Source: Hyunsoonleella aquatilis (GTDB lineage Bacteria > Bacteroidota > Bacteroidia > Flavobacteriales > Flavobacteriaceae). Taken from it: a stretch of DNA of 64,000 nucleotides. Both the position numbers and the translations under genes were made by a program. Where the stretch lies: positions 310,001 through 374,000 of the forward strand of contig NZ_JACNMF010000002.1 of the NCBI RefSeq assembly GCF_014270105.1, written 5' to 3'. This document shows, one piece after another, positions 1 through 64,000 of the stretch. Every line of letters begins with the position of its first letter. Position 1 is the first letter of the stretch. The notes under the pieces are model-generated. The model saw nothing but the letters and a program-made list of their open reading frames with translations, did no database searches and was not told the origin of the DNA.

Positions 1-1
1 A

Positions 2-553
2 CACGACACAAAAATCACAAAACCTTATTTAGATAACGTTACCTCATTTTTAAAATCATTTCCAGAACCTTTAACGGTTTGCGATTTAGGCTGTGGCGAT
101 TTTAATATTGGAAAGCAACTTGTAAAATACACCAAAAAGTATATTGCTATTGATATTGTTGACACCCTGATTGAAAGAAATAAGACACTTTTTAAAAGTG
201 ATTGTTTAGAATTTCATTGCTTAGATATAGCAAAGGATGAACTCCCGAATGCTGACTGTATTATTTTGAGACAAGTATTGCAACATTTATCGAATACTGA
301 AATTAAAAGCATCCTAAAAAAAACCAAAGATTACAAATATATTATTCTGACTGAACATATCCCAACAGGTATTTTTATTCCAAATAAAGATATTATTTCT
401 GGACAGGGCAACCGTGTAAAACATAATAGCGGAGTTGATGTATTAAAACCTCCTTTTAATTTAAAAATTAAGGATGCGAAACACCTAAGGACATATTATT
501 TGGAGAGCCCCACTAAAAGTAAAATTACCACCACAGTATATCGATTACCCTAA
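2..553 (+). CDS. class I SAM-dependent methyltransferase, 5' end cut by window edge
   Basis: The frame is open from the window edge to a TAA stop, giving 183 visible residues without the start codon. A Rossmann methyltransferase motif I, VCDLGCGDFNIG, sits at visible residues 27-38. The acidic end of strand 2 (AIDIVD) and a post-I segment ending DCIILRQVLQHL follow in the usual order for small-molecule or protein methyltransferases. An internal ATG at 266 is too far downstream to be the start because motif I lies before it. The substrate cannot be read from the sequence; the C-terminal part has no motif I recognise. A strong terminator hairpin follows the stop codon. Confidence 0.8.
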   Translation, partial: HDTKITKPYLDNVTSFLKSFPEPLTVCDLGCGDFNIGKQLVKYTKKYIAIDIVDTLIERNKTLFKSDCLEFHCLDIAKDELPNADCIILRQVLQHLSNTEIKSILKKTKDYKYIILTEHIPTGIFIPNKDIISGQGNRVKHNSGVDVLKPPFNLKIKDAKHLRTYYLESPTKSKITTTVYRLP

Positions 554-581
554 AAGGTTTCATATTCGCTTGTGTCCCTAA

Positions 582-620
582 ACAAACAAGGCTGCCTGAG
601 AAGGCAGCCTTGTTTGTTTT
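582..620. terminator. bidirectional intrinsic terminator
   Basis: A perfect 15-bp stem (582-596 with 603-617) encloses a 6-nt loop and lies between two convergent genes. T-rich flanks on both strands suggest it ends transcription from both sides. Confidence 0.85.
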
Positions 621-655
621 ACATATACTGAATACTCTTTTAATTCAAGTTCAAA

Positions 656-1591
656 TTAGTTTTGAACTCTTTCATGCGTAGTATTCGCCCATCTAATTTG
701 TGCTCTTCCGCCTTTAACTCGGTATGCACCGTATCTAATTTTCGATTGCGTCCCTCTTTCTGGATCGGGAATATTCCATGGATGTGCTTCACCTCCAATT
801 ATGGCATTGCAATAATGTATTTTCTTAGTACTATCGCTTGGATCTTCTTTAAAACCAACCTCTAACACAAAAGAAGTTATTGCATTTTTATCTACTGTTG
901 TTAGATAAACAACTTCTCTGCCATTGCTTCCTGATCCTCCACGCTCTTTGATACGCTCTGCATAAATATCAAACGCCACTTGTATGTTTGCATTAACACC
1001 TGTACCATATTTGGGCTTTGCTAAATATAAACAAATAGCCGGGTCAGGAGAACCTCCACCACCAGTATGCTTCCCTTTGGCCTGTGCAATGTAAGTACCA
1101 TTTTCAACATCAGACCCTGCATCACCCACTTCAAGAATTCTAAAATCCCCTGTGAATTTTGTAAACGACCCTACATTACTGTTGGCTATAGGCAATGCGC
1201 GTTCAATTCGCGGTTGTAATGTTGTACCAACATTATTTGAACCATCTGTGATATTATATACACCCCATGTAACGCCACCAACAATACTTTCTTTGTAATC
1301 AGCATAACAACTCCTGTCATCGATGGTACCAACATTTACAGCATTTGGTATATCTGCGAATTGTCCACCTTCCCCATCTGAGTTACAAGTGGTGTAAGCA
1401 CCTATATCTTCATCCTCTGCTACCAATAGACCGGAATCTGGATCTGGATCCGGATCCGGATCTGGATCGTTCTCAATCGCTTTTATCGGTTTGGTGAGAT
1501 CTATCTCATCAGTTGCACAAGAAAAGAAGGCTACAAAAACAATTAATGACGTAATTGTTAATATCTTGTAAATAGTCTTTGTTTTTTTCAT
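656..1591 (-). CDS. secreted lipoprotein of unknown function, possible carbohydrate-acting fold
   Basis: The protein is 311 aa. A signal peptide ends in a lipobox-like AFFSC (Cys25 region), so it is probably lipid-anchored outside the inner membrane. A run of Asp-Pro dipeptides near residues 42-52 forms a stiff linker before a Gly/aromatic-rich domain. That domain contains RIERALPIA, AQAKGKHTGGGG and NGREVVYL, and looks like a beta-sandwich. The R-x-E-R motif and the fold type recall lectin or polysaccharide-lyase-like proteins of marine flavobacteria, but the classical PL7 motifs are absent, so the function is unassigned. It converges with the methyltransferase and shares its terminator. It has no obvious operon partner. 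Confidence 0.75.
   Translation of the reverse strand: MKKTKTIYKILTITSLIVFVAFFSCATDEIDLTKPIKAIENDPDPDPDPDPDSGLLVAEDEDIGAYTTCNSDGEGGQFADIPNAVNVGTIDDRSCYADYKESIVGGVTWGVYNITDGSNNVGTTLQPRIERALPIANSNVGSFTKFTGDFRILEVGDAGSDVENGTYIAQAKGKHTGGGGSPDPAICLYLAKPKYGTGVNANIQVAFDIYAERIKERGGSGSNGREVVYLTTVDKNAITSFVLEVGFKEDPSDSTKKIHYCNAIIGGEAHPWNIPDPERGTQSKIRYGAYRVKGGRAQIRWANTTHERVQN
1435..1470. repeat. GATCYG hexanucleotide tandem repeat encoding a (DP)n linker
   Basis: About six copies of a GATCTG/GATCCG hexamer run in tandem and encode alternating Asp-Pro on the minus strand. Unit changes keep the reading frame, so copy-number change would lengthen or shorten the linker without a frameshift. Confidence 0.8.
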
Positions 1592-1783
1592 AATTTTTTA
1601 AGTTTGTAGCAAAATTAAGGCTTAAAAGAAAACAATCCATCCTGACCTATCCTGCCTGTTTTTAGCGGTTTAACTCTAAGTTTTAATTGAAATCACGAAA
1701 GTTCAGTAAATTCCTTTCAATAAATAACTGAATTATTAGTCGATTTATTGTTTACAAATTGCGCCTGAAGTAGATTTTTTTTG

Positions 1784-2923
1784 TTACCGTAAAGAGTTTA
1801 AAAATATTTCATTCAGCACCAACAAATAATCAGCGCGATTACCAACAAAATCCCTTTCTGAAACATCAATGATTTTGATCTCAAAATCAGTTTGTGTTTT
1901 TAAGAATTTTAGATAGCCAGCATTGATATTTTCTAAATAGTCATCGGCTATGTTTTGTTCATAATCGCGTCCACGCTTTTTGATATTTTCCTGCAAACGG
2001 GCAGTGTTTTGATACAAATAAATGTATAAATCGGGTTTTGGCACGTCCTTATACATCAAGTTGAACAGTCTTCGGTACAACTGAAATTCGTCATCATTAA
2101 GAGTGATTTTTGAGAAAATCAGGGATTTAACCACGTAATAATCGCTCACTTTAAAATTTTTGAACAAATCAAGTTGTGACAAATCATCCGAAATTTGTTG
2201 ATAGCGATCCGCCAAAAAAGACATTTCTAAAGGAAAAGCGTATCGGTTGGCATCCTCATAAAACTTGGGCAAAAAGGGATTATCGGCAAACCGTTCCAAA
2301 ATCAATTTCGCATTAAAATCTTGGGCAATTTTAATAGCTAAACTTGTTTTTCCAGCACCAATATTACCTTCGATAGCAACATAATTATAGTTTGAAAAAT
2401 TGAACTGCTTACTTGGGTTTTTTAACCAAATATTGATGGGTTCCAATACCGAATTGTCTTCACATTCTTCCAATAAAACAGACACTTCTTTATACAATTT
2501 TGGGTGTACAACTTTAGATGCAATATCATTTAGGGGCATTAGCACAAATTTCCGCTTTTGCATTTCAGGGTGCGGTAGCTTAAGGGTTTTGGTGCCAATA
2601 ATAGCTTCACCAGCGAATACAATATCCAAATCGATGGTTCGGGCTTCGTAGCCTTTGGTTTTGCTTCTAGTTCTGCCTAATTCTGTTTCAATTTTAAGCA
2701 GATGGTTCAGTACTTTTTTGGGCTTCAAATCACTTTCCAGCACCAAACAGCAGTTTAAAAAATCCTCCCCCTCAAACCCAAAAGCTGGCGATTTATAGAC
2801 TTTGGAAATCAGCTTGATAGCGCCAATGCGTTCAAAGATAGCATCCACAGCCAGTTGCAGGTTTTTAAATTTGTCGCCCTTGTTACTTCCTAGTGCAATA
2901 TGATAGGTTGTAGGTCTCGTCAT
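1784..2923 (-). CDS. folK: bifunctional HPPK (folate) - deoxynucleoside kinase fusion
   Basis: Two enzymes are fused in 379 aa. Residues 5-165 are 6-hydroxymethyl-7,8-dihydropterin pyrophosphokinase, the folate-pathway step before dihydropteroate synthase; GSNKGD (12-17) and ARTIDLDI (94-101) are its diagnostic motifs. Residues 180-379 are a dCK/dGK-type deoxynucleoside kinase with P-loop GNIGAGKTS (186-194), the DRY motif (239-241) and a LID arginine segment KRGRDYEQ (316-323). I chose the ATG at 2923. An in-frame TTG at 2986 would add 21 residues that match neither family and would run into the divergent promoter. This domain fusion is known from Bacteroidota. It is divergent from the queuosine-precursor transporter, with about 70 bp between the starts. 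Confidence 0.93.
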   Translation of the reverse strand: MTRPTTYHIALGSNKGDKFKNLQLAVDAIFERIGAIKLISKVYKSPAFGFEGEDFLNCCLVLESDLKPKKVLNHLLKIETELGRTRSKTKGYEARTIDLDIVFAGEAIIGTKTLKLPHPEMQKRKFVLMPLNDIASKVVHPKLYKEVSVLLEECEDNSVLEPINIWLKNPSKQFNFSNYNYVAIEGNIGAGKTSLAIKIAQDFNAKLILERFADNPFLPKFYEDANRYAFPLEMSFLADRYQQISDDLSQLDLFKNFKVSDYYVVKSLIFSKITLNDDEFQLYRRLFNLMYKDVPKPDLYIYLYQNTARLQENIKKRGRDYEQNIADDYLENINAGYLKFLKTQTDFEIKIIDVSERDFVGNRADYLLVLNEIFLNSLR

Positions 2924-2992
2924 TGACGGCAAAATAAGCAAAACAATTTTTATTCCTTTATATTTACAAAACGTATTTATCCACAATTATAA

Positions 2993-3697
2993 ATGACCCT
3001 AAAAGACAAACTCCTAGCCCAACGCATTTACCTTTTGTTGGGCGGACTGTTCATCACCTCATTAGTAGTTTCCAACTTAATATTTCAAAAGTTTTTTTAT
3101 TGGTATCCATTTGATATTGAGGTTTTTGGAAGCAAATTGTTCGAGATTTCCGTTGGGATTTTGCCCTACCCTATTACCTTTTTAATCACCGATTTAATCA
3201 GTGAAATTTATGGTAAAAAACGCGCGAATGATGTGGTAGTAGTTGGGATTTTTGCCTCGTTGTTTTCGCTTTTGATTATTTATACTGGAGCAAATGTTCC
3301 CGCTACTTCGTGGTCGTATGTTGACGATGCATTATTTAGAAAAGTATTTGGAAACTCGGCCATCGCCGTTTTTGCAAGTATGCTTACCTATTTGTTTGCA
3401 CAGTTTGTTGATATCCAAATTTACCATTTCTGGAAACGGCTCACTAAAGGGAAACATCTCTGGCTCCGTAATAATTTCTCGACCTGGTTTTCGCAATTTG
3501 TGGATACGTTTACCATCGTATTTCTGCTATGCTCTTTTGGTATTATCGATTGGGCTAACTTTAAAGGCCTTTTGGTCAGCGGATTTTTATTCAAGGTTTT
3601 TGTCGCCATTTTAGATACACCACTGCTGTATCTGGGCGTGTATTTTTTTAGAAAACGCTTCAGTTTAAAAGTGAACGAGGAAATCAATTTGCTCTAG
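2993..3697 (+). CDS. yhhQ: queuosine precursor transporter, YhhQ/VUT family
   Basis: This is a 234-aa integral membrane protein with about six hydrophobic segments. The family hallmark PYPITFLITDLISEIYGKK lies at residues 59-77. YhhQ homologues import preQ0/preQ1 for synthesis of the modified tRNA base queuosine. The length matches the family. The gene starts at ATG 2993 and is transcribed away from folK through a short shared promoter region; TATATTTA near 2959 resembles a -7 box. No queuosine biosynthesis gene is nearby, so the role rests on family membership. Confidence 0.9.
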   Translation: MTLKDKLLAQRIYLLLGGLFITSLVVSNLIFQKFFYWYPFDIEVFGSKLFEISVGILPYPITFLITDLISEIYGKKRANDVVVVGIFASLFSLLIIYTGANVPATSWSYVDDALFRKVFGNSAIAVFASMLTYLFAQFVDIQIYHFWKRLTKGKHLWLRNNFSTWFSQFVDTFTIVFLLCSFGIIDWANFKGLLVSGFLFKVFVAILDTPLLYLGVYFFRKRFSLKVNEEINLL

Positions 3698-3785
3698 TTA
3701 TTTAACAATATATTCACTGTTTTCAATCTTTTAGCTCCATTTTTGCGTATATATTTGTGTACGTTAAATTTCTAAATGCTCCACT

Positions 3786-6452
3786 TTGAAGAAAGCTTTT
3801 AAGATTATCGGCATTACTCTTTTGATTATTGTTGCACTTTTGGTAGCCATTCCTTTTGCATTTCAAGGGCAAATCAAGGACATGGTGAAACGCTTCATCA
3901 ACCAAAACCTAAATGCCAAAGTAGAATTTAGCGATGTCAGTTTAAGTTTTATCAAAAGTTTTCCCCAAGCTCATATTGGCGTGAGTGATTTGGTCATCAC
4001 CAATTTTGAACCGTTTAAGGACGAAACCTTTGCCACGGCGAAGGATATTTCGTTTACGATGTCGGTCAAGGAATTGTTCAAAAAAGCTAGTGATGGCCCC
4101 ATAGTGGTGAATACTATCAACATCAATGAAGCATTGTTAACATTGAAAACGGACAAGTTCGGCAACAATAATTACGACATCACCAAGGAAAAAGAAAACC
4201 AAACTTCATCCGAAAGCGATGGTGGATTTGCCTTCGATATTGAGGACTATCAAATCAAAAAAAGTGCTTTCACCTATATTGATGAAAGTTCGGATATTTT
4301 GATCCACATAACCGAATTGAACCACGAAGGCCATGGTACCTTTTCTGCAGAAACCTCGGAATTAAATACAAAAAGCGAAGCCAACCTGAGCATCACTTTA
4401 GATAGCACGAATTACCTCACCAGCAACCCCATAAAATTGGATGCACTTATTGGTTTGGATTTGGAAAATGAAACTTACACTTTTAAGGAAAACAAAGGCT
4501 ACATTAACGAATTGCCCATTGAATTTGAAGGGTTTGTGCAACTAGTCGAAAACGGGCAACAAATTGATATTTCGTTTGAAAACCCAGAATCAGACTTTAA
4601 AAACTTTTTAGCCATCATTCCTAAAGAATATTCAAAGAACATTGAAGATGTGCAGACTACCGGAGATTTCAAAGTGAAAGGATTGATAAAAGGGTTGAGT
4701 TCTGAAGAAACCATACCGAATTTAGACATCAGCATCACCTCTAATAATGCGTCTTTTAAATATCCAGATTTGCCGAAACGGGTGAGTAATATTTCGATTG
4801 ATACCCGCATTAAAAACGAAACTGGAAAAACTGATGATACTTATATCGATATTAAAACATTAAATTTTAAAATTGATGAAGATGTTTTTAAGTCGTCAGC
4901 AACACTAAAAAACCTGACCAAAAATATGCTGGTGAATGCCAATATTGATGGTGTACTTAATTTGACAAACATCACAAAAGCGTACCCCGTGGAGTTGGAA
5001 AATGCCCTCACTGGTATTTTAAAAGGCAAACTGAATACGGCTTTTGACATGAATGCCATCGAAACCAATGCCTACGGACGTATCAAAAATAAAGGGAATG
5101 CAAGCATAACCGATTTTGTGTTTTCTTCTGAAGACATCGTTAATCCCATTCATATTTCACAAGCGGATATGACCTTTAATCCTGGCACCGTTAACCTAAA
5201 TAATTTCAAAGCGCAAACGGGTGATAGCGATTTGAATGCTACCGGCACCATCAATAATTTATTGGGGTTTTTGTTGAGTGACAATACTTTGAAAGGGAAT
5301 TTTAATGTGAATTCTAACCTGTTTAAAGTAGGTGATTTTATGACCGCAGACGAGGTCAATGCTGAAAGTAATAAAACAACAAGCGACACCGAATCCCTTA
5401 AAATCCCCGCATTCTTGGAATGTGTTATCAACGCCAATGTAAATACGGTGATATACGATAACTTAAATTTAAAAGACGTTACCGGAAAACTTTATATCAA
5501 AGACCAGCAAGTCGCCATTAAAGATATGTCCTCCAATATTTTTAGTGGCAAGTTGTTGGTAAATGGGGATGTTTCCACTAAAGAAGAAACGCCAGTGTTC
5601 CATCTCGATTTGGGCGCCAATGATTTTGATATTGCACAATCCTTTCAAGATTTGGAGTTGTTTCAAAATTTAGCCCCAATTGCTGAATTGTTTCAAGGCA
5701 AATTGAATACCACTTTAAATCTGTCTGGGAGTCTGGACCAGGAATTTTCACCCGTTTTGAATTCCGTATCCGGGAGTGCCATGGCGGAGTTGCTTACAAC
5801 GAAAATCAATACACAAGATGGGCTTTTAAGTCAATTAGAGGGCGCTTTGTCCTTTATCGATTTTGATAAATTGGATTTAAAAGACGTGAAAACCAAACTG
5901 GATTTTGCTGATGGAAAAGTGGCGGTTAAACCTTTTAAATTGAAATATCAGGATATTGATATTGATGTTTCGGGGACGCACGGTTTTGATAAAAGCATCG
6001 ATTACAACGCTGTATTTAATGTACCAGCAAAATATTTGGGTAGTGAAGTGAACAGGTTGATTGGCCAAATCAATGATTCCGAAGTCAAAAACATCACGAT
6101 TCCCGTTACGGCTAATATTACTGGGATGTTTACTAGCCCAAATGTAAAAACCGATTTGGCCAGCGGTATTAGAAACTTGACAAATCAGCTTATTGAAATT
6201 CAAAAGCAAAAATTGTTGAACCAAGGCAAGGACAAAGTGAAGGATTTAATTGGTGATGTTATCGGCGGGAATAAAACCAAAACCGATTCCATTAAAAAAC
6301 AGCAAAATAATACGGTAAATGATGTTTTAAAGGATATCATAAAAACCAAAACTCCTCAAGATTCTACAGTGAATTCGACCGAAAAAGTGATTAATAATGT
6401 ATTGGGAGGGCTTTTGGGCGTAAAGAAAAAACAAAAAGACACAATAAATTAG
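3786..6452 (+). CDS. AsmA family protein
   Basis: The protein is 888 aa with one N-terminal membrane helix (about residues 5-27) and then a very long beta-rich periplasmic domain. This is the layout of AsmA/TamB-like proteins, which act in lipid traffic and outer-membrane homeostasis. The segment QNLNAKVEFSDVSLSFIKSFP after the helix is typical of the AsmA N-terminus. The C-terminus (from about residue 800) is charged and Asn/Lys-rich. The start is TTG at 3786: there is no in-frame ATG upstream, and this codon is followed directly by KKAFK and the helix. It stands alone, about 90 bp after the transporter. Confidence 0.85.
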   Translation: MKKAFKIIGITLLIIVALLVAIPFAFQGQIKDMVKRFINQNLNAKVEFSDVSLSFIKSFPQAHIGVSDLVITNFEPFKDETFATAKDISFTMSVKELFKKASDGPIVVNTININEALLTLKTDKFGNNNYDITKEKENQTSSESDGGFAFDIEDYQIKKSAFTYIDESSDILIHITELNHEGHGTFSAETSELNTKSEANLSITLDSTNYLTSNPIKLDALIGLDLENETYTFKENKGYINELPIEFEGFVQLVENGQQIDISFENPESDFKNFLAIIPKEYSKNIEDVQTTGDFKVKGLIKGLSSEETIPNLDISITSNNASFKYPDLPKRVSNISIDTRIKNETGKTDDTYIDIKTLNFKIDEDVFKSSATLKNLTKNMLVNANIDGVLNLTNITKAYPVELENALTGILKGKLNTAFDMNAIETNAYGRIKNKGNASITDFVFSSEDIVNPIHISQADMTFNPGTVNLNNFKAQTGDSDLNATGTINNLLGFLLSDNTLKGNFNVNSNLFKVGDFMTADEVNAESNKTTSDTESLKIPAFLECVINANVNTVIYDNLNLKDVTGKLYIKDQQVAIKDMSSNIFSGKLLVNGDVSTKEETPVFHLDLGANDFDIAQSFQDLELFQNLAPIAELFQGKLNTTLNLSGSLDQEFSPVLNSVSGSAMAELLTTKINTQDGLLSQLEGALSFIDFDKLDLKDVKTKLDFADGKVAVKPFKLKYQDIDIDVSGTHGFDKSIDYNAVFNVPAKYLGSEVNRLIGQINDSEVKNITIPVTANITGMFTSPNVKTDLASGIRNLTNQLIEIQKQKLLNQGKDKVKDLIGDVIGGNKTKTDSIKKQQNNTVNDVLKDIIKTKTPQDSTVNSTEKVINNVLGGLLGVKKKQKDTIN

Positions 6453-6526
6453 GTTTTCGCAATTAAAAGCCTGAACTTCGCCGTCCCTAAGGATTATTCC
6501 TAAATTAAATAAAACACATAGAATAT

Positions 6527-6721
6527 ATGCTAAAGATTATTGTAAAGGATGGCGAAAATATAGAGCGTGCCTTAAAACGCTATAAAAGGAAGCATAGAAA
6601 TATTAAAGTAATGCAAAACTTAAGAGAAGGTCAGTTTTTTACGAAACCTTCTGTAAAGCGCCGCCGAGAAATTCAAAAGGCCGCTTATATTCAAAATTTA
6701 AGAGACCAAGAGGATATTTAA
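6527..6721 (+). CDS. rpsU: 30S ribosomal protein bS21
   Basis: This 64-aa basic protein has the bS21 pattern: an N-terminal VKDGENIERALKRYKRK helix and a KPSVKRRREIQKAAYIQNLR tail. bS21 sits near the anti-Shine-Dalgarno end of 16S rRNA. In Bacteroidota the anti-SD is sequestered by a pocket that includes bS21, which fits the near absence of SD sites in this window. It is monocistronic and followed by a clear terminator. Confidence 0.96.
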   Translation: MLKIIVKDGENIERALKRYKRKHRNIKVMQNLREGQFFTKPSVKRRREIQKAAYIQNLRDQEDI

Positions 6722-6743
6722 CATTCTTCTTTCTTGATAAAAC

Positions 6744-6787
6744 AAAAGTCCCGATTGCCCAAAAGCCATCGGGACTTTTGTTTTTTT
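6744..6787. terminator. intrinsic terminator between rpsU and a convergent gene
   Basis: A 12-bp stem (6744-6755 with 6768-6779) is followed by a T-run on the plus strand and preceded by A-rich sequence. It can serve rpsU and the convergent small membrane gene. Confidence 0.85.
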
Positions 6788-6794
6788 ATCTGTC

Positions 6795-7013
6795 TTAATA
6801 TTGAATGGGATAATCCTCATAAAAATGCTCGAAGGTTTTGTCCGTGGTATACCGGTCTTTTAAAACTTTGTACACCATAACAACCACCAAAGCCTGACCT
6901 AAACACATCGTGTAAAACACCCAAGTGAAAGCCATATCCATGGAAACCATTACAGTTAAAAGGATCAACAGAAATGTTGTAAGTGCCACATAAAATAGTG
7001 CTGGAATTTTCAT
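6795..7013 (-). CDS. small two-helix membrane protein, unknown function
   Basis: The protein is 72 aa with two hydrophobic helices (about 5-25 and 30-48) and a charged, Tyr-rich cytoplasmic tail ending EHFYEDYPIQY. It starts at ATG 7013 and ends beside the rpsU terminator. I recognise no family. Its length, composition and clean ATG-to-stop reading frame outside any other gene support a real gene. Confidence 0.65.
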   Translation of the reverse strand: MKIPALFYVALTTFLLILLTVMVSMDMAFTWVFYTMCLGQALVVVMVYKVLKDRYTTDKTFEHFYEDYPIQY

Positions 7014-7079
7014 TTTTTTCTTTACAAGATACTAAAGAATCCCGGTAATCTATGTTAGTAACTAGTTAAAATAATTACT

Positions 7080-7874
7080 CTAAAATATTGAAATCTCAAC
7101 AACCAACCCCTCATTAGCCCGCACATTAAACACCGTTTGGTCTTCAAAAATGAGATACTGCCCTTTTACGCCCACCAAAGTACCTTCGAAAGATTCTGCT
7201 TTTAAAATATTTAAGGATTTTGGCTTTTCGGGATATTGATGCACTGGAAACTCCAAATTAGTTTCCGAATTGCTTTCAATAAAATAGTCTTTCGCCTCCT
7301 CAGGAATATGCGATTTTAAACGCTCACGCCACTCCACCAAATTTTCATCTTTAATTTCATTTTTAAGCATGGTGCGCCAATTGGTTTTATCACTTACATG
7401 GTCTTTTAAGGCCACCTCGGTAATGCCTGCCAAATACCGATTGGGTACTTCCACAATTTCAATGGCCTCGTGCGCACCTTGGTCTATCCAACGGGTGGGC
7501 ACTTGACTTTTCCGCGTCACCCCAACTTTCACATTGCTGGAATTGGCCAAATACACAACGTGAGGCTGTAATTGCACTTGCTTTTCATATTCCAAATCGC
7601 GGTCTTCTTTTCCTAAATGGGCGGTGCTCAACTCGGGTCGCATAATCCATTCTCCTGCTTGAGCGGTTTCATAAAAGCATTGTTTGTCAAAACCTTGGCG
7701 ATAGATGGGTTTGTCCAATCCACAATTCAAACATTGGTACTTTACAAACTGCATTTTTATGCGTTTGTTAAGCAGTTGGTTGACATTAATAAAATCATCA
7801 TCAAACACCAAATAGTATTGAATTGGACTGGAAAATTCGGTTTCCATTTTCCGTAAAACACCCTGATAGGTCAT
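7080..7874 (-). CDS. DUF2797 domain-containing protein
   Basis: The protein is 264 aa. The N-terminal half has a zinc-ribbon-like CLNCG (residues 48-52) and a second Cys downstream (about 67). The centre has VKVGVTRKSQVPTRWIDQGA, the signature of DUF2797, which resembles GIY-YIG-type cores. The biochemical function of the family is not established. It diverges from the GH3-family gene with only about 43 bp between the starts, so the two promoters must be closely packed. Confidence 0.82.
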   Translation of the reverse strand: MTYQGVLRKMETEFSSPIQYYLVFDDDFINVNQLLNKRIKMQFVKYQCLNCGLDKPIYRQGFDKQCFYETAQAGEWIMRPELSTAHLGKEDRDLEYEKQVQLQPHVVYLANSSNVKVGVTRKSQVPTRWIDQGAHEAIEIVEVPNRYLAGITEVALKDHVSDKTNWRTMLKNEIKDENLVEWRERLKSHIPEEAKDYFIESNSETNLEFPVHQYPEKPKSLNILKAESFEGTLVGVKGQYLIFEDQTVFNVRANEGLVVEISIF

Positions 7875-7917
7875 ATAAAAAAAAGTATTATTTTAGAAAC
7901 CTAAAGATAGCATAAAA

Positions 7918-9432
7918 ATGCCAATTCCGTTAGTTAATTCCATTGCGTCCTGGTTCCTCAAAAAGCGATTTCATCAAATTGAATTGTTTTTAAAATACCC
8001 CAATGAAGTCCAGAATGAATTGTTAATAAATCTGATAGATTTTGCTAAAAATACCGAAATCGGCAGGCAATATGGGTTTAACTCAATTAAAGACTATAAA
8101 ACCTTTGCTGAACGTGTTCCAATTAAGAATTATGATGGCTGGCAGGATATTATAGAGCGTTCGCGCAGAGGGGAACCCAACCTATTTTGGCCCACCCCAA
8201 TTAAATGGTTTGCAAAGTCTAGCGGGACTACTCGTGCAAAAAGCAAATTTATACCCGTAAGCGAGGAATCTTTGGAAGATTGCCACTATGCGGCCAGTAA
8301 AGATTTGTTGTGCATGTATTTGAACAACAATGAGGACTCTCAATTGTTCACGGGAAAGAGTTTACGCCTGGGCGGAAGCAAAGAATTATACAAGGAAAAC
8401 GGTACTGTTTTTGGCGACCTTTCGGCCATTTTGATTGACAATATGCCTTTTTGGGCAGAGTTCAGCAGTACGCCAAGTAATAAAGTTTCTTTGATGAGCG
8501 ATTGGGAACACAAAATGCAGGCCATTGTGGATGAAACCATCGAAGAAAACGTGACGAGTTTGGCCGGAGTGCCCTCATGGATGCTGGTACTATTAAACAA
8601 TGTTCTGGAAACTACCGGGAAACAGAGTTTATTGGATGTTTGGCCAAATCTGGAAGTGTATTTTCATGGAGGCGTCAGTTTTGTGCCGTATGCAGATCAG
8701 TACAAAAAAATACTTCCAAAGAAAGATTTTAAGTATTATGAAATCTATAATGCCTCTGAAGGCTTCTTTGCGATTCAGGACCAAAATAATTCTGATGAAC
8801 TTTTGCTGATGCTGGACTATGGGATATTTTACGAGTTTATCCCCATGGATATTTATGCCACATCTGATGAAAAAGCGATTCCGCTGAGCGAAGTCCAGCT
8901 CAACAAAAACTATGCGGTGATTATTACTACTAATGCCGGTTTGTGGCGCTATAAAATTGGAGACACTATTCGGTTCACCTCTTTGTATCCTTATCGGATT
9001 AAAATTTCGGGAAGGACTAAACACCACATCAACGTCTTTGGTGAAGAATTGATTATCGAAAATGCTGAAAGCGCCCTTAAAAAAGTGTGCCACCGCACTG
9101 AAGCGGAAATTGTGGATTTTACGGCCGCCCCAATTTTTATGGAAGGCAAGGAAAAAGGTGCCCACGAATGGCTGATTGAGTTTAAAACACCCCCAAAGGA
9201 TTTGGACTATTTTAATGAACTGTTTGACAATGCCTTGAAATCGCTGAATTCGGATTACGAAGCAAAACGCTACAATAATATTACCTTAAACAAACCCACC
9301 ATAAACGTAGCCCGGCCAAAACTTTTCCACGACTGGTTGAAGCAAAATAATAAATTGGGAGGGCAACATAAAGTGCCCCGGCTTTCAAACACCCGGGATT
9401 ATTTGGACGACTTATTAAAGCTGAACGTCTGA
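7918..9432 (+). CDS. GH3 auxin-responsive promoter family protein (acyl-adenylate-forming)
   Basis: The protein is 504 aa, the usual length for bacterial GH3 proteins. It has the adenylation motif KSSGTTRAKSKFIP near residue 100, a central YFHGGVSFVPY, and the hinge region YRIKISGRTKHHINVFGEEL near residue 360. Plant GH3 enzymes conjugate acyl acids to amino acids through an acyl-AMP. The bacterial members are common in Bacteroidota and their substrate is unknown. There is no biosynthetic partner beside it. Confidence 0.88.
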   Translation: MPIPLVNSIASWFLKKRFHQIELFLKYPNEVQNELLINLIDFAKNTEIGRQYGFNSIKDYKTFAERVPIKNYDGWQDIIERSRRGEPNLFWPTPIKWFAKSSGTTRAKSKFIPVSEESLEDCHYAASKDLLCMYLNNNEDSQLFTGKSLRLGGSKELYKENGTVFGDLSAILIDNMPFWAEFSSTPSNKVSLMSDWEHKMQAIVDETIEENVTSLAGVPSWMLVLLNNVLETTGKQSLLDVWPNLEVYFHGGVSFVPYADQYKKILPKKDFKYYEIYNASEGFFAIQDQNNSDELLLMLDYGIFYEFIPMDIYATSDEKAIPLSEVQLNKNYAVIITTNAGLWRYKIGDTIRFTSLYPYRIKISGRTKHHINVFGEELIIENAESALKKVCHRTEAEIVDFTAAPIFMEGKEKGAHEWLIEFKTPPKDLDYFNELFDNALKSLNSDYEAKRYNNITLNKPTINVARPKLFHDWLKQNNKLGGQHKVPRLSNTRDYLDDLLKLNV

Positions 9433-9522
9433 TTTTTGTTGTCAGAATCCTCTCAACACCAGACAGTTAACGAATTAACCTGCGATTAGTCCAAGTTTTT
9501 TCATAACCTCTTGAATCTCTGA

Positions 9523-9530
9523 TACTTTTG
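9523..9530 (+). promoter_or_regulatory. Bacteroidota -7 box (TACTTTTG)
   Basis: An exact match to TAnnTTTG lies 30 bp upstream of the OmpA-PD40 start. Confidence 0.6.
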
Positions 9531-9560
9531 TATTTAAGTTAATCCTTAAACCCTCGCTTT

Positions 9561-11165
9561 ATGAGAACCAAGTTACTGTTACTAGCCCTATTTGCGTTCA
9601 ATTTTTCCATAGGTCAAAGTACTTCTTCAGATTTTACCGCCGAGATCAATTTGCCAAATATTCCAGATGTTTCAAGTGAAGCTGAAATCGGTGCAAACGG
9701 ATTTCAATTCGAGGTTTTAGGCGCCGGCGTAAATACCAAATATTCTGAATTCGGTTCGGGCTTTTTTATGAATAAATTGATTATGGTATCCTCAAAAAAG
9801 ATTGGAGGATTGGCCAAAATTGACCCAAAAACCAATGAGGCTTATAAGGATTTGTTCTGTTTGGATATTGAGGATAACGGCCAATTGAGTTCTCCGTTGC
9901 TCTTTTCCAGGATATTGAATACGAAGGATAGCGAGGATCAACTTACCTTTTCACCGGACAGAAAAACGGTTTATTTTACCAGAAGCTCACAAGAAAATTC
10001 ATTGGAGTACAAATTATACAAAGCGGAGCTGGAGCAAGATTCCCATGGCAACTGGATTAACCAAAAACTGCTAAGCATTAACGATAAAAATGTATCCATT
10101 GAAACGCCTTATATGAGTCCGAAAGGGGATAAACTGTATTTTTCTTCCAATCGCGCAGATTCGTTTGGGGGTTATGATATTTATGTTTCCGAGGTGATGC
10201 CTGATGGCTCCTTGGGCACGCCAAAAAATCTTGGACCCAATGTCAATACTGCATCAGATGAAAAATATCCTGCTCTGTCTTTGGATAGTAAATATCTTTA
10301 TTTTTCGTCAAAAGGGCATCAAAATATTGGTGGCTACGATGTTTTTATAAGTAGAATTTTGAAAACGGGGTATAAGGCTCCAAGAAATTTAGGGAATACT
10401 ATTAATACGAGATTTGACGAGGTGGCATATTTTCTGGCCGCAAGATACAAAGGCTATATGTCCTCAAACAAGCCTAATGGTAAAGGGAGACATGACATTT
10501 ACACCGTAACCCGAAATAAGGTTGAGCAATCCCTAAAAGGTACGGTTGTGGATTCCGAAACGCGGATAAAACTTCCAAATACTCTTGTTATAGTTAAAGA
10601 CGAAGATGGTATTGAGGTTGCCAGAAAGTTAACAGATGAAAGCGGCCGTTTTAGTTTTGAAGTAGTCCCGTTTGAAAACTACACCATTTCTACGGAGAAA
10701 GATGGCTTCATCAATAAGACGTTTAATTTCTTTTCCAGCAAGGGTTTTGACACCGTTTACAACAAAAACCTGGAGCTTGAGACTACCGAGCCCGTGATAG
10801 CCGAAGTTGATGATAAACTGGCCATAGTAATTGAAAACATTTATTTTGATTTTAATAAATGGAATCTTAAGGAAGAATCTCATATTTCGATGAACAAGAT
10901 TGTAAAGGTACTAACGGAAAACCCCGAAATGAAACTGGCCATAAATGCACATACTGATAATAAGGGTAGCGACAGCTATAATCTAAAACTATCTGACAGG
11001 CGCGCAGTTTCTGCGGTAAAGTATCTCATCAAAAATGGTATCAGCAAAAACAGATTAAAGTCTAAAGGCTATGGCGAACGTGAACCAATAATAGATTGTA
11101 AAGCCAATTGTACCGATGAGGAACTGCAAGCCAATAGACGGGTAGAGTTTATAATTTTGGATTAA
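9561..11165 (+). CDS. OmpA family protein with PD40/WD40-like beta-propeller repeats
   Basis: The protein is 534 aa. A signal peptide ends at about residue 18 (FNFSIGQ). Residues about 120-320 hold PD40-type repeats (LTFSPDRKTVYFTRS, PYMSPKGDKLYFSSNRADSFGGYDIYVS and others). A carboxypeptidase-regulatory-like domain (about 325-405) and a C-terminal OmpA peptidoglycan-binding domain with NAHTDNKGSDSYNLKLSDRRA follow. This architecture is common in Bacteroidota envelope proteins, including PorE-like T9SS accessory proteins. Without a porin or PorP gene next to it, I do not assign it to the T9SS. It has its own -7 box and a downstream terminator. Confidence 0.88.
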   Translation: MRTKLLLLALFAFNFSIGQSTSSDFTAEINLPNIPDVSSEAEIGANGFQFEVLGAGVNTKYSEFGSGFFMNKLIMVSSKKIGGLAKIDPKTNEAYKDLFCLDIEDNGQLSSPLLFSRILNTKDSEDQLTFSPDRKTVYFTRSSQENSLEYKLYKAELEQDSHGNWINQKLLSINDKNVSIETPYMSPKGDKLYFSSNRADSFGGYDIYVSEVMPDGSLGTPKNLGPNVNTASDEKYPALSLDSKYLYFSSKGHQNIGGYDVFISRILKTGYKAPRNLGNTINTRFDEVAYFLAARYKGYMSSNKPNGKGRHDIYTVTRNKVEQSLKGTVVDSETRIKLPNTLVIVKDEDGIEVARKLTDESGRFSFEVVPFENYTISTEKDGFINKTFNFFSSKGFDTVYNKNLELETTEPVIAEVDDKLAIVIENIYFDFNKWNLKEESHISMNKIVKVLTENPEMKLAINAHTDNKGSDSYNLKLSDRRAVSAVKYLIKNGISKNRLKSKGYGEREPIIDCKANCTDEELQANRRVEFIILD

Positions 11166-11358
11166 ACAAAAGCGGGCTACACTAAATTATCGATGAATAG
11201 ATTAACGGTATTTCATTTTAGGCTTTAAACGAGTAATTTGCCCTGTCGTCTAAAATTAGAATTTGAAGGTTGTCACTAACATATAGTAACTCTATTTTTG
11301 ACTCTGAAATTAAATACAGACGAAAACATTCAGTATTAATTAATATCCATAAAAATAT

Positions 11359-11386
11359 ACCGCGCTACACCAGCGTGGTTTTTTTA
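11359..11386 (+). terminator. intrinsic terminator after the OmpA gene
   Basis: ACCGCGCT (11359-11366) pairs with AGCGTGGT (11372-11379), with one G-T pair and a T7 run after it. It lies about 190 bp downstream of the stop codon; the preceding stretch holds nothing else I can recognise. Confidence 0.6.
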
Positions 11387-11430
11387 TGCCCAAAATCCAC
11401 TATCTTTAGTAAAAAAAGAAGATGCTATTT

Positions 11431-11937
11431 ATGAAACAAATCCTATGCGCCTTTTTAATTTCTGCAGTTTGTTTTTGTGGCCACTCCCAACAGGATCAAA
11501 ATGAATTTTGGAAAAAAGTAAGATATGGAGGGGGTTTAGGACTTAATTTTGGGAACGGGTTTTTCAGTGCCACAATAGCGCCCAGTGCCATTTATCAATT
11601 TGACGAACAATTTGCTTTGGGTTTAGGCTTAAATGCCACATTTAACAATCAAAAGGATATTTTCAAAACCACGGTTTTGGGCGGCAGCCTAATTGGGCTT
11701 TACAACGTTATCCCAGAAATACAACTTTCTGGTGAATTTGAACAACTCAATGTCAGCCGAAGATATGATATCAATATAAATGCCGAAGACGATAATTACT
11801 GGTCGCCAGCCTTATTTCTCGGGGCAGGATATAGAAGTGGCAATGTAATTGTTGGCGTGAGATATAACGTGCTTCATGACAGCGACAAAAGTATTTATAT
11901 AGACCCATGGGTACCGTTTATTAGGTTCTTCTTTTAA
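11431..11937 (+). CDS. small outer-membrane beta-barrel protein
   Basis: The 168-aa protein has a signal peptide (to about residue 20, CGHSQ) followed by alternating hydrophobic/Gly strands (GGGLGLNFGNGFFSATIAPSAIYQF; FALGLGLNATF; PALFLGAGY; VIVGVRYNVL) and a C-terminal aromatic (FIRFFF), as in small 8-stranded barrels. Such proteins in flavobacteria are often mislabelled 'alpha-ketoglutarate decarboxylase'; nothing here supports an enzyme. I prefer ATG 11431 over ATG 11422. It begins directly with MKQIL of the signal peptide, and a purine-rich AAAGAAG sits 8-10 nt upstream. Confidence 0.72.
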   Translation: MKQILCAFLISAVCFCGHSQQDQNEFWKKVRYGGGLGLNFGNGFFSATIAPSAIYQFDEQFALGLGLNATFNNQKDIFKTTVLGGSLIGLYNVIPEIQLSGEFEQLNVSRRYDININAEDDNYWSPALFLGAGYRSGNVIVGVRYNVLHDSDKSIYIDPWVPFIRFFF

Positions 11938-11939
11938 AA

Positions 11940-12371
11940 TCAAAGGGGCAAAAACGTACGACCTGATTTTACACTAAGGGCCAAATCCTTTATGGACTTT
12001 GTTTGTAATTGTTCTATGATGTGGTTTCGGGAAACGCTCAAGATATCATGTAGCGGACAAGGTTTTCCTTCATTACAATTTTCCAAACTCAACAAACATG
12101 AGGTTAGCCTTTTTTTACCATCAATCACTTTAATGATACTGATAATTGACTGCTCCAAATCTTCTTCACTTAAATAAAACCCACCCTTGGGCCCTCTAGT
12201 TGAAGAAATAATGCCCTCTTTTGCCAAAGCCTGCAACAATTTTGCAATATAAGCCTGAGGTACATTTATAGGATCTGCAATATCCTTTACACTTACTTTG
12301 GCACCCTCACTAGAATTCAAGGCCAAGAAAAGAACTGCCTTTACGGCATATTTTGATGAATTTGAAAGCAT
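11940..12371 (-). CDS. Rrf2 family regulator, NsrR-like (nos cluster regulator candidate)
   Basis: The protein is 143 aa. It has an N-terminal winged helix (SSKYAVKAVLFLAL...VPQAYIAKLLQALAKEGI) and three Cys at 92, 99 and 105 (CLLSLENC...KPC), a C-x6-C-x5-C spacing like the [4Fe-4S] ligands of NsrR. NsrR proteins sense nitric oxide and repress NO/N2O-related genes. The gene is divergent from the nos operon with 117 bp between the starts, and two inverted repeats lie in that gap. This makes it the likely regulator of the cluster and of itself. It could also be a redox-sensing Rrf2 of another kind, since the cluster ligands alone do not define the signal. Confidence 0.88.
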   Translation of the reverse strand: MLSNSSKYAVKAVLFLALNSSEGAKVSVKDIADPINVPQAYIAKLLQALAKEGIISSTRGPKGGFYLSEEDLEQSIISIIKVIDGKKRLTSCLLSLENCNEGKPCPLHDILSVSRNHIIEQLQTKSIKDLALSVKSGRTFLPL

Positions 12372-12398
12372 ACCCTAAATTAATCAAAAATTCAATAT

Positions 12399-12440
12399 AT
12401 AAAAAGGATCTTTTTATCCTAAATATGATTTTAATCATAT
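12399..12440. promoter_or_regulatory. two inverted repeats, candidate Rrf2/NsrR-like operators of the nos operon
   Basis: The first repeat has arms ATAAAAA (12399-12405) and TTTTTAT (12411-12417) around GGATC. The second has perfect 8-bp arms ATATGATT (12423-12430) and AATCATAT (12433-12440) around TT. Both lie between the divergent regulator and the first nos gene. Confidence 0.5.
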
Positions 12441-12488
12441 TTTTTTTCAGTATTGAAATCTATTTTTGGTGGATTAAAGACTACTCAT

Positions 12489-12983
12489 ATGAAAGCACTA
12501 AAACTAACGGCCCTAATCTGTATCATGTTAATTCTAAGCTGTGGAGGCAAAGACGAAAAAAAGAAAGAAAAAATCAAGCTACCTACAAAAACTGAAAAGA
12601 AGGCAGATAAAATTGCCGACAAAACACCTGCATCAAAAACCATTGATCTGGACAACAAAGGCATAGGGCCTATCAAATCTTTAACTCTCCCCTCAGAGAT
12701 AGACCAAGCCATGGCAACCAAGGGCGCCGATGTATTTAAAAAACTGTGTACCGCCTGCCATCGTGCGGATAAGAAATTTATCGGGCCAGCACCTAACGGA
12801 ATTTTGGAGCGTCGTTCCCCTGAATGGGTCATGAACATGATTTTAAACCCAGAGGAAATGACCCAGAAAGACCCTCTAGCCAAAGCTTTATTGATTGAAT
12901 TTAACGGCTCCCCCATGGCAAATCAAAATCTAACTGAGGAAGAGGCCAGAGCCGTATTGGAATATTTTAGAACACTCAAATAA
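12489..12983 (+). CDS. lipoprotein c-type cytochrome of the nos cluster
   Basis: The protein is 164 aa. The signal peptide has a lipobox LILSC (Cys18), followed by a Lys/Glu-rich linker (20-50) and one class I cytochrome c domain with heme motif CTACH (87-91) and probable axial Met143 (GSPM). It probably delivers electrons to NosZ, a role proposed for cytochromes at the head of clade II nos clusters. I chose the ATG at 12489 because it begins the signal peptide directly; an upstream ATG at 12453 would add 12 residues before it. It is first in the operon, with 6 bp to the next gene. Confidence 0.88.
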   Translation: MKALKLTALICIMLILSCGGKDEKKKEKIKLPTKTEKKADKIADKTPASKTIDLDNKGIGPIKSLTLPSEIDQAMATKGADVFKKLCTACHRADKKFIGPAPNGILERRSPEWVMNMILNPEEMTQKDPLAKALLIEFNGSPMANQNLTEEEARAVLEYFRTLK

Positions 12984-12989
12984 CTAAAT

Positions 12990-13562
12990 ATGAAAACTCT
13001 AAAACATCTGTGTTTCGTTTTTATGGTGACAGCATTACTCTGCGCCTGTAAAAATGAAACCAAAGCAACATCTTCGACCTCAACAGATACAAATTCTGAA
13101 ACATCAACCGAAAAGACAGGGCAAGCCTTTATTGAAGATGACGAAGGCACGCCAAACTGTTTGCAAATTGCCATTGGTTCACCCAACCATAAAACACTTG
13201 TTGCCGCTGTACAGGCCGCCGAAGTAGAAAACGCTTTGGTAAACGTTGGGCCTCTTACTGTTTTTGCTCCAACAGATGAGGCTTTTGCCGCCCTACCCGA
13301 AGGCACTGTAGAAAACTTGGTGAAATCCGAAAACAAAGGCACTTTGGCCAATATCCTTAAATACCATGTTACGCCAGGAAATTTAAGCACAACCATTTTG
13401 ACCAAGCTCCCCAAACTGGGGCAAGCTAATAATCAATATATAAAGGTTGAAGTTGTTGACGGTAAACCGGTAATTGGTGGCGCAAATATTTTGGGCACTG
13501 TTAAGGCCGGTAACGGCGTCGTGCATGTTATTGATAAAGTATTGTTACCTCCATCTGAATAA
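12990..13562 (+). CDS. fasciclin domain lipoprotein of the nos cluster
   Basis: The protein is 190 aa. A signal peptide with lipobox LLCAC is followed by a Ser/Thr-rich linker and one FAS1 domain (about residues 55-188) with the family motifs NVGPLTVFAPTDEAFAALP and LKYHVTPGNL plus the C-terminal GNGVVHVIDKVLLP. FAS1 domains mediate adhesion or protein contacts. Here the gene lies between the cytochrome and nosZ. A structural or scaffolding role at the periplasmic N2O reductase is an inference from position only. Confidence 0.87.
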   Translation: MKTLKHLCFVFMVTALLCACKNETKATSSTSTDTNSETSTEKTGQAFIEDDEGTPNCLQIAIGSPNHKTLVAAVQAAEVENALVNVGPLTVFAPTDEAFAALPEGTVENLVKSENKGTLANILKYHVTPGNLSTTILTKLPKLGQANNQYIKVEVVDGKPVIGGANILGTVKAGNGVVHVIDKVLLPPSE

Positions 13563-13591
13563 CCACTATTTCTAACTAAAAAATATAAGAC

Positions 13592-15556
13592 ATGAAAACC
13601 ATATTAAAATCAATTGTTACAACACTCTGTTTGCTTGTTGGGATAACAAGTTGCAACACCACTTCTGAAAAAAAATCAGGTGCACTTGCGGGCAATGTAG
13701 CTGAGAAAGTTTATGTTGCTCCCGGTGAACACGATGAGTTTTACGCCTTTATTTCTGGTGGATTCAGTGGACAATTATCCGTTTACGGGTTACCTTCCGG
13801 AAGATTGTTTAAAGTGATTCCTGTATTTTCACAAGATGCTGAAAAAGCCTATGGTTACAATGAAGAAACAAAACCAATGTTAAATACATCACACGGTTTT
13901 GTGCCTTGGGACGATTCCCACCACCCCGATATTTCACAAACTAAAGGCGTTATAGATGGACGCTGGGTGTTTATAAATGGAAACAATACCCCTCGTATTG
14001 CAAAAATCGATTTATCAACGTTTGAAACCACTGAGATTATCGAAGTGCCAAACAGTGCCGGCAACCACAGTTCTGCTTTTGTTACCGAAAACACTGAATA
14101 TGTGGTTGCTGGGACACGTTTTTCGATTCCGATACCTCAAAAAGATATGCCCATTAAAGACTACAAGGGCAACTTTAAAGGTGCTTTGACGTTTATTTCT
14201 GTTGAGCCAGAGCACGGCCACATGGACATTAAGTTCCAATTAATTATGCCAGGTTTTGATTATGATTTATCACACCCAGGTCGAGGAAAATCCCATGGAT
14301 GGTTCTTCTTCTCTACATATAACACAGAGGAAGCCAGTACGCTTATGGAGGTAAACGCTTCACAAAACGATAAGGATTTTATTGCCGCTGTAAACTGGAA
14401 AAAAATCGAAGAATATGTCAATAATGGCGGCGGTAAAATGGCACCTACAAACTATGCCCATAACGTATATGATGAAAGCACACACATGGCAACTTCTACT
14501 ATGAAAAAAGAAGTACTTACTGTAAACCCATTGGATGTTCCGGGTGCCGTATTTTTAATGCCAACACCAAAATCACCCCACGGATGTGATGTTGACCCAA
14601 CTGGAGAGTACATCGTAGGTAGCGGTAAGCTATCCGCTAATTTGACGATACACTCGTTTACTAAAATGTTAGCCGCTATTGAAAATAAAAGTTTCGCGGG
14701 TGATGCATACGGTATTCCTATCATAGATTTTGAAGCTTCATTGGCTGGTGTCGTAGAGCAACCAGGCTTAGGGCCTCTGCATACCGAATTTGACGGTAAA
14801 GGCAATGCTTACACCACATTCTTTATTTCTTCGGAAGTTGTAAAATGGAAATTAGGCACTTGGGAAGTTGTTGACAGACAGCCTTGCTACTATTCGGTAG
14901 GCCATTTGATGATTCCAGGTGGCAATTCCAAAAAGCCATGGGGCAAATATGTAGTGGCTATGAATAAAATCACAAAAGACCGCTACTTGCCTACAGGCCC
15001 TGAAGTTACCCAATCTGCACAGCTATATGACATCTCTGGTGAAAAAATGGAACTGTTACTGGATTTCCCAACCGTGGGCGAACCACATTACGCCGCAGGG
15101 TGCCCAGCAGATTTAATAAAACCACGTTCTAAAAAGCTGTTCAAATTAGAGGACAACAAACATCCTTACGCTGCTAAAAGCGAAGCTGATACTAAAGTTG
15201 TTAGAGATGGAAAAACTGTTCATGTTTACATGACCACCATTAGAAGCCACTTCTCCCCTGACAATATTGAAGGAATAAAAGTGGGCGACAAAGTGTATTT
15301 CCACATCACTAACCTAGAACAGGATTATGATGTGCCGCACGGCGTAAGTATCATCGGAGCCAACACTTCTGAACTATTGATTATGCCCGGGCAAACCGAA
15401 ACATTTTTATGGGAGCCCAAGCAAGTTGGCGTGTGGCCATTTTATTGTACAGATTTCTGTTCGGCATTGCATCAGGAAATGCAGGGTTATGTTCGCGTTT
15501 CTTCGGCTAACTCAAACACGCCCTTAAAATGGTCCCTAGGGGAAGACATAGAGTAA
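13592..15556 (+). CDS. nosZ: Sec-type (clade II) nitrous-oxide reductase, predicted lipoprotein
   Basis: NosZ reduces N2O to N2 in the periplasm. The protein is 654 aa. A Sec signal peptide without a twin-arginine motif defines clade II. It ends in a lipobox-like GITSC, so the enzyme is probably membrane-anchored. The beta-propeller carries the CuZ histidines (for example SHHPD near 110, NHSSAF, HGWFF, AHNVY, HGCDVDP). The C-terminal cupredoxin holds the CuA site: Cys619, Cys623, His627 and Met630 in CTDFCSALHQEM. No frameshift or missing ligand is visible. It lies in the operon after the cytochrome and the fasciclin gene and is followed by a partial terminator hairpin. Confidence 0.97.
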   Translation: MKTILKSIVTTLCLLVGITSCNTTSEKKSGALAGNVAEKVYVAPGEHDEFYAFISGGFSGQLSVYGLPSGRLFKVIPVFSQDAEKAYGYNEETKPMLNTSHGFVPWDDSHHPDISQTKGVIDGRWVFINGNNTPRIAKIDLSTFETTEIIEVPNSAGNHSSAFVTENTEYVVAGTRFSIPIPQKDMPIKDYKGNFKGALTFISVEPEHGHMDIKFQLIMPGFDYDLSHPGRGKSHGWFFFSTYNTEEASTLMEVNASQNDKDFIAAVNWKKIEEYVNNGGGKMAPTNYAHNVYDESTHMATSTMKKEVLTVNPLDVPGAVFLMPTPKSPHGCDVDPTGEYIVGSGKLSANLTIHSFTKMLAAIENKSFAGDAYGIPIIDFEASLAGVVEQPGLGPLHTEFDGKGNAYTTFFISSEVVKWKLGTWEVVDRQPCYYSVGHLMIPGGNSKKPWGKYVVAMNKITKDRYLPTGPEVTQSAQLYDISGEKMELLLDFPTVGEPHYAAGCPADLIKPRSKKLFKLEDNKHPYAAKSEADTKVVRDGKTVHVYMTTIRSHFSPDNIEGIKVGDKVYFHITNLEQDYDVPHGVSIIGANTSELLIMPGQTETFLWEPKQVGVWPFYCTDFCSALHQEMQGYVRVSSANSNTPLKWSLGEDIE

Positions 15557-15596
15557 ATTCTGGGAGATTTTTGTTTTAGTGTTTATTTCCCATTTT

Positions 15597-15635
15597 AGGC
15601 GAGAGTGAAGCTTCTTGCTCTCGCCTTCTTTTTAA
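15597..15635 (+). terminator. hairpin after nosZ, possible partial terminator
   Basis: AGGCGAGAG (15597-15605) pairs with CTCTCGCCT (15618-15626). The loop contains the palindrome GAAGCTTC and a T-rich stretch follows. It would let nosZ be made in excess over the downstream maturation genes. Confidence 0.6.
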
Positions 15636-15656
15636 AAATCATAATAAACCTCAACT

Positions 15657-16247
15657 ATGAAAAGGTCCAACATCATCATGCTTATTGCAGCCATCCTACC
15701 TTTAGGGCTGTTTCTATTCCCCTTATGGCGCATTACATTGGAAGCCCCACAATACCCCATTCCATTGGCTATGAATATTCATATTAATGATTTTTCGGAT
15801 GTACATCCTCACGACATCAAAAACATCAATTTGATGAATCACTACGTGGGCATGAAATACATCCCAGAGGCCATTCCAGAGTTTAAAATTTTCCCAATAG
15901 GGATTATTATCACCACCATTATCGGACTTATCATCGCCTTCAAAGGCAACTACAAATGGTTTTTGTACTGGTTCATTTTAATGGTTTTATTGAGTGCCGC
16001 AGGACTGTATGATTTTTATCTATGGGAACACGATTACGGCCATGATTTAGACCCGAAGGCCATCATGAAATTTACAAACCCAGATGGCTCAATAATGGGC
16101 TTTCAGCCTCCCCTTTTCGGGAGTAAAGATATTTTGAATTTTACCGCACACTCTTATCCGAGGTTGGGAGCATTGTTTTTAGGTCTCGGCATAGTCTCTT
16201 CATTCTTTGCCTATTTAATTGGAAAAAAAAGACATAAGAAAACATAA
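15657..16247 (+). CDS. nos cluster integral membrane protein
   Basis: The 196-aa protein has four hydrophobic segments (about 5-23, 80-96, 100-120 and 168-188) and a His/Asp-rich outer loop (HINDFSDVHPHD near 41-52; WEHDYGHDLDP near 122-132) that could bind copper. Clade II nos clusters usually carry a small membrane protein right after nosZ. This occupies that place, but I see no proof it is orthologous to NosB. The function is unassigned; copper delivery or NosZ maturation is an inference from position and composition. Confidence 0.8.
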   Translation: MKRSNIIMLIAAILPLGLFLFPLWRITLEAPQYPIPLAMNIHINDFSDVHPHDIKNINLMNHYVGMKYIPEAIPEFKIFPIGIIITTIIGLIIAFKGNYKWFLYWFILMVLLSAAGLYDFYLWEHDYGHDLDPKAIMKFTNPDGSIMGFQPPLFGSKDILNFTAHSYPRLGALFLGLGIVSSFFAYLIGKKRHKKT

Positions 16248-16283
16248 CCCTCCATATTTTGAAAACACTAAAAAACACTAAAA

Positions 16284-16721
16284 ATGAAACGTTTAATCCA
16301 CTTTTGCGTATCTGGACTGCTACTTTTGGTCTTAAGTTGCAACTCAAACCCACAGCCTATAAATTACGGCAATGATGGTTGTCATTTTTGCAAAATGACG
16401 ATAGTTGATAAAGTGCACGCCGCAGAAATTGTGACCCAAAAAGGAAAGGCATACAAATTTGACGCCACCGAATGCATGATCAGTTTCATGAAAGAATTTG
16501 ATACCACTCAAATAAAGCTGTATCTGTCCAATGACTATAATACCCCCGAAGCGCTGATCGACGCTACTAAAGCCACATTTTTAATCAGCGAAAACATCCC
16601 AAGCCCTATGGGTGCTTATCTATCAGCATTCAAAACGAAACAAGAAGCCGAAAAAACCTTAGCAAAAAAAGGAGGCCGGTTGTATACCTGGGACCAATTG
16701 TTGGTAAAATTAAAAGGTTAG
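16284..16721 (+). CDS. nosL: NosL copper chaperone lipoprotein
   Basis: NosL is a Cu(I)-binding lipoprotein needed for loading the CuZ centre of NosZ. The protein is 145 aa, with lipobox VLSC (Cys19) and the family Cys/Met motif CHFCKM (residues 33-38), followed by KAYKFDATECMISFM and the conserved PSPMGAYLSAF segment. The length is typical. It is 36 bp after the membrane protein and 4 bp before nosD, so it is co-transcribed. Confidence 0.92.
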   Translation: MKRLIHFCVSGLLLLVLSCNSNPQPINYGNDGCHFCKMTIVDKVHAAEIVTQKGKAYKFDATECMISFMKEFDTTQIKLYLSNDYNTPEALIDATKATFLISENIPSPMGAYLSAFKTKQEAEKTLAKKGGRLYTWDQLLVKLKG

Positions 16722-16725
16722 TTTC

Positions 16726-17961
16726 ATGAAAAAAATCCTTGCTTTCATGTGGGTCATCACAATGACCGTTACTGGTTATGCTCAACAGATTGAAGTGTGC
16801 AACACCTGCCCTATCGCTTCAATCAAAAAGGCTGTTCTAGCGGCAAAGGATTTTGACACTATCCAAATTAAAAAAGGCCATTACAAGGAGCATGATATCA
16901 TTGTGGACAAACCCCTAACCCTTATTGGCGAAAACTATCCGATAGTTGATGGGGAATCCAAAGGCGAAATCATTACGATAGTTTCAGATGATGTTACAAT
17001 CGACGGCTTGTTCATCATAAACGTTGGAACCAGCTATACCGAAGATTATGCGGCCATTCGTGTGAAAAAAAGTAAAAATTTCACGCTTCAAAATCTAGTC
17101 TTGGAAAAACTGTTTTTTGGCATTTATATAGAAAAATCAAACCATGGTAAAATCTACCACAACAAGGTGATTGGTGATGCCGTTGAAGAGCATAATTCAG
17201 GAAATGGCATACAATTGTGGTATAGCAATCATATTGAAATTGAACATAATTATGTGGAGCATGTGCGTGATGGTATTTATTTGGAATTTGCCAATCATTG
17301 CTTAATAAAAAACAATGTGAGTGCCGAAAATTTGCGGTATGGCCTTCATTTTATGTTTTCGAACAATGATATTTACCAAGACAATATTTTTGAAAACAAC
17401 GGTGCAGGCGTAGCCGTTATGTTTTCGAAACAAATAAAAATGGTTGATAATATTTTCAGGAAAAACTGGGGTACGGCGTCCTATGGCATGCTTTTGAAAG
17501 AAATAAATGATGCCGAAATAAAAGGCAATACTTTTGAGGAAAATACTATTGGGATTAACATTGAAGGCTCCAACAGGATTAACTATACCAACAACGATTT
17601 CAAAAATAACGGATGGGCGGTAAAAGTACGCGGGGCATGTTACGGCAATGCATTTAGGAGCAACAACTTTTTGTATAATTCGTTTGACATATCTTATAAT
17701 AGTAAGGTGAACGACAATAGTTTTAACAGGAATTATTGGAGCAACTATACGGGTTACGATTTGGACAAAGACGGTATTGGAGACGTGCCCTACCGACCTG
17801 TAAAACTGTTTTCCTATATTGTGAATAAAACGCCAGAAACTATCATTTTGCTAAGAAGCTTGTTTATCGATTTAATTGATTTTTCTGAAAAAGTCTCACC
17901 TGTTTTCACTCCAGACAATTTAATGGATCGATACCCACTAATTAAAAAGGCAACATGGTAA
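16726..17961 (+). CDS. nosD: NosD periplasmic copper-maturation protein
   Basis: The protein is 411 aa with a signal peptide (to about Ala19) and then a right-handed parallel beta-helix made of CASH-type repeats (NFTLQNLVLEKLFFGIYIEKSNHGKIYHNKV and following rungs). The NosD tail NRNYWSNYTGYDLDKDGIGDVPYRP lies near residues 332-356. NosD works with the NosFY ABC transporter to assemble the CuZ cluster. Its stop overlaps the nosF start by 7 bp, indicating translational coupling. Confidence 0.94.
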   Translation: MKKILAFMWVITMTVTGYAQQIEVCNTCPIASIKKAVLAAKDFDTIQIKKGHYKEHDIIVDKPLTLIGENYPIVDGESKGEIITIVSDDVTIDGLFIINVGTSYTEDYAAIRVKKSKNFTLQNLVLEKLFFGIYIEKSNHGKIYHNKVIGDAVEEHNSGNGIQLWYSNHIEIEHNYVEHVRDGIYLEFANHCLIKNNVSAENLRYGLHFMFSNNDIYQDNIFENNGAGVAVMFSKQIKMVDNIFRKNWGTASYGMLLKEINDAEIKGNTFEENTIGINIEGSNRINYTNNDFKNNGWAVKVRGACYGNAFRSNNFLYNSFDISYNSKVNDNSFNRNYWSNYTGYDLDKDGIGDVPYRPVKLFSYIVNKTPETIILLRSLFIDLIDFSEKVSPVFTPDNLMDRYPLIKKATW

Positions 17962-18662
17962 GTATTCAAAATCTACATAAAAGCTATCAAAAAAATGTTG
18001 TGCTAGACGGCATTGAACTCGATATTAATAGTGGTGGTATTTTTGCGATTTTAGGACCTAACGGATCAGGAAAAACCACGTTGATTAAATCTATCTTGGG
18101 CATGGTGATTCCAAAAAAAGGAACCATTTCGGTACTTGGCAAAAACATTAAAAATGATTCTGAATACAGGCATCAAATCGATTACCTTCCCCAAATTGCC
18201 AACTTCCCGAACAACTTAAAAGTCAAGGAACTCATCAAAATGATAAAAGACTTAAGAGGGCAAACGGACCTTGATAAAGTACTTATCAAGCGTTTTGAAT
18301 TGGAACCCTTTTTAGATAAAAAATTAGGAACACTATCCGGCGGGACCAAACAGAAAGTGAATATCATTTTGACCTTTATGTTCGACAGTCCGTTGATTAT
18401 TTTGGATGAGCCTACCACTGGCCTCGACCCTATTTCTCTCATCCATTTAAAGGAACTCATTCAACAGGAAAAAGCAAAGGGAAAGACGATTTTAATCACA
18501 TCACATATTATGAGTTTTGTGGAGGAAGTCGCCGATGAGATTGTATTTTTATTAGAGGGCAGAATATATTTTAGAGGTTCTATCGATTCCTTAAAGCAAA
18601 AAACAAATCAGCAGGATTTTGAACGTGCGATAGCCAATATTTTATCAGAAAACCATGCTTAA
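17955..18662 (+). CDS. nosF: NosF ABC transporter ATPase
   Basis: The 235-aa protein has Walker A GPNGSGKT (34-41), the ABC signature LSGGTKQK (about 130-137), Walker B LIILDEPTTGLD and a switch His in TSHIMS. It energises the NosDFY complex that supplies sulfur or copper for CuZ assembly. It overlaps nosD by 7 bp and nosY by 8 bp, a tight three-gene unit. Confidence 0.94.
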   Translation: MVSIQNLHKSYQKNVVLDGIELDINSGGIFAILGPNGSGKTTLIKSILGMVIPKKGTISVLGKNIKNDSEYRHQIDYLPQIANFPNNLKVKELIKMIKDLRGQTDLDKVLIKRFELEPFLDKKLGTLSGGTKQKVNIILTFMFDSPLIILDEPTTGLDPISLIHLKELIQQEKAKGKTILITSHIMSFVEEVADEIVFLLEGRIYFRGSIDSLKQKTNQQDFERAIANILSENHA

Positions 18663-19437
18663 AATATTAAAATACAGCTTTTATGATTTAATGCGTAGCC
18701 GTTGGAGCTACATATACTTGGCATTTTACTTGTTGCTCGGTCTTGTGTTACTTTTTTTGAATAACGACCTTTCAAAAGCCGTAATCACTTTAATGAACGT
18801 CATCATTATTTTAGTACCATTGATTGGGACAATTTTTGGCGTCATGTATTATTATAATTCCAAAGAGTTTACCGAGCTATTGCTGGCACAACCTTTAAAG
18901 CGTTCTTCGATATTTTTAGGTCAGTATCTGGGGGTGTCTATCTCCCTATCCATGAGTTTGATTTTGGGCTTGGGGATACCTTTTATACTGTACGGCCTTT
19001 TTGAAAGTGCCACAATTTGGGATTTTTCACTGTTGTTGATTACGGGATGCTTTTTGACATTTATTTTTACCGCCCTCGCTTTCAACATAGCCCTTTCTAA
19101 CGAAAATAAAATCAAGGGATTTGGTTTTGCTATCCTGTTATGGCTGTTCTTAGCGGTAATCTATGACGGTTTATTTTTGATGTCCTTAATTCTATTTGAG
19201 GAATATCCTTTGGATAAATTTTCATTGATAGGCACCATGCTCAATCCAATTGATTTATCTAGAACCTTAATCCTTTTGAAACTTGATATTTCAGCATTAT
19301 TGGGCTACACTGGGGCTATTTTTAAAAAATTCTTTGGCACCAATTTCGGGTTGATTGCTTCATTTATCATGTTGGTGCTGTGGATTGTTTTGCCCGTAAT
19401 AAGAATTCGCCTTAAGGCAAGAAAAAAGGATTTCTAA
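18655..19437 (+). CDS. nosY: NosY ABC transporter permease
   Basis: The 260-aa ABC-2 type permease has six hydrophobic segments and the NosY-type loop NSKEFTELLLAQPLKRSSIFLGQYLG after the second. It is the membrane partner of NosF and is last in the nos operon. Its stop codon overlaps the convergent downstream gene by 4 bp, so there is no room for a separate terminator. Confidence 0.92.
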   Translation: MLKILKYSFYDLMRSRWSYIYLAFYLLLGLVLLFLNNDLSKAVITLMNVIIILVPLIGTIFGVMYYYNSKEFTELLLAQPLKRSSIFLGQYLGVSISLSMSLILGLGIPFILYGLFESATIWDFSLLLITGCFLTFIFTALAFNIALSNENKIKGFGFAILLWLFLAVIYDGLFLMSLILFEEYPLDKFSLIGTMLNPIDLSRTLILLKLDISALLGYTGAIFKKFFGTNFGLIASFIMLVLWIVLPVIRIRLKARKKDF

Positions 19438-19784
19438 GAATATTTCGCCTTAAAAATCACCTTTTGCAATTCTCTTTTTAAAATTAAAAAAGTAACTTCT
19501 TCGGATAGTTTTACAACATCAAAACCGTCCAACTGCTTCACTTCTTTTTCAGGCACATCAACAATATATAGCAGATTGAGGTATTCCGTAAATTTCTGAT
19601 TAATCAGTTGAAATACGGTATCCTGAAGCACTAATTTTAAGCTGGAGGGCAAAACCTCCTCATGCAAGTCCAATTCGAGATTAGCCAATAAAAAATCTTT
19701 GTTTAACTGACGAATAAGTTTTTTATATAAATCCAAATGGCTGGCCCTTTCTATCAGGCCGTCGAAGGTATTAGGCAGTTGCAT
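19434..19784 (-). CDS. conserved hypothetical protein co-transcribed with polyprenyl synthase
   Basis: The 116-aa soluble, mostly helical protein has no signal peptide or recognisable motif. Its ATG directly abuts the stop codon of the upstream polyprenyl synthase gene (TAG-ATG), so they form an operon. It overlaps nosY by 4 bp tail to tail. A role related to isoprenoid metabolism is only suggested by position. Confidence 0.7.
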   Translation of the reverse strand: MQLPNTFDGLIERASHLDLYKKLIRQLNKDFLLANLELDLHEEVLPSSLKLVLQDTVFQLINQKFTEYLNLLYIVDVPEKEVKQLDGFDVVKLSEEVTFLILKRELQKVIFKAKYS

Positions 19785-20759
19785 CTAAACGGTTCGGTTC
19801 ATAAGGTTAGTTCCAAAGCCTTTAAGAATTGCCTTTTTCTCATCAGATATATTGAGGGGTTCCAATCCTGAAAATGCCAAAGACGTATAGTCTGCAATGG
19901 CCTGTTTTGTAGCGTCGGCAGAACCTGAATCCACAAAAATCTTCTTAACAATATCGACTTTAGCTTCCGAATCTTTCAATGCTGTGGAAAACAATTCCGT
20001 TAGTTTTATTTTATCTTCATCCGAAGAAAATTCTAAAGCTTTTAAATACAAATAGGTTTTTTTATTCTCGATGATGTCACCGCCCACCTGCTTTCCGAAA
20101 GTCTTTGGGTCGCCAAACGCATCCAAATAATCATCTTGCAATTGAAAGGCAATGCCCAAGTTTTTCCCAAATTGGTAAATATGGTTTTGGTCTGCCTCGG
20201 AAGTCTCTGCAACAATAGCCCCCATTTTCATGGCCGCCCCTACCAAAACCGCAGTTTTATATTCAATCATTTTTAAATACTCAGGAATGGTCACATCGTT
20301 TCGGGTTTCAAAATCCACATCGTACTGTTGGCCTTCACAAACTTCCAGGGCCGTTTTACTAAATAATTTGGCCAAGGCCTGAAACGTTTCCGGTTCATAA
20401 TTTTCAAACAATTGATAGGCCAAAATCAGCATGGCGTCCCCAGAGAGTATTCCTGTATTCACATCCCACTTTTCATGCACTGTTTGCTGACCTCTTCGCA
20501 ATGGGGCATCGTCCATAATATCATCATGTACCAAGGAAAAATTATGAAACACCTCAACACTCAAAGCGGCATTTAGAGCTTCTTTATAATTACCATTAAA
20601 AACATCAGCAGTCATCAAAGTAAGTACAGGCCTTAAGCGTTTGCCCCCCAATCTCAAAATATAACTGATGGGCTCGTACAGGTTTTTGGGCTCTTTTTCG
20701 GTGGAATATGCTTTTAAATAAGCAATAAATTCCTGTTGGTATTTTTCTATGGAAAGCAT
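19785..20759 (-). CDS. polyprenyl (prenyl diphosphate) synthase
   Basis: The 324-aa trans-prenyltransferase condenses IPP units onto an allylic diphosphate. It has the first Asp-rich motif DDIMD at 79-83 with RRG shortly after, LGGKRLRP at 38-45 and the second Asp-rich motif DDYLD near 209-213. Phe74 lies at the -5 position before the first motif, a site that influences chain length. No FPP-type two-residue insertion is seen, so the product (FPP, GGPP or longer) cannot be fixed by eye. The intact mobile element sits about 117 bp upstream of its start and may have changed its promoter. Confidence 0.9.
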   Translation of the reverse strand: MLSIEKYQQEFIAYLKAYSTEKEPKNLYEPISYILRLGGKRLRPVLTLMTADVFNGNYKEALNAALSVEVFHNFSLVHDDIMDDAPLRRGQQTVHEKWDVNTGILSGDAMLILAYQLFENYEPETFQALAKLFSKTALEVCEGQQYDVDFETRNDVTIPEYLKMIEYKTAVLVGAAMKMGAIVAETSEADQNHIYQFGKNLGIAFQLQDDYLDAFGDPKTFGKQVGGDIIENKKTYLYLKALEFSSDEDKIKLTELFSTALKDSEAKVDIVKKIFVDSGSADATKQAIADYTSLAFSGLEPLNISDEKKAILKGFGTNLMNRTV

Positions 20760-20867
20760 CGCACAAAAATAATGGAATTCAATTTATAAGCGAAGTCAAT
20801 TTAAAAAAGTTCAAAAAGAATGTCCTCCAGATTCCATAGTAAAACGTTATTAAAGTGAACCGAATGT

Positions 20868-20875
20868 TAAATAAT
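20868..20875. repeat. 8-bp target site duplication, left copy (TAAATAAT)
   Basis: The same octamer follows the right end of the element at 23316-23323. Eight bp is the duplication length expected for IS1595-family insertions. Confidence 0.92.
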
Positions 20876-20898
20876 GGCAATGATATACTTGTGTAACC
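20876..20898 (+). repeat. left terminal inverted repeat of the IS1595 element
   Basis: The 23 bp begin GGCAATGATATACTTG and match the right end (23293-23315) perfectly in inverse orientation. Confidence 0.95.
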
Positions 20899-20933
20899 CC
20901 TGAACCCATAAGGAATGTATGATTTAGGGGAAT

Positions 20934-20948
20934 GTTAAATTTTTGTTA
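20934..20948 (+). repeat. left subterminal inverted repeat (GTTAAATTTTTGTTA)
   Basis: Its exact inverse lies at 23243-23257. Each copy begins 58 bp from its end of the element, so it is probably a second transposase-binding site. Confidence 0.75.
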
Positions 20949-20957
20949 TTTCAGTTC

Positions 20958-21170
20958 CTAAAACACTTTTTGTATGTGAAACTCTACCCCTTTAGAGTTT
21001 GTAAACATTATATAGTCCGTCTTTTGGAACTTTCGATAATGATATTGATAATTCCTTGTTTCTGGTTCAAAATCATTTAAAAGCTGAACAAAATCTTTAA
21101 GGTTCGTCTCGAACAGGACAACCTTGTTCCCGATTATGAGCGTATATAAGTTTCTAAGGTCTCTTAACAT
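20958..21170 (-). CDS. 70-aa hypothetical protein encoded in the IS element
   Basis: It encodes 70 aa, is rich in Asn/Phe/Tyr and has no signal peptide or known motif. It starts at ATG 21170, divergent from the transposase, and ends 10 bp from the left subterminal repeat. The gap to the transposase start carries five TGTAAAT repeats, which suggests joint regulation. It could be a transposition regulator or plain cargo; I recognise no family. Confidence 0.6.
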   Translation of the reverse strand: MLRDLRNLYTLIIGNKVVLFETNLKDFVQLLNDFEPETRNYQYHYRKFQKTDYIMFTNSKGVEFHIQKVF

Positions 21171-21172
21171 AG

Positions 21173-21244
21173 TGTAAATGTAAATAATTCCATAAATATT
21201 TACAAATATATTTGATTATGTAAATTAATCTGTGTATATTTACA
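21173..21244. promoter_or_regulatory. five TGTAAAT heptamers between divergent IS genes, candidate operator array
   Basis: Direct copies lie at 21173, 21179 and 21219 and inverted copies at 21198 and 21238, all within 72 bp that must hold the transposase and 70-aa ORF promoters. Confidence 0.5.
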
Positions 21245-21261
21245 TATCTAATTAACAGACC

Positions 21262-22212
21262 ATGTGCAACAAGACAAAAGACTTAAGGGATTTCGATAGC
21301 TTATATGAATTACTGGATTATTTCACCACGGATGAAATCTGTGAGGAATACTTAGCTGTTCTACGTTGGAACGGTGAGCCTACTTGCGCCTACTGCGAAA
21401 GCAACAAGGTCAAAGCTTTGAACGGAAAAACTAGGCGTTACAAGTGCTACGGGTGCAAAAAACAGTTCAGCGTTAAGGTGGGAACTATCTTCCATGACAG
21501 CAAGATATCCCTAAGAAAATGGTTTGTTGCCGTATATCTTGTTACCGCCCACAAGAAAGGGATTTCATCGCACCAATTAGCGAGAGACCTTAAGATTACC
21601 CAAAAAACGGCATGGTTCGTTCTGCAAAGGATTAGAGAAGTTTACAAGCCTGATAACGAGAAATTTACCAACGAAGTGGAGATTGACGAAAGTTGGATAG
21701 GCGGAAAGGAAAAAAACAAACACGCCAACAAGAAAACTAAGGCTTCGCAAGGTAGAAGTACTAAGACCAAGACCCCAGTTTTGGGCATATTGGAAAGAAA
21801 CGGCAAGGTTTACGCTATTCCCGTTAAGGACACGAGAACACCAACGCTAGTGCCTATTATGGTAAATAAAGTTGAGGAAGGCTCTAAAATATATACCGAC
21901 GAATACAGGGCTTATAAGTTTTTGGGGAACTTCTACGAGCATAGTTTCGTTAGGCATTCCGCCTCGCAATACGTTGACGGCGTTGTACATACCAACAGTA
22001 TCGAAAACTTTTGGTCTCACCTTAAAAGAGGTATTGACGGTATATATCACCATGTTTCCAAAAAACATTTGGATAAGTACATCAATGAATATACCTTTAG
22101 GTTCAATAACAGAAATCTAAGCGAGGGTTCTAAGTTCGATGTGGCTATTGCCAACGGCGTGAACAAGCGTTTGGACTATAAAACTTTGATAGGTGAGCAA
22201 AACAAAGAATGA
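21262..22212 (+). CDS. IS1595 family (ISXO2-like) transposase
   Basis: The 316-aa protein has an N-terminal zinc ribbon (Cys42, Cys45, Cys62, Cys65), then a helix-turn-helix (SSHQLARDLKITQKTAWFVL, about 102-121). The DDE_Tnp_IS1595 domain starts at EIDESWIGGK (Asp142), continues with YTDEYRAY (Asp213), and ends with HTNSIENFWSHLKRG, where Glu248 is the likely third catalytic acid. It is full-length with no internal stop, consistent with an active transposase acting on the 23-bp ends. Confidence 0.96.
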   Translation: MCNKTKDLRDFDSLYELLDYFTTDEICEEYLAVLRWNGEPTCAYCESNKVKALNGKTRRYKCYGCKKQFSVKVGTIFHDSKISLRKWFVAVYLVTAHKKGISSHQLARDLKITQKTAWFVLQRIREVYKPDNEKFTNEVEIDESWIGGKEKNKHANKKTKASQGRSTKTKTPVLGILERNGKVYAIPVKDTRTPTLVPIMVNKVEEGSKIYTDEYRAYKFLGNFYEHSFVRHSASQYVDGVVHTNSIENFWSHLKRGIDGIYHHVSKKHLDKYINEYTFRFNNRNLSEGSKFDVAIANGVNKRLDYKTLIGEQNKE

Positions 22213-22321
22213 CGAGATAGAACGTCCAAAAAAAGATGTAAAAATAGATAAGAGGAAGCCCAAATTTAAAGAGGTATTGGGTGCTATCGTAAACAAAAAA
22301 CCTCCTGAGCCAAAAAAATAA
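22193..22321 (+). CDS. 42-aa Lys-rich protein overlapping the transposase end
   Basis: This is a short reading frame in a different phase from the transposase. It starts at GTG 22193, overlaps the last 20 bp of the transposase gene and ends at TAA 22321. The product is highly basic and Pro-rich, with VLGAIVNKKPPEPKK at the C-terminus. The overlap suggests translational coupling. A hairpin terminator follows 18 bp later, so this frame fills the space between transposase and terminator. No database check was possible. Confidence 0.5.
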   Translation: MSKTKNDEIERPKKDVKIDKRKPKFKEVLGAIVNKKPPEPKK

Positions 22322-22339
22322 TCTATATTTGTAAATGAA

Positions 22340-22372
22340 AAAAGGGAGCGACCGCTAAATCAACTCCCTTTT
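22340..22372. terminator. hairpin terminator after the transposase unit
   Basis: AAAAGGGAG (22340-22348) pairs with CTCCCTTTT (22364-22372). A/T-rich arms make it usable on both strands; it separates the transposase unit from the tRNA/passenger unit. Confidence 0.7.
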
Positions 22373-22466
22373 CCGACATTAAGTTAAAAGCCCTATCCTA
22401 ATGAGAGACGGCACACTTTTAACCGCTTGTCTGATACTTCCAAATGATGGAAGCCTTATATTTTAG

Positions 22467-22540
22467 AACCCTCGGCAAGAATCGAACTTGCAACCTACGG
22501 TTTCGGACACCATTGCTCTATCCATTTGAGCTACGAGGGG
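22467..22540 (-). tRNA. tRNA-Arg (anticodon CCG) inside the IS element
   Basis: Read on the minus strand, the 74 nt fold into a full cloverleaf. The acceptor stem has six of seven pairs (a C1-U72 mismatch). The D arm is GCTC/GAGC with GG in the loop. The anticodon stem ATGGT/ACCGT carries one G-U pair and the loop GTCCGAA gives anticodon CCG (codon CGG). The variable loop is five nt. The T arm is GCAAG/CTTGC with loop TTCGATT. No CCA is encoded, as is usual in Bacteroidota. G32 and the C1-U72 mismatch are atypical, so function is likely but not certain. It lies downstream of the 148-aa passenger gene on the same strand. Confidence 0.88.
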
Positions 22541-22542
22541 AT

Positions 22543-22564
22543 TAGGACTGCTGGCACAGTCCTA
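22543..22564. terminator. hairpin between passenger gene and tRNA
   Basis: A perfect 8-bp stem TAGGACTG/CAGTCCTA (22543-22550, 22557-22564) with a 6-nt loop overlaps the passenger stop codon. A T-run follows on the plus strand. It may stop antisense transcription into the passenger gene or form a processing site before the tRNA. Confidence 0.55.
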
Positions 22565-23008
22565 TTTTTTTGCCATATAAACTGCTTTTTTGCTCCCTTC
22601 TGGGTAATCTCTGTCAATTATACCTTCACTATACAATAAGGACAGATTAGACCTTGCCTTTTTGTACGCATAATCCTTGTTCATATTTTCCAATTTTGCC
22701 AATATTGCCCCAACATCATACGAAAGGGCTGTACCTAGATGATTTAAAATACGTTCCACTTTCTTTTTATAGGTATCGTTGCTTTTGTACCCTTCAATAA
22801 CAGGCGCATCCTCTTTATCAAAATCAATTTCTATATCCTTAGGCTTGTTTTTGATTTCAGTAGGTTTCTCAGTTTTCTTTTTTTCCTCCTTAATTTTTCC
22901 AGTACCCGAGGGCTTGTAGTACTCCTTAAGGTTTTGAATGTTTTTCAGGGCTTTAAGCAGTTCTTCCTCTTGCTTTAGCAATTCGTGATAAAAAGATTCT
23001 TTTCCCAT
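22562..23008 (-). CDS. 148-aa IS passenger protein, winged-helix-like C-terminus
   Basis: The N-terminus is a helical Glu/Lys-rich coiled coil (about residues 1-30). A long charged Lys/Glu/Pro linker follows, then a C-terminal domain (about 80-148) with SYDVGAILAKLENM, KKARSNLSLLYSEGIIDRDYPEGSKKAVY. This pattern of helices followed by a beta-wing resembles winged helix DNA-binding domains. I chose ATG 23008 (MGKESFYHELL); a longer frame upstream starts with a non-ATG codon and adds a poorly conserved-looking hydrophobic stretch. It shares strand and probably transcript with the tRNA. Function unknown; a regulator of the element is one possibility. Confidence 0.65.
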   Translation of the reverse strand: MGKESFYHELLKQEEELLKALKNIQNLKEYYKPSGTGKIKEEKKKTEKPTEIKNKPKDIEIDFDKEDAPVIEGYKSNDTYKKKVERILNHLGTALSYDVGAILAKLENMNKDYAYKKARSNLSLLYSEGIIDRDYPEGSKKAVYMAKK

Positions 23009-23078
23009 AATTATAAATTTTTGTATATTTGAATAAATAAAAAGCTTGTTCGGCAACACCGAATATGTTTTTCGAAAA

Positions 23079-23114
23079 AAGCGGAAGTTTTAGTTTGACG
23101 GCTAACTTCCGCTT
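23079..23114. terminator. 11-bp hairpin near the right end of the IS element
   Basis: AAGCGGAAGTT (23079-23089) pairs perfectly with AACTTCCGCTT (23104-23114). On the minus strand a T6 run follows, so it would block transcripts entering the passenger gene from the TetR side. Confidence 0.6.
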
Positions 23115-23242
23115 AATTTTTGTAAATATAGACAAAAAAAACACAATAGGCGGAAATAGGCGGAAAAACTTTTCAACAGGTTTTTTGTCGATTATTTTTT
23201 ATGATATTGTGTTTTTTTCAAAGAAGTGAGAAGAAAATATAT

Positions 23243-23257
23243 TAACAAAAATTTAAC
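23243..23257 (-). repeat. right subterminal inverted repeat
   Basis: Exact inverse of the 15-bp repeat at 20934-20948, again 58 bp inside the element end. Confidence 0.75.
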
Positions 23258-23292
23258 CTGCCCGTCAATCCCTTGATATTTCTGGAATATTA

Positions 23293-23315
23293 GGTTACAC
23301 AAGTATATCATTGCC
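23293..23315 (-). repeat. right terminal inverted repeat of the IS1595 element
   Basis: A perfect 23-bp inverse match to 20876-20898. Confidence 0.95.
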
Positions 23316-23323
23316 TAAATAAT
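23316..23323. repeat. 8-bp target site duplication, right copy (TAAATAAT)
   Basis: Identical to 20868-20875. Confidence 0.92.
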
Positions 23324-23343
23324 TATTAAAACTATGGAAACTT

Positions 23344-23376
23344 TTTGGGTTTTTAAAGTTTCCTAGTGTACTTTTG
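23344..23376 (+). promoter_or_regulatory. promoter of the efflux operon
   Basis: A -33 element TTTG (23344-23347) lies 21 bp before a -7 box TACTTTTG (23369-23376), matching the Bacteroidota consensus. The mobile element inserted only 21-28 bp upstream and left it intact. Confidence 0.65.
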
Positions 23377-23385
23377 CTCCCGATT

Positions 23386-23991
23386 ATGAGAGACAAGATA
23401 CTTCATGGTGCTACAGAACTGTTTTTGAATTACGGATTTAAAAGCGTTACTATGGACGATATTGCCACTAGTTTGGGCATGTCCAAAAAAACCATTTACC
23501 AACATTTTGATAACAAAACCAAATTGGTGGAGGCTACAACCATGGCTTTATTTGAGGTAATTTCGGCGGGTATTGACGGCATTTGTGCCATGGAGAAAAA
23601 CCCGATAGAAGAGGTTTACAGCATCAAGCAATTTGTAATGCAACACTTAAAGGATGAAAAATCTTCGCCTTTGTACCAACTTCAAAAGTATTACCCTACC
23701 ATTTTCAAAAACTTAAAGGACAGGCAATTTTGTGTCATGCAAGATTGCGTAATAGATAACTTAAATAAAGGGGTTGCCCTCGGTTTGTATAGAAAAGACC
23801 TTCATGTAGATTTCATCTCGAGAATCTACTTCAACGCAATGGTCGTCATAAAAGATGATGATTTATTCCCAAGGGATAAATTTTCCATCCCCATGCTGAT
23901 GAGCAATTATCTAGAATATCATTTACGTGGCATTTGCACTCCAAAAGGCCTAGACTTTTTAAACAATTACATCAATTCTAATCAATCATAA
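23386..23991 (+). CDS. TetR family regulator of the RND efflux operon
   Basis: The 201-aa protein has an N-terminal TetR helix-turn-helix (ILHGATELFLNYGFKSVTMDDIATSLGMSKKTIYQHF) and a divergent ligand-binding C-terminal domain. It is the first gene of an operon with TolC, adaptor and RND pump (1 bp to tolC), so it probably represses the operon including itself. ATG 23386 is preferred over a TTG 12 bp upstream that would lie inside the -7 promoter box. Confidence 0.9.
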   Translation: MRDKILHGATELFLNYGFKSVTMDDIATSLGMSKKTIYQHFDNKTKLVEATTMALFEVISAGIDGICAMEKNPIEEVYSIKQFVMQHLKDEKSSPLYQLQKYYPTIFKNLKDRQFCVMQDCVIDNLNKGVALGLYRKDLHVDFISRIYFNAMVVIKDDDLFPRDKFSIPMLMSNYLEYHLRGICTPKGLDFLNNYINSNQS

Positions 23992-23992
23992 A

Positions 23993-25306
23993 ATGAAGCA
24001 CAAACTGATTCTATGCTTTGGTTTATTATTCTTGTTCATTTCTAACGCACAAGAAAATCCACGAAGTTTTTCACTGGATGAGGCCATTGCTTATGCATTG
24101 GAAAACAACAGGAACATTAAGAATGCAGACCTGAGTATTTTGGCCGCTGAACATCAGGTTTGGGAAACCAAGGCTCTTGGTTTGCCCCAAATTAATGGTA
24201 GTGTTGATTACACCTTCAATGTGGTAAGACCAATTGAACCCGTAGCAGGTGATCCTTTTTCTTTTTTCTTTCCAAAACATCAATTGACGCCAAGTGTTAC
24301 CCTTAATCAATTAATTTTTGATGGCGGTTACCTAGTGGGATTGCAATCCAATAAGGTGTTCTTGGAAATTTCCCAAAACGCCAAGGACAAAACGGTAAAC
24401 ACCATAGAGGCCAACGTGGTAAGCGCATATAACAATGCTTTATTGACTAAGGAAAGTATTGAAATCACCAAAAACAATATCAAGGTCCTATCTGATAACC
24501 TAGAAGAAACCAAAAAGATATTTGAAAACGGACTAACCGAAGAAGAAGACGTTGAGCAATTGCAATTAACACTCTCCAGCTTGCAAAATAACCTAAGAAG
24601 TTTGGAGACACTTTATGGTATTTCAAAAGGGTACTTAAAAATATTGCTTGGCATTGACCAAAGTGAAACTATCGAATTAACGGATACTTTGGAATCCCTT
24701 ATTGTGGAAAATATTTCTTTGAATTTGATTAGCGATACGCATCCAATAAGCAACAATATTGACTACAAAATAGCCGCTAATGATACCGAAAGTAAGCGAT
24801 TGTTATATAAACTGGAAAAGTCAGAGCAACTTCCAAAAGTAAACGCGTTTCTCAATTCAAATTACCTGGGTATTTCTGAATCATTTGGTAATTATTTTGA
24901 ACCTGAACAGGAATGGTTTTTCTCTACGGCCACCGGGGTTAGTATCAAGTTTCCCATTTTCAGCTCTTTTGGAAAAAAATCAAGGAGACAAAGGGCAAAA
25001 GTTGAATGGGATGTGGCAAAAAATGACCTGATTATTATGGAAAATCAGTTGACCCTTGAATTTAAAAATGCCAAAAACGAATATCAATTAGCCATTGACA
25101 CCTACGACAATAAACAGAAGAATTTGGCGCTTGCCGAAAAAATCGAAAGAAAAAATACCATAAAATTTAAAGAAGGTATTGCCAGTAGTTTTGATTTAAG
25201 ACAAGCTCAAACCCAGCTATACAGTAGCCAGCAGGAATATTTGCAATCCATTATTGACGTCATCAATAAAAAAGCGAATCTTAAAAATCTATTAAATCTA
25301 AAATAA
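23993..25306 (+). CDS. TolC family outer membrane efflux protein
   Basis: The 437-aa protein has a signal peptide (to about residue 20) and two OEP repeats of long amphipathic helices (for example SLDEAIAYALENNRNIKNADLSI near 25-47, and the second repeat after about 230 with EFKNAKNEYQLAIDTYDNK). The signal ends NAQ; no lipobox Cys is seen. It forms the outer-membrane channel for the adaptor and pump encoded just downstream (8-bp gap). Confidence 0.92.
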   Translation: MKHKLILCFGLLFLFISNAQENPRSFSLDEAIAYALENNRNIKNADLSILAAEHQVWETKALGLPQINGSVDYTFNVVRPIEPVAGDPFSFFFPKHQLTPSVTLNQLIFDGGYLVGLQSNKVFLEISQNAKDKTVNTIEANVVSAYNNALLTKESIEITKNNIKVLSDNLEETKKIFENGLTEEEDVEQLQLTLSSLQNNLRSLETLYGISKGYLKILLGIDQSETIELTDTLESLIVENISLNLISDTHPISNNIDYKIAANDTESKRLLYKLEKSEQLPKVNAFLNSNYLGISESFGNYFEPEQEWFFSTATGVSIKFPIFSSFGKKSRRQRAKVEWDVAKNDLIIMENQLTLEFKNAKNEYQLAIDTYDNKQKNLALAEKIERKNTIKFKEGIASSFDLRQAQTQLYSSQQEYLQSIIDVINKKANLKNLLNLK

Positions 25307-25314
25307 TTGCCATC

Positions 25315-26493
25315 ATGAAATATACAGTTGTAATATTATTGACCGCCATTTTACTGACTTCTTGTGGTGGAGATAAAAATAAATCGGTTGAAGACATTAT
25401 AGCTTCAAAGGATTTAGAACAAATTCGTCAAAAGAAAGCTGAATTGGACGCATCTGCCCTGGAGATTGCAACACAATTGAAGCTCTTGGAAAAGGAAATT
25501 AAAACTCTAGATCCATTGGAAAAAATACCATTAATCACAACATTTGATGCCAAGGAAACAGAGTTCAATCACTTTGTAGAACTCCAAGGAAACGTAAGCA
25601 CAAAACAAAATGTGGTCATAATGGCGGAATATGCCGGAGTACTTTCTAAGGTTTATGTAAAAGAGGGACAAAAGGTAAGCAAAGGGCAAACCTTGGCAAA
25701 AATTGATGATGGCGGTTTAAGCCAGCAACTGGCCCAGGCCAAAATTCAAGCTGATTTGGCTAAAACTACATTTGAACGCCAAAAGCGCTTATGGGACCAA
25801 AAAATTGGTAGCGAGATTCAATATTTACAAGCCAAGTCCAATTATGAGGCTCAGGAAGAAATGGTAAACCAGATTCAACAACAGGTAGGCAAAACCTTGG
25901 TTCGTGCTCCTTTTTCGGGAACAATTGATGATGTAATTACAGACCAGGGTAGCGTGGTGGCACCAGGGCAATCCCAACTTTTTAGAATTGTGAACTTGGA
26001 CGATATGTACATTGAAACGGACGTGCCAGAACGTTATGTGGCAAATATTGTTCCAGGGAAATTGGTAAAAGTAAACTTCCCCGTTTTAGGCAAAGATATC
26101 GAGGCCAAGGTACGTCAAGCTGGAAACTTTATAAATCCTGACAATAGAACGTTTAAGGTTGAAGTGGCTCTTCCGAAGAACGATGCCTCCATTAAACCTA
26201 ACCTTACGACAAAACTAAAGATTAACGATTATACCAATGAAAAAGCGATTTTGATTCCACAGAGTATCATTTCGGAAAATGCGGAAGGCGACCAATACGT
26301 TTACACAATTTCTGATAAACAGGGCAAAATGGCCAAAGCGAAACGTACCATTATTACAACTGGAAAAACTCAGGGAGATGATATCGAGGTACTTTCTGGC
26401 ATTACAAACGGTGATGAAATTATTATGGAGGGGGCGCGTAGTGTTAAAGATGAACAGGACGTGAAAATTTTGGAACTGGTAACTGCTAACTAA
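25315..26493 (+). CDS. RND efflux periplasmic adaptor, lipoprotein
   Basis: The 392-aa membrane-fusion protein has lipobox LLTSC (Cys17). A helical segment (about 20-65) precedes the lipoyl half GVLSKVYVKEGQKVSKGQTLAKIDD (about 103-127), then the hairpin, the second lipoyl half (KTLVRAPFSGTIDDV) and beta-barrel domains. It links TolC and the pump. Substrates are unknown. Confidence 0.93.
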   Translation: MKYTVVILLTAILLTSCGGDKNKSVEDIIASKDLEQIRQKKAELDASALEIATQLKLLEKEIKTLDPLEKIPLITTFDAKETEFNHFVELQGNVSTKQNVVIMAEYAGVLSKVYVKEGQKVSKGQTLAKIDDGGLSQQLAQAKIQADLAKTTFERQKRLWDQKIGSEIQYLQAKSNYEAQEEMVNQIQQQVGKTLVRAPFSGTIDDVITDQGSVVAPGQSQLFRIVNLDDMYIETDVPERYVANIVPGKLVKVNFPVLGKDIEAKVRQAGNFINPDNRTFKVEVALPKNDASIKPNLTTKLKINDYTNEKAILIPQSIISENAEGDQYVYTISDKQGKMAKAKRTIITTGKTQGDDIEVLSGITNGDEIIMEGARSVKDEQDVKILELVTAN

Positions 26494-26511
26494 TCCAAAG
26501 ACCAAGAAGCA

Positions 26512-29500
26512 ATGACAAAAGATTTAAAAAACAAAAAAGTAGATAAGGAATTTCCGTTATCCTCTTGGGCTATCAACAACAAAACCACTATGTATGTTTT
26601 GATAGCCGTGATTTTGATGCTGGGTGCCAGTGCTTATTTTAGCATGCCACGCGAGAATTTCCCAGAGGTGAAGGAAACGAAAATATATATTAGTTCTGTA
26701 TATCCAGGAAATACCGCAGAGGATATAGAAAAACTAATTACCGACCCCATCGAGGATAAATTAAAAACGGTAAGCAATGTGGTCGAAATCACATCAACCT
26801 CCCAGGAGGATTATTCACTTGTGGTTGTTGAGTTTGATGAAAATATTACGGTTGAAGCCGCAAAGCAAAAGGTAAAGGATGAAGTAGACACCGAAACCTC
26901 AAGCGAAGACTGGCCTACATTTAATGGTGCGAAGGTAGAACCCAACATCTTCGATTTAAGTATGTCCGAAGAAATGCCAATTCTCAACATAAATATTTCT
27001 GGAGACTATCCTGTAGATAAGCTCAAAGAGTATGGCGAATATTTAGAAGATGAAATAGAAAGTTTACTTGAAATCAAACAAGTGGATATTCGTGGTGCAC
27101 AGGAAAAAGAGGTGGAAGTAGCTGTCGATATTTATAAGATGATGGCGGCAAAGGTCAGTTTTAGGGACATTACAGATGCCATCAGAAATGGAAATGTGAC
27201 CATATCCGCTGGTAATTTAATCGCAAGTGGCCAGAGGCGTACAATTAGAATTATAGGTGAAATTGAATCTCCTAATGAGCTTGAACGCTTTGTGGTCAAA
27301 TCCGAAATGGGCAACTCCATTTACCTCAAAGATGTGGCAACAGTCAATTTTAGAGACAAGGACAAAACCACCTACGCTAGAGAGTTTGGCCATCCAGTGG
27401 TAATGCTTGATGTAAAGAAGCGCGCCGGCGAAAACATGGTTGCGGCAGCAGACCAAATCAAAGTAATTGTTGAAACCGCCATTGCAAATGTATTCCCACC
27501 CGATTTGGAAGTTACGATTTCCAACGATCAGTCTTCAAAGACCATAGGACAAGTAGATGATTTGGTAAACAATATCATCTTCGGGATTATTCTAGTGGTT
27601 ACGGTGTTAATGTTCTTTTTAGGGTTTAAAAACGCTCTGTTTGTGGGCTTTGCTATCCCAATGTCCATGTTCATGTCTTTAATGATTTTGAATACGCTTG
27701 GCTACACCATGAATACCATGATTTTGTTTGGTTTGATTATGGGGCTTGGAATGCTCGTGGATAACGGTATCGTGGTAGTAGAAAATGTGTACCGTTTGAT
27801 GAGCGACGAGGGCATGAGCCGCATAGAAGCGGCTAAAAAAGGCATTGGAGAGATTGCATTCCCCATTATAATTTCAACCGCAACCACTGTAGCTGCCTTT
27901 ATTCCTTTGGGGCTTTGGCCGGGTATTATGGGAGAATTTATGATTTATTTCCCAGTAACCCTTTCGGTGGTTTTAGGGTCTTCGCTGTTCGTAGCCATAT
28001 TTTTTAACTCCGTATTAGTATCGCAGTATATGACAACAGAGGATAAGGAAATGCCCCTTCAAAACATTATTAAAATATCTGCGATTGTAGGCGGTATTGG
28101 TTTACTAATTATGATTTTTGGTGGCGAAAACCGTGCCTTTGGAAGTTTAATGGTGGTTGCGATAATTTTACTTTGGATATACCGCCTGTTTCTGCGCTCA
28201 TGGGCCAATAGCTTTCAAAACAAAGTATTGCCAAAATGGGAGCGCTTCTATGAAAAGATATTGCGCAGTGCCTTAAGCGGCAGAAAGCCGGCATTTATTG
28301 CCATTGGCACTGTAGTACTTTTATTTATTGCTTTTATGGGATTTGGTGCCTCCGTTGGAAGTCAACGAACCAAAGTAGAGTTTTTCCCTGACAACACACC
28401 CAATCAAATCATTGTTTACATTGAATATCCTGAAGGCACGGACATCGAAAAGACTAATGCGATTACCAAGGATATAGAGGAACGTGTTTATAAAATCTTA
28501 AACGAAGAGGCCTACTTAAAAGGCGACTTCAATTTCCTGACTGAAAGTGCAGTATCCCAAGTGGGTGCTGGTGCCGGAAATCCGCAAACTGATGGTGGTT
28601 CCCAAGCAGAAATGCCCCACCGTGGCAAAATAACGGCCACCATGCGCGAGTATAAACTCAGGGATGGTGCCGACAGCAACGTTCTCTTGAAAAAAGTTCA
28701 GGAAGATTTGCAGGGCATTTACCCCGGCGTAGCCATTTCCGTTGAAAAGGATGCCGTTGGCCCTCCTGCAGGATATCCTATCAACCTAGAGCTGGAAGGC
28801 AATGATTACAGCGAACTGATTGCCACGGCTGAAAAAATGCGTGATTTCATCAATTCTAAAAACATTCAGGGCATTGATGAGTTAAAAATTGATGTGAACA
28901 AGTCCAAGCCCACAATGCAGGTAGAAGTGGACCGAAAAAAGGCTGGTGAATTGGGCGTTAGCGCAGGACAAGTAGGCTCACAGTTGCGAAATTCTATCTT
29001 CGGAGAAAAAGCAGGAATCTATAAGGAGGACGGCGAGGATTATGACATTTATGTCCGTTTTAATGAAGAGAATCGCTATAACACCAGTGCGATTTTCAAC
29101 CAAAGAATCACCTTTAGGGATATGGCCTCTGGCAAGATTAAAGAAATCCCTGTATCTACAGTGGCCCAACAAAAGAATAATTCTGGATTTAGTGCCATCA
29201 AACATCGGGATGTACGTCGTGTAGTTACCTTGTATTCGGCATTGGCCCCAGGGTATACAGATGCAGGGGCTATCGTTTCAAAGATTCAAAATGAAATGAA
29301 AAGCTTTACTGAAAAGCCAGATAGTGTAAAAGTAGATTACACTGGTCAAATTGAAGAGCAAAACAAGCAGATGGCCTTCTTGATGGGGGCGTTCTTCACA
29401 GGATTAGGTTTAATTTTCTTTATTCTGATTTTCCAATTCAATTCTGTTTCTAAACCAGCGATAATCATGCTGGCCATATTCTTGAGTTTAATTGGCGTAT

Positions 29501-30051
29501 TTGGCGGTATCGTCATCACGGGTAGTGCTTTTGTAATAATGATGACGATGATGGGGATTATCTCGTTGGCCGGTATTGTGGTGAACAATGGTGTGGTATT
29601 ATTGGATTACACCCAACTGCTTATCGACCGTAAAAAGGTACTTTTAGATTTGGAGGATGAGCAATATTTACAGCAGGATGATTTAATTGAAGCCATCGTG
29701 AAAGGTGGAAAAGCTCGTTTGCGTCCTGTATTGTTAACCGCCATCACCACCATTTTAGGGTTGATTCCTTTAGCAACTGGTTTTAATATCAACTTCTTTA
29801 CATTGCTCAGTGAATTCAATCCAAACATTTATATGGGAGGTGATAACGTAATTTTCTGGGGACCTTTGGCCTGGACTGTAATTTATGGTTTATTCATAGC
29901 AACGTTCTTAACGTTGATTGTCGTACCGATTCTGTTTTTCTTATCCACTAAATTCAAAATGTGGTTGTTCAAGAGGCGCAATGCCAAGGTAGGCCTGGTT
30001 TCCACTCAACAGGAAGTATTTAATGTCTCTGAACGTTTAGAAGGAGCATAA
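26512..30051 (+). CDS. RND efflux transporter permease
   Basis: The 1,179-aa protein is longer than AcrB (1,049 aa), mainly through loop insertions and a C-terminal tail. Twelve membrane helices are visible in two halves. TM4 has GMLVDNGIVVVENVYRLM and TM10 SLAGIVVNNGVVLLDY. The AcrB proton-relay pair Asp-Asp is here Asp-Asn, which is common in one branch of RND pumps rather than a defect. It is the last gene of the tetR-tolC-adaptor-pump operon and is followed by a terminator. Confidence 0.94.
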   Translation: MTKDLKNKKVDKEFPLSSWAINNKTTMYVLIAVILMLGASAYFSMPRENFPEVKETKIYISSVYPGNTAEDIEKLITDPIEDKLKTVSNVVEITSTSQEDYSLVVVEFDENITVEAAKQKVKDEVDTETSSEDWPTFNGAKVEPNIFDLSMSEEMPILNINISGDYPVDKLKEYGEYLEDEIESLLEIKQVDIRGAQEKEVEVAVDIYKMMAAKVSFRDITDAIRNGNVTISAGNLIASGQRRTIRIIGEIESPNELERFVVKSEMGNSIYLKDVATVNFRDKDKTTYAREFGHPVVMLDVKKRAGENMVAAADQIKVIVETAIANVFPPDLEVTISNDQSSKTIGQVDDLVNNIIFGIILVVTVLMFFLGFKNALFVGFAIPMSMFMSLMILNTLGYTMNTMILFGLIMGLGMLVDNGIVVVENVYRLMSDEGMSRIEAAKKGIGEIAFPIIISTATTVAAFIPLGLWPGIMGEFMIYFPVTLSVVLGSSLFVAIFFNSVLVSQYMTTEDKEMPLQNIIKISAIVGGIGLLIMIFGGENRAFGSLMVVAIILLWIYRLFLRSWANSFQNKVLPKWERFYEKILRSALSGRKPAFIAIGTVVLLFIAFMGFGASVGSQRTKVEFFPDNTPNQIIVYIEYPEGTDIEKTNAITKDIEERVYKILNEEAYLKGDFNFLTESAVSQVGAGAGNPQTDGGSQAEMPHRGKITATMREYKLRDGADSNVLLKKVQEDLQGIYPGVAISVEKDAVGPPAGYPINLELEGNDYSELIATAEKMRDFINSKNIQGIDELKIDVNKSKPTMQVEVDRKKAGELGVSAGQVGSQLRNSIFGEKAGIYKEDGEDYDIYVRFNEENRYNTSAIFNQRITFRDMASGKIKEIPVSTVAQQKNNSGFSAIKHRDVRRVVTLYSALAPGYTDAGAIVSKIQNEMKSFTEKPDSVKVDYTGQIEEQNKQMAFLMGAFFTGLGLIFFILIFQFNSVSKPAIIMLAIFLSLIGVFGGIVITGSAFVIMMTMMGIISLAGIVVNNGVVLLDYTQLLIDRKKVLLDLEDEQYLQQDDLIEAIVKGGKARLRPVLLTAITTILGLIPLATGFNINFFTLLSEFNPNIYMGGDNVIFWGPLAWTVIYGLFIATFLTLIVVPILFFLSTKFKMWLFKRRNAKVGLVSTQQEVFNVSERLEGA

Positions 30052-30099
30052 AAAATTGTTTTTAATTGTTGTTTGACTAACTCGATTAATAGCGGGAAG

Positions 30100-30125
30100 G
30101 AGCCACAGTTTTTGTGGCTCTTTTC
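30100..30125 (+). terminator. terminator of the efflux operon
   Basis: GAGCCACA (30100-30107) pairs with TGTGGCTC (30113-30120), followed by TTTTC. Confidence 0.75.
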
Positions 30126-30148
30126 ATTTGACTTTGAAGTTTGAAAAT

Positions 30149-30172
30149 GTCACCCTGAGCGCAGTCGAAGGG
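30149..30172. repeat. intergenic repeat of a type common in flavobacteria
   Basis: The stretch CACCCTGAGCGCAGTCGAAG is an intergenic sequence I recognise as frequent in Flavobacteriaceae genomes. Copy number cannot be tested here. Confidence 0.4.
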
Positions 30173-30242
30173 TTGTTTTAGAATCTCATCCCAACAAGCG
30201 CAAATTCAATCTTCAAATTCACTATAATAGTAATAACTTACG

Positions 30243-30250
30243 TAAATTTG
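30243..30250 (+). promoter_or_regulatory. -7 box of aspS (TAAATTTG)
   Basis: Exact TAnnTTTG, 21 bp upstream of the aspS ATG. Confidence 0.6.
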
Positions 30251-30270
30251 CACCTCAATTTTTCACGACA

Positions 30271-32025
30271 ATGTACAGAAGTCATACCTGTGGCGAATTA
30301 AGGGCGTCACATATCAATACAGAAGTGACCTTGGCCGGATGGGTGCAAGGCGTTAGGGACAAAGGATTCATGGTGTATATGGATTTACGGGACCGCTACG
30401 GCATCATACAATTGTATTTTGACGAAGAGCAAACCCAGGCCGCTTTATTAAAAAAGGCTCAAAAATTAGGACGCGAATTCGTGATTCAAATTACAGGCAA
30501 AGTTCAAGAACGGGCCTCAAAAAATCCAAACATCCCAACAGGTGATATCGAAATTTTGGTTTCGGAATTGAACATTTTGAACGAAGCCCTTTTACCGCCT
30601 TTCACTATTGAAGATAAAACCGATGGTGGTGAGGATTTACGGATGAAATATCGCTATTTAGACATCCGCCGAAATCCTGTGAAAGACAGTTTGATTTTTA
30701 GACATAAGGTAACACAAGAAGTTCGAAACTACCTTTCAAACGAAGGATTTATCGAAGTGGAGACGCCTTATTTGATAAAATCTACGCCAGAAGGTGCTCG
30801 TGATTTTGTGGTGCCTTCCAGAATGAACGAAGGTCAGTTTTATGCCCTACCACAATCGCCTCAAACATTCAAACAGTTGCTGATGGTTGGTGGCTTGGAT
30901 AAATATTTCCAAATCGTAAAGTGTTTTAGGGATGAAGATTTACGGGCCGACAGACAGCCAGAATTCACTCAGATTGATTGTGAAATGGCATTTATTGAAC
31001 AGGAAGATATTTTAAACACTTTTGAGGGACTGACACGTCATTTACTCAAGGAAATCAAAGGAATCGATATCGATAAATTCCCAAGAATGCAGTATGACGA
31101 TGCCATGCGCTTGTATGGTAACGACAAACCCGACATTCGTTTTGAGATGCGATTTGGAGAGCTTAATGAAGTTGCACAGCATAAAGATTTCAATGTTTTC
31201 AATAAAGCGGAATTAGTCGTTGGAATTGCCGTTCCCGGAGGCAATAGCTACACTAGAAAGGAAATAGATAAACTCATTGATTGGGTAAAACGCCCACAAG
31301 TTGGCGCGCTTGGCATGGTGTATTGCCGTTGTAATGAAGATAGCTCTTTTAAATCGTCCGTCGATAAATTTTATGACCAAGAGGATCTTGGAAAATGGGC
31401 AGAAGCAACAGGTGCAAAACCGGGTGATTTAATATGCGTGCTTTCAGGGGAAACTCACAAAGTCCGTACCCAACTCAGCGCACTAAGAATGGAATTGGCA
31501 GAGCGTTTGGGCTTACGCAAGCCGGATGAGTTTGCTCCTTTATGGGTCATGGATTTTCCATTGTTGGAATGGGACGAGGACACAGAGCGCTACCATGCCA
31601 TGCACCACCCGTTCACGGCTCCAAAACCGGGGCAAATAGAATTATTAAAAACGGATCCGGGAGCAGTAAAAGCCAATGCCTACGATTTGGTATTAAACGG
31701 CAACGAAATTGGCGGTGGTTCTATCAGAATTCACGATAAGGAAACCCAATCCTTAATGTTCGATTATTTAGGCTTTACGCCAGAAGAAGCCAAAGCGCAA
31801 TTTGGTTTCCTAATGGATGCCTTCCAATATGGCGCGCCCCCGCATGGTGGACTTGCTTTTGGACTGGATAGACTCGTGGCCATTTTAGGCGGACAGGAAA
31901 CCATAAGGGATTTTATAGCCTTCCCAAAAAACAATGCGGGACGTGATGTGATGATTGACGCCCCCGCTCCAATCGATGATGACCAATTGGAAGAATTGAG
32001 CTTAAAATTGAACTTAAAATCTTAA
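30271..32025 (+). CDS. aspS: aspartyl-tRNA synthetase
   Basis: The 584-aa class II synthetase has an N-terminal OB-fold anticodon-binding domain (residues 1-105, with [22 protein letters not shown]). The catalytic core has motif 2 ([18 protein letters not shown]) and motif 3 ([14 protein letters not shown], near 540). The bacterial GAD insertion ([14 protein letters not shown] to [11 protein letters not shown], about 285-400) is present. The length is typical for bacterial AspRS. It starts at ATG 30271, just after its own promoter. Confidence 0.97.
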
Positions 32026-32030
32026 AAACT

Positions 32031-32055
32031 AAATCCCGTTAATGCGGGATTTTTT
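32031..32055 (+). terminator. aspS terminator
   Basis: AAATCCCG (32031-32038) pairs with CGGGATTT (32045-32052), followed by T-rich sequence. Confidence 0.8.
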
Positions 32056-32075
32056 GTTACTTTTATTTCATTCAC

Positions 32076-32783
32076 ATGAAACAATTTTTTCTACTTGTAA
32101 CGCTAGTGTTATCATCGATTGTATTCTCACAAAATATGACTGGGGAACAACTTTTGGAAAAAGCCATCGCCTATCACGACCCAAATGGCAATTGGAACAG
32201 CTTTAAAGGTGAACTTAACATCACCATGGAAATCCCGGAAAAACCCAATCGGGATAGCGAAATCCTTATCGATTTGCCCGGGCAATATTTTTCAATGACT
32301 TCCAAGGTAGAAAACGACGCTACAAAGTATTTTATACGCAAAGACAGTATCACTGTTATTTTCAATAGTGACAAAAGCCCTTCCGATCCCATTATAAAAA
32401 AACATAAAAAGCGGGCGCAATTTTTCAAAAACTACTATACCTATTTGTACGGTTTGCCAATGAAACTGAAGGATCCTGGTACAATTATTCACAATGAAGT
32501 GCAAAGCAAAATCTTTAAGGGTGAACCCTATTGGGTGCTAAAAGCAACTTATGAAGCATCGGTGGGCAAGGATATTTGGTATTTTTATTTCAACAAGGAA
32601 AATTATGCCATGGAAGTGTATCAATTTTTTAGGGATGAATCCAAAAATGACGGGGAGTATATTTTATTGACCGAAGAGGAAACTATCAATGGCATAAAAA
32701 TGCCGAAAGTGCGGGCTTGGTTTATGAACAAGGATGATAAATATTTAGGTACAGACATTTTAAAATCACCCGGACAACCATGA
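32076..32783 (+). CDS. DUF6503-type periplasmic protein (LolA-like fold)
   Basis: The 235-aa protein has a signal peptide (to about residue 18, VFSQ) and a single beta-rich domain. It contains YGLPMKLKDPGT (about 125-136) and a final WFMNKDDKYLGTDIL, a pattern known from DUF6503/outer-membrane lipoprotein-sorting-like proteins in Bacteroidota. A lipid-binding role is only inferred from the fold class. Its stop overlaps the ClC start by 4 bp, so both are made from one mRNA. Confidence 0.75.
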   Translation: MKQFFLLVTLVLSSIVFSQNMTGEQLLEKAIAYHDPNGNWNSFKGELNITMEIPEKPNRDSEILIDLPGQYFSMTSKVENDATKYFIRKDSITVIFNSDKSPSDPIIKKHKKRAQFFKNYYTYLYGLPMKLKDPGTIIHNEVQSKIFKGEPYWVLKATYEASVGKDIWYFYFNKENYAMEVYQFFRDESKNDGEYILLTEEETINGIKMPKVRAWFMNKDDKYLGTDILKSPGQP

Positions 32784-34561
32784 AATTTAGAGCCCTTTTA
32801 CGAAAATTTTTAATCTGGAAATACAAGCATATTTCTGAGCGCCAGTTCATTTATATCCTCAGTATTTTGGTTGGGTTTTTGGCCGGAATGGGCACGGTGG
32901 TACTCAAAAACCTGACACATACCATAAGGCATCTTTTTAACCTATATGTTTTTAAAGATTACCAAAGTTCACTCTATTTTATTTTACCTATCATCGGTTT
33001 GTTATTGGTGTATATCATTAAGCAAACCTGGCTAAAAAAACACATTGGCCATGGGATTTCCACCACCTTACATGCCATTTCAAAATTGAATGGCATTATT
33101 CCAAGATATAATATTTACGCCGCCTTGATTACCGCACCGCTTACAGTGGGTTTTGGTGGTTCAGTCGGGTTACAGGGTCCTGCAGTTAGCGTTGGATCGG
33201 CATTGGGCTCAAATGCCGCGCGTTTGTTTCACATGAACACAAAAACGCGACTATTACTCATTTCATGTGCGGCCGCCGGAGCTATGGCATCTATGTTTAA
33301 AGCACCCATTGCCGCTATTATTTTTGCCATTGAGATTTTTAGTTTGGACATTGCCTTTGCCTCTCTGATACCTCTTTTGCTAGCTTCCGTTTCTGCGGTG
33401 GTTACTTCCTATTTCTTTCTGGGAACAGATGTGTTGCTGCGCTTTGAACTTACAGACGAGTTTCAAATTAATGACCTTGGGTTTTATGCAGTTTTAGGAA
33501 TTGTTACGGGATTGATGTCGGTATATTTTTCAAAGATTTTCTTTAGCATTACCGATTTTTTCAAGCGATTTGAAAGTCGAGCAAAGCGATTGCTCATAGG
33601 TGGTTTGGCCATTGGCACCATGTTGTACATAATCCCGCCCCTTTATGGTGAAGGTTACGGCGTAATGAACAACCTGTTAAAAGGCGACCATATTGCTGCA
33701 ATTGGGACTACACCGTTTAATTTGGACTTGGAAAATATTTGGATAGTCATAGGCCTACTTTTAGGTATAACTATTTTTAAAGCCATTGCCATGACCACCA
33801 CTTTTGGCGCAGGAGGCGTTGGCGGGGTGTTTATACCAACCTTGGTGATGGGTAGTGCATTAGGGAATGCCTTTGCGAAAGTTATCAATAATCTGGGCCT
33901 GGACTTTCATGTTTCCGAATCCAATTTCACCTTAATAGGAATGACAGGGCTTATGGCCGGGGTACTGCACGCGCCACTAACTGCTATTTTCTTGATTGCC
34001 GAAATTACCGGAGGTTATGAATTGTTTGTACCTTTAATGCTCGTGGCGGCGATTTCCTTCTCGATCACCAAATATTTTGTGTCCCATTCCATTTACACTT
34101 TGAAGTTGGCAAAACGTGGCGAACTAATTACCCACGACAAAGACAAAAATGTGTTGATGATGATGGAAATCGATAAGGTTATCGAGACCAATTTCATTAT
34201 CCTAAAACCAGAAATGAAACTGAGGGAAGTACTGGAAAATGCAGTGGCCAAATCATCGCGAAACCATTTTCCTGTGGTAAGTAAAAACCATGAATTTTTG
34301 GGTGTGATCCGGCTGGACGATATCCGTCATATAATGTTCAACACCGATTTATATGATAAAGTAGATGTAGAAAGCCTGATGCATGCCGATGCGGGCATTA
34401 TCAATTACGAAGAGGATTCCATGAACGATATTATGAAAAAATTCAAGACCAGTGGCGCTTGGAATTTGCCCGTTATCAAAGAAGGGAAATACTATGGCTA
34501 TATTTCAAAATCAAAACTATTAACGGCTTACAGGCGGCAATTGATTAATGTGACTCAGTAG
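32780..34561 (+). CDS. ClC family chloride transporter with C-terminal CBS pair, gating Glu replaced by Gln
   Basis: The 593-aa ClC protein has about 10 membrane helices (residues 25-450) and two CBS domains (about 460-590). Motifs are GHGIS (90-94), FGGSVGLQGPAVSVG (125-139), an internal Glu185 (IFAIEIF) and GAGGVGGVFIPTLVMG (about 335-350). In exchangers the motif reads GxEGP and the Glu is the external gate. Here codon CAG gives Gln132. Glu-to-Gln at this site uncouples protons in studied ClC exchangers, so this may be a channel-like Cl- conductor, or an exchanger of altered type. It is co-transcribed with the DUF6503-type gene. Confidence 0.9.
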   Translation: MKFRALLRKFLIWKYKHISERQFIYILSILVGFLAGMGTVVLKNLTHTIRHLFNLYVFKDYQSSLYFILPIIGLLLVYIIKQTWLKKHIGHGISTTLHAISKLNGIIPRYNIYAALITAPLTVGFGGSVGLQGPAVSVGSALGSNAARLFHMNTKTRLLLISCAAAGAMASMFKAPIAAIIFAIEIFSLDIAFASLIPLLLASVSAVVTSYFFLGTDVLLRFELTDEFQINDLGFYAVLGIVTGLMSVYFSKIFFSITDFFKRFESRAKRLLIGGLAIGTMLYIIPPLYGEGYGVMNNLLKGDHIAAIGTTPFNLDLENIWIVIGLLLGITIFKAIAMTTTFGAGGVGGVFIPTLVMGSALGNAFAKVINNLGLDFHVSESNFTLIGMTGLMAGVLHAPLTAIFLIAEITGGYELFVPLMLVAAISFSITKYFVSHSIYTLKLAKRGELITHDKDKNVLMMMEIDKVIETNFIILKPEMKLREVLENAVAKSSRNHFPVVSKNHEFLGVIRLDDIRHIMFNTDLYDKVDVESLMHADAGIINYEEDSMNDIMKKFKTSGAWNLPVIKEGKYYGYISKSKLLTAYRRQLINVTQ

Positions 34562-34563
34562 AA

Positions 34564-34800
34564 ATGAAATACCTCATCCTCATATTGTTTCTTGCTTCCT
34601 TCGGATTGATTATCTGCGGTTTTGTTTTGGAAACCGAAAACGCTCAGAAACTTATAGGTTCAGGAGTGGCAGTGCTTTTTTTATTGGTCTTTCCGTTGTT
34701 TTCCTATTACCGCTGGAAGGATAAAAATTTAAAAGATTATATGCTCACCAAAGAGAATATGGACAAAATGCGCGAGAGTCAAAAAAGGAATAAACTTTAA
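34564..34800 (+). CDS. small membrane protein, unknown function
   Basis: The 78-aa protein has two hydrophobic helices (about 2-20 and 32-50) and a Lys-rich cytoplasmic tail. It lies 2 bp after the ClC stop and is the last gene of that operon. Confidence 0.7.
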   Translation: MKYLILILFLASFGLIICGFVLETENAQKLIGSGVAVLFLLVFPLFSYYRWKDKNLKDYMLTKENMDKMRESQKRNKL

Positions 34801-34804
34801 ATTT

Positions 34805-34893
34805 CGTCATTGCGAACACAGTGAAGCAATCTAGGGTTAGGTTTTTTTAGATGAGATTACTTCGTCGCTCGTTCCTCACTTCTCGTAATGACG
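34805..34893. repeat. 89-bp intergenic repeat unit with inverted ends
   Basis: CGTCATTGCGA (34805-34815) is matched by its near-inverse TCGTAATGACG (34883-34893). The segment TTGCGAACACAGTGAAGCAA is typical of dispersed intergenic repeats I know from flavobacteria. It fills the gap between the ClC operon and tadA. Confidence 0.5.
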
Positions 34894-34895
34894 TT

Positions 34896-35345
34896 TTAAT
34901 TCAAATTCCGCCTCGTAATAAAAAACCGCTTTAACAAAGCACCGGCTTCCTCGGCCAAAACATCACCCTCCAGTTTTGTTTTTGGATGTAGTTTTGTTTT
35001 TAGGTTAATACAGCCACGCTCCAAATCCCTAGCGCCGTAAACAATCCTTGAAATCTGGCTCCAATATAGCGCTCCGGCACACATCTGGCAGGGTTCCAAG
35101 GTCACATAAAGGGTGCAGTCTTTGAGATACTTACCTCCTAAAAAATTGGCGCCTGCAGTAATAGCCTGCATTTCTGCATGAGCGGTTACATCGTTTAGTG
35201 TTTCGGTTAAATTATGGCCACGAGCGATAATTTTATTGTCAACTACAATCACCGCCCCAACTGGAACCTCCCCTTTTTCATAGGCAAGTTCTGCCTCTTG
35301 GAGCGCTTTCCGCATAAAATAGCTGTCGTCAAAAGGTTCTATCAT
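34896..35345 (-). CDS. tadA: tRNA adenosine(34) deaminase
   Basis: The 149-aa protein has zinc/catalytic motif HAE (His56, Glu58) and PCxxC (Cys86, Cys89). TadA makes inosine at the wobble position of tRNA-Arg(ACG). The length and EVPVGAVIV near 26-34 fit TadA rather than a cytidine deaminase; guanine deaminase is the main alternative. It is divergent from dxs with about 40 bp between the starts. Confidence 0.88.
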   Translation of the reverse strand: MIEPFDDSYFMRKALQEAELAYEKGEVPVGAVIVVDNKIIARGHNLTETLNDVTAHAEMQAITAGANFLGGKYLKDCTLYVTLEPCQMCAGALYWSQISRIVYGARDLERGCINLKTKLHPKTKLEGDVLAEEAGALLKRFFITRRNLN

Positions 35346-35372
35346 AAACGTAAAAATACAAATTCATTCTTG

Positions 35373-35380
35373 TACTTTTG
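35373..35380 (+). promoter_or_regulatory. -7 box of dxs (TACTTTTG)
   Basis: An exact consensus match ends only 4 nt before the chosen GTG start of dxs, implying a leaderless or nearly leaderless mRNA. Confidence 0.6.
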
Positions 35381-35384
35381 TCTT

Positions 35385-37142
35385 GTGGAAAACAATCTCC
35401 TAAAACATATAAATTCACCGAAAGAACTCCGCCTTCTAAACCAAAAAGACCTGACTCAACTTGCGAAGGAACTTCGGGAATTCATCATCAACATCGTTGC
35501 CACAAAAGAAGGCCATTTAGGGGCGAGTTTGGGCGTGGTGGAGCTGACCATTGCCATACATTATGCATTTGACACCCCAAACGACTTGTTAATTTGGGAT
35601 GTAGGCCATCAAGCTTACGGCCATAAAATTTTAACCGGAAGAAAGGATAGTTTTCACACAAACCGTCAATTGGGTGGCATAAGCGGCTTTCCAAAGCGGG
35701 ACGAAAGCGAATTTGATGCTTTTGGCACAGGCCATTCCTCCACTTCCATTTCGGCTACATTGGGAATGGCGATTGCTTCTAAATTGAAAGGCGAGGACAA
35801 ACAGCACATTGCCGTAATTGGAGATGCTTCCATCGCCAGCGGGATGGCTTTTGAAGGCTTGAACCATGCTGGGGTAACCGATGCAAACCTTCTGGTTATT
35901 CTTAATGATAATGCCATTGGAATTGACCCAAGCGTAGGTGCCCTAAAACAATATTTAACCAACGTAAAAAAGGGTACGCAAAAGCGCAACAACATAATTG
36001 AAGCCTTAAACTTTGACTATTCAGGCCCCATCGATGGTCATGATTTAGATAAAATCATTTCGGAACTGGAACGCCTCAAAACCGTGAAAGGACCAAAATT
36101 GTTGCACGTCATTACGACTAAGGGCAAAGGTCTAAAACAAGCTGAAAAAGACCAGGTAAAATATCATGCCCCTGGAAAGTTTGATGCCAAAACAGGTGAT
36201 TTAGAGGCCAAACCTAATGCAGAAATGCCACCCAAATATCAAGATGTATTTGGGCACACCTTAGTTGAATTAGCAAAACAAAACGAAAACATTGTAGGCA
36301 TTACGCCGGCCATGCCCACAGGAAGTTCGCTAAAATATATGATGGACGAGTTCCCCGATAGGGCTTTTGACGTAGGGATTGCAGAACAACATGCCGTGAC
36401 CCTTGCCGCTGGAATGGCAACCCAGGGACTCATACCTTTTTGCAATATCTACTCCACCTTTTTACAACGGGCTTATGACCAAATTATACACGATGTGGCC
36501 TTACAAAACCTTCCAGTGGTGTTTTGTTTGGATCGATCTGGTTTAGTTGGCCAGGATGGGGCTACCCACCATGGGGTTTTTGATTTAAGTTATCTAAGAT
36601 GCATTCCCAACCTTATCATTTTTGCACCACGCAATGAAGTAGAATTACGAAACATCTTATATACTGCACAGCTGGGGTTAAAGCACCCCATTGCCATTCG
36701 ATATCCGCGTGGCAGAGGAGTTACTTTGGATTGGAAACAGCCTTTTACTAAGATTGAAATTGGAAAGGGCATTCAGCTTAAAAAAGGGGAACAACTCGCT
36801 ATTTTAAGTATTGGTACCATCGCCAAAAACGTAAGCGAGGCTATTGAAGATATGGAGATATCGCATTACAACATGAGCTTTGTAAAACCGCTAGACGAAG
36901 CTCTATTACACAATATTTTTAAAACGTACGAAACTATAGTAACTGTGGAAGATCATGTTGTTGCAGGTGGATTTGGTTCTACTATTTTGGAATTTGTCGG
37001 CAATCATAATTACAAAAACATTATTAAAACTTTAGGGATTCCGGATCATTTTGTGGAACACGGGAGCGTTGAAGAATTGCAGGTTTTGGTTGGATTAGAT
37101 GCTGAGGGATTAAATCAAACTTTTAGTGATTTAATTAAGTAA
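35385..37142 (+). CDS. dxs: 1-deoxy-D-xylulose-5-phosphate synthase
   Basis: The 585-aa ThDP enzyme makes DXP from pyruvate and glyceraldehyde-3-phosphate, the first step of the MEP isoprenoid pathway. Motifs: DVGHQAYGHKILTGR (about 66-80), the ThDP-binding GDASIASGMAFEGLNHAG (about 146-163) and the transketolase-type IAEQHAVTLAAGMA (about 335-348). The GTG at 35385 fits the family N-terminus; the frame stays open upstream to 35214 but that would overlap tadA and the promoter box. The polyprenyl synthase elsewhere in the window consumes its pathway products. Confidence 0.94.
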   Translation: MENNLLKHINSPKELRLLNQKDLTQLAKELREFIINIVATKEGHLGASLGVVELTIAIHYAFDTPNDLLIWDVGHQAYGHKILTGRKDSFHTNRQLGGISGFPKRDESEFDAFGTGHSSTSISATLGMAIASKLKGEDKQHIAVIGDASIASGMAFEGLNHAGVTDANLLVILNDNAIGIDPSVGALKQYLTNVKKGTQKRNNIIEALNFDYSGPIDGHDLDKIISELERLKTVKGPKLLHVITTKGKGLKQAEKDQVKYHAPGKFDAKTGDLEAKPNAEMPPKYQDVFGHTLVELAKQNENIVGITPAMPTGSSLKYMMDEFPDRAFDVGIAEQHAVTLAAGMATQGLIPFCNIYSTFLQRAYDQIIHDVALQNLPVVFCLDRSGLVGQDGATHHGVFDLSYLRCIPNLIIFAPRNEVELRNILYTAQLGLKHPIAIRYPRGRGVTLDWKQPFTKIEIGKGIQLKKGEQLAILSIGTIAKNVSEAIEDMEISHYNMSFVKPLDEALLHNIFKTYETIVTVEDHVVAGGFGSTILEFVGNHNYKNIIKTLGIPDHFVEHGSVEELQVLVGLDAEGLNQTFSDLIK

Positions 37143-37151
37143 AACTTAGTA

Positions 37152-38009
37152 TCAGTTCGTTACATATCTATCCCAAAATTTGGCATGTGTATCAGCTAAA
37201 TTCCCAATATTAAAAATCCACCAATTTTCTACACAATCTGAATAGTCCACACCGTCATAACGAATGTAAGACCATTCATGAGGAAATTTATTTGGGAATT
37301 TTTCGGTGATAATCTTATCAGCTTCAATCCAAAGTTTTCTTGCTTTTTTGTTTGATGATGATTTGGCTATAGCTATCCATTCGCTGTCTTTAGCTCGGTA
37401 TTCTGGTGTTAAGTGTGGCCCACGATTTCCTTTTTCTGCACCATAGGCCTTATTGCCGTCGTCAATTGCAAAATAGGATGTTTTTTGTTTTACATAGTCT
37501 AAATCTGATGCTGTGGCATGGTCTTCGTTCCATTTACTATGTTGTACCACAATAACATTAGATTTAACAAGAGACTCGGGCATTTCTTTTACCACCTCTG
37601 CAATCCAATCTGCAGTAATATTGGATTGTCCTGCTTCTTGCACCCATACTTTTCCGCCTTTTTTTAATGTACCGACTACTTTTTTTGTAATACTGGCAAC
37701 AGCTCCATTCCAATCTTCATGAGCATTGGCCCACTTATTACCAAATGCAAGTTTTAGTAATTTACTGGAGTCTATAAATGCACCACCTTGAACACCTACA
37801 GCACCAGCTACCACATAATAATCTATACCCTTTAAATCCTGATGCAATAACATTGATCCTAAAGCAGCTTGTGCGTGTATGTCATCAGGGTCTGGTTTAC
37901 TATCAAATTGAGCAATTAAAATATCTTTCTTTTTATTGAAATTTGGACGCTCTGAAACGCAAGCTAAATTAAAAACAATAAGAATAATGATGAGTGATTG
38001 TCCTTTCAT
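37152..38009 (-). CDS. secreted lipoprotein resembling nucleoside hydrolases
   Basis: The protein is 285 aa with lipobox-like FNLAC (Cys17). The next domain begins AQFDSKPDPDDIHAQAALG (about 33-51), which resembles the DxxPxxDD metal motif at the start of inosine-uridine hydrolases and DUF1593-type proteins. The rest (DYYVVAGAVGVQGG, VWVQEAGQSNITADWIAEVVKEMP, YIRYDGVDYSDCVENW) keeps a Rossmann-like pattern but has no family I can name. It could release nucleobases or act on a sugar ligand outside the cell; this is uncertain. Confidence 0.65.
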   Translation of the reverse strand: MKGQSLIIILIVFNLACVSERPNFNKKKDILIAQFDSKPDPDDIHAQAALGSMLLHQDLKGIDYYVVAGAVGVQGGAFIDSSKLLKLAFGNKWANAHEDWNGAVASITKKVVGTLKKGGKVWVQEAGQSNITADWIAEVVKEMPESLVKSNVIVVQHSKWNEDHATASDLDYVKQKTSYFAIDDGNKAYGAEKGNRGPHLTPEYRAKDSEWIAIAKSSSNKKARKLWIEADKIITEKFPNKFPHEWSYIRYDGVDYSDCVENWWIFNIGNLADTHAKFWDRYVTN

Positions 38010-38088
38010 GATGTGATTTTAAATAGCTTTAGTTCAATTAGTCTTTTTAACTAAATTATAAAAAGATAATTAGATGGCGCGAAGCAAC

Positions 38089-39429
38089 TTAAAACGTCAC
38101 CCCTTCAATCTTTTTAAAATTACGGATGGCCTTGCTATCACTTAACAGGGCAACGTAGTGGCACACGGCCAAAAGCCTTTCGTATAAACTTGTAGCTCCA
38201 AAATCGATAGTTTCTGGTAAGCGTTTAAGAATAAGTTTATCATAATTTGATGCCACACCGTTAAAACTATTATTAACGGCACTTGAATATACATTAAGCA
38301 ATTTATTGATGATTTGATATCCGGCAATTTCTTTATCGACTACCTCTTCAGACATATAAACATTTTCGATACTGATTTTAATAATGTCATTGATTTGTGC
38401 TTCAAATTTGCTTTTATCCAACAAGGCGCAATCAAAAGCCCCTTTTAAAATGGCCTCCTCATTTTTCATAAAAATGTCCACAGCATCATTAATAAGGGCA
38501 TTAATAGCCAAGGCTCTGAGGTAACTTATGCGGTCTTCTTTAGTAGCCAGAGCGTAGTAATTCTCCGGTTTGATGTTTTCGCGAATTAATTTTGAAAGAT
38601 ATTCCAAAGCAAATTCCTCTTGGATTAACCCCAAATTGATACCGTCTTCAAAATCGATAATGGTATAACAAATATCATCAGCCGCCTCCACCAAAAATGC
38701 CAATGGATGACGGGAAAAACTCAAATGTTCGTTGCTTCTCTTTAGGAGCCCCAATTCGCTGGCCACATCTTGAAACGCTTCTTTTTCAGATTGAAAAAAA
38801 CCATATTTTTTGTCTGAAATATGCTTGGTTGGCTTCTTGGGCAGCGATTCCTTTGGATATTTTGTAAAGGCCCCAAGGGTTGCGTAACTTAAACGCAGTC
38901 CACCCTCTCGCCCTGCCCTACTTTGAGTCAAAATTTTAAAACCATTAGCATTGCCTTCAAAATCGCAAAGATCTTGATACTCCTTATCGGTTAATTGGTC
39001 TTGATACTGTTTTCCAGCCCCGTTTTTGAAAAATTCGCCAATAGATTTTTCTCCCGAATGCCCAAATGGTGGATTGCCGATATCGTGTGCCAAAGCCGCC
39101 GTGGCCACAATAGCCCCAAAATCGTTAGCTTGATAGCCATGCACGTTTTGTAAATGCGGATGTTTCTCCAACACTTTCTGTCCCACTTTTCTACCTAAGG
39201 AACGGCCCACCACACTCACTTCCAAACTATGTGTCAATCTGGTATGCACAAAATCTGTTTCCGACAGAGGAATTACCTGAGTTTTATCCTGAAGACTTCT
39301 AAACTCTTGCGAAAAGATAATACGATCGTAGTCCACTTCAAACCCCAAACGGGTTTCATCTTGTTCTTTTCTCAGTCTTTTATTGGTATCGCCAAAGCGT
39401 TTTAAGGAGAGGAGTTGTTCCCAGTTCAT
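38089..39429 (-). CDS. dgt: dGTPase / deoxynucleotide triphosphohydrolase
   Basis: The 446-aa HD-domain enzyme hydrolyses dGTP (or other dNTPs) to the deoxynucleoside and triphosphate. The N-terminal LKRFGDTNKRLRKEQDETRLGFEVDYDRI and the metal residues His (THSLEVS, about 66) and His-Asp in AHDIGNPPFGHSGEK (about 116-128) are intact. The length is typical of the type including dGTPase from Bacteroidota. The dNK, dCMP deaminase and NrdAB genes elsewhere in the window act on the same dNTP pools. Confidence 0.92.
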   Translation of the reverse strand: MNWEQLLSLKRFGDTNKRLRKEQDETRLGFEVDYDRIIFSQEFRSLQDKTQVIPLSETDFVHTRLTHSLEVSVVGRSLGRKVGQKVLEKHPHLQNVHGYQANDFGAIVATAALAHDIGNPPFGHSGEKSIGEFFKNGAGKQYQDQLTDKEYQDLCDFEGNANGFKILTQSRAGREGGLRLSYATLGAFTKYPKESLPKKPTKHISDKKYGFFQSEKEAFQDVASELGLLKRSNEHLSFSRHPLAFLVEAADDICYTIIDFEDGINLGLIQEEFALEYLSKLIRENIKPENYYALATKEDRISYLRALAINALINDAVDIFMKNEEAILKGAFDCALLDKSKFEAQINDIIKISIENVYMSEEVVDKEIAGYQIINKLLNVYSSAVNNSFNGVASNYDKLILKRLPETIDFGATSLYERLLAVCHYVALLSDSKAIRNFKKIEGVTF

Positions 39430-39494
39430 TGTTTAAAAAGAAATTTAAAATTTGCTAAACGTTAATCTGGCTGAAAATGAAACTTTTATCTAAG

Positions 39495-39557
39495 ATTCCC
39501 GCCTCCGCGGGAATGACAGTTTAAATGAAACTCCAACACTTTGTGTTGGAGAATTAT
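39495..39557. repeat. two adjacent hairpins upstream of dgt
   Basis: ATTCCCGC/GCGGGAAT (39495-39502, 39507-39514) and CTCCAACAC/GTGTTGGAG (39531-39539, 39543-39551), the latter followed by T-rich sequence. They resemble dispersed intergenic hairpins and may insulate dgt from the Pho-type promoter next door. Confidence 0.6.
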
Positions 39558-39731
39558 TTTTCAATTTAAAGCAGGGGCAAGATACTAAAGAATTTGCTTT
39601 AAAATATTTTATAATCAACTTGTATTTATAGTTTATTTCAATTTAAGAAAGCTAATTTTTATCGACCAAATACATAAAACAAAGACCAATGGTGCAATTA
39701 TAATTTCACTCAAAAATTCATCCATTTTCCC

Positions 39732-39810
39732 TTAACATTAGGGTAACATTTTAATCACTGTTGTTTAATCTTTCGGTAACATTTTGGTTATACTTAAGTA
39801 CGTTCTTTGC
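39732..39810 (+). promoter_or_regulatory. Pho-box-like array of five 11-bp-phased heptamers plus -7 element
   Basis: Units start at 39732 (TTAACAT), 39743 (GTAACAT), 39754 (ATCACTG), 39765 (TTAATCT) and 39776 (GTAACAT). A -7 element TTCTTTGC lies at 39803-39810, 27 bp after the start of the last unit. The five units align one to one with those at 40344-40422. Confidence 0.75.
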
Positions 39811-39834
39811 AGTGTAAAATTAGGTGAGAACCGC

Positions 39835-40218
39835 ATGAAATACACAATAGCAATACTAACATTTTTAATCGCCAGCGTTTCATTTGCGCAAAATGGTGCC
39901 ATTAAAGGCAACCTATCCGATTTTGAATCGAATAATGAGCCGTTGATGTTTGCAAAAGTTTCTATCAAGGAGCAGGATGTAGAAGTTCTCACGGATGAAA
40001 ATGGTGCTTTTAAATTTGAAAACCTAAAGGAGGGTACTTATACCCTTGTATATAGTTTTGTGGGTTACGAAACTGAGGAAAAACAGATCAATGTACTTTC
40101 AGGTGAAACCATATCTACTGAAGCTACTTTAAAAGCCAGTTCAATATCATTGGATGAGTTAATGTTGACATTAGCAAGTAATGCAGACGACCCAACGCCA
40201 GTAGCTACGGACAACTAA
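39835..40218 (+). CDS. secreted stand-alone CarboxypepD_reg-like domain protein
   Basis: The 127-aa protein has a signal peptide (MKYTIAILTFLIASVSFAQ) and one beta-sandwich domain (about 21-110) with GTYTLVYSFVGYETEEK. It closely resembles the N-terminal domain of the TonB receptor encoded just downstream (GTYTLVFSFVGYETQEI). It has no plug or barrel. It has its own matching promoter and terminator, so it is an independently transcribed gene, not a truncated receptor. I chose ATG 39835, which starts the signal peptide directly. Its function is unknown; interaction with the TonB system is plausible. Confidence 0.8.
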   Translation: MKYTIAILTFLIASVSFAQNGAIKGNLSDFESNNEPLMFAKVSIKEQDVEVLTDENGAFKFENLKEGTYTLVYSFVGYETEEKQINVLSGETISTEATLKASSISLDELMLTLASNADDPTPVATDN

Positions 40219-40240
40219 AACATACAATAAAATCAGAAAA

Positions 40241-40276
40241 AGCAGTCTATACTTCATTGTATAGACTGCTTTTTTA
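40241..40276 (+). terminator. terminator of the small CarboxypepD_reg gene
   Basis: A perfect 12-bp stem (40241-40252 with 40259-40270) is followed by a T-run. Confidence 0.9.
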
Positions 40277-40343
40277 TTGGGGAAAACCCAAAAACATCAA
40301 TGTTAATTTAATGTAACCAATCACCTTTTTTGGCCCTAATTTC

Positions 40344-40422
40344 ATAACACTAGCCTAACACTTTTATTACAGTTCTTTAATCGTCAGATAACACCATATT
40401 CACAAAACGGTGGTTTCTTTGC
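40344..40422 (+). promoter_or_regulatory. Pho-box-like array of five 11-bp-phased heptamers plus -7 element
   Basis: Units start at 40344 (ATAACAC), 40355 (CTAACAC), 40366 (ATTACAG), 40377 (TTAATCG) and 40388 (ATAACAC). TTCTTTGC lies at 40415-40422, again exactly 27 bp after the start of the fifth unit. Confidence 0.75.
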
Positions 40423-40444
40423 GGCAAGAAATTTAATTAAGATA

Positions 40445-43267
40445 ATGAGACATTTTATACTGTTTTTATTGCTATTTGTAACCGTGTTCACATACGCGCA
40501 AACAGGTTCAATAACAGGAAAGCTTACCGACAAAGAATATAACGATGAACCTTTGGCTTTTGCTAACGTTTTAATAAAAGGCACTACAAAAGGTACTACT
40601 TCGGACTTTGATGGTCTATATGAAATTGCCAATTTAGATGCTGGCACATATACACTAGTTTTTAGTTTCGTAGGCTACGAAACTCAAGAAATTGCAGTAA
40701 CTATTACTGCTGGAGAAACGGCTACACTTAATGTTTCTATGGCGGCCAGTGCTGCTTCTTTGAAGGAAGTCATTATCCAGGCCGAAACTAAGCGTGAAAG
40801 CGAAACTGCTTTATTGTTGGAACAAAAAAACGCAGTTGTTCAGAAACAAAGTATTGGTGCACAGGAACTTTCTCGAAAAGGCGTCAGTGATGCTGCTGGT
40901 GCGGTGACTAAAATCTCTGGTATCTCAAAACAAGAAGGCGGCGGTAATGTTTACGTTCGTGGTCTTGGAGACAGATACTTAAACACAACTTACAACGGTC
41001 TAACGCTTCCTGCTAATGATATTGAAAAGAAGAATATGGATCTTAACCTCTTTTCTTCAGATGTTATACAAAACGTTGGGGTAAGCAAAACCTATGCCGC
41101 TAATTTTTATGGCGATTTCGCTGCAGGAAATGTAGATATCGTTTCAAAAGAACATACCGGAAATTTCTTTATTGATGCAAGTATAGGCTCTAATTTCAAC
41201 TCCAATGCAGTAGGTAAGAGTTTTGTGAAAAGTGAAGGTACGGGATACTTTGGTTTTTATAACAGATACCGAAATAACCCTTATGCAGTTATTTTATCTC
41301 ATGGTGTGGATCCCCAAGGGATTGATGGCCCTCTTGGTACTGAAGGCAGTATTGCCGGCGGTGAGTCTTGGGAAATTGGAGAGGAGTCTCGCTTAAGTGT
41401 TTTTGCCACTGCTTCATTTGGTAGCAATTTTGAATACAGAAGAGGACAATTTGCCAACGTAACGGCTGCTGCAAACCAAATTTTTCAAGATGCTGAGGAA
41501 TATGAATTCTCGCGGAATACTACAGCAATGGCCAACATTGTTTACCGTATTAACAGCGATCATAAAATAAAATTCAACTCTTTATTTATTAATGATGCTA
41601 CTGATGAAGTTGGTCGTTTTGGTATTGATGGTCGTGGATATAACCGTAACACTATTGCCGATAATGATGATTTCGGGTTCTTTACGCAGAATGTTCAGTT
41701 TGAACAGGATATGATTTTTGTAAATCAAATCTTGGGAACAAGTACTTTAAGCGAAAAACTAAAACTAGATTATGGTTTAGGTTATAACAATGTATTGGCC
41801 CGTCAACCAGACCGTAAACGTATTGCACTTGAACGTTTTGAAAATACGCTTGACAACGACCCGAATACCAATGCTATTTTCTTTAGAAATGTTGAGTTTG
41901 ACAACCAACGTTATTTTCAGAATATTGAAGATAGTGAATTCAATGCCCGTGTTAATTTAAGCTACGAGCAGTCCGAAAAATTAAATTTTAACTTTGGTTA
42001 CAACGGACGTATTAAAGAGCGTACTTTCGACAACCAACGTTATGGTTATGATATTATCAATCCATTTACCGAAATTGAGGACGTTAATAATTTTGATGCA
42101 TTCTTCTCTTTAGAAAATCAAGGTGTTTTATATAATACGAGTGTATTCCGACCTTTAGATCCAGCAAATGGTTTAGGAAAAGAAAACTTACCGGGTAGAT
42201 TAGAAAATGCTTATGCTGGTAATTTAAGCGTCCATGCACTATATGTCGATGCTGTATATAAAGCAGGTGAAAAATGGACCTTTGTTCCCGGGTTGCGCGT
42301 TGAGCGGTTTAACCAAGAAATTAGTTACGATGTAATCAACCTTTCATTTAACAATCCCGGTGGCAACGAAGCTAACGAAACGTTTTTCTTGCCTAGTTTA
42401 AACATAAAATACGCCCTAAACGAAGACCAAAACCTACGTTTTTCTGCAAGTAGAACAGTTTCCAACCCAGAGTTTAAAGAAGTTGCGCCGTTTGTTTATG
42501 AAAACGTAACGGATCGTATAGGTGGTAACCCTGACCTTTTAAATGACCCGGCATTTTCTACTATTATAAACCTAGACCTAAAATATGAGTGGTTTATCAA
42601 TAAAGGTGAAATATTATCAATTGGTGTTTTCAATAAAACCATAAACGACCCTGTAAACCTTGTTTCGGCCAACGACGCTACTGGCACCCAACGTTTCTTT
42701 AGAACTGGTGATCGTGCAGATGTTTTTGGAATTGAGTTAGAAGCTAGAAAGGGCATTATTAAAAATGAAGACGAAGAAAATATTTTATCCGCTGGGATGA
42801 ACATTACTTATACCTCAACAACACAGGATTTGAAAACCGTTTCCGGAACATTTAACACAAACTTTAATAGAGATTCAGACGAGCTTCAAGGTGCTTCACC
42901 AGTGCTTATCAATGCGGATGTAAGTTATAGCCCAACTTTTGGAGAATACAAGCCTGTTGCGAACCTCGTGTTTTCTTATTTCTCAGATCGTATAGATGCT
43001 TTGGGATCTGGTCAGTTGGGAAACATCATTGAAAAAGGCGTACCTACATTGGACTTCGTATGGAAAAATACAATTAACAAGAACTTTGAGATTAACGCAA
43101 GCATAAAAAACTTACTTAACCCAACAATAGAGCGCGTACGAGAGAATGTATCTTTTGACCCAACATTAGCAAACGACCTAGGCGTAAATGCTGACCTTTC
43201 TGATTTTGCACTATCAAGCTACAAAAGGGGGGTAAACGCTAGTCTTCAAATAAAGTATAAATTTTAA
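40445..43267 (+). CDS. TonB-dependent receptor with CarboxypepD_reg domain
   Basis: The 940-aa outer-membrane receptor has a signal peptide (to about Ala19). A CarboxypepD_reg-like domain (about 22-105) is followed by a plug domain (VYVRGLGDRYLNTTYNGLTLP, about 173-193) and a 22-strand barrel ending in an aromatic-terminated strand (LQIKYKF). It imports a ligand too large for porins; the substrate is not readable. Its promoter has the Pho-box-like array, and a PiT phosphate permease follows, so a phosphorylated ligand or phosphate-starvation role is likely (inference). It is co-transcribed with the lipoprotein downstream. Confidence 0.93.
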   Translation: MRHFILFLLLFVTVFTYAQTGSITGKLTDKEYNDEPLAFANVLIKGTTKGTTSDFDGLYEIANLDAGTYTLVFSFVGYETQEIAVTITAGETATLNVSMAASAASLKEVIIQAETKRESETALLLEQKNAVVQKQSIGAQELSRKGVSDAAGAVTKISGISKQEGGGNVYVRGLGDRYLNTTYNGLTLPANDIEKKNMDLNLFSSDVIQNVGVSKTYAANFYGDFAAGNVDIVSKEHTGNFFIDASIGSNFNSNAVGKSFVKSEGTGYFGFYNRYRNNPYAVILSHGVDPQGIDGPLGTEGSIAGGESWEIGEESRLSVFATASFGSNFEYRRGQFANVTAAANQIFQDAEEYEFSRNTTAMANIVYRINSDHKIKFNSLFINDATDEVGRFGIDGRGYNRNTIADNDDFGFFTQNVQFEQDMIFVNQILGTSTLSEKLKLDYGLGYNNVLARQPDRKRIALERFENTLDNDPNTNAIFFRNVEFDNQRYFQNIEDSEFNARVNLSYEQSEKLNFNFGYNGRIKERTFDNQRYGYDIINPFTEIEDVNNFDAFFSLENQGVLYNTSVFRPLDPANGLGKENLPGRLENAYAGNLSVHALYVDAVYKAGEKWTFVPGLRVERFNQEISYDVINLSFNNPGGNEANETFFLPSLNIKYALNEDQNLRFSASRTVSNPEFKEVAPFVYENVTDRIGGNPDLLNDPAFSTIINLDLKYEWFINKGEILSIGVFNKTINDPVNLVSANDATGTQRFFRTGDRADVFGIELEARKGIIKNEDEENILSAGMNITYTSTTQDLKTVSGTFNTNFNRDSDELQGASPVLINADVSYSPTFGEYKPVANLVFSYFSDRIDALGSGQLGNIIEKGVPTLDFVWKNTINKNFEINASIKNLLNPTIERVRENVSFDPTLANDLGVNADLSDFALSSYKRGVNASLQIKYKF

Positions 43268-43305
43268 CTACAATCAAAAACGAACATTAAATCAATTCAC
43301 ACAAA

Positions 43306-44469
43306 ATGAAAGCAAACAAATTTCTTTTAGGTTTATTAACAGTTGCAGCACTTACCATTGTTGGTTGTGCAGCAGATGACACTGCCGATGTAATTATTAA
43401 TCAAGGTGGTTCTGGAGGAACAGATCCATCCGGCACTGAAATAGGAGGAACGCTAACAGCAGACCTTACGCTTACTTCAGGAACTGAGTACAGTTTAACA
43501 AGTGCCCTTATTGTTCCTGAAAACATAACATTAACTATTGAACCTGGAGTAGTTGTTAAAGCTACTACTGGATCTGATGTTTATGTTGCAGTACAACAAG
43601 GTGGCGTTATTATGGCAGAAGGGACATCTTCTAACCCTATCGTATTTACTTCAAACTCTGCAACACCTAACCCAGGAGATTGGGGAGGTCTTATTATATT
43701 AGGTCGTGCACCAATAAATTCTGTTGTAGGCGGCAATGCTACTTCTACATCTGAAATTGGTGGATTGCCTTATGGTGGCAGTATCACAAATGATAATTCT
43801 GGAATCATAAGATATGTACGTATTGAGTATTCAGGTGGTGCCGCTGATGCAGCATCAGAAAATAATGGATTCTCTTTTTATGCAGTAGGTAACGGAACCA
43901 CTATTGACTACATCCAAGCCTTTGAAGGTGCTGATGATGGTGTAGAGTTTTTTGGAGGAACTGTTAATGCTTCTCATATCTCCGTAATTGGTGCACAAGA
44001 CGACTCTGTAGATTGGACAGAAGGTTTTACCGGAACTCTTACGGATGTTTATATCGAACACAGACAATCGCATGATAAAGGTATTGAAGGCGACGGTTTC
44101 AACACCGACATAGGAAATAACTCGAATCCTGTTTTTTGGAGTGCCCCTATTGTAAACAATTTAACTATTAACGGATTAGGCTCAAGTAACGGTAATGAAG
44201 CCATCCGCTTAAGAGCAGGTACTCGTGCAATGTTTAACAATGTATTGTTAGAAGGTTTTGAAGAAGGTTATGATTTGGATGACGAAGAAACAGGAACTGG
44301 TGTTCTTGCTGATGAAACTGGTGTAACCAATATCACTTTTGATGATGTAACACTTACACTGAAAAATGACACAAATGGTGCTTTTGATGCCAATTCATTC
44401 TTCACTGGTGTAGGAAACGGAACTGGTGCAGATTACAATTCTTGGAATTCAGGTTGGACAAGAAACTAA
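43306..44469 (+). CDS. surface lipoprotein partner of the TonB receptor, beta-helix type
   Basis: The 387-aa protein has lipobox IVGC (Cys21), a Gly/Thr/Asp-rich linker, and a repetitive domain. The domain has TLTIEPGVVVKATTGSDVYVAVQQGG, followed by Asn/Gly-rich rungs (RIEYSGGAADAASENNGF...DYIQAFEGADDGVEFFGG) that fit a parallel beta-helix. Such proteins are often labelled 'multidrug transporter' in flavobacteria, but no transport helices exist here. It follows the TonB receptor by 38 bp and is likely its surface-exposed partner. It ends at a strong terminator. Confidence 0.82.
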   Translation: MKANKFLLGLLTVAALTIVGCAADDTADVIINQGGSGGTDPSGTEIGGTLTADLTLTSGTEYSLTSALIVPENITLTIEPGVVVKATTGSDVYVAVQQGGVIMAEGTSSNPIVFTSNSATPNPGDWGGLIILGRAPINSVVGGNATSTSEIGGLPYGGSITNDNSGIIRYVRIEYSGGAADAASENNGFSFYAVGNGTTIDYIQAFEGADDGVEFFGGTVNASHISVIGAQDDSVDWTEGFTGTLTDVYIEHRQSHDKGIEGDGFNTDIGNNSNPVFWSAPIVNNLTINGLGSSNGNEAIRLRAGTRAMFNNVLLEGFEEGYDLDDEETGTGVLADETGVTNITFDDVTLTLKNDTNGAFDANSFFTGVGNGTGADYNSWNSGWTRN

Positions 44470-44524
44470 AATTAGGCCAAGATTGTATTTTAGTTTTCTA
44501 ATTACAATAATAGTCTTCTCAAAA

Positions 44525-44573
44525 AGTTATAAAGCAAAAATCCCGCTATTCGCGGGATTTTTGCTTTATAACT
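44525..44573. terminator. long perfect bidirectional terminator
   Basis: A 22-bp perfect stem (44525-44546 with 44552-44573) and 5-nt loop lie between convergent genes. Confidence 0.92.
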
Positions 44574-44581
44574 AGAGTTCG

Positions 44582-44899
44582 CTATAACGACGCTACATTT
44601 TTAGAATAGTCCACTTCCTTTAATTTTCCATCAACAACATAAACCCATTTACCTACTTTCTTGCCTTCTTTATAATAAGCGGTAACAATTTTGGCACCTT
44701 CCTTATCATATTTAATCCACTCGCCTTCTAATTTTCCATCGGCGGTATAGGATCCTGTTTGACTGATTTCACCATTATCATGGAAGTAAACCACATCAAT
44801 CAAATTGGTTTCTTTATTAAGGGTTAATGTTCTTTCTTTTTGAGCAAATGCTGATGCTCCTACAAATAAAACTGCTAATATTATGATATATTTTTTCAT
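44582..44899 (-). CDS. secreted MORN-repeat-like (YwqK-type) small protein
   Basis: The 105-aa protein has a signal peptide (to about Ala19) and two to three MORN/YwqK-type repeats (YFHDNGEISQTGSYTADGKLEGEWIKYDKEG, YYKEGKKVGKWVYVVDGK). Such genes are often mislabelled as toxin-antitoxin or nucleotidyltransferase proteins; no toxin neighbour is present. The function is unknown. It is transcribed against the TonB/lipoprotein pair. Confidence 0.78.
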   Translation of the reverse strand: MKKYIIILAVLFVGASAFAQKERTLTLNKETNLIDVVYFHDNGEISQTGSYTADGKLEGEWIKYDKEGAKIVTAYYKEGKKVGKWVYVVDGKLKEVDYSKNVASL

Positions 44900-44957
44900 G
44901 ACTGTGGGGTTTTATTTAATAATTACTTTACAAATGTATCATTAATTTTACTTTCAC

Positions 44958-44986
44958 GCAACATTTACATAACATTAAATTAACAT
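44958..44986 (+). promoter_or_regulatory. three 11-bp-phased Pho-box-like units far upstream of PiT
   Basis: GCAACAT (44958), ATAACAT (44969) and TTAACAT (44980) are in exact 11-bp phase. No matching -7 element lies 27 bp on, so this may be an auxiliary site. Confidence 0.45.
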
Positions 44987-45114
44987 TAAGAACATATAAT
45001 TCTGATTTTCAATTCATTACCAATGTTAAATTTTTTAAATTTTTTGGTAACATACTTAACATACAACATTCCCTAGTTTTTTTTCATGCGAAACATAAAA
45101 TCAGGGTGTAGAAC

Positions 45115-45160
45115 ATAACAATTCGTTAACATTGAGTTCGTCTAAAAACAAGACATTTGT
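45115..45160 (+). promoter_or_regulatory. Pho-box-like promoter of the PiT phosphate permease
   Basis: ATAACAA (45115) and TTAACAT (45126) are 11 bp apart. ACATTTGT at 45153-45160 has its TTTG at the same distance from the last unit as at 39.7 and 40.3 kb. Confidence 0.65.
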
Positions 45161-45184
45161 TCCTTAATTATTTCACTCTAATCA

Positions 45185-47464
45185 ATGGAGCATATTTATA
45201 TCTACATGCTGGTTGCCCTTGCTTTTTTGGCAATTGCAGATTTGATTGTTGGCGTTAGTAATGATGCTGTAAACTTCCTCAATTCGGCCATTGGCTCCAA
45301 GGCCGTTTCCTTTAAAACCATAATGATTGTAGCTAGTTTGGGCGTAGCCGTCGGTGCATTGAGCTCAAGTGGCATGATGGAGGTAGCAAGGAAAGGGATT
45401 TTCAACCCCAGCGAATTTATGTTCGATGAAATCATGATCATTTTTATGGCCGTGATGATTACCGATATCCTCCTTTTGGATTTTTTCAACACCCTCGGGT
45501 TACCTACGTCTACAACGGTTTCCATCGTTTTTGAACTTCTGGGTGCATCCGTTTGTATTGCATCTCTTAAGATTGCTGGGGACAACCAACAAAACATTTT
45601 GGACCTTGGAAACTATATCAATAATGAAAAGGCTATTGAGATTATACTGGGCATTTTACTTTCAGTAGTGGTTGCGTTTTCAATAGGAGCAATTATTCAA
45701 TACTTATCCAGATTACTGCTGACGTTTAATTTTCAGAATAAACCGATGGTTTTAGGGGCTATTTTTAGTGGTTTTGCGAATACTTCCATTTTGTATTTCA
45801 TTTTAATTAAAGGTGTAAAAAATGCTGCTTTTATGAGCAGTGATTTTAAAACTTTAATTACGGACAACAATCTTGCTCTTATCGGAATCAGCTTCGTAGT
45901 TTTTACGCTGATTTCCATGGCCTTGATGCAGTTTTTTAAACTAAATATTTACAAAATCATCATTGTCATTGGTACGTTTGCCCTTGCCGTGGCTTTTGCA
46001 GGAAACGATTTGGTAAACTTTATTGGTGTGCCAATCGCGGCCTATAATTCCTATGAAGCATGGTCGGTAAGCAGTGTATTGCCCACGGAATACGCAATGG
46101 TAGCTTTAAGTGAACCTGTTGCCACAAAACCTTTTCTATTACTTCTTGCCGGGTTGATTATGGTATTGACCCTTTGGTTTTCAAGTAAGGCCCGAGCAGT
46201 TGTAAAAACATCCGTAGATTTATCCAGACAGGACGATGTAAAAGAACGTTTTGAGCCAAATTTCCTTTCTAGAAACATTGTACGAATGACAATTGCAGCC
46301 TCCGAAAGCTTTAATAGTTTTTTGCCGCAATCCACCAAAAATTATATTGAAAAGCAATTTGCAGACCATAAGGTAACCACGGCCATAAAACCAAAGGATT
46401 TGCCTGCTTTTGACTTAGTAAGGGCCTCGGTAAACCTAATGGTTGCCAGTGTATTGATTTCAATAGCCACTTCGATGAAATTGCCTTTATCCACCACTTA
46501 TGTAACCTTTATGGTAGCTATGGGAACTTCTTTGGCAGACCGTGCTTGGGGAGCAGAAAGTGCGGTTTATAGGGTAGCTGGGGTACTCAATGTTATTGGT
46601 GGTTGGTTTTTTACGGCTTTAAGTGCTTTTATTGCCGCAGCCATTATGGCTTTAATTTTATATTATGGAGGTGCTTATGCCTTAACCGCTCTGCTGATTT
46701 TTGCCGCAGTTGTACTTATAAAGAACTACCTTACCCATAAAAAACAATCCAGAGAGCAAAAAATCGAAGATACCTTACATAAAGCCGAAAGCAGCTCTAC
46801 TCAGGGCGTCATTCTAGAAAGTGCGGGCAACATCTCCAATGTAGTGAGGCGAGGTAATAAAATTTACTCCAGTGCCGTGAACGGTCTGGCCACGCACAAT
46901 TTAAAACTGCTCAAAAAGAATAAGAATCAAATCGAAAAGCTGTCTAACGAAATTGACGACTTAAAGGATAATATCTATTATTTTATTAAAAACCTGGAAG
47001 ATCCAAGCGTTAATGCCAGTAACTTTTATATCAGTGTCTTAAGCTTGTTACAAGACATGGCACAATCTTTAAACTATATATCAAATGCCAGTTTCAAGCA
47101 TGTTAACAACAACCACAATAAGTTAAAATTCAGCCAAATAAAGGAATTGAAGGAAGTGGATGCTGTTTTGGAGCAGATTTTTACAAATACTAAACAGGCT
47201 TTTGATTCCGGATCTTTTGAAGAAATTGGCAAAGTATTGAGCGAGAAGCACAAGCTTTTTGACCTTGTTACTGAAAAAATCCAAAGACAAGTAGAGCGCA
47301 CCCGGTCTGAAGAATCTAGCCCAAAAAACACAACGCTTTACTTCAGTTTGCTACTTGAAACCAAGGATTTGCTAAAAGCGACTATGAGCTTATTAGAGGA
47401 GTACTACAATGCCCATGATGATTCAGTACAACCTGCAACCGTTCATGGTCAGGAAGAGGAGTAA
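45185..47464 (+). CDS. PiT family inorganic phosphate transporter fused to a PhoU/DUF47-like domain
   Basis: The 759-aa protein has N-terminal PiT signature GVSNDAVNFLNSAIGSK (about 23-39) and the second, C-terminal PiT half with VASVLISIATSMKLPLSTTYVTFM (about 419-442), as in the PHO4 family. Twelve or more helices end near residue 515. A long cytoplasmic helical domain (about 530-740) resembles PhoU/DUF47 proteins that regulate phosphate uptake. It takes up phosphate with a cation. The upstream Pho-box-like sites and the neighbouring receptor pair point to phosphate-starvation control. Confidence 0.92.
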   Translation: MEHIYIYMLVALAFLAIADLIVGVSNDAVNFLNSAIGSKAVSFKTIMIVASLGVAVGALSSSGMMEVARKGIFNPSEFMFDEIMIIFMAVMITDILLLDFFNTLGLPTSTTVSIVFELLGASVCIASLKIAGDNQQNILDLGNYINNEKAIEIILGILLSVVVAFSIGAIIQYLSRLLLTFNFQNKPMVLGAIFSGFANTSILYFILIKGVKNAAFMSSDFKTLITDNNLALIGISFVVFTLISMALMQFFKLNIYKIIIVIGTFALAVAFAGNDLVNFIGVPIAAYNSYEAWSVSSVLPTEYAMVALSEPVATKPFLLLLAGLIMVLTLWFSSKARAVVKTSVDLSRQDDVKERFEPNFLSRNIVRMTIAASESFNSFLPQSTKNYIEKQFADHKVTTAIKPKDLPAFDLVRASVNLMVASVLISIATSMKLPLSTTYVTFMVAMGTSLADRAWGAESAVYRVAGVLNVIGGWFFTALSAFIAAAIMALILYYGGAYALTALLIFAAVVLIKNYLTHKKQSREQKIEDTLHKAESSSTQGVILESAGNISNVVRRGNKIYSSAVNGLATHNLKLLKKNKNQIEKLSNEIDDLKDNIYYFIKNLEDPSVNASNFYISVLSLLQDMAQSLNYISNASFKHVNNNHNKLKFSQIKELKEVDAVLEQIFTNTKQAFDSGSFEEIGKVLSEKHKLFDLVTEKIQRQVERTRSEESSPKNTTLYFSLLLETKDLLKATMSLLEEYYNAHDDSVQPATVHGQEEE

Positions 47465-47469
47465 AGCAA

Positions 47470-49944
47470 TTAAAACTCCCGTTTTCCAAATTCACTATCA
47501 ATAAACTTGGATTTGTTTTTCCCCTGTTTAAAGGTATATGACAGATTTAGGATGATCATATCCACCTCGTAAATGTAATTGGTGGTGGTAAAAAATTCAT
47601 TTTCCCGCCAGGTTGTAATGCGTTGTTCATTGGTATCCAATAGGCCCATGTCAATATTTTGCCATTGCAGGGTTGCTGTTAACCGATTATCCACAAACGA
47701 TTTTTGAAACGTGAGATTTGGCGAGTAAAACCTTGAATCCTCACCTTGTGCTGTATTTCTATCCGAAAGATAATTGAATGTGAACTGCAACGAAGCATTC
47801 TCCCAAAACCGCCAGGTGGAGTTTAAATTAACGGAATAGATTGTGGCATCCGTTTCTACAGATCTATTATCAAAACTTCCATCTATGGAATAGTTGTAAA
47901 TATTTGCCCCAATAAAATTAGTCCAGTTTTTGGTAGGTTTTAGTTCTGCCCCCACCTCCAAACCGATGGACTTTGCATTGCCCACATTGGAATATATCCT
48001 GTTTAAAATCGTATCGTTATAAATGGTATTTACACGATTTACCACGTTATCAACGTGCCTGAAATATCCAGTGGCAAAAATGGAATTACCTCCTTTTAAC
48101 TTTTTCGTGACTCCAACTTCAACCAAATCAATAAACTCTGGCCTTAAGTTTTTATCCCCTTGTTCCAAAGTTTCAGAATGCTCGCGCTCTGCAAATGGAT
48201 TCATTTTAAAAGTAGAATTCCGTTCCACACGCCTGCTGTAGGCCACTTTCATTTTTGTGTTCTCATTAATTTCATATTGGAACGATGCCGACGGATACAA
48301 TTTCACAAAATCGTAAAACAATGTTTCATCTACGGTGTTGGTTTTATCTTTCAGTCTGAACTCCCTGTCCATCACCTCCAAACGCGCCCCCGCGGCGTAC
48401 TCCCATTTACCACTTTTCCCAGAAAGTTGAGCGTATCCAGAGTGAATCGTTCTTTCCAAATCCACTTCACTTGAAAACTCAGGCACCAATTGAAAATCAT
48501 CATTAAAATCTGTTCGCCTTTCATAAACAAAATCTCCAGTATGTGATAAATCTCGATATTGATATCCCGTTTCTAAAGTTCCAAAATCAAAAGGTTTGAA
48601 CTTATAATCCACTTGAAAACGCACACCATTCAGAGGATTATCATTGGTATTGAATTCATCCTGAAATAAAATTGAACGATTGGGCTCGCCTAAATTTTGA
48701 TTCACCGTAGGCCCTCCCAAAAGTGTGTATTCATAAAGAAAAGTGGCCGACAATTCCGAATCATTTTCAAAACTATGAGTCCAATCCAAGCTCCCTAAAA
48801 CAAAATCCCCTTTGCGTTCTCTTAAATTATGGTTGAAATACTGAAAGGTATAATCCCTATTGTTGCTATCTGCCGGAGTGACGGAATGGTTGTCAAAATA
48901 AACGATATCCGCCAATCGTGCTTTGCTTCGCTTTCCAGCGAAAAAGCCAAACGAGTACGTATCTGATGCGCTTGGCGTAAAATCTACGGTAAATCTTCCA
49001 CTATAATTCTCCTCGTCAAAACTACGTTCTCCGGCAGATGGAAATTGTGTTTTTGTATCATTGATGATGGTGAATACGTCTCCTTCCCGTCTTCCTCCCA
49101 AATCATTTCTCTGGTAATTTGCACCTAACGAGATATTCCATTTTTCAGTCCTGACATTATAAGTCGCATCAATACCATGGCGTTTGTGCGACACTTCGTT
49201 GCCATAAGTTTCAATGGAAGGTAATCCGCCTTTTATATTGATTTGACCAAAAGCACCATCCACAGCCCCTTTTTTGGTCAAAATATTAATAATACCGGCC
49301 TTTCCTTCTGGATCATATTTAGCTGACGGGGCGGTAATCACTTCAACATTTTCAATAGCATTGGCAGGCAATTGCGCTATGAGATTACTAGCATTACCTT
49401 GAATGGGTTTACCATTCAAAAGCACAACAAAACCTGCACTTCCCCGTACACTGATTTCACCTTGACTATCCACACTTACTGAAGGCAGATTTCGAATCAC
49501 ATCAATTCCAGAACCACCTTGGGCACTTTTAAATTTTGAAGCTTCAAACACCTGGCGGTCAATTTTATTCACCACCGTATTTCGCTCTGCGTTAACCACC
49601 ACTTCATTCAGGTCTGACCCAAGCGACAATTGGATAACGCCCAAATCAATGTTTTCACCATTTCGGTTTACCACAATATTTTCAAAACGTTTGATTTCAT
49701 AACCCAAAAAGGATGCTTCCAGATAATATGTACCCTTTCTGATACCTTCAATTTGAAACAACCCATTAATATCCGATACCACGCCTGTTATCAAAGTTTT
49801 GTCATCTTGGGCAAATAATGCCACGGTGGCGTATTCCAAAGACGCTTCTTGTTCATCTACAACTTTACCCATTATTTGGGCTTGAACCTGATTGACACCA
49901 ATTAAACACAACAGTGCAAATACGGGAAGAATCGTTCGTAACAT
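47470..49944 (-). CDS. TonB-dependent receptor-like protein with N-terminal CarboxypepD_reg domain
   Basis: The 824-aa protein has a signal peptide ending VQAQ. A CarboxypepD_reg domain (about 24-105), a plug (VIRNLPSVSVDSQGEISVRGSAGFVVLLNG) and an outer-membrane barrel of the OMP_b-brl_3 type follow. It lies 5 bp from the PiT stop, convergent, but has no Pho-box-like sites upstream, so it is not clearly part of that regulon. Ligand unknown. Confidence 0.9.
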   Translation of the reverse strand: MLRTILPVFALLCLIGVNQVQAQIMGKVVDEQEASLEYATVALFAQDDKTLITGVVSDINGLFQIEGIRKGTYYLEASFLGYEIKRFENIVVNRNGENIDLGVIQLSLGSDLNEVVVNAERNTVVNKIDRQVFEASKFKSAQGGSGIDVIRNLPSVSVDSQGEISVRGSAGFVVLLNGKPIQGNASNLIAQLPANAIENVEVITAPSAKYDPEGKAGIINILTKKGAVDGAFGQINIKGGLPSIETYGNEVSHKRHGIDATYNVRTEKWNISLGANYQRNDLGGRREGDVFTIINDTKTQFPSAGERSFDEENYSGRFTVDFTPSASDTYSFGFFAGKRSKARLADIVYFDNHSVTPADSNNRDYTFQYFNHNLRERKGDFVLGSLDWTHSFENDSELSATFLYEYTLLGGPTVNQNLGEPNRSILFQDEFNTNDNPLNGVRFQVDYKFKPFDFGTLETGYQYRDLSHTGDFVYERRTDFNDDFQLVPEFSSEVDLERTIHSGYAQLSGKSGKWEYAAGARLEVMDREFRLKDKTNTVDETLFYDFVKLYPSASFQYEINENTKMKVAYSRRVERNSTFKMNPFAEREHSETLEQGDKNLRPEFIDLVEVGVTKKLKGGNSIFATGYFRHVDNVVNRVNTIYNDTILNRIYSNVGNAKSIGLEVGAELKPTKNWTNFIGANIYNYSIDGSFDNRSVETDATIYSVNLNSTWRFWENASLQFTFNYLSDRNTAQGEDSRFYSPNLTFQKSFVDNRLTATLQWQNIDMGLLDTNEQRITTWRENEFFTTTNYIYEVDMIILNLSYTFKQGKNKSKFIDSEFGKREF

Positions 49945-50170
49945 AAACGTTTTTTTGATAGAGTTCTTTTATCGCTGCAAAACTAAACAATCAAACCGTC
50001 ATTATTCCTTTAAATGAACAGAATATGAGGGCATATGATTTTATTTTGACAAAGTAATTCACTTTGAACTTTCCTTTTGATAAATCGTAAAATATGATAA
50101 AATAATTTTAAGTCGAAACATCTAAATCTTAATCCATTACGTAAATGATACAAACCTAAAGTTATTAATT

Positions 50171-51034
50171 ATGAAGAAAATTTCTATGTTGCTACTTGTA
50201 GCAATCGTCGCCTTTTCATGTGTTTCAAAAAAGAAATACGTAGCACTTCAGCAGGAAAACGGTGAAATCAAAAGCGAATTACAAAAAACAAAAGTTGCAA
50301 AAGAGGATTTAGAGGCTAAATTTGCTAAAATCGAGGCAAGAGTGGATGCTTACAATTCTAAAATTGCAACGCTTAAACAAGAAAACGACACTAAATTAGA
50401 TGTTGTTGGTAACGTTGCAGTAATTTCTAAAGCCACAAAGGCAAAAATGCAGGAAACACTTAAAAATGTTGACCCGGCTAAATTGGCTGAAGCTAAAACT
50501 CTTAAGGATTCCATGAACCTTGCTGTAGCGTACAACTTGGAAAAAACCATCAGCGAAAGCAACATGAACGAAGATGAGGATTTTGCAGTAAACATCAACG
50601 AAACTGTTGTGATGATTTCTATAGCAGACGATATGTTGTTCAACACTGGAAGCTATAGATTGAGCTCTAAAGCTGATATTGTACTTAAAAAATTGGCTGA
50701 TGTTATAAATTCTGAGCCTAGCCTTGACGTTATGGTAGAAGGTCATACTGATTCAAGAACAATTAGTACTGAGTTTTTGGCTGATAACTGGGATTTGAGC
50801 GTTATGAGAGCAACATCTGTGGTGCGTAAACTTCAAGAGAAATACGAGGTTGCCCCAGAGAAATTGATTGCTTCTGGAAGAAGTAGTTACCAACCTGTTG
50901 CTGAAAACGATACAAGAGAAAATAGAGCTAAAAATAGACGTACAAGAATTATCATTCTTCCAAACATTGATAAATTCTTTGCCCTAATGGCAGATAACGA
51001 CAATACCGTTGCTGAAAATACTATTTTGGATTAA
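50171..51034 (+). CDS. OmpA family lipoprotein
   Basis: The 287-aa protein has lipobox AFSC (Cys17) and a coiled coil (about 25-90, QQENGEIKSELQKTKVAKEDLEAK). The C-terminal OmpA domain has DVMVEGHTDSRTISTEFLADNWDLSVMRATSVVRKL (about 185-225). It anchors the outer membrane to peptidoglycan. It stands alone and ends at a strong terminator. Confidence 0.9.
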   Translation: MKKISMLLLVAIVAFSCVSKKKYVALQQENGEIKSELQKTKVAKEDLEAKFAKIEARVDAYNSKIATLKQENDTKLDVVGNVAVISKATKAKMQETLKNVDPAKLAEAKTLKDSMNLAVAYNLEKTISESNMNEDEDFAVNINETVVMISIADDMLFNTGSYRLSSKADIVLKKLADVINSEPSLDVMVEGHTDSRTISTEFLADNWDLSVMRATSVVRKLQEKYEVAPEKLIASGRSSYQPVAENDTRENRAKNRRTRIIILPNIDKFFALMADNDNTVAENTILD

Positions 51035-51061
51035 ACTTTAAGAAAAGTTCATGCAAAACAC

Positions 51062-51095
51062 AAAAAAGCATCACGCGAAGGCGTGATGCTTTTTT
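51062..51095 (+). terminator. intrinsic terminator of the OmpA lipoprotein gene
   Basis: A 15-bp stem (51062-51076 with 51081-51095) with a GAAG loop and T-run. Confidence 0.92.
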
Positions 51096-51145
51096 TAATT
51101 ATAAATTTGGGGTTCCCCCTTTCGAGGGAACCTTTGTTTATATTA

Positions 51146-52936
51146 CTAGCCTTCGCAACTAGCACATTCCTTTTTCTGCTTGAATTTTTGAGCTGCATTC
51201 ATACTGTGCTGGTAGTACAATGACTTTAGCCCTAATTTCCAAGCCGTAACATATATTTTATTAATATCTTTTACTGGCATATCAGGATGTACAATGATAT
51301 TTACAGACTGTCCCTGATCTATATGGTTTTGCCTGTTTGCCGCCTGATATACGATTGTTAACTGATCAATTTCAGAATAGGTTTTAAATACATCACGCTC
51401 TTCTTCTGTCAAAAATTCTAAATGCTGAACAGAACCATCATGGTCCCGAATACTTCGCCATACCTCAGCAGTGTTCATGCCTTTTTCTTCAAGAAGATTT
51501 AACAGGTAAGGATTCTTAATCGTAGTCTTTATTTTTGCAATATCTTTCACGTAAATATTAGACCAAATTGGCTCAATACCTTGTGACACCTGACCTAAAA
51601 TAAACGCTGAGGATGTTGTTGGGGCAATCGCATTTAATGTAGCATTACGTCTGCCATAACCTTTTAACACTTCGGGTTCTCCAAATAATTTGGCCAATTC
51701 TTCAGATGCTTTATAAGACTTCTCTTCAATAGTTTTAAATATTTCACTATTTAAATTAAAGGCTTCCTGACTATCAAAAGCCAACATTTTAGATTGCAAT
51801 AACGAATGCCATCCCAAAGCTCCTAAACCCAATGCTCTATTGGACTTTGCAAAATTGTAGGCACGCTCCATGAACATAAACGTTTGCCTATCGTCCAAAT
51901 CATCCGAGTCTCTGTATTCCTCCAGTTTTTCTGTAAATTCTGTGATAACGGCATCCAAAAAGCACACCATGGTCTCAACGGCATCCGTATCTTTCCACTT
52001 GTCATAGTGCAATAAGTTTATTGAAGACAATACGCATACAAAAGACCATTCTTCATTTGACGGCAACATAATCTCAGTACAAAGGTTACTAGCTACAATT
52101 GGATGTTTTTTGTCTTTATAAACGTCCGCCGCTCCATTATTTGCCTTGTCCTTAAAGAATATATAGGGATATCCTATTTCTCCCCTACGCTGAATTACCT
52201 TGGCCCAAATAGCACGTTTTTCAACATCACCTTCAATCATTTCTTCCATCCACTTATCGGTAACAGATACACCATGAGTTAACTCTTGGATAGAATTTCC
52301 TTCTGTACCAATTTCTAGAAATTCATGAATATCTTGGTGTTCCACAGGTAAATAAGGCGAAAAACGACCTCTTCTTACAGAACCTTGGCTTACAACATCT
52401 ACCATTTTTTCAAACAGTTGCATGATGTGTACCGCTCCTGAAGACTCTCCGTTATTTTTTACAGGAGCACCCCGATGTCTTAAATTTCCAAAATATCCTG
52501 ACGTTCCGCCACCTAATTTAGACATCATCCCTACTTCGGACTGAGTGTATAAAATATTGCCCATATCGTCCGCAATATTGGATCCGAAACAACTTATCGG
52601 TAAGCCCCTCTTTTTTCCGAAATTGGACCATACCGGTGAAGCCAAAGAGAAAAATCCTTCGCCCATATACTTATAAAACTTGTCCGCAAACCCGTCAATT
52701 TTAAGAATCTGTTCAGCTCTATCGGCAATTTCACGAATACGCTGTTCAGGGGTTGCCCCTTCCGTTAAATAACCAGACGCTAAAAATTTACGGCTATTCT
52801 CTGTTAACCATTCAAATTTAGGCTCAGTTTCAGGTTGATTGGCATTCTTAAACTGCGCCTTTCTCGCATTAAGTAATTGGTCGTAGTTTGATTGTTGCTC
52901 TGTTTTGGTTTCTTGTAGGTGGTCTTTGATTTTCAT
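51146..52936 (-). CDS. nrdA: class I ribonucleotide reductase large subunit, without ATP-cone
   Basis: The 596-aa protein reduces NDPs to dNDPs. Active-site motifs include PISCFGSN (about 113-120), NLCTEIMLPS and the C-terminal redox pair Cys591/Cys594 in CASC. There is no N-terminal ATP-cone, and the chain is about 150 residues shorter than E. coli NrdA. The allosteric domain is instead on the partner NrdB. It lies 3 bp after nrdB in the same operon. Confidence 0.94.
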   Translation of the reverse strand: MKIKDHLQETKTEQQSNYDQLLNARKAQFKNANQPETEPKFEWLTENSRKFLASGYLTEGATPEQRIREIADRAEQILKIDGFADKFYKYMGEGFFSLASPVWSNFGKKRGLPISCFGSNIADDMGNILYTQSEVGMMSKLGGGTSGYFGNLRHRGAPVKNNGESSGAVHIMQLFEKMVDVVSQGSVRRGRFSPYLPVEHQDIHEFLEIGTEGNSIQELTHGVSVTDKWMEEMIEGDVEKRAIWAKVIQRRGEIGYPYIFFKDKANNGAADVYKDKKHPIVASNLCTEIMLPSNEEWSFVCVLSSINLLHYDKWKDTDAVETMVCFLDAVITEFTEKLEEYRDSDDLDDRQTFMFMERAYNFAKSNRALGLGALGWHSLLQSKMLAFDSQEAFNLNSEIFKTIEEKSYKASEELAKLFGEPEVLKGYGRRNATLNAIAPTTSSAFILGQVSQGIEPIWSNIYVKDIAKIKTTIKNPYLLNLLEEKGMNTAEVWRSIRDHDGSVQHLEFLTEEERDVFKTYSEIDQLTIVYQAANRQNHIDQGQSVNIIVHPDMPVKDINKIYVTAWKLGLKSLYYQHSMNAAQKFKQKKECASCEG

Positions 52937-52939
52937 AGT

Positions 52940-54214
52940 TTAAAAAAGGTCGTCACTGGTTATACTTTTTGTTCTTTTGCTATAGTTAATGGATCGTTTA
53001 ACAAAGAAATCGCCGTGCTTGGTACCGATTATTTCATCATCAAACCATTCGGTTTGCGTTAACAAGTCTTCATTAATTTCAAATACCTTTTCTATGCCGA
53101 TGCTTTCCAATGAATTATTGAATCGTTTTTTGATAAATTCATTAACCACATCTTTAGGTAAGAAATCTAATTCGCCTGCTTCAAAAATCCAATCTACAAT
53201 GTCGCTTTCAGCGTTATAAGCTTCTTTGCATATCTCTTGAATTTTTACGTTATAATCGTCTCCAAACCAACTTGGATTTTCTTTCTTTATAATTTTAATC
53301 ACATCAATACCAAAATCCCCATGTATTTGCTCCTCCTTTGATGTTGCTTCAACCACATTAGAAATACCCTTCAACATATTTTTGTGCTTGTTGAAAGCCA
53401 TGATAATTAAAAACTGTGAAAACAGAGACACATGTTCTATAAACAACGAGAACAATAAAATAGACTCTGCATATTCCTGTATATTTTCGCTTTTCGAATT
53501 TTTAAGCGCGGTTTCCAAATAATGTACCCGACGCATAATTACCGGCTTCTTTTTAAGGGCTTTAAACTCAGCATTCAATCCCAATATTTCCAACAAATGA
53601 GAGTACGCATCGTGATGGCGCACTTCACTTTCAGCAAAAGTGGCTCCTACCGACCCTATTTCTGGTTTTGGCATTTTTTGATAAATGTCTCCCCAGAATG
53701 TCTTTACCGCTACCTCAATTTGAGAAATAGCCAACATTGTATTTTTAATTGCTGATTTCTCTACATCATTAAGACGCGCCTTAAAATCCTGAATATCACT
53801 AGTGAAGTTGAATTCAGTATGAATCCAATACGAATGCCTAATTGCGCTTACGTATTCATACAAATCTGGATACTCGTATGGCTTCAGGTTAACACGCTTT
53901 TCAAAAATATTAGTCTGTCGTTTCCTTGCCTGTTCGTCCCTATATAAAATGTAAGCCTTCGCCGCATCATGAAACGCACTGTCCATCAATTTATCTTCTA
54001 CAATATCCTGTACCTGCTCCACATTAGGCACATACCTTGCATCAAGTGCCTTTCTAGCAAGCAGAGACTCAAAAACCCGGTTAGAAATATCCTGGGCATC
54101 CTGTCTTGTACCATGATTTACCGAAAGCATGGCCTTCTCTACGGCGTTTGTAATTTTGTCTAGTACGAAAGGCGTCGTTTCGTAATCCCGTTTAATGATG
54201 TGAGTTATTTCCAT
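52940..54214 (-). CDS. nrdB: ribonucleotide reductase radical subunit with N-terminal ATP-cone
   Basis: The 424-aa NrdB makes the radical used by NrdA. Residues 1-93 are an ATP-cone (IKRDYETTPFVLDKITNAVEKAM... VQDIVEDKLM), followed by the metal-binding core with ESEVRHHDAYSHLL and EEQIHGDFG. ATP-cones usually sit on NrdA; attachment to NrdB is described in some Bacteroidota and drives dATP inhibition through NrdB tetramers. I chose ATG 54214, which begins at MEITHIIKRDYE; an upstream ATG adds 27 residues of unlike composition. Confidence 0.93.
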   Translation of the reverse strand: MEITHIIKRDYETTPFVLDKITNAVEKAMLSVNHGTRQDAQDISNRVFESLLARKALDARYVPNVEQVQDIVEDKLMDSAFHDAAKAYILYRDEQARKRQTNIFEKRVNLKPYEYPDLYEYVSAIRHSYWIHTEFNFTSDIQDFKARLNDVEKSAIKNTMLAISQIEVAVKTFWGDIYQKMPKPEIGSVGATFAESEVRHHDAYSHLLEILGLNAEFKALKKKPVIMRRVHYLETALKNSKSENIQEYAESILLFSLFIEHVSLFSQFLIIMAFNKHKNMLKGISNVVEATSKEEQIHGDFGIDVIKIIKKENPSWFGDDYNVKIQEICKEAYNAESDIVDWIFEAGELDFLPKDVVNEFIKKRFNNSLESIGIEKVFEINEDLLTQTEWFDDEIIGTKHGDFFVKRSINYSKRTKSITSDDLF

Positions 54215-54660
54215 CTGTAGTATAGTGGTTAAATTTTGACATACAATATCCTGCAGAGACCAGCCCTGTTTTTTTAAAATTGGTGTTGAATCCATTTTTT
54301 AAATGCCTTCAACGCGTATTACGGATTGCTAAATAAATTTTCGGTTAATCTCTAAAACCTTTTAACAAATCCATTAACAAACTAAAAAATTTGTGTGTTT
54401 TGCCTAGAAATTAGCGAAACAAAGATTGCAAAATGATTAATAGGTTTTTAAGCACGAGCAAAAACCTTTTCAACAAGTTTTTAACAAACAATTAATCCCT
54501 TAAAAATCAATAAGTTTACACAAAAAAATATTTATAATGCTGATTATCAGTGATTTAATAAAAATTGAAATCGTAAAAGTTTACAGAAAAAAATAATGTC
54601 AAAAACAGCTTGAACCCTTATTTTTTCGGTACTTTAATAAGGTTTTTTTGTTAATTTTTT
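54215..54660. other. AT-rich gap upstream of nrdB with one hairpin
   Basis: This 446-bp stretch has no gene I can support. It holds a hairpin with perfect 8-bp arms AGGTTTTT (54442-54449) and AAAAACCT (54460-54467), and long T/A tracts. I found no clear NrdR box or DnaA box by eye. It must contain the nrdBA promoter. Confidence 0.5.
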
Positions 54661-55233
54661 TTAGGACTGTTGAAAACTCTCGGCAACTTTCTCAAGCTCA
54701 CTGTACCAATCCTCCCCAAATTTTCTTATCAAGGCTTCTTTTACGAATTTGTAGATGGGTACTTGCAGTTCTTTTCCAAGCGTACAGGCATCGTCGCAGA
54801 TTTGCCATTTGTGATAATTCACGGCTGAAAATTCTGAGTAATCTTTTACCCGAACGGGATACAAATGACAGGAAATTGGTTTTTTCCAGGAAATCTCACC
54901 TTGGTTATAAGCTTCCTCAATGGCACAAAGTGCAACTCCGTTTTCATCAAAAAACACGTAGGCGCAATCGGCTCCATCAATCAATGGGGTTTCCAATTCC
55001 CCATCTTCGGTCTCAATATGTGCCCCCTGCTTTTCTATGGCTTCGACACCGGACTTTCTTAAAAAAGGTTTTACTTTAGGATAAATGGCTTTCAGAATCT
55101 CGATTTCGTCCTTATCCAATGGTGCCCCGGCATCACCGTCAACACAACACGCCCCTTTGCAGGCACTTAAATTGCACACGAAGTCTTTTTTAATAATGTC
55201 TTCCGAAACAATGGTTTTCCCCAGTTGAAACAT
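54661..55233 (-). CDS. DUF3109 family protein (Cys-rich, YkgJ-like)
   Basis: The 190-aa cytoplasmic protein has clustered Cys: CNLSACKGACC (20-30), CAYVFF, CAIEEA, PISCHLYPVR and ICDDACTLG. These resemble zinc or Fe-S-binding YkgJ-type proteins and the DUF3109 family of Bacteroidota. Function is unknown. It diverges from marC. Confidence 0.82.
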   Translation of the reverse strand: MFQLGKTIVSEDIIKKDFVCNLSACKGACCVDGDAGAPLDKDEIEILKAIYPKVKPFLRKSGVEAIEKQGAHIETEDGELETPLIDGADCAYVFFDENGVALCAIEEAYNQGEISWKKPISCHLYPVRVKDYSEFSAVNYHKWQICDDACTLGKELQVPIYKFVKEALIRKFGEDWYSELEKVAESFQQS

Positions 55234-55337
55234 AAAATTTGTAAACTAATGCGCAAAAATAACTAAACTTTAAATTCTTTTGGCGTTGCCGTTTCGTTAT
55301 AAATACAGACATTTGCAAAAATTTACTGTTTAAGGTT

Positions 55338-55919
55338 ATGCAATTGAATTTCAAGGAAATATTTACCGCTTTTATGGTGCTGTTTGCCGTTATTGATATT
55401 GTTGGCAACATCCCGATAGTAATTGATTTACGGAAAAAAGTAGGCCACATTCAAAGTGGCAAGGCTTCCATTATTGCAGGGTGTATCATGATTTTATTCC
55501 TCTTTTTAGGAAAAAGTATTTTAAATCTTATCGGTATCGATGTCAATTCTTTTGCCGTTGCTGGTGCTTTTATCCTGTTCTTTATTGCCTTGGAAATGAT
55601 TCTGGGAATTACACTATACAAACAAGAAGAAAGCAACCCGATGACGGCGTCCATCTTCCCCTTAGCATTCCCATTAATGGCCGGCCCGGGCAGTTTGACC
55701 ACGTTGTTATCCTTACGGGCGGAGTTTCGGGTAGAAAACATTATTATAGCTATCGTACTCAACGTTATTTTTATCTTTATTGTTTTAAAAACTTCGTCAA
55801 AAATCGAGCGTTTCTTAGGCGCAAACGGTATCAATATTGTCCGTAAAGTATTTGGCGTTATACTATTGGCTATTGCTGTGAAACTATTTACCCAAAATAT
55901 TAAAGCTTTATTTATTTAA
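55338..55919 (+). CDS. MarC family membrane protein
   Basis: The 193-aa protein has six hydrophobic helices and the MarC-type FMVLFAVIDIVGNIPIVIDL near the N-terminus and FPLAFPLMAGPGSLTTLL (about 112-129). The family's transport role is not established. It leads a three-gene unit with the small membrane protein and the FAD protein (2-bp gap, then a 1-bp overlap). Confidence 0.88.
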   Translation: MQLNFKEIFTAFMVLFAVIDIVGNIPIVIDLRKKVGHIQSGKASIIAGCIMILFLFLGKSILNLIGIDVNSFAVAGAFILFFIALEMILGITLYKQEESNPMTASIFPLAFPLMAGPGSLTTLLSLRAEFRVENIIIAIVLNVIFIFIVLKTSSKIERFLGANGINIVRKVFGVILLAIAVKLFTQNIKALFI

Positions 55920-55921
55920 GT

Positions 55922-56125
55922 ATGAAGTATGTTGCTTATGTCATCATAGTTTTAGCATTAGGCTTAGGCATTTTTAATGCTACCAAACTTGATTTTGATG
56001 CTCTTTTAGAAGGGGAAAGTATGGTTGGCGTCATTACGATAATCTGTTCCCTTTGTGCTATTATGCTGATGCTTATCCTGTTGATATCTAGACGCATTGA
56101 GGAAAAAACCAAAAACCGTAGCTAA
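55922..56125 (+). CDS. small two-helix membrane protein
   Basis: The 67-aa protein has two hydrophobic helices (about 4-20 and 37-58) separated by a short acidic loop and ending in a basic tail. It is translationally coupled to the next gene (TAATG overlap). No family recognised. Confidence 0.7.
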   Translation: MKYVAYVIIVLALGLGIFNATKLDFDALLEGESMVGVITIICSLCAIMLMLILLISRRIEEKTKNRS

Positions 56126-56733
56126 TGCAGTTTGACGTATTCATTATTGGTGGTGGCGCTGCCGGCATGTCCTGTGCCTTGGTTTTGGGCTCTGCAAAAA
56201 ATAAAGCCTTCGCGAAGGACAAACGCATCGGGATCGTAACACATCAAAAGGCATCGCATTTACAGACCGCCCTTTTTAATAATGTCTTGGGATTACCCCC
56301 TGGCACAACAGGGGCTTCTATTTTGGAAGGTGGCAAAGCCCAACTTTCCAGTTTGTACCCGCATGTAGATCAAATTGAAAAAGAAAAAGTCATGTCAATT
56401 GCAAAGGCCGACGGATTTTTTGAAATCAAGACCAATAAGAATAGTTACACGTCAAAAATAGTAGTCGTGGCTGTGGGCTATACCAACTTAATGCGCATTA
56501 AAGGCTTAGAACAATATGTGGAGCCCCACCCCAGGGACAATATTGAAAAAGAACGCATCTGGTTAAAAAACATCGACCATTTGATTGAAGAAAATCTTTA
56601 TGTGGCTGGCACTCTAGCAGGTTGGCGCAGTCAGTTTTCCATTGCTTCCGGAAGTGGCGCACATGTGGCTACGGATATTTTAACCCTTTGGAATGGAGGG
56701 AAGCATACCAAGGTGCATGATAAAGTAGAATAG
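56125..56733 (+). CDS. short FAD-dependent oxidoreductase lacking the NAD(P)H domain
   Basis: The 202-aa protein resembles thioredoxin reductase. It has the FAD GxGxxG motif (VFIIGGGAAGMSCALVLG, 5-22) and the second FAD motif (NLYVAGTLAGWRSQFSIASGSGAHVATDIL, about 160-189). The NADPH-binding domain and the redox CxxC of thioredoxin reductase (about 310 aa) are missing. The join is clean with no stop or frameshift, so it is probably a natural short form. Its electron donor is unknown. Confidence 0.78.
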   Translation: MQFDVFIIGGGAAGMSCALVLGSAKNKAFAKDKRIGIVTHQKASHLQTALFNNVLGLPPGTTGASILEGGKAQLSSLYPHVDQIEKEKVMSIAKADGFFEIKTNKNSYTSKIVVVAVGYTNLMRIKGLEQYVEPHPRDNIEKERIWLKNIDHLIEENLYVAGTLAGWRSQFSIASGSGAHVATDILTLWNGGKHTKVHDKVE

Positions 56734-56744
56734 CACTTCCTGTG

Positions 56745-59700
56745 CTAATCCTTAATCACCTTAACTATTACCGGCTCTTCTAAATAAGCCTTTATAAAAT
56801 AAACCCCTTTGGGTTGATGCTTAAAGTCCAGTTCAATCTTACCATTTATAACTTTATAAATTGAAGACGAAATCAATTGTGATTGTATGGTATAAACCTC
56901 CAACTGTACCTCTTTTACTAAAACAGGCAACGCAATTTCAAAAAGGCCAGAGGTTGGATTTGGATAGGCAAGCATATCGCCTCCTAAATCCATTATTTTG
57001 GTCAGTTTGCCCTCACATGATTTGCTCGTTGCCACTTCAATCACATCGCCACTAAAACCATAAATATCAAAAGACTTTGAATAAGTTGTTAGAACGAGTT
57101 CACCATTTTTAGTAACCGAAAAAGGAGCTGTTCCGTTTTCAATATCAACTTCGACCCTTCCTGATTTGGTAGAAGTTGTTTTCCCAGAAACTGTTGGGCT
57201 TTCTTCTAGTGTTACAGAAAAGCACTGTTCATAAGAAGAGTCTTTTATACCTAGGCAAAAATTATAAGTGTCCGGAGGTAAGTCGCTAATGGTGAGGCTT
57301 TCAGTGAACCCATAGGACTGACCATTAAGAGTAACTGTATAATCATAAACTTCTTGGGCGGTAATTATAATCTGGGCATTATTTTTTTCAGGACAAGTTT
57401 CTCCGATAGTTTGGATATTGAAGTTAGTTGACCCCAGTGAAAAACACCCAACAGCATTTACTTTAATATTTTCACCTGTATTAGGACACTGATCCTTGTC
57501 ATTCATGACACCGTCGTTATCGTCATCGAGTTGGCTATCTGAACAACCTTTGGCATCTACACTCTCGCCATTGGGCGTATTTGAACAAACATCTAAAAAG
57601 TTTAAAACACCATCACCGTCATCATCTGCATTAGGATTGGCGTCCATTAAATTAAGTTTTGCAACGTACAACTCCGAGCCACTAACATCAGTTCTTGCAC
57701 TGAAGTATAATTTATCACCCGCGGAAAACAGGCCAGAAATATTATCAGAGCCGTCAAAGTTTTTGTCATTGTTGACATTGATATCTATTAAATGCAAGGA
57801 ACCATTTTTGTTAGCTATTTTCAACTTTTTAGGCAAAAAAGAGTTGGCGTCATCATAAGTGTACACTAAACTATTTTGATGACAGGCAATATTGTCATAA
57901 TAATTATCAGAACTTATTTTTATTGCCGAAGCCCCATCCGTTCTCCATAATTCTTGATCCAAACCAAACTTATCTCTTACAACAAAGTAAACATCACCAC
58001 CACATACGGCCAAGTAATCGATATCCGCCGAAGCAATGGGGATTGTAGTATCTAAAGACGCATCGAATAATTTTATTGTACCCTCAATAGTACCGTTTGT
58101 TTTATAGACTGCTTTACTAAATGTAGTAGGGCTTTTGGCTACAAAATACATTTCATTATTTAAAACTTCCGCATACTGAATACTACTATCAATAGAATCT
58201 CCAAAAGATTTTAAATGGCTAGTGCCCGAGGCCGTACCATCCGAGACCCATAAATCATGTGGACCATATGTAGTTCCGGATGTTTCTGCAACTAAAAGCA
58301 GTTTACCCTCAATTTGTCTTAATACCCGAATATCGTTCAAATCAATAACCTTTACTGTCCCATCAATTGTTCCGTCAGTTTGCCAAAGCGCATCTAGACT
58401 GCTTCCCTCAACAATAAAATATATCAATCCGTTTAAAACACAGAACTGCTTCGGATAACTCCCGCCAGCCGTTCCATCAACCGTTCTTATATCCTTTAAC
58501 AAATAGGTTCCGGCTTCTGTGCCATCACTTCTCCATAATTCATAGCCATGGATTCCATCATTCGCATAAAAATAGAGTACCTCATTTATCACAGCAAAAG
58601 TTTGCAACCCATTATCATCAAGACTGCCTCTTCTACCTACCCTAATATCTTTTATCATGTGAGTACCGTCTTTGGTTCCATCACTAATCCAAAGCTCAAT
58701 ACCATCCTCACCATTGGAACCCGTAAATATGAGTTTATCTTTAAAATTGATAAACTCAGAATCGTCTCCTACCAAAACTCCATTAGTTCCAAAATCTACA
58801 TATTTAGTTCCTTTTTCAGTTCCGTCGGACACACATAGGTATTGATTACCACTATAAAAAAGCTTATCCTCTAATGCCAGGTGATTAATTACACTAATCC
58901 CGTCTTTGCGATTGGTGTCAACGAATAATTTTGCCTCATTGGTTGTTTCGTCTATAACCCATAGCTCCGTTCCGTTGGATTCTTTCTGTCCATTGAAAAA
59001 TATCTTGTCTTCAAAGGTCAGAAAACCTTGGGTTACAACAGAACTGCTAGTCCCTTCAATATCTTCAGAAATAACAACCGTACCGCTTTCTGTACCATTA
59101 CTTTTCCATAAAACGGACTTATCATAAGCACTGCTGTACGCAAAATAAATGATATGTGATTTTGCTTCGTTATAGCCGATCACTTTGGGAAATGATGGCG
59201 CTATAAGATATGTTCCACTTTCTGAGCCATCCGTAACCCAAAGCCCTGAGTTGTCCTGCCTATCCATGGCCGTATAGTATAGCTTATTACCAACCTGTTG
59301 CAATAATTGCCCATTATCCACCCTTGATTCTACTTTTGGGTTTTCAGTTTCAAATAGTTTTGTGCCAGATTCTGTGCCATCTGTCATCCAAAGTTTATTA
59401 CCACTAACACCATCATTAGCTACAAATATTAATTTATCATTCAACACCTGTCCTTTTATAAAATCATTACTACTACCTCTACCGGGGTAAATGTCCTTTA
59501 ATAAATTTGTGCCTTCTGGCGTGCCATCGCTTTTCCAGAGCTCAGACCCATGGGTGTTATCATAAGCAAAAAAGTATAGGTGCTGGTTATAAGTAATAAA
59601 ACCTTGGCTATGTATCATGCCTCCATAATTTCCTTCATTCAAATCTTTAAATAGAACTGTTCCTTCTTCAGTACCATCCGTAACCCAAATCTCCCTATTA

Positions 59701-60293
59701 AACTCTTCAGTGTACGCAGTAAAATAAAGTCTATTATTGAATACGTATAAGTTACGAGGGTAACTGCTATTATCAACGCCCGCAATATCTTTAAAAACAT
59801 TTGTTCCTTCAGGTGTTCCATCACTTACCCAAAGTTCATTGCCATAAGTTTCACTATGCCCTCCAAAAAAGACTTTATCCTTATATACGGTAATAGAAGG
59901 AATATTTTCAGTACTAGAATTTGTATTTCTGCTCGTAAGTTGAATTGTGCCTAGCTCTGTTCCATCAGAAACCCAAAGCTCTCTATTTCCTCCACCCAAA
60001 TGTGCGGAAAAAAACACCTTTTCGCCCATAGGGGTTAAAAGAGAAATGTCATCATAGATTCCCGATTCAAAATCTTTAACTAAAAAAGTACCTTCCTTTG
60101 TTCCATCTGAGAACCAAAGTTGATCATCTTCCGAACTAAAAAAGAAACCATTTTCGGTTTTCGTAAACTTTTCTGGATAACCGTCGTTAGAAAATTGCAG
60201 TTCCAAAAGAGTAGCGTCTAAAGTCTGTCCTAAAGAAATAAAATGAACTCCTAATACTATTATCCAAAGAAGAGAAAATTGCTTGAAACGCAT
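56745..60293 (-). CDS. T9SS-secreted ELWxxDGT-repeat protein
   Basis: The 1,182-aa secreted protein has a signal peptide (MRFKQFSLLWIIVLGVHFIS, cut after GQ). About 16 ELWxxDGT-type repeats (LWVSDGT, LWKSDGT, LWRSDGT, some degraded) fill residues about 40-870. Calcium-binding DxDxDG repeats (DDDGDGVLNFLDVC, DDDNDGVMNDKDQC) lie near 880-935. Two beta-rich segments and a C-terminal type A sorting domain (YPNPTSGLFEIALP ... GVYFIKAY) follow. It is exported by the type IX system, probably as a surface adhesin. I chose ATG 60293, which begins the signal peptide. Confidence 0.9.
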   Translation of the reverse strand: MRFKQFSLLWIIVLGVHFISLGQTLDATLLELQFSNDGYPEKFTKTENGFFFSSEDDQLWFSDGTKEGTFLVKDFESGIYDDISLLTPMGEKVFFSAHLGGGNRELWVSDGTELGTIQLTSRNTNSSTENIPSITVYKDKVFFGGHSETYGNELWVSDGTPEGTNVFKDIAGVDNSSYPRNLYVFNNRLYFTAYTEEFNREIWVTDGTEEGTVLFKDLNEGNYGGMIHSQGFITYNQHLYFFAYDNTHGSELWKSDGTPEGTNLLKDIYPGRGSSNDFIKGQVLNDKLIFVANDGVSGNKLWMTDGTESGTKLFETENPKVESRVDNGQLLQQVGNKLYYTAMDRQDNSGLWVTDGSESGTYLIAPSFPKVIGYNEAKSHIIYFAYSSAYDKSVLWKSNGTESGTVVISEDIEGTSSSVVTQGFLTFEDKIFFNGQKESNGTELWVIDETTNEAKLFVDTNRKDGISVINHLALEDKLFYSGNQYLCVSDGTEKGTKYVDFGTNGVLVGDDSEFINFKDKLIFTGSNGEDGIELWISDGTKDGTHMIKDIRVGRRGSLDDNGLQTFAVINEVLYFYANDGIHGYELWRSDGTEAGTYLLKDIRTVDGTAGGSYPKQFCVLNGLIYFIVEGSSLDALWQTDGTIDGTVKVIDLNDIRVLRQIEGKLLLVAETSGTTYGPHDLWVSDGTASGTSHLKSFGDSIDSSIQYAEVLNNEMYFVAKSPTTFSKAVYKTNGTIEGTIKLFDASLDTTIPIASADIDYLAVCGGDVYFVVRDKFGLDQELWRTDGASAIKISSDNYYDNIACHQNSLVYTYDDANSFLPKKLKIANKNGSLHLIDINVNNDKNFDGSDNISGLFSAGDKLYFSARTDVSGSELYVAKLNLMDANPNADDDGDGVLNFLDVCSNTPNGESVDAKGCSDSQLDDDNDGVMNDKDQCPNTGENIKVNAVGCFSLGSTNFNIQTIGETCPEKNNAQIIITAQEVYDYTVTLNGQSYGFTESLTISDLPPDTYNFCLGIKDSSYEQCFSVTLEESPTVSGKTTSTKSGRVEVDIENGTAPFSVTKNGELVLTTYSKSFDIYGFSGDVIEVATSKSCEGKLTKIMDLGGDMLAYPNPTSGLFEIALPVLVKEVQLEVYTIQSQLISSSIYKVINGKIELDFKHQPKGVYFIKAYLEEPVIVKVIKD

Positions 60294-60412
60294 TAAATTT
60301 GAATTTACAAAAGAAATTGAAAGGTAAGAATTTAAAGAATGTCTTTGTGTGATTTTTGTCATACTACAAAAAAAAAGACGAACTACTAAGAATAAAATTA
60401 AAGCGGTGATAA

Positions 60413-62002
60413 CTACTCCCCCGTACTCAACCGAATCACCTCCTCAATCATAATATCCCTTTGATTAATGACTTCGTCAAAAGCGCCGTCCCCAAATAGT
60501 TGGTCGGCCAAAGTGGCTTTGATGTATTGTTTCACTTCATCGTGATAGGCCACAAATGTAATTTTGGAATCTGCCCTGACATTGAGATAATCCTGAAACT
60601 CCAGTACCATATCATCACCGACCTCATAATTATCGATAAAATCCTGACGAGAATAGCCTTCAAAAATAGACCTGTCCCGTTCCAAAGTTTCGAAAACAAA
60701 ATAACCGATAAAGCCCCTGCGCTGCAGGAAAGTCAATGTTTCGTTTTGCATGGATTTATCTACTGGCACAAACACATCAGGAATAATGCCGCCACCACCG
60801 TAAACGGTTTTACCCTCAGGCGTAGTAAATTTTAGGGAGTCGGCCACTTCTATTTTAGTACCATCGGACAGCTCACCAGCTTCCAAACGTTTATAATAAT
60901 CTTCATAATAAGCCCTATTGCCTTTATCATACGGACGTTGAATGGAACGCCCGGTTGGGGTGTAATATCTAGACACTGTTAGCCGTACTGCACTGCCATC
61001 TCCCAAATCCATTTCGCGCTGCACTAAGCCTTTTCCATAGGAACGCCGCCCCACAATAGTACCCTTATCGTTATCTTGCAAGGCCCCAGCCACAATCTCG
61101 CTGGCCGATGCCGAGTTTTCATCTATCAGTACAAAAACGTTGGCATCCTCAAAATCCCCTTCTTTGGTAGCAAAGCTTTTTTCAATATCACCTCGCTTGT
61201 TTTTGGTAAACAAAATCAATTTGTCATCTTCCAAAAATTCATCCACAATCTGCTCGGCAATCCCCAAAAAACCGCCTGGATTTTCACGTAGGTCAATAGC
61301 AATCTGAGTCGCTCCCAAATCCTCAAGCTTATCCAATCCTTTTTTGAACTCTTTATAAGTCGTTTCCGCAAAACGATTCACCTTTATGTAGCCCAAATCG
61401 TCCGTCAACATATAGGCCGCATCCACACTTTTTATGGGGATATTATCGCGCCTCACCCTAAAATCAATAAATCGATCCTCGTCCTTGCGGTACACCTTCA
61501 GGTCAACATAGGAATACTGACTTCCCTTTATTTTAGCTAGAATATCGTTATCTTTTACATCATCACCATACAATGTATCATTGTCCACCATCACAATCCT
61601 ATCTCCACCTTTGATACCTGCTTTGGCGCTCGGCCCACCTTCAATAGCACGAATAACGGTAATCGTGTCCTTATAAGTGTAAAAACTGATGCCGATACCT
61701 ATAAAATCACCTTTCATATTTTCGGCAACCCGCGCCATATCCTCCTTGGGGATGTACACCGAATGCGGGTCCAAATTGTCCAAAATACCGTTTACGGTAA
61801 CATCAACAATGCTATCCGTATTCACCTCATCCACATAATCGTAATCGATATAGTCAATCAGTCTGTTGAGCTTATCCTTTTTGCTATTTGAAGAAAAAAG
61901 TCTGTCCGGAGAATCCCTGAAACTCAATTTGCCACCTACAAAAATCCCCACGCCAATGGCGATGCCTAGCAACAATGGTAGATATTTTTTCTGTAAATGC
62001 AT
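60413..62002 (-). CDS. S41 family carboxy-terminal processing protease
   Basis: The 529-aa protein has an N-terminal membrane helix (about 5-25). A PDZ domain (about 95-175, GIGISF...AGGPSAKAGIKGGDRIVMVD region) precedes the S41 catalytic domain with the Ser297/Lys324 pair (ENSASASEI and SYGKG) and a tail. It cleaves C-terminal tails of periplasmic or envelope proteins. It is co-transcribed after the dCMP deaminase gene (1-bp TAATG overlap). Confidence 0.92.
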   Translation of the reverse strand: MHLQKKYLPLLLGIAIGVGIFVGGKLSFRDSPDRLFSSNSKKDKLNRLIDYIDYDYVDEVNTDSIVDVTVNGILDNLDPHSVYIPKEDMARVAENMKGDFIGIGISFYTYKDTITVIRAIEGGPSAKAGIKGGDRIVMVDNDTLYGDDVKDNDILAKIKGSQYSYVDLKVYRKDEDRFIDFRVRRDNIPIKSVDAAYMLTDDLGYIKVNRFAETTYKEFKKGLDKLEDLGATQIAIDLRENPGGFLGIAEQIVDEFLEDDKLILFTKNKRGDIEKSFATKEGDFEDANVFVLIDENSASASEIVAGALQDNDKGTIVGRRSYGKGLVQREMDLGDGSAVRLTVSRYYTPTGRSIQRPYDKGNRAYYEDYYKRLEAGELSDGTKIEVADSLKFTTPEGKTVYGGGGIIPDVFVPVDKSMQNETLTFLQRRGFIGYFVFETLERDRSIFEGYSRQDFIDNYEVGDDMVLEFQDYLNVRADSKITFVAYHDEVKQYIKATLADQLFGDGAFDEVINQRDIMIEEVIRLSTGE

Positions 62003-62433
62003 TATGCGTTTAAATCTTCAATTAACTTCAATTCTATCCCGGCACGCTCCAAAAACCGCAACCCAGAATCATCCTTATAAGCCCTGCCGTAAACCACCCT
62101 AACGATACCCGCTTGGTGGATCAGCTTGCTACACTCCTTGCAGGGTGAAAGCGTAATGTAAAGCGTTGCCCCTTTGCTGGACTGCGTGGAGGCCGCCACC
62201 TTCAAAATGGCATTTGCCTCGGCATGCAATACGTACCACTTGGTGTATCCTTCCTCATCCTCACAAAAATTCTCAAATCCAGTGGGCGTGCCGTTGTAGC
62301 CATCCGAGATAATCATCCTATCCTTTACAATAATCGCTCCAACCTGTTTCCGCTTGCAATACGACAATTTACCCCATTCCTGGGCCATCCGCAAATACGC
62401 CTTGTCGTACTTTAATTGTTTGTCCTCCTGCAT
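62002..62433 (-). CDS. dCMP deaminase family protein
   Basis: The 143-aa zinc deaminase converts dCMP to dUMP for dTTP synthesis. It has His70-Ala-Glu72 and PCKEC (Pro97, Cys98, Cys101), with an NGTPTGFENFCEDEEG substrate loop (47-62). The loop and length fit ComEB/dCMP deaminase rather than cytidine or guanine deaminase. It overlaps the S41 protease start by 1 bp. Confidence 0.9.
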   Translation of the reverse strand: MQEDKQLKYDKAYLRMAQEWGKLSYCKRKQVGAIIVKDRMIISDGYNGTPTGFENFCEDEEGYTKWYVLHAEANAILKVAASTQSSKGATLYITLSPCKECSKLIHQAGIVRVVYGRAYKDDSGLRFLERAGIELKLIEDLNA

Positions 62434-62518
62434 ATATATTATTTGGGCGTTACCCTCGGTTAAAATTTTGAAAGTTGAAATCCTATCCCGTGCTCGGGTC
62501 GGGCTTTCGGGAGTCGCT

Positions 62519-62542
62519 CTCTCCCGATAGCTATCGGGAGAG
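62519..62542. repeat. perfect 24-bp palindrome, REP-like intergenic repeat
   Basis: Arms CTCTCCCGATAG and CTATCGGGAGAG meet with no loop. The core CCCGATAGCTATCGGG is one I recognise as frequent between genes in flavobacteria. The rest of the 62434-62667 gap holds nothing I can assign. Confidence 0.65.
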
Positions 62543-62667
62543 GAGCTTCAACAAATCCCTCAATCCCTAACGCGAATCCCTTTAACGAAAATACTAGCTT
62601 CATATTTCAAATACAATCCTTTAGGCGTTAAAGTTTTTACAAAAGTTGACCGAAACCTAGGCTTCAA

Positions 62668-63255
62668 TTAGAAAAATTCACCGTTCAATAACATCGGGAT
62701 GGTCAGTCCAATCACTATGGCCGAAATTACCATAATCCAATCCCGTTTCGAAAATCTAAAAATGGTTTGTACCAAATAACCCAAAAATAGGACGATAAAC
62801 ACGATGATGATTTGGGCAACTTCAATCCCTAAAGCAAACTCCAAAAGCAATAACCATTTATGGTCCGCATCGCCAAAAACCATCCGGAACTCCCTCGCAA
62901 ATCCCAATCCATGAATCAATCCAAAAAACAGCGTGGTTAAAAATACCACGCCAATGCGGTCCTTTCTTGCACCTTTCCCAGCCGTAAACACATTAAAAAT
63001 GGCCACCACCAAAATGGTAATAGGGATTAAAAACTCTATCAAAGCGGCACTGACAGACACGATGCTATAGGCCGCTAAAATCAACGATAAGGTATGCCCT
63101 AGCGTAAACACCGAAACCAATAAAAGCACACGTTTCCAATCCTTAAACATGTAAGGAATTGTGAGCACCATCAAAAATAAAACGTGATCGTAGGCGTTAA
63201 TGTCCAGAACGTGGTTGATACCGTACTCGACATTTGAAAGAAAATCATCAAACAT
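62668..63255 (-). CDS. HupE/UreJ family membrane protein
   Basis: The 195-aa protein has six to seven hydrophobic helices and the family motif INAYDHVLFLMVLTIP (about 19-34), VFTLGHTLSL (about 49-58) and GLIHGLGFAREF (about 112-123). HupE/UreJ proteins are thought to import nickel or cobalt for metalloenzymes. No hydrogenase or urease gene is visible, so the metal and role are unproven. Confidence 0.85.
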   Translation of the reverse strand: MFDDFLSNVEYGINHVLDINAYDHVLFLMVLTIPYMFKDWKRVLLLVSVFTLGHTLSLILAAYSIVSVSAALIEFLIPITILVVAIFNVFTAGKGARKDRIGVVFLTTLFFGLIHGLGFAREFRMVFGDADHKWLLLLEFALGIEVAQIIIVFIVLFLGYLVQTIFRFSKRDWIMVISAIVIGLTIPMLLNGEFF

Positions 63256-63358
63256 CTCAATTAGATTTTAGGGTTAGCCAAATATACGATTATTGCGCCG
63301 ATTTAGCTTACAACGCCATAAAAAGCGGAGTATTACATGTTAGTCGTCGATACTTGTA

Positions 63359-63366
63359 TATATTTG
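63359..63366 (+). promoter_or_regulatory. -7 box TATATTTG
   Basis: Exact TAnnTTTG, 23 bp upstream of the small lipoprotein start. Confidence 0.6.
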
Positions 63367-63389
63367 CAACAACGCTGAAAATAGAGCAA

Positions 63390-63908
63390 ATGGGTTTAAA
63401 AACGCTTAGTATTTTAGTTATGATTTCATTCTTGCTTTCCTGCAACAGTGGCACACAGAGCAATACCGAAACTGTTGCCCAAGGGGACAATAGCGAACTG
63501 ACCAAAGACGACATAGCCAACCTAAAATATCTTGAGTTTACCTTAGACCGCCAGGCCGAAACCATTGCCGAACCTTGGGACGCCTATTCTAGACTGAGGG
63601 AAGCTGTTGAAGGGGTAAAAAACGCAGATTTTTCATTTTTTAATGCCGAGGAAAAAGCCTCAACAGAGCTTATCAAAGACTTAAAAGCTACGGTTCCCGA
63701 CACTTTAAATACCCCATCGGTTTTATCCAGAATTCTGGTTATGGAAACCATGCTCCAGAAAATGCAGGAAACCTCAGGGCTTTCTACCACTACAAAAGCA
63801 GAGCTTTCACAAGCCGTTAAGGATGTGCTAGTCGCCTATTCCAACCTTAACTTCCAGCTGAACAAAAAATTGGAAAAAGACAAGCAAAACATTCAACGTC
63901 CGATTTAA
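63390..63908 (+). CDS. small secreted lipoprotein, unknown function
   Basis: The 172-aa protein has lipobox LLSC (Cys16) and then an all-helical domain with KYLEFTLDRQAETIAEPWDAYSRLREAVEGVKNADF and two further helices. No family recognised. I chose ATG 63390 because it opens the signal peptide and sits just after a good -7 box; a longer frame upstream overlaps the divergent HupE gene. Confidence 0.75.
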   Translation: MGLKTLSILVMISFLLSCNSGTQSNTETVAQGDNSELTKDDIANLKYLEFTLDRQAETIAEPWDAYSRLREAVEGVKNADFSFFNAEEKASTELIKDLKATVPDTLNTPSVLSRILVMETMLQKMQETSGLSTTTKAELSQAVKDVLVAYSNLNFQLNKKLEKDKQNIQRPI

Positions 63909-63984
63909 AAAAGGACAAACAATCCCACAATTTCACTAGAGACATGTTCCCCTCCTGGGATAGGAGAGGTTGCGCAAAAAAAAA

Positions 63985-64000
63985 GCGTTCCGAAGAACGC
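63985..64000 (-). terminator. terminator of a minus-strand gene beyond the window
   Basis: GCGTTC-CGAA-GAACGC forms a hairpin with a T9 run on the minus strand, so a minus-strand gene probably ends just right of the window. Confidence 0.65.

What the first reader, a model, noticed from the sequence alone, without database searches (positions are those of the whole stretch)
22467..22540. A tRNA-Arg(CCG) gene carried as cargo inside an intact IS1595 element
The 74-nt minus-strand tRNA folds into a complete cloverleaf with anticodon CCG, and it lies well inside an element bounded by perfect 23-bp inverted repeats and an 8-bp target duplication. tRNA genes are usually targets of mobile elements, not cargo of a small IS. 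Carrying a rare-codon tRNA could aid translation of the element's own genes, or replace a host tRNA, and would move codon-decoding capacity between genomes. The C1-U72 mismatch and G32 may mark it as diverged from host tRNAs.
Basis: partly seen in the sequence, partly recalled or inferred. Interest (0 to 1): 0.8.

Follow-up and report, generated by a model that had tools for sequence, protein, structure and literature searches.

The report
Mobile tRNA-like RNA and protein pair
A small jumping DNA element carries a transfer-RNA-shaped gene that, with the small protein gene beside it, looks like one example of a recurrent mobile two-gene unit whose RNA keeps part of the tRNA shape but not the codon-reading part, so it may do something other than ordinary translation.

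Summary
A tRNA-Arg(CCG) gene (53.3 bits) lies inside a complete 2,440-bp IS1595-family element with perfect 23-bp ends and an 8-bp target duplication. The element is single-copy; 11 of 11 congeners show a tRNA-free empty site.

'Codon supply' is not supported: the element's genes hold no CGG codon (0 of 534), and the acceptor end is odd (C1-U72, U73).

The neighbouring small ORF (ORF147, no accepted family in the libraries scanned) is the key. I accepted eight relatives; all 9 of 9 have a tRNA-like or tmRNA-like RNA within 70 nt on the same strand. One (L216) was accepted partly because of its RNA; without it, 8 of 8. Two were found by protein profile first and then tested: both had the RNA. 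ARAGORN calls a tRNA in only 4 of 9; the rest rest on covariance models. Acceptor stem and T-arm persist; anticodon and D-arm vary or are missing. The pair lies in three delimited IS1595 elements, beside three more IS1595 transposases, near a fourth delimited element, in one integron cassette, and once without a visible carrier.

I read it as an undescribed mobile RNA-protein module. A toxin- or defence-like role is my untested guess.

The parts
20868..20875 (.). left copy of the 8-bp target duplication TAAATAAT (right copy 23316-23323)
   Evidence: 8/8 identical
20876..20898 (+). left terminal inverted repeat, 23 bp
   Evidence: 23/23 complementary to the right one
20958..21170 (-). ORF70, small accessory ORF divergent from the transposase
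   Evidence: relatives in L072 (51%) and L064 (32%)
21262..22212 (+). IS1595-family transposase, 316 aa
   Evidence: Pfam PF12762 150 bits; NCBIfam NF033547 210.4 bits
22324..22372 (+). promoter-like box TATATTTG followed by a hairpin (22340-22372); role unknown
   Evidence: script; the box motif as a promoter is recalled
22467..22540 (-). tRNA-Arg(CCG) gene, RNA half of the proposed module
22544..22563 (.). hairpin between ORF147 and the tRNA; with the T-run after it on the + strand it resembles a terminator there
   Evidence: (read directly)
22562..23008 (-). ORF147 (148 codons plus stop), protein half of the proposed module; ends 21 nt before the tRNA
23079..23130 (-). promoter-like box TATATTTA (23123-23130) and hairpin (23079-23114) upstream of ORF147
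   Evidence: role inferred
23293..23315 (-). right terminal inverted repeat, 23 bp
23316..23323 (.). right copy of the target duplication

Best explanation
The tRNA is one half of a mobile two-gene module: a tRNA-shaped RNA plus a small protein of the ORF147 family, adjacent on one strand and probably cotranscribed. IS1595 elements, and once an integron cassette, carry it as cargo. Shown by sequence: the linkage, the mobile carriers, insertion here since the split from its congeners, pairing of acceptor stem and T-arm, and free variation of anticodon and D-arm. Inferred: the RNA does not act by decoding but as a tRNA mimic handled by host tRNA enzymes (RNase P, CCA addition, a synthetase, EF-Tu or SmpB); the protein is its partner or regulator; the pair acts like a toxin-antitoxin or defence module. 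I put about 0.85 on the module and about 0.35 on the toxin- or defence-like mechanism.
For: ORF147 and ORF136 of L072 are homologous (31%, E 1e-11) and both adjoin a tRNA. Further members adjoin an RNA: L218, L216 and L238, L219, L166. Two tests after the prediction: G234/L247 (protein E 9.4e-24; tRNA 63.7 bits 37 nt upstream) and G329/L286 (protein E 3.7e-6; RNA model E 1.1e-8, 60 nt upstream). In L247 the pair lies alone between two attC-like repeats of an integron. T-stems pair 5/5 and acceptor stems 6-7/7 in 11 RNAs with nine different acceptor strands. Element genes use no CGG.
Against: No function was tested. L216's protein was weak (E 0.2) and accepted partly for its RNA; four other frames at E 0.28-0.96 (L215, L220, L222, L226) were not accepted and have no RNA beside them. 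Two marginal hits, G212 and G719, have none either. ARAGORN sees a tRNA in 4 of 9 modules only; Rfam reports nothing for L286 at E up to 1. Single-strand folding is not better than shuffles for L216 (z 0.02) and weak for L166, L238 and L247 (z -1.1 to -1.8). The gene order is reversed in the window. The predicted protein structure is poor (pLDDT 48.8), so the DNA- or RNA-binding role is a guess. Two delimited elements, L217 and L221, have a tRNA without an ORF147 relative.
Confidence: 0.55

Rival explanations
1. Accessory decoding tRNA: the element supplies an extra CGG-reading tRNA to itself or to the host.
For: Complete cloverleaf, CCG anticodon absent elsewhere in the host; CGG is used 57 times in 17,732 window codons.
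Against: 0 CGG in 534 element codons; C1-U72 and U73, unlike the four host Arg tRNAs; other modules have other anticodons or no anticodon arm of a normal kind.
Confidence: 0.1
2. Decoy or spare tRNA: the RNA protects the carrier or host from nucleases that cut tRNAs, as proposed for tRNA arrays in phages and plasmids, and ORF147 regulates it.
For: Changing anticodons with a kept overall shape; carriers typical of defence genes; a PADLOC HEC-09 match (161 bits) in the same element L072. tRNA arrays are called a putative antidefence system in PMC12803027 (passages).
Against: tmRNA-like members lack a normal anticodon arm; no tRNA-cutting enzyme was looked for in these hosts.
Confidence: 0.15
3. 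Cis-acting leader: the tRNA-like fold in the transcript is cut or bound by tRNA enzymes to set expression of the small protein, and has no life of its own.
For: In 8 of 9 modules the RNA lies 35-68 nt upstream of the ORF, behind a promoter-like box and a hairpin.
Against: In the window the RNA is downstream of the ORF. L217 and L221 have tRNAs without this ORF.
Confidence: 0.15
4. Chance capture: separate tRNA genes or remnants were picked up by cargo-swapping elements and mean nothing together.
For: 26 of 31 delimited elements showed no tRNA-like gene. The L217 tRNA resembles the host tRNA-Cys (74%) and could be a simple capture.
Against: 9 of 9 (8 of 8 without L216) linkage with one rare protein family, two tests after the prediction, and the pair as one integron cassette.
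Confidence: 0.05

Closest known systems
IS1595-family elements with passenger genes (tIS, e.g. tISCpe8 and MTnSag1/tISSag10)
   Same: IS1595 transposase, terminal inverted repeats, 8-bp duplication and passenger genes (PMC5704250 passages).
   Different: Passengers here include a tRNA gene and an ORF of no accepted family; in the passages read the named tIS are mobilizable elements, tISCpe8 being a lincomycin resistance element.
tRNA arrays on phages, plasmids and integrative elements
   Same: tRNA genes carried by mobile DNA (PMC12803027 passages; PMC5966550 listing; Alamos 2018 seen only as a reference).
   Different: Here a single RNA with a dedicated protein gene, on elements of a few kilobases, and in part without a normal anticodon arm.
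tmRNA tRNA-like domain
   Same: L166, L238 and L219 RNAs match both ends of the Rfam tmRNA model and keep G3-U70.
   Different: 26-28 nt are shown in place of the model's 324-326 positions between the matched ends for L166 and L238, so the mRNA-like part is missing; scores of 26-37.8 bits lie below the gathering cut-off of 47.
Type III toxin-antitoxin systems (recalled)
   Same: Layout in eight modules: promoter-like box, hairpin, structured RNA, protein gene; mobile carriage.
   Different: No RNA repeat array seen, and no toxin family matched by Pfam or PADLOC in the members scanned.

Membership tests
IS1595 insertion sequence with passenger genes | IS1595 transposase | tested here: met
   Pfam PF12762 and PF12760 over cut-off; NCBIfam NF033547 210.4 bits
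IS1595 insertion sequence with passenger genes | terminal inverted repeats and 8-bp target duplication | tested here: met
   23/23 and 8/8
IS1595 insertion sequence with passenger genes | mobility: empty sites in relatives | tested here: met
   flanks adjacent in 11 of 11 congeners; no tRNA there
functional elongator tRNA-Arg | cloverleaf over tRNA model cut-off | tested here: met
   53.3 bits against 29
functional elongator tRNA-Arg | paired 1-72 and Arg-type base 73 as in the host's Arg tRNAs | tested here: not met
   C1-U72 and U73; the four host Arg tRNAs have G1-C72 and A73
functional elongator tRNA-Arg | expression and arginylation | not testable with these tools
   needs experiments
toxin-antitoxin system | two-gene module that moves as a unit | tested here: met
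   integron cassette in L247 and IS1595 cargo
toxin-antitoxin system | match to a known toxin, antitoxin or defence family | tested here: not met
   Pfam over cut-off: 0 of 7 members scanned; PADLOC at E 0.01: 0 of 5 members scanned; L247 and L286 not scanned with either
toxin-antitoxin system | one component toxic, the other neutralising | not testable with these tools
   needs expression experiments

The most novel reading that the evidence does not exclude
A new kind of mobile RNA-protein system: an RNA built on the acceptor/T-arm half of a tRNA or tmRNA is the active part (jamming, sensing or sparing translation), a dedicated small protein controls it, and transposons and integrons trade the pair while its anticodon end is free to change.
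Probability: 0.45. Interest if true: 0.92.

Novelty: categorically new. Interest (0 to 1): 0.78.

Why it matters
Transfer RNA genes are known as landing sites of mobile DNA and as bulk passengers. A consistent pairing of one tRNA-shaped RNA with one unknown protein family, carried by two unrelated kinds of element, suggests that bacteria trade RNA devices that plug into the tRNA machinery. Annotation would list some of them as ordinary tRNA genes and overlook the rest (ARAGORN saw 4 of 9). The questions are directly testable: is the RNA charged, does it bind ORF147, does the pair kill, protect or control its carrier?

Tried and rejected
Supply of CGG-reading capacity to the element: rejected on codon counts. 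Replacement of a lost host tRNA: not supported; four other Arg tRNAs remain, and in congener G008 (47 hits, not all read) I saw Arg TCT, TCG and ACG and no CCG. Capture from a phage: 16 phage records match the tRNA; the 15 listed are 79-83% identical over 46-60% of the query. ORF136 has no match in the phage collection, ORF147 none in the plasmid collection, and the two-member profile none in viral contigs; the other combinations were not run. A single-protein search with ORF136 over 395 genomes of the order found only the host, although the later profile search found more, so single-sequence searches are insensitive here. Fold of ORF147: AlphaFold2 too poor to search with; the PDB profile search gave nothing better than E 0.053.

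Dropped rows. Protein frames at E 0.28-0.96 (L215, L220, L222, L226) were not accepted and have no adjacent RNA. G212 and G719 (E 2.5e-5 and 9.5e-5; open frames of 369 and 362 aa) were not accepted and have no adjacent RNA; counting them as members gives 9 of 11. In the count of tRNA-like genes inside delimited elements I used 13 of the 17 hits; the four weaker ones (E 0.01 to 3.5) were left out, and one of them (L167, E 3.5) lies inside a delimited element. That search used default filters, which missed the RNA of L219, so 5 of 31 is a lower bound. Promoter-like box plus hairpin: a scan found 42 places in 577 kb, only four of them at modules, and in 4 of 10 stretches the strongest stem in 150 nt was not the hairpin that I describe, so this layout is suggestive only. 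The label test on the transposase tree was uninformative.

Literature: ten searches listed no paper that, by title and start of abstract, treats a tRNA as IS1595 cargo or as an integron cassette. Listings were capped at 8-20 rows and the library is open-access only.

Full report
The observation. ARAGORN and Rfam both call the tRNA-Arg(CCG) on the minus strand, at 53.3 bits. The element runs from 20876 to 23315 (2,440 bp), with perfect 23-bp inverted repeats and an 8/8 target duplication. Its 316-aa transposase is of the IS1595 family.

Host setting. The host genome (99.99% complete, 3.93 Mb) holds the element once. The gene to the right (TetR-like by eye) was found in all 11 congeners searched. 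In 11 of 11 the two flanks of the insertion lie next to each other, with 27-105 nt between the matched parts. None of these 11 loci holds a tRNA by ARAGORN or by the unfiltered tRNA model at E up to 0.5. So element and tRNA came together, after the split from these congeners. All 37 tRNA hits reported for the host were read: CCG is found only in the element.

Decoding is an unlikely purpose. The element's three ORFs contain 24 Arg codons and no CGG (0 of 534 codons). The four host Arg tRNAs have G1-C72 and A73, the element's tRNA C1-U72 and U73. A search of 249 genomes of the host's family with the tRNA gave matches at E up to 1e-6 in 37, the host included; of 30 loci read, 28 are tRNA-Arg(CCT), one Trp and one the window itself.

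Survey of related elements. I collected 77 loci with a transposase match, the window included. In 31 both ends could be fixed (repeat at least 13/16, duplication 8/8), with lengths of 1,930 to 5,760 bp. Five of the 31 hold a tRNA- or tmRNA-like gene: window, L072, L166, L217, L221; this is a lower bound, because the filtered search missed the L219 RNA. Elements with the same or nearly the same ends carry other genes (L064, L065, L162), so cargo is exchanged. On the transposase tree (40 rows) the carriers that could be placed (window, L166, L072, L216) sit among non-carriers in more than one well-supported group. The formal label test was uninformative, since it ignored the 32 unlabelled rows.

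The partner protein. Beside the window tRNA lies ORF147. Its relative ORF136 in L072 (Psychroserpens sp. SPM9; 31% identity, E 1e-11) lies 37 nt after a tRNA gene. tblastn gave L218 (E 1.5e-13). A three-member profile over 7,664 frames of the survey loci gave L219 (E 3.9e-5), L238 (9.7e-4) and L216 (0.2). A six-member profile added L166 (E 1.9e-8). Each has an RNA next to it on the same strand: L218 a weak tRNA (37.2 bits); L216 a tRNA-like gene (35 bits); L166, L238 and L219 RNAs of 67-69 nt that match both ends of the tmRNA model (37.8, 28.4 and 26 bits, E 1.3e-11, 1.3e-7 and 1.4e-6, below the gathering score of 47), keep the G3-U70 pair and lack the mRNA-like part.

How independent the cases are. 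The window and L072 came to notice through their tRNAs. L216 was accepted partly because of its RNA; four other frames at E 0.28-0.96 were not accepted, and these have no RNA beside them. So the fair count is 8 of 8 without L216, 9 of 9 with it. Two cases are clean tests. The seven-member profile over 397 genomes of the host's family gave six hits at E below 1e-20, five known and one new, in G234; it has a 63.7-bit tRNA 37 nt upstream. The eight-member profile over 50 genomes of another family of the order (f7) gave the known G430 and a weak new hit in G329 (E 3.7e-6); it has a tRNA-like RNA 60 nt upstream (31.8 bits, E 1.1e-8 with my tRNA model), though Rfam reports nothing there at E up to 1 and ARAGORN nothing. 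G212 and G719, marginal hits inside open frames of about 365 aa, have no RNA.

A self-contained unit. In G234 (L247) the pair lies in a chromosomal integron. The integrase at 5339-6406 scores 212.7 bits with the NCBIfam XerA/integron-integrase model, just under its cut-off of 220. It is followed by short genes separated by repeats of up to 155 nt that look like attC sites; that reading rests on their form. Between the repeats starting at 9558 and 10369 the only ORF of 60 aa or more that lies wholly outside the repeats, or nearly so, is ORF138, and the only other gene found is the tRNA. Other contexts: window, L072 and L166 lie in delimited IS1595 elements. L216, L218 and L238 lie within about 0.6 kb of an IS1595 transposase or a piece of it, ends not resolved; that of L218 has in-frame stops and that of L238 is split by istA/istB-like genes. 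L219 lies 0.55 kb outside a delimited element. L286 shows no mobile gene that I recognise in 3.2 kb.

What is conserved in the RNA. Over 11 RNAs (nine modules plus L217 and L221) every T-stem pairs 5/5 and acceptor stems 6-7 of 7, with nine different acceptor strands and nine different T stems. Random placements in the window meet a stricter form of this geometry (acceptor pairs 2-7 and T-stem complete) in 85 of 2,000,000 trials; L218 and L247, with one inner mismatch each, would not meet it themselves. The middle part varies: ARAGORN anticodons CCG, TGC, GAA and GAT, an 8-nt anticodon loop in L221, and no recognisable D-arm in the tmRNA-like forms and L286. Base 73 is U in four of nine modules (and in L217 and L221), C in two, A in the three tmRNA-like ones; among 26 host tRNAs listed, U73 occurs in five (two Gly, two Thr, Cys). 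Folding energies support the window and L072 (z -2.2, -3.6) and L219 (-2.1), weakly L247, L238 and L166 (-1.75, -1.6, -1.1), and not L216 (0.02). My tRNA model was built from 26 tRNAs that include five element RNAs (window, L072, L217, L218, L221), so only L216, L238, L166, L219, L247 and L286 are outside its training set.

Layout. In the eight modules with the RNA in front, a TAnnTTTG or TAnnTTTA box lies 64-102 nt before the RNA, with a hairpin between the two. In the window the order is box, hairpin, ORF147, tRNA. The box as the Bacteroidetes -7 element is recalled. A stricter scan found 42 such places in 577 kb, only four of them at modules. The hairpin loops look alike by eye; I did not test that.

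Mechanism. Shown: linkage, mobile carriers, and conservation of the acceptor/T-arm half. Inferred: host tRNA enzymes act on the RNA; the protein (a long N-terminal helix in a poor model) binds the RNA or its promoter; the pair gives its carrier an advantage of the toxin-antitoxin or defence type. The reason is analogy: such pairs are typical cargo of integrons and transposons (recalled), and L072 carries a second cargo protein that matches PADLOC's HEC-09 at 161 bits. The rivals are a cis-acting leader, a decoy tRNA and plain decoding.

Known or new. The carrier is an ordinary IS1595 element with passengers (PMC5704250, passages; Siguier 2009 seen there only as a reference). tRNA genes on mobile DNA are known, chiefly as arrays (PMC12803027, passages; PMC5966550, listing; Alamos 2018 seen only as a reference). 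Ten searches listed no description of this pair. Family scans of the protein gave nothing over a cut-off: Pfam for 7 of 9 members, NCBIfam for 3, PADLOC for 5 at E 0.01, PHROGs for the window member, best E 0.1. I rate the pair as a new kind, with the caveat that its function is unknown and the sample is nine.

Noticed in passing
window 23079-23130 (-) and 22324-22372 (+); also 5' of the RNAs of L072, L166, L216, L218, L219, L221, L238, L247, L286: A promoter-like TAnnTTTG/A box followed by a hairpin with a long loop (often near A- and T-runs) precedes the module; several loops look alike by eye. It may be a small RNA or an attenuator.
   Followed up: partly
window 20958-21170 (-); L072 3680-3892; L064 5050-5292; other type in L166 6020-6229, L035 2488-2721, L216 4696-4989, L238 2807-3028: Related IS1595 elements carry a small accessory ORF beside the transposase, often divergent from it, in two sequence types (ORF70, and one beginning with a TYKEQ-like motif); function unknown.
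   Followed up: partly
L284 2164-3160 (G008:C45, congener): An array of 11 tRNA genes in about 1 kb, two more weak hits behind it, and a Flavo-1 RNA nearby, probably on a mobile element.
   Followed up: no
L072 985-6690 and L219 4950-12156: Both loci have the same neighbours (an SSB-like ORF and a DUF-like ORF with a CxxC motif) around different mobile cargo: a likely insertion hot spot (names by eye).
   Followed up: no
L217 9090-9378 (-): A Cys-type tRNA (74% to the host's tRNA-Cys) with an anticodon read as TGC lies 48 nt after a 55-aa ORF that looks like a ribbon-helix-helix protein (Pfam only below cut-off), inside a delimited IS1595 element without an ORF147 relative.
   Followed up: partly
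L221 7230-7304 (-): A tRNA with an 8-nt anticodon loop, like a frameshift suppressor, inside an IS1595 element that also carries an ORF resembling IrrE/ImmA-type peptidases (Pfam 16.6 bits, below the cut-off of 22).
   Followed up: partly
L072 5195-5857 (+): A second cargo gene of the same element encodes a NYN-domain protein that matches PADLOC HEC-09 at 161 bits.
   Followed up: no
L236 4315-4461 (+): Two weak tRNA-like stretches in tandem with a sub-threshold match to YrlA (Y RNA-like, 27.6 bits against 69) near a partial IS1595 transposase.
   Followed up: no
L250 2041-2113 (-) = G000:C12:644540-644612: A decayed copy of tRNA-Ala(GGC) about 2.3 kb from the intact gene in the host genome.
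   Followed up: no
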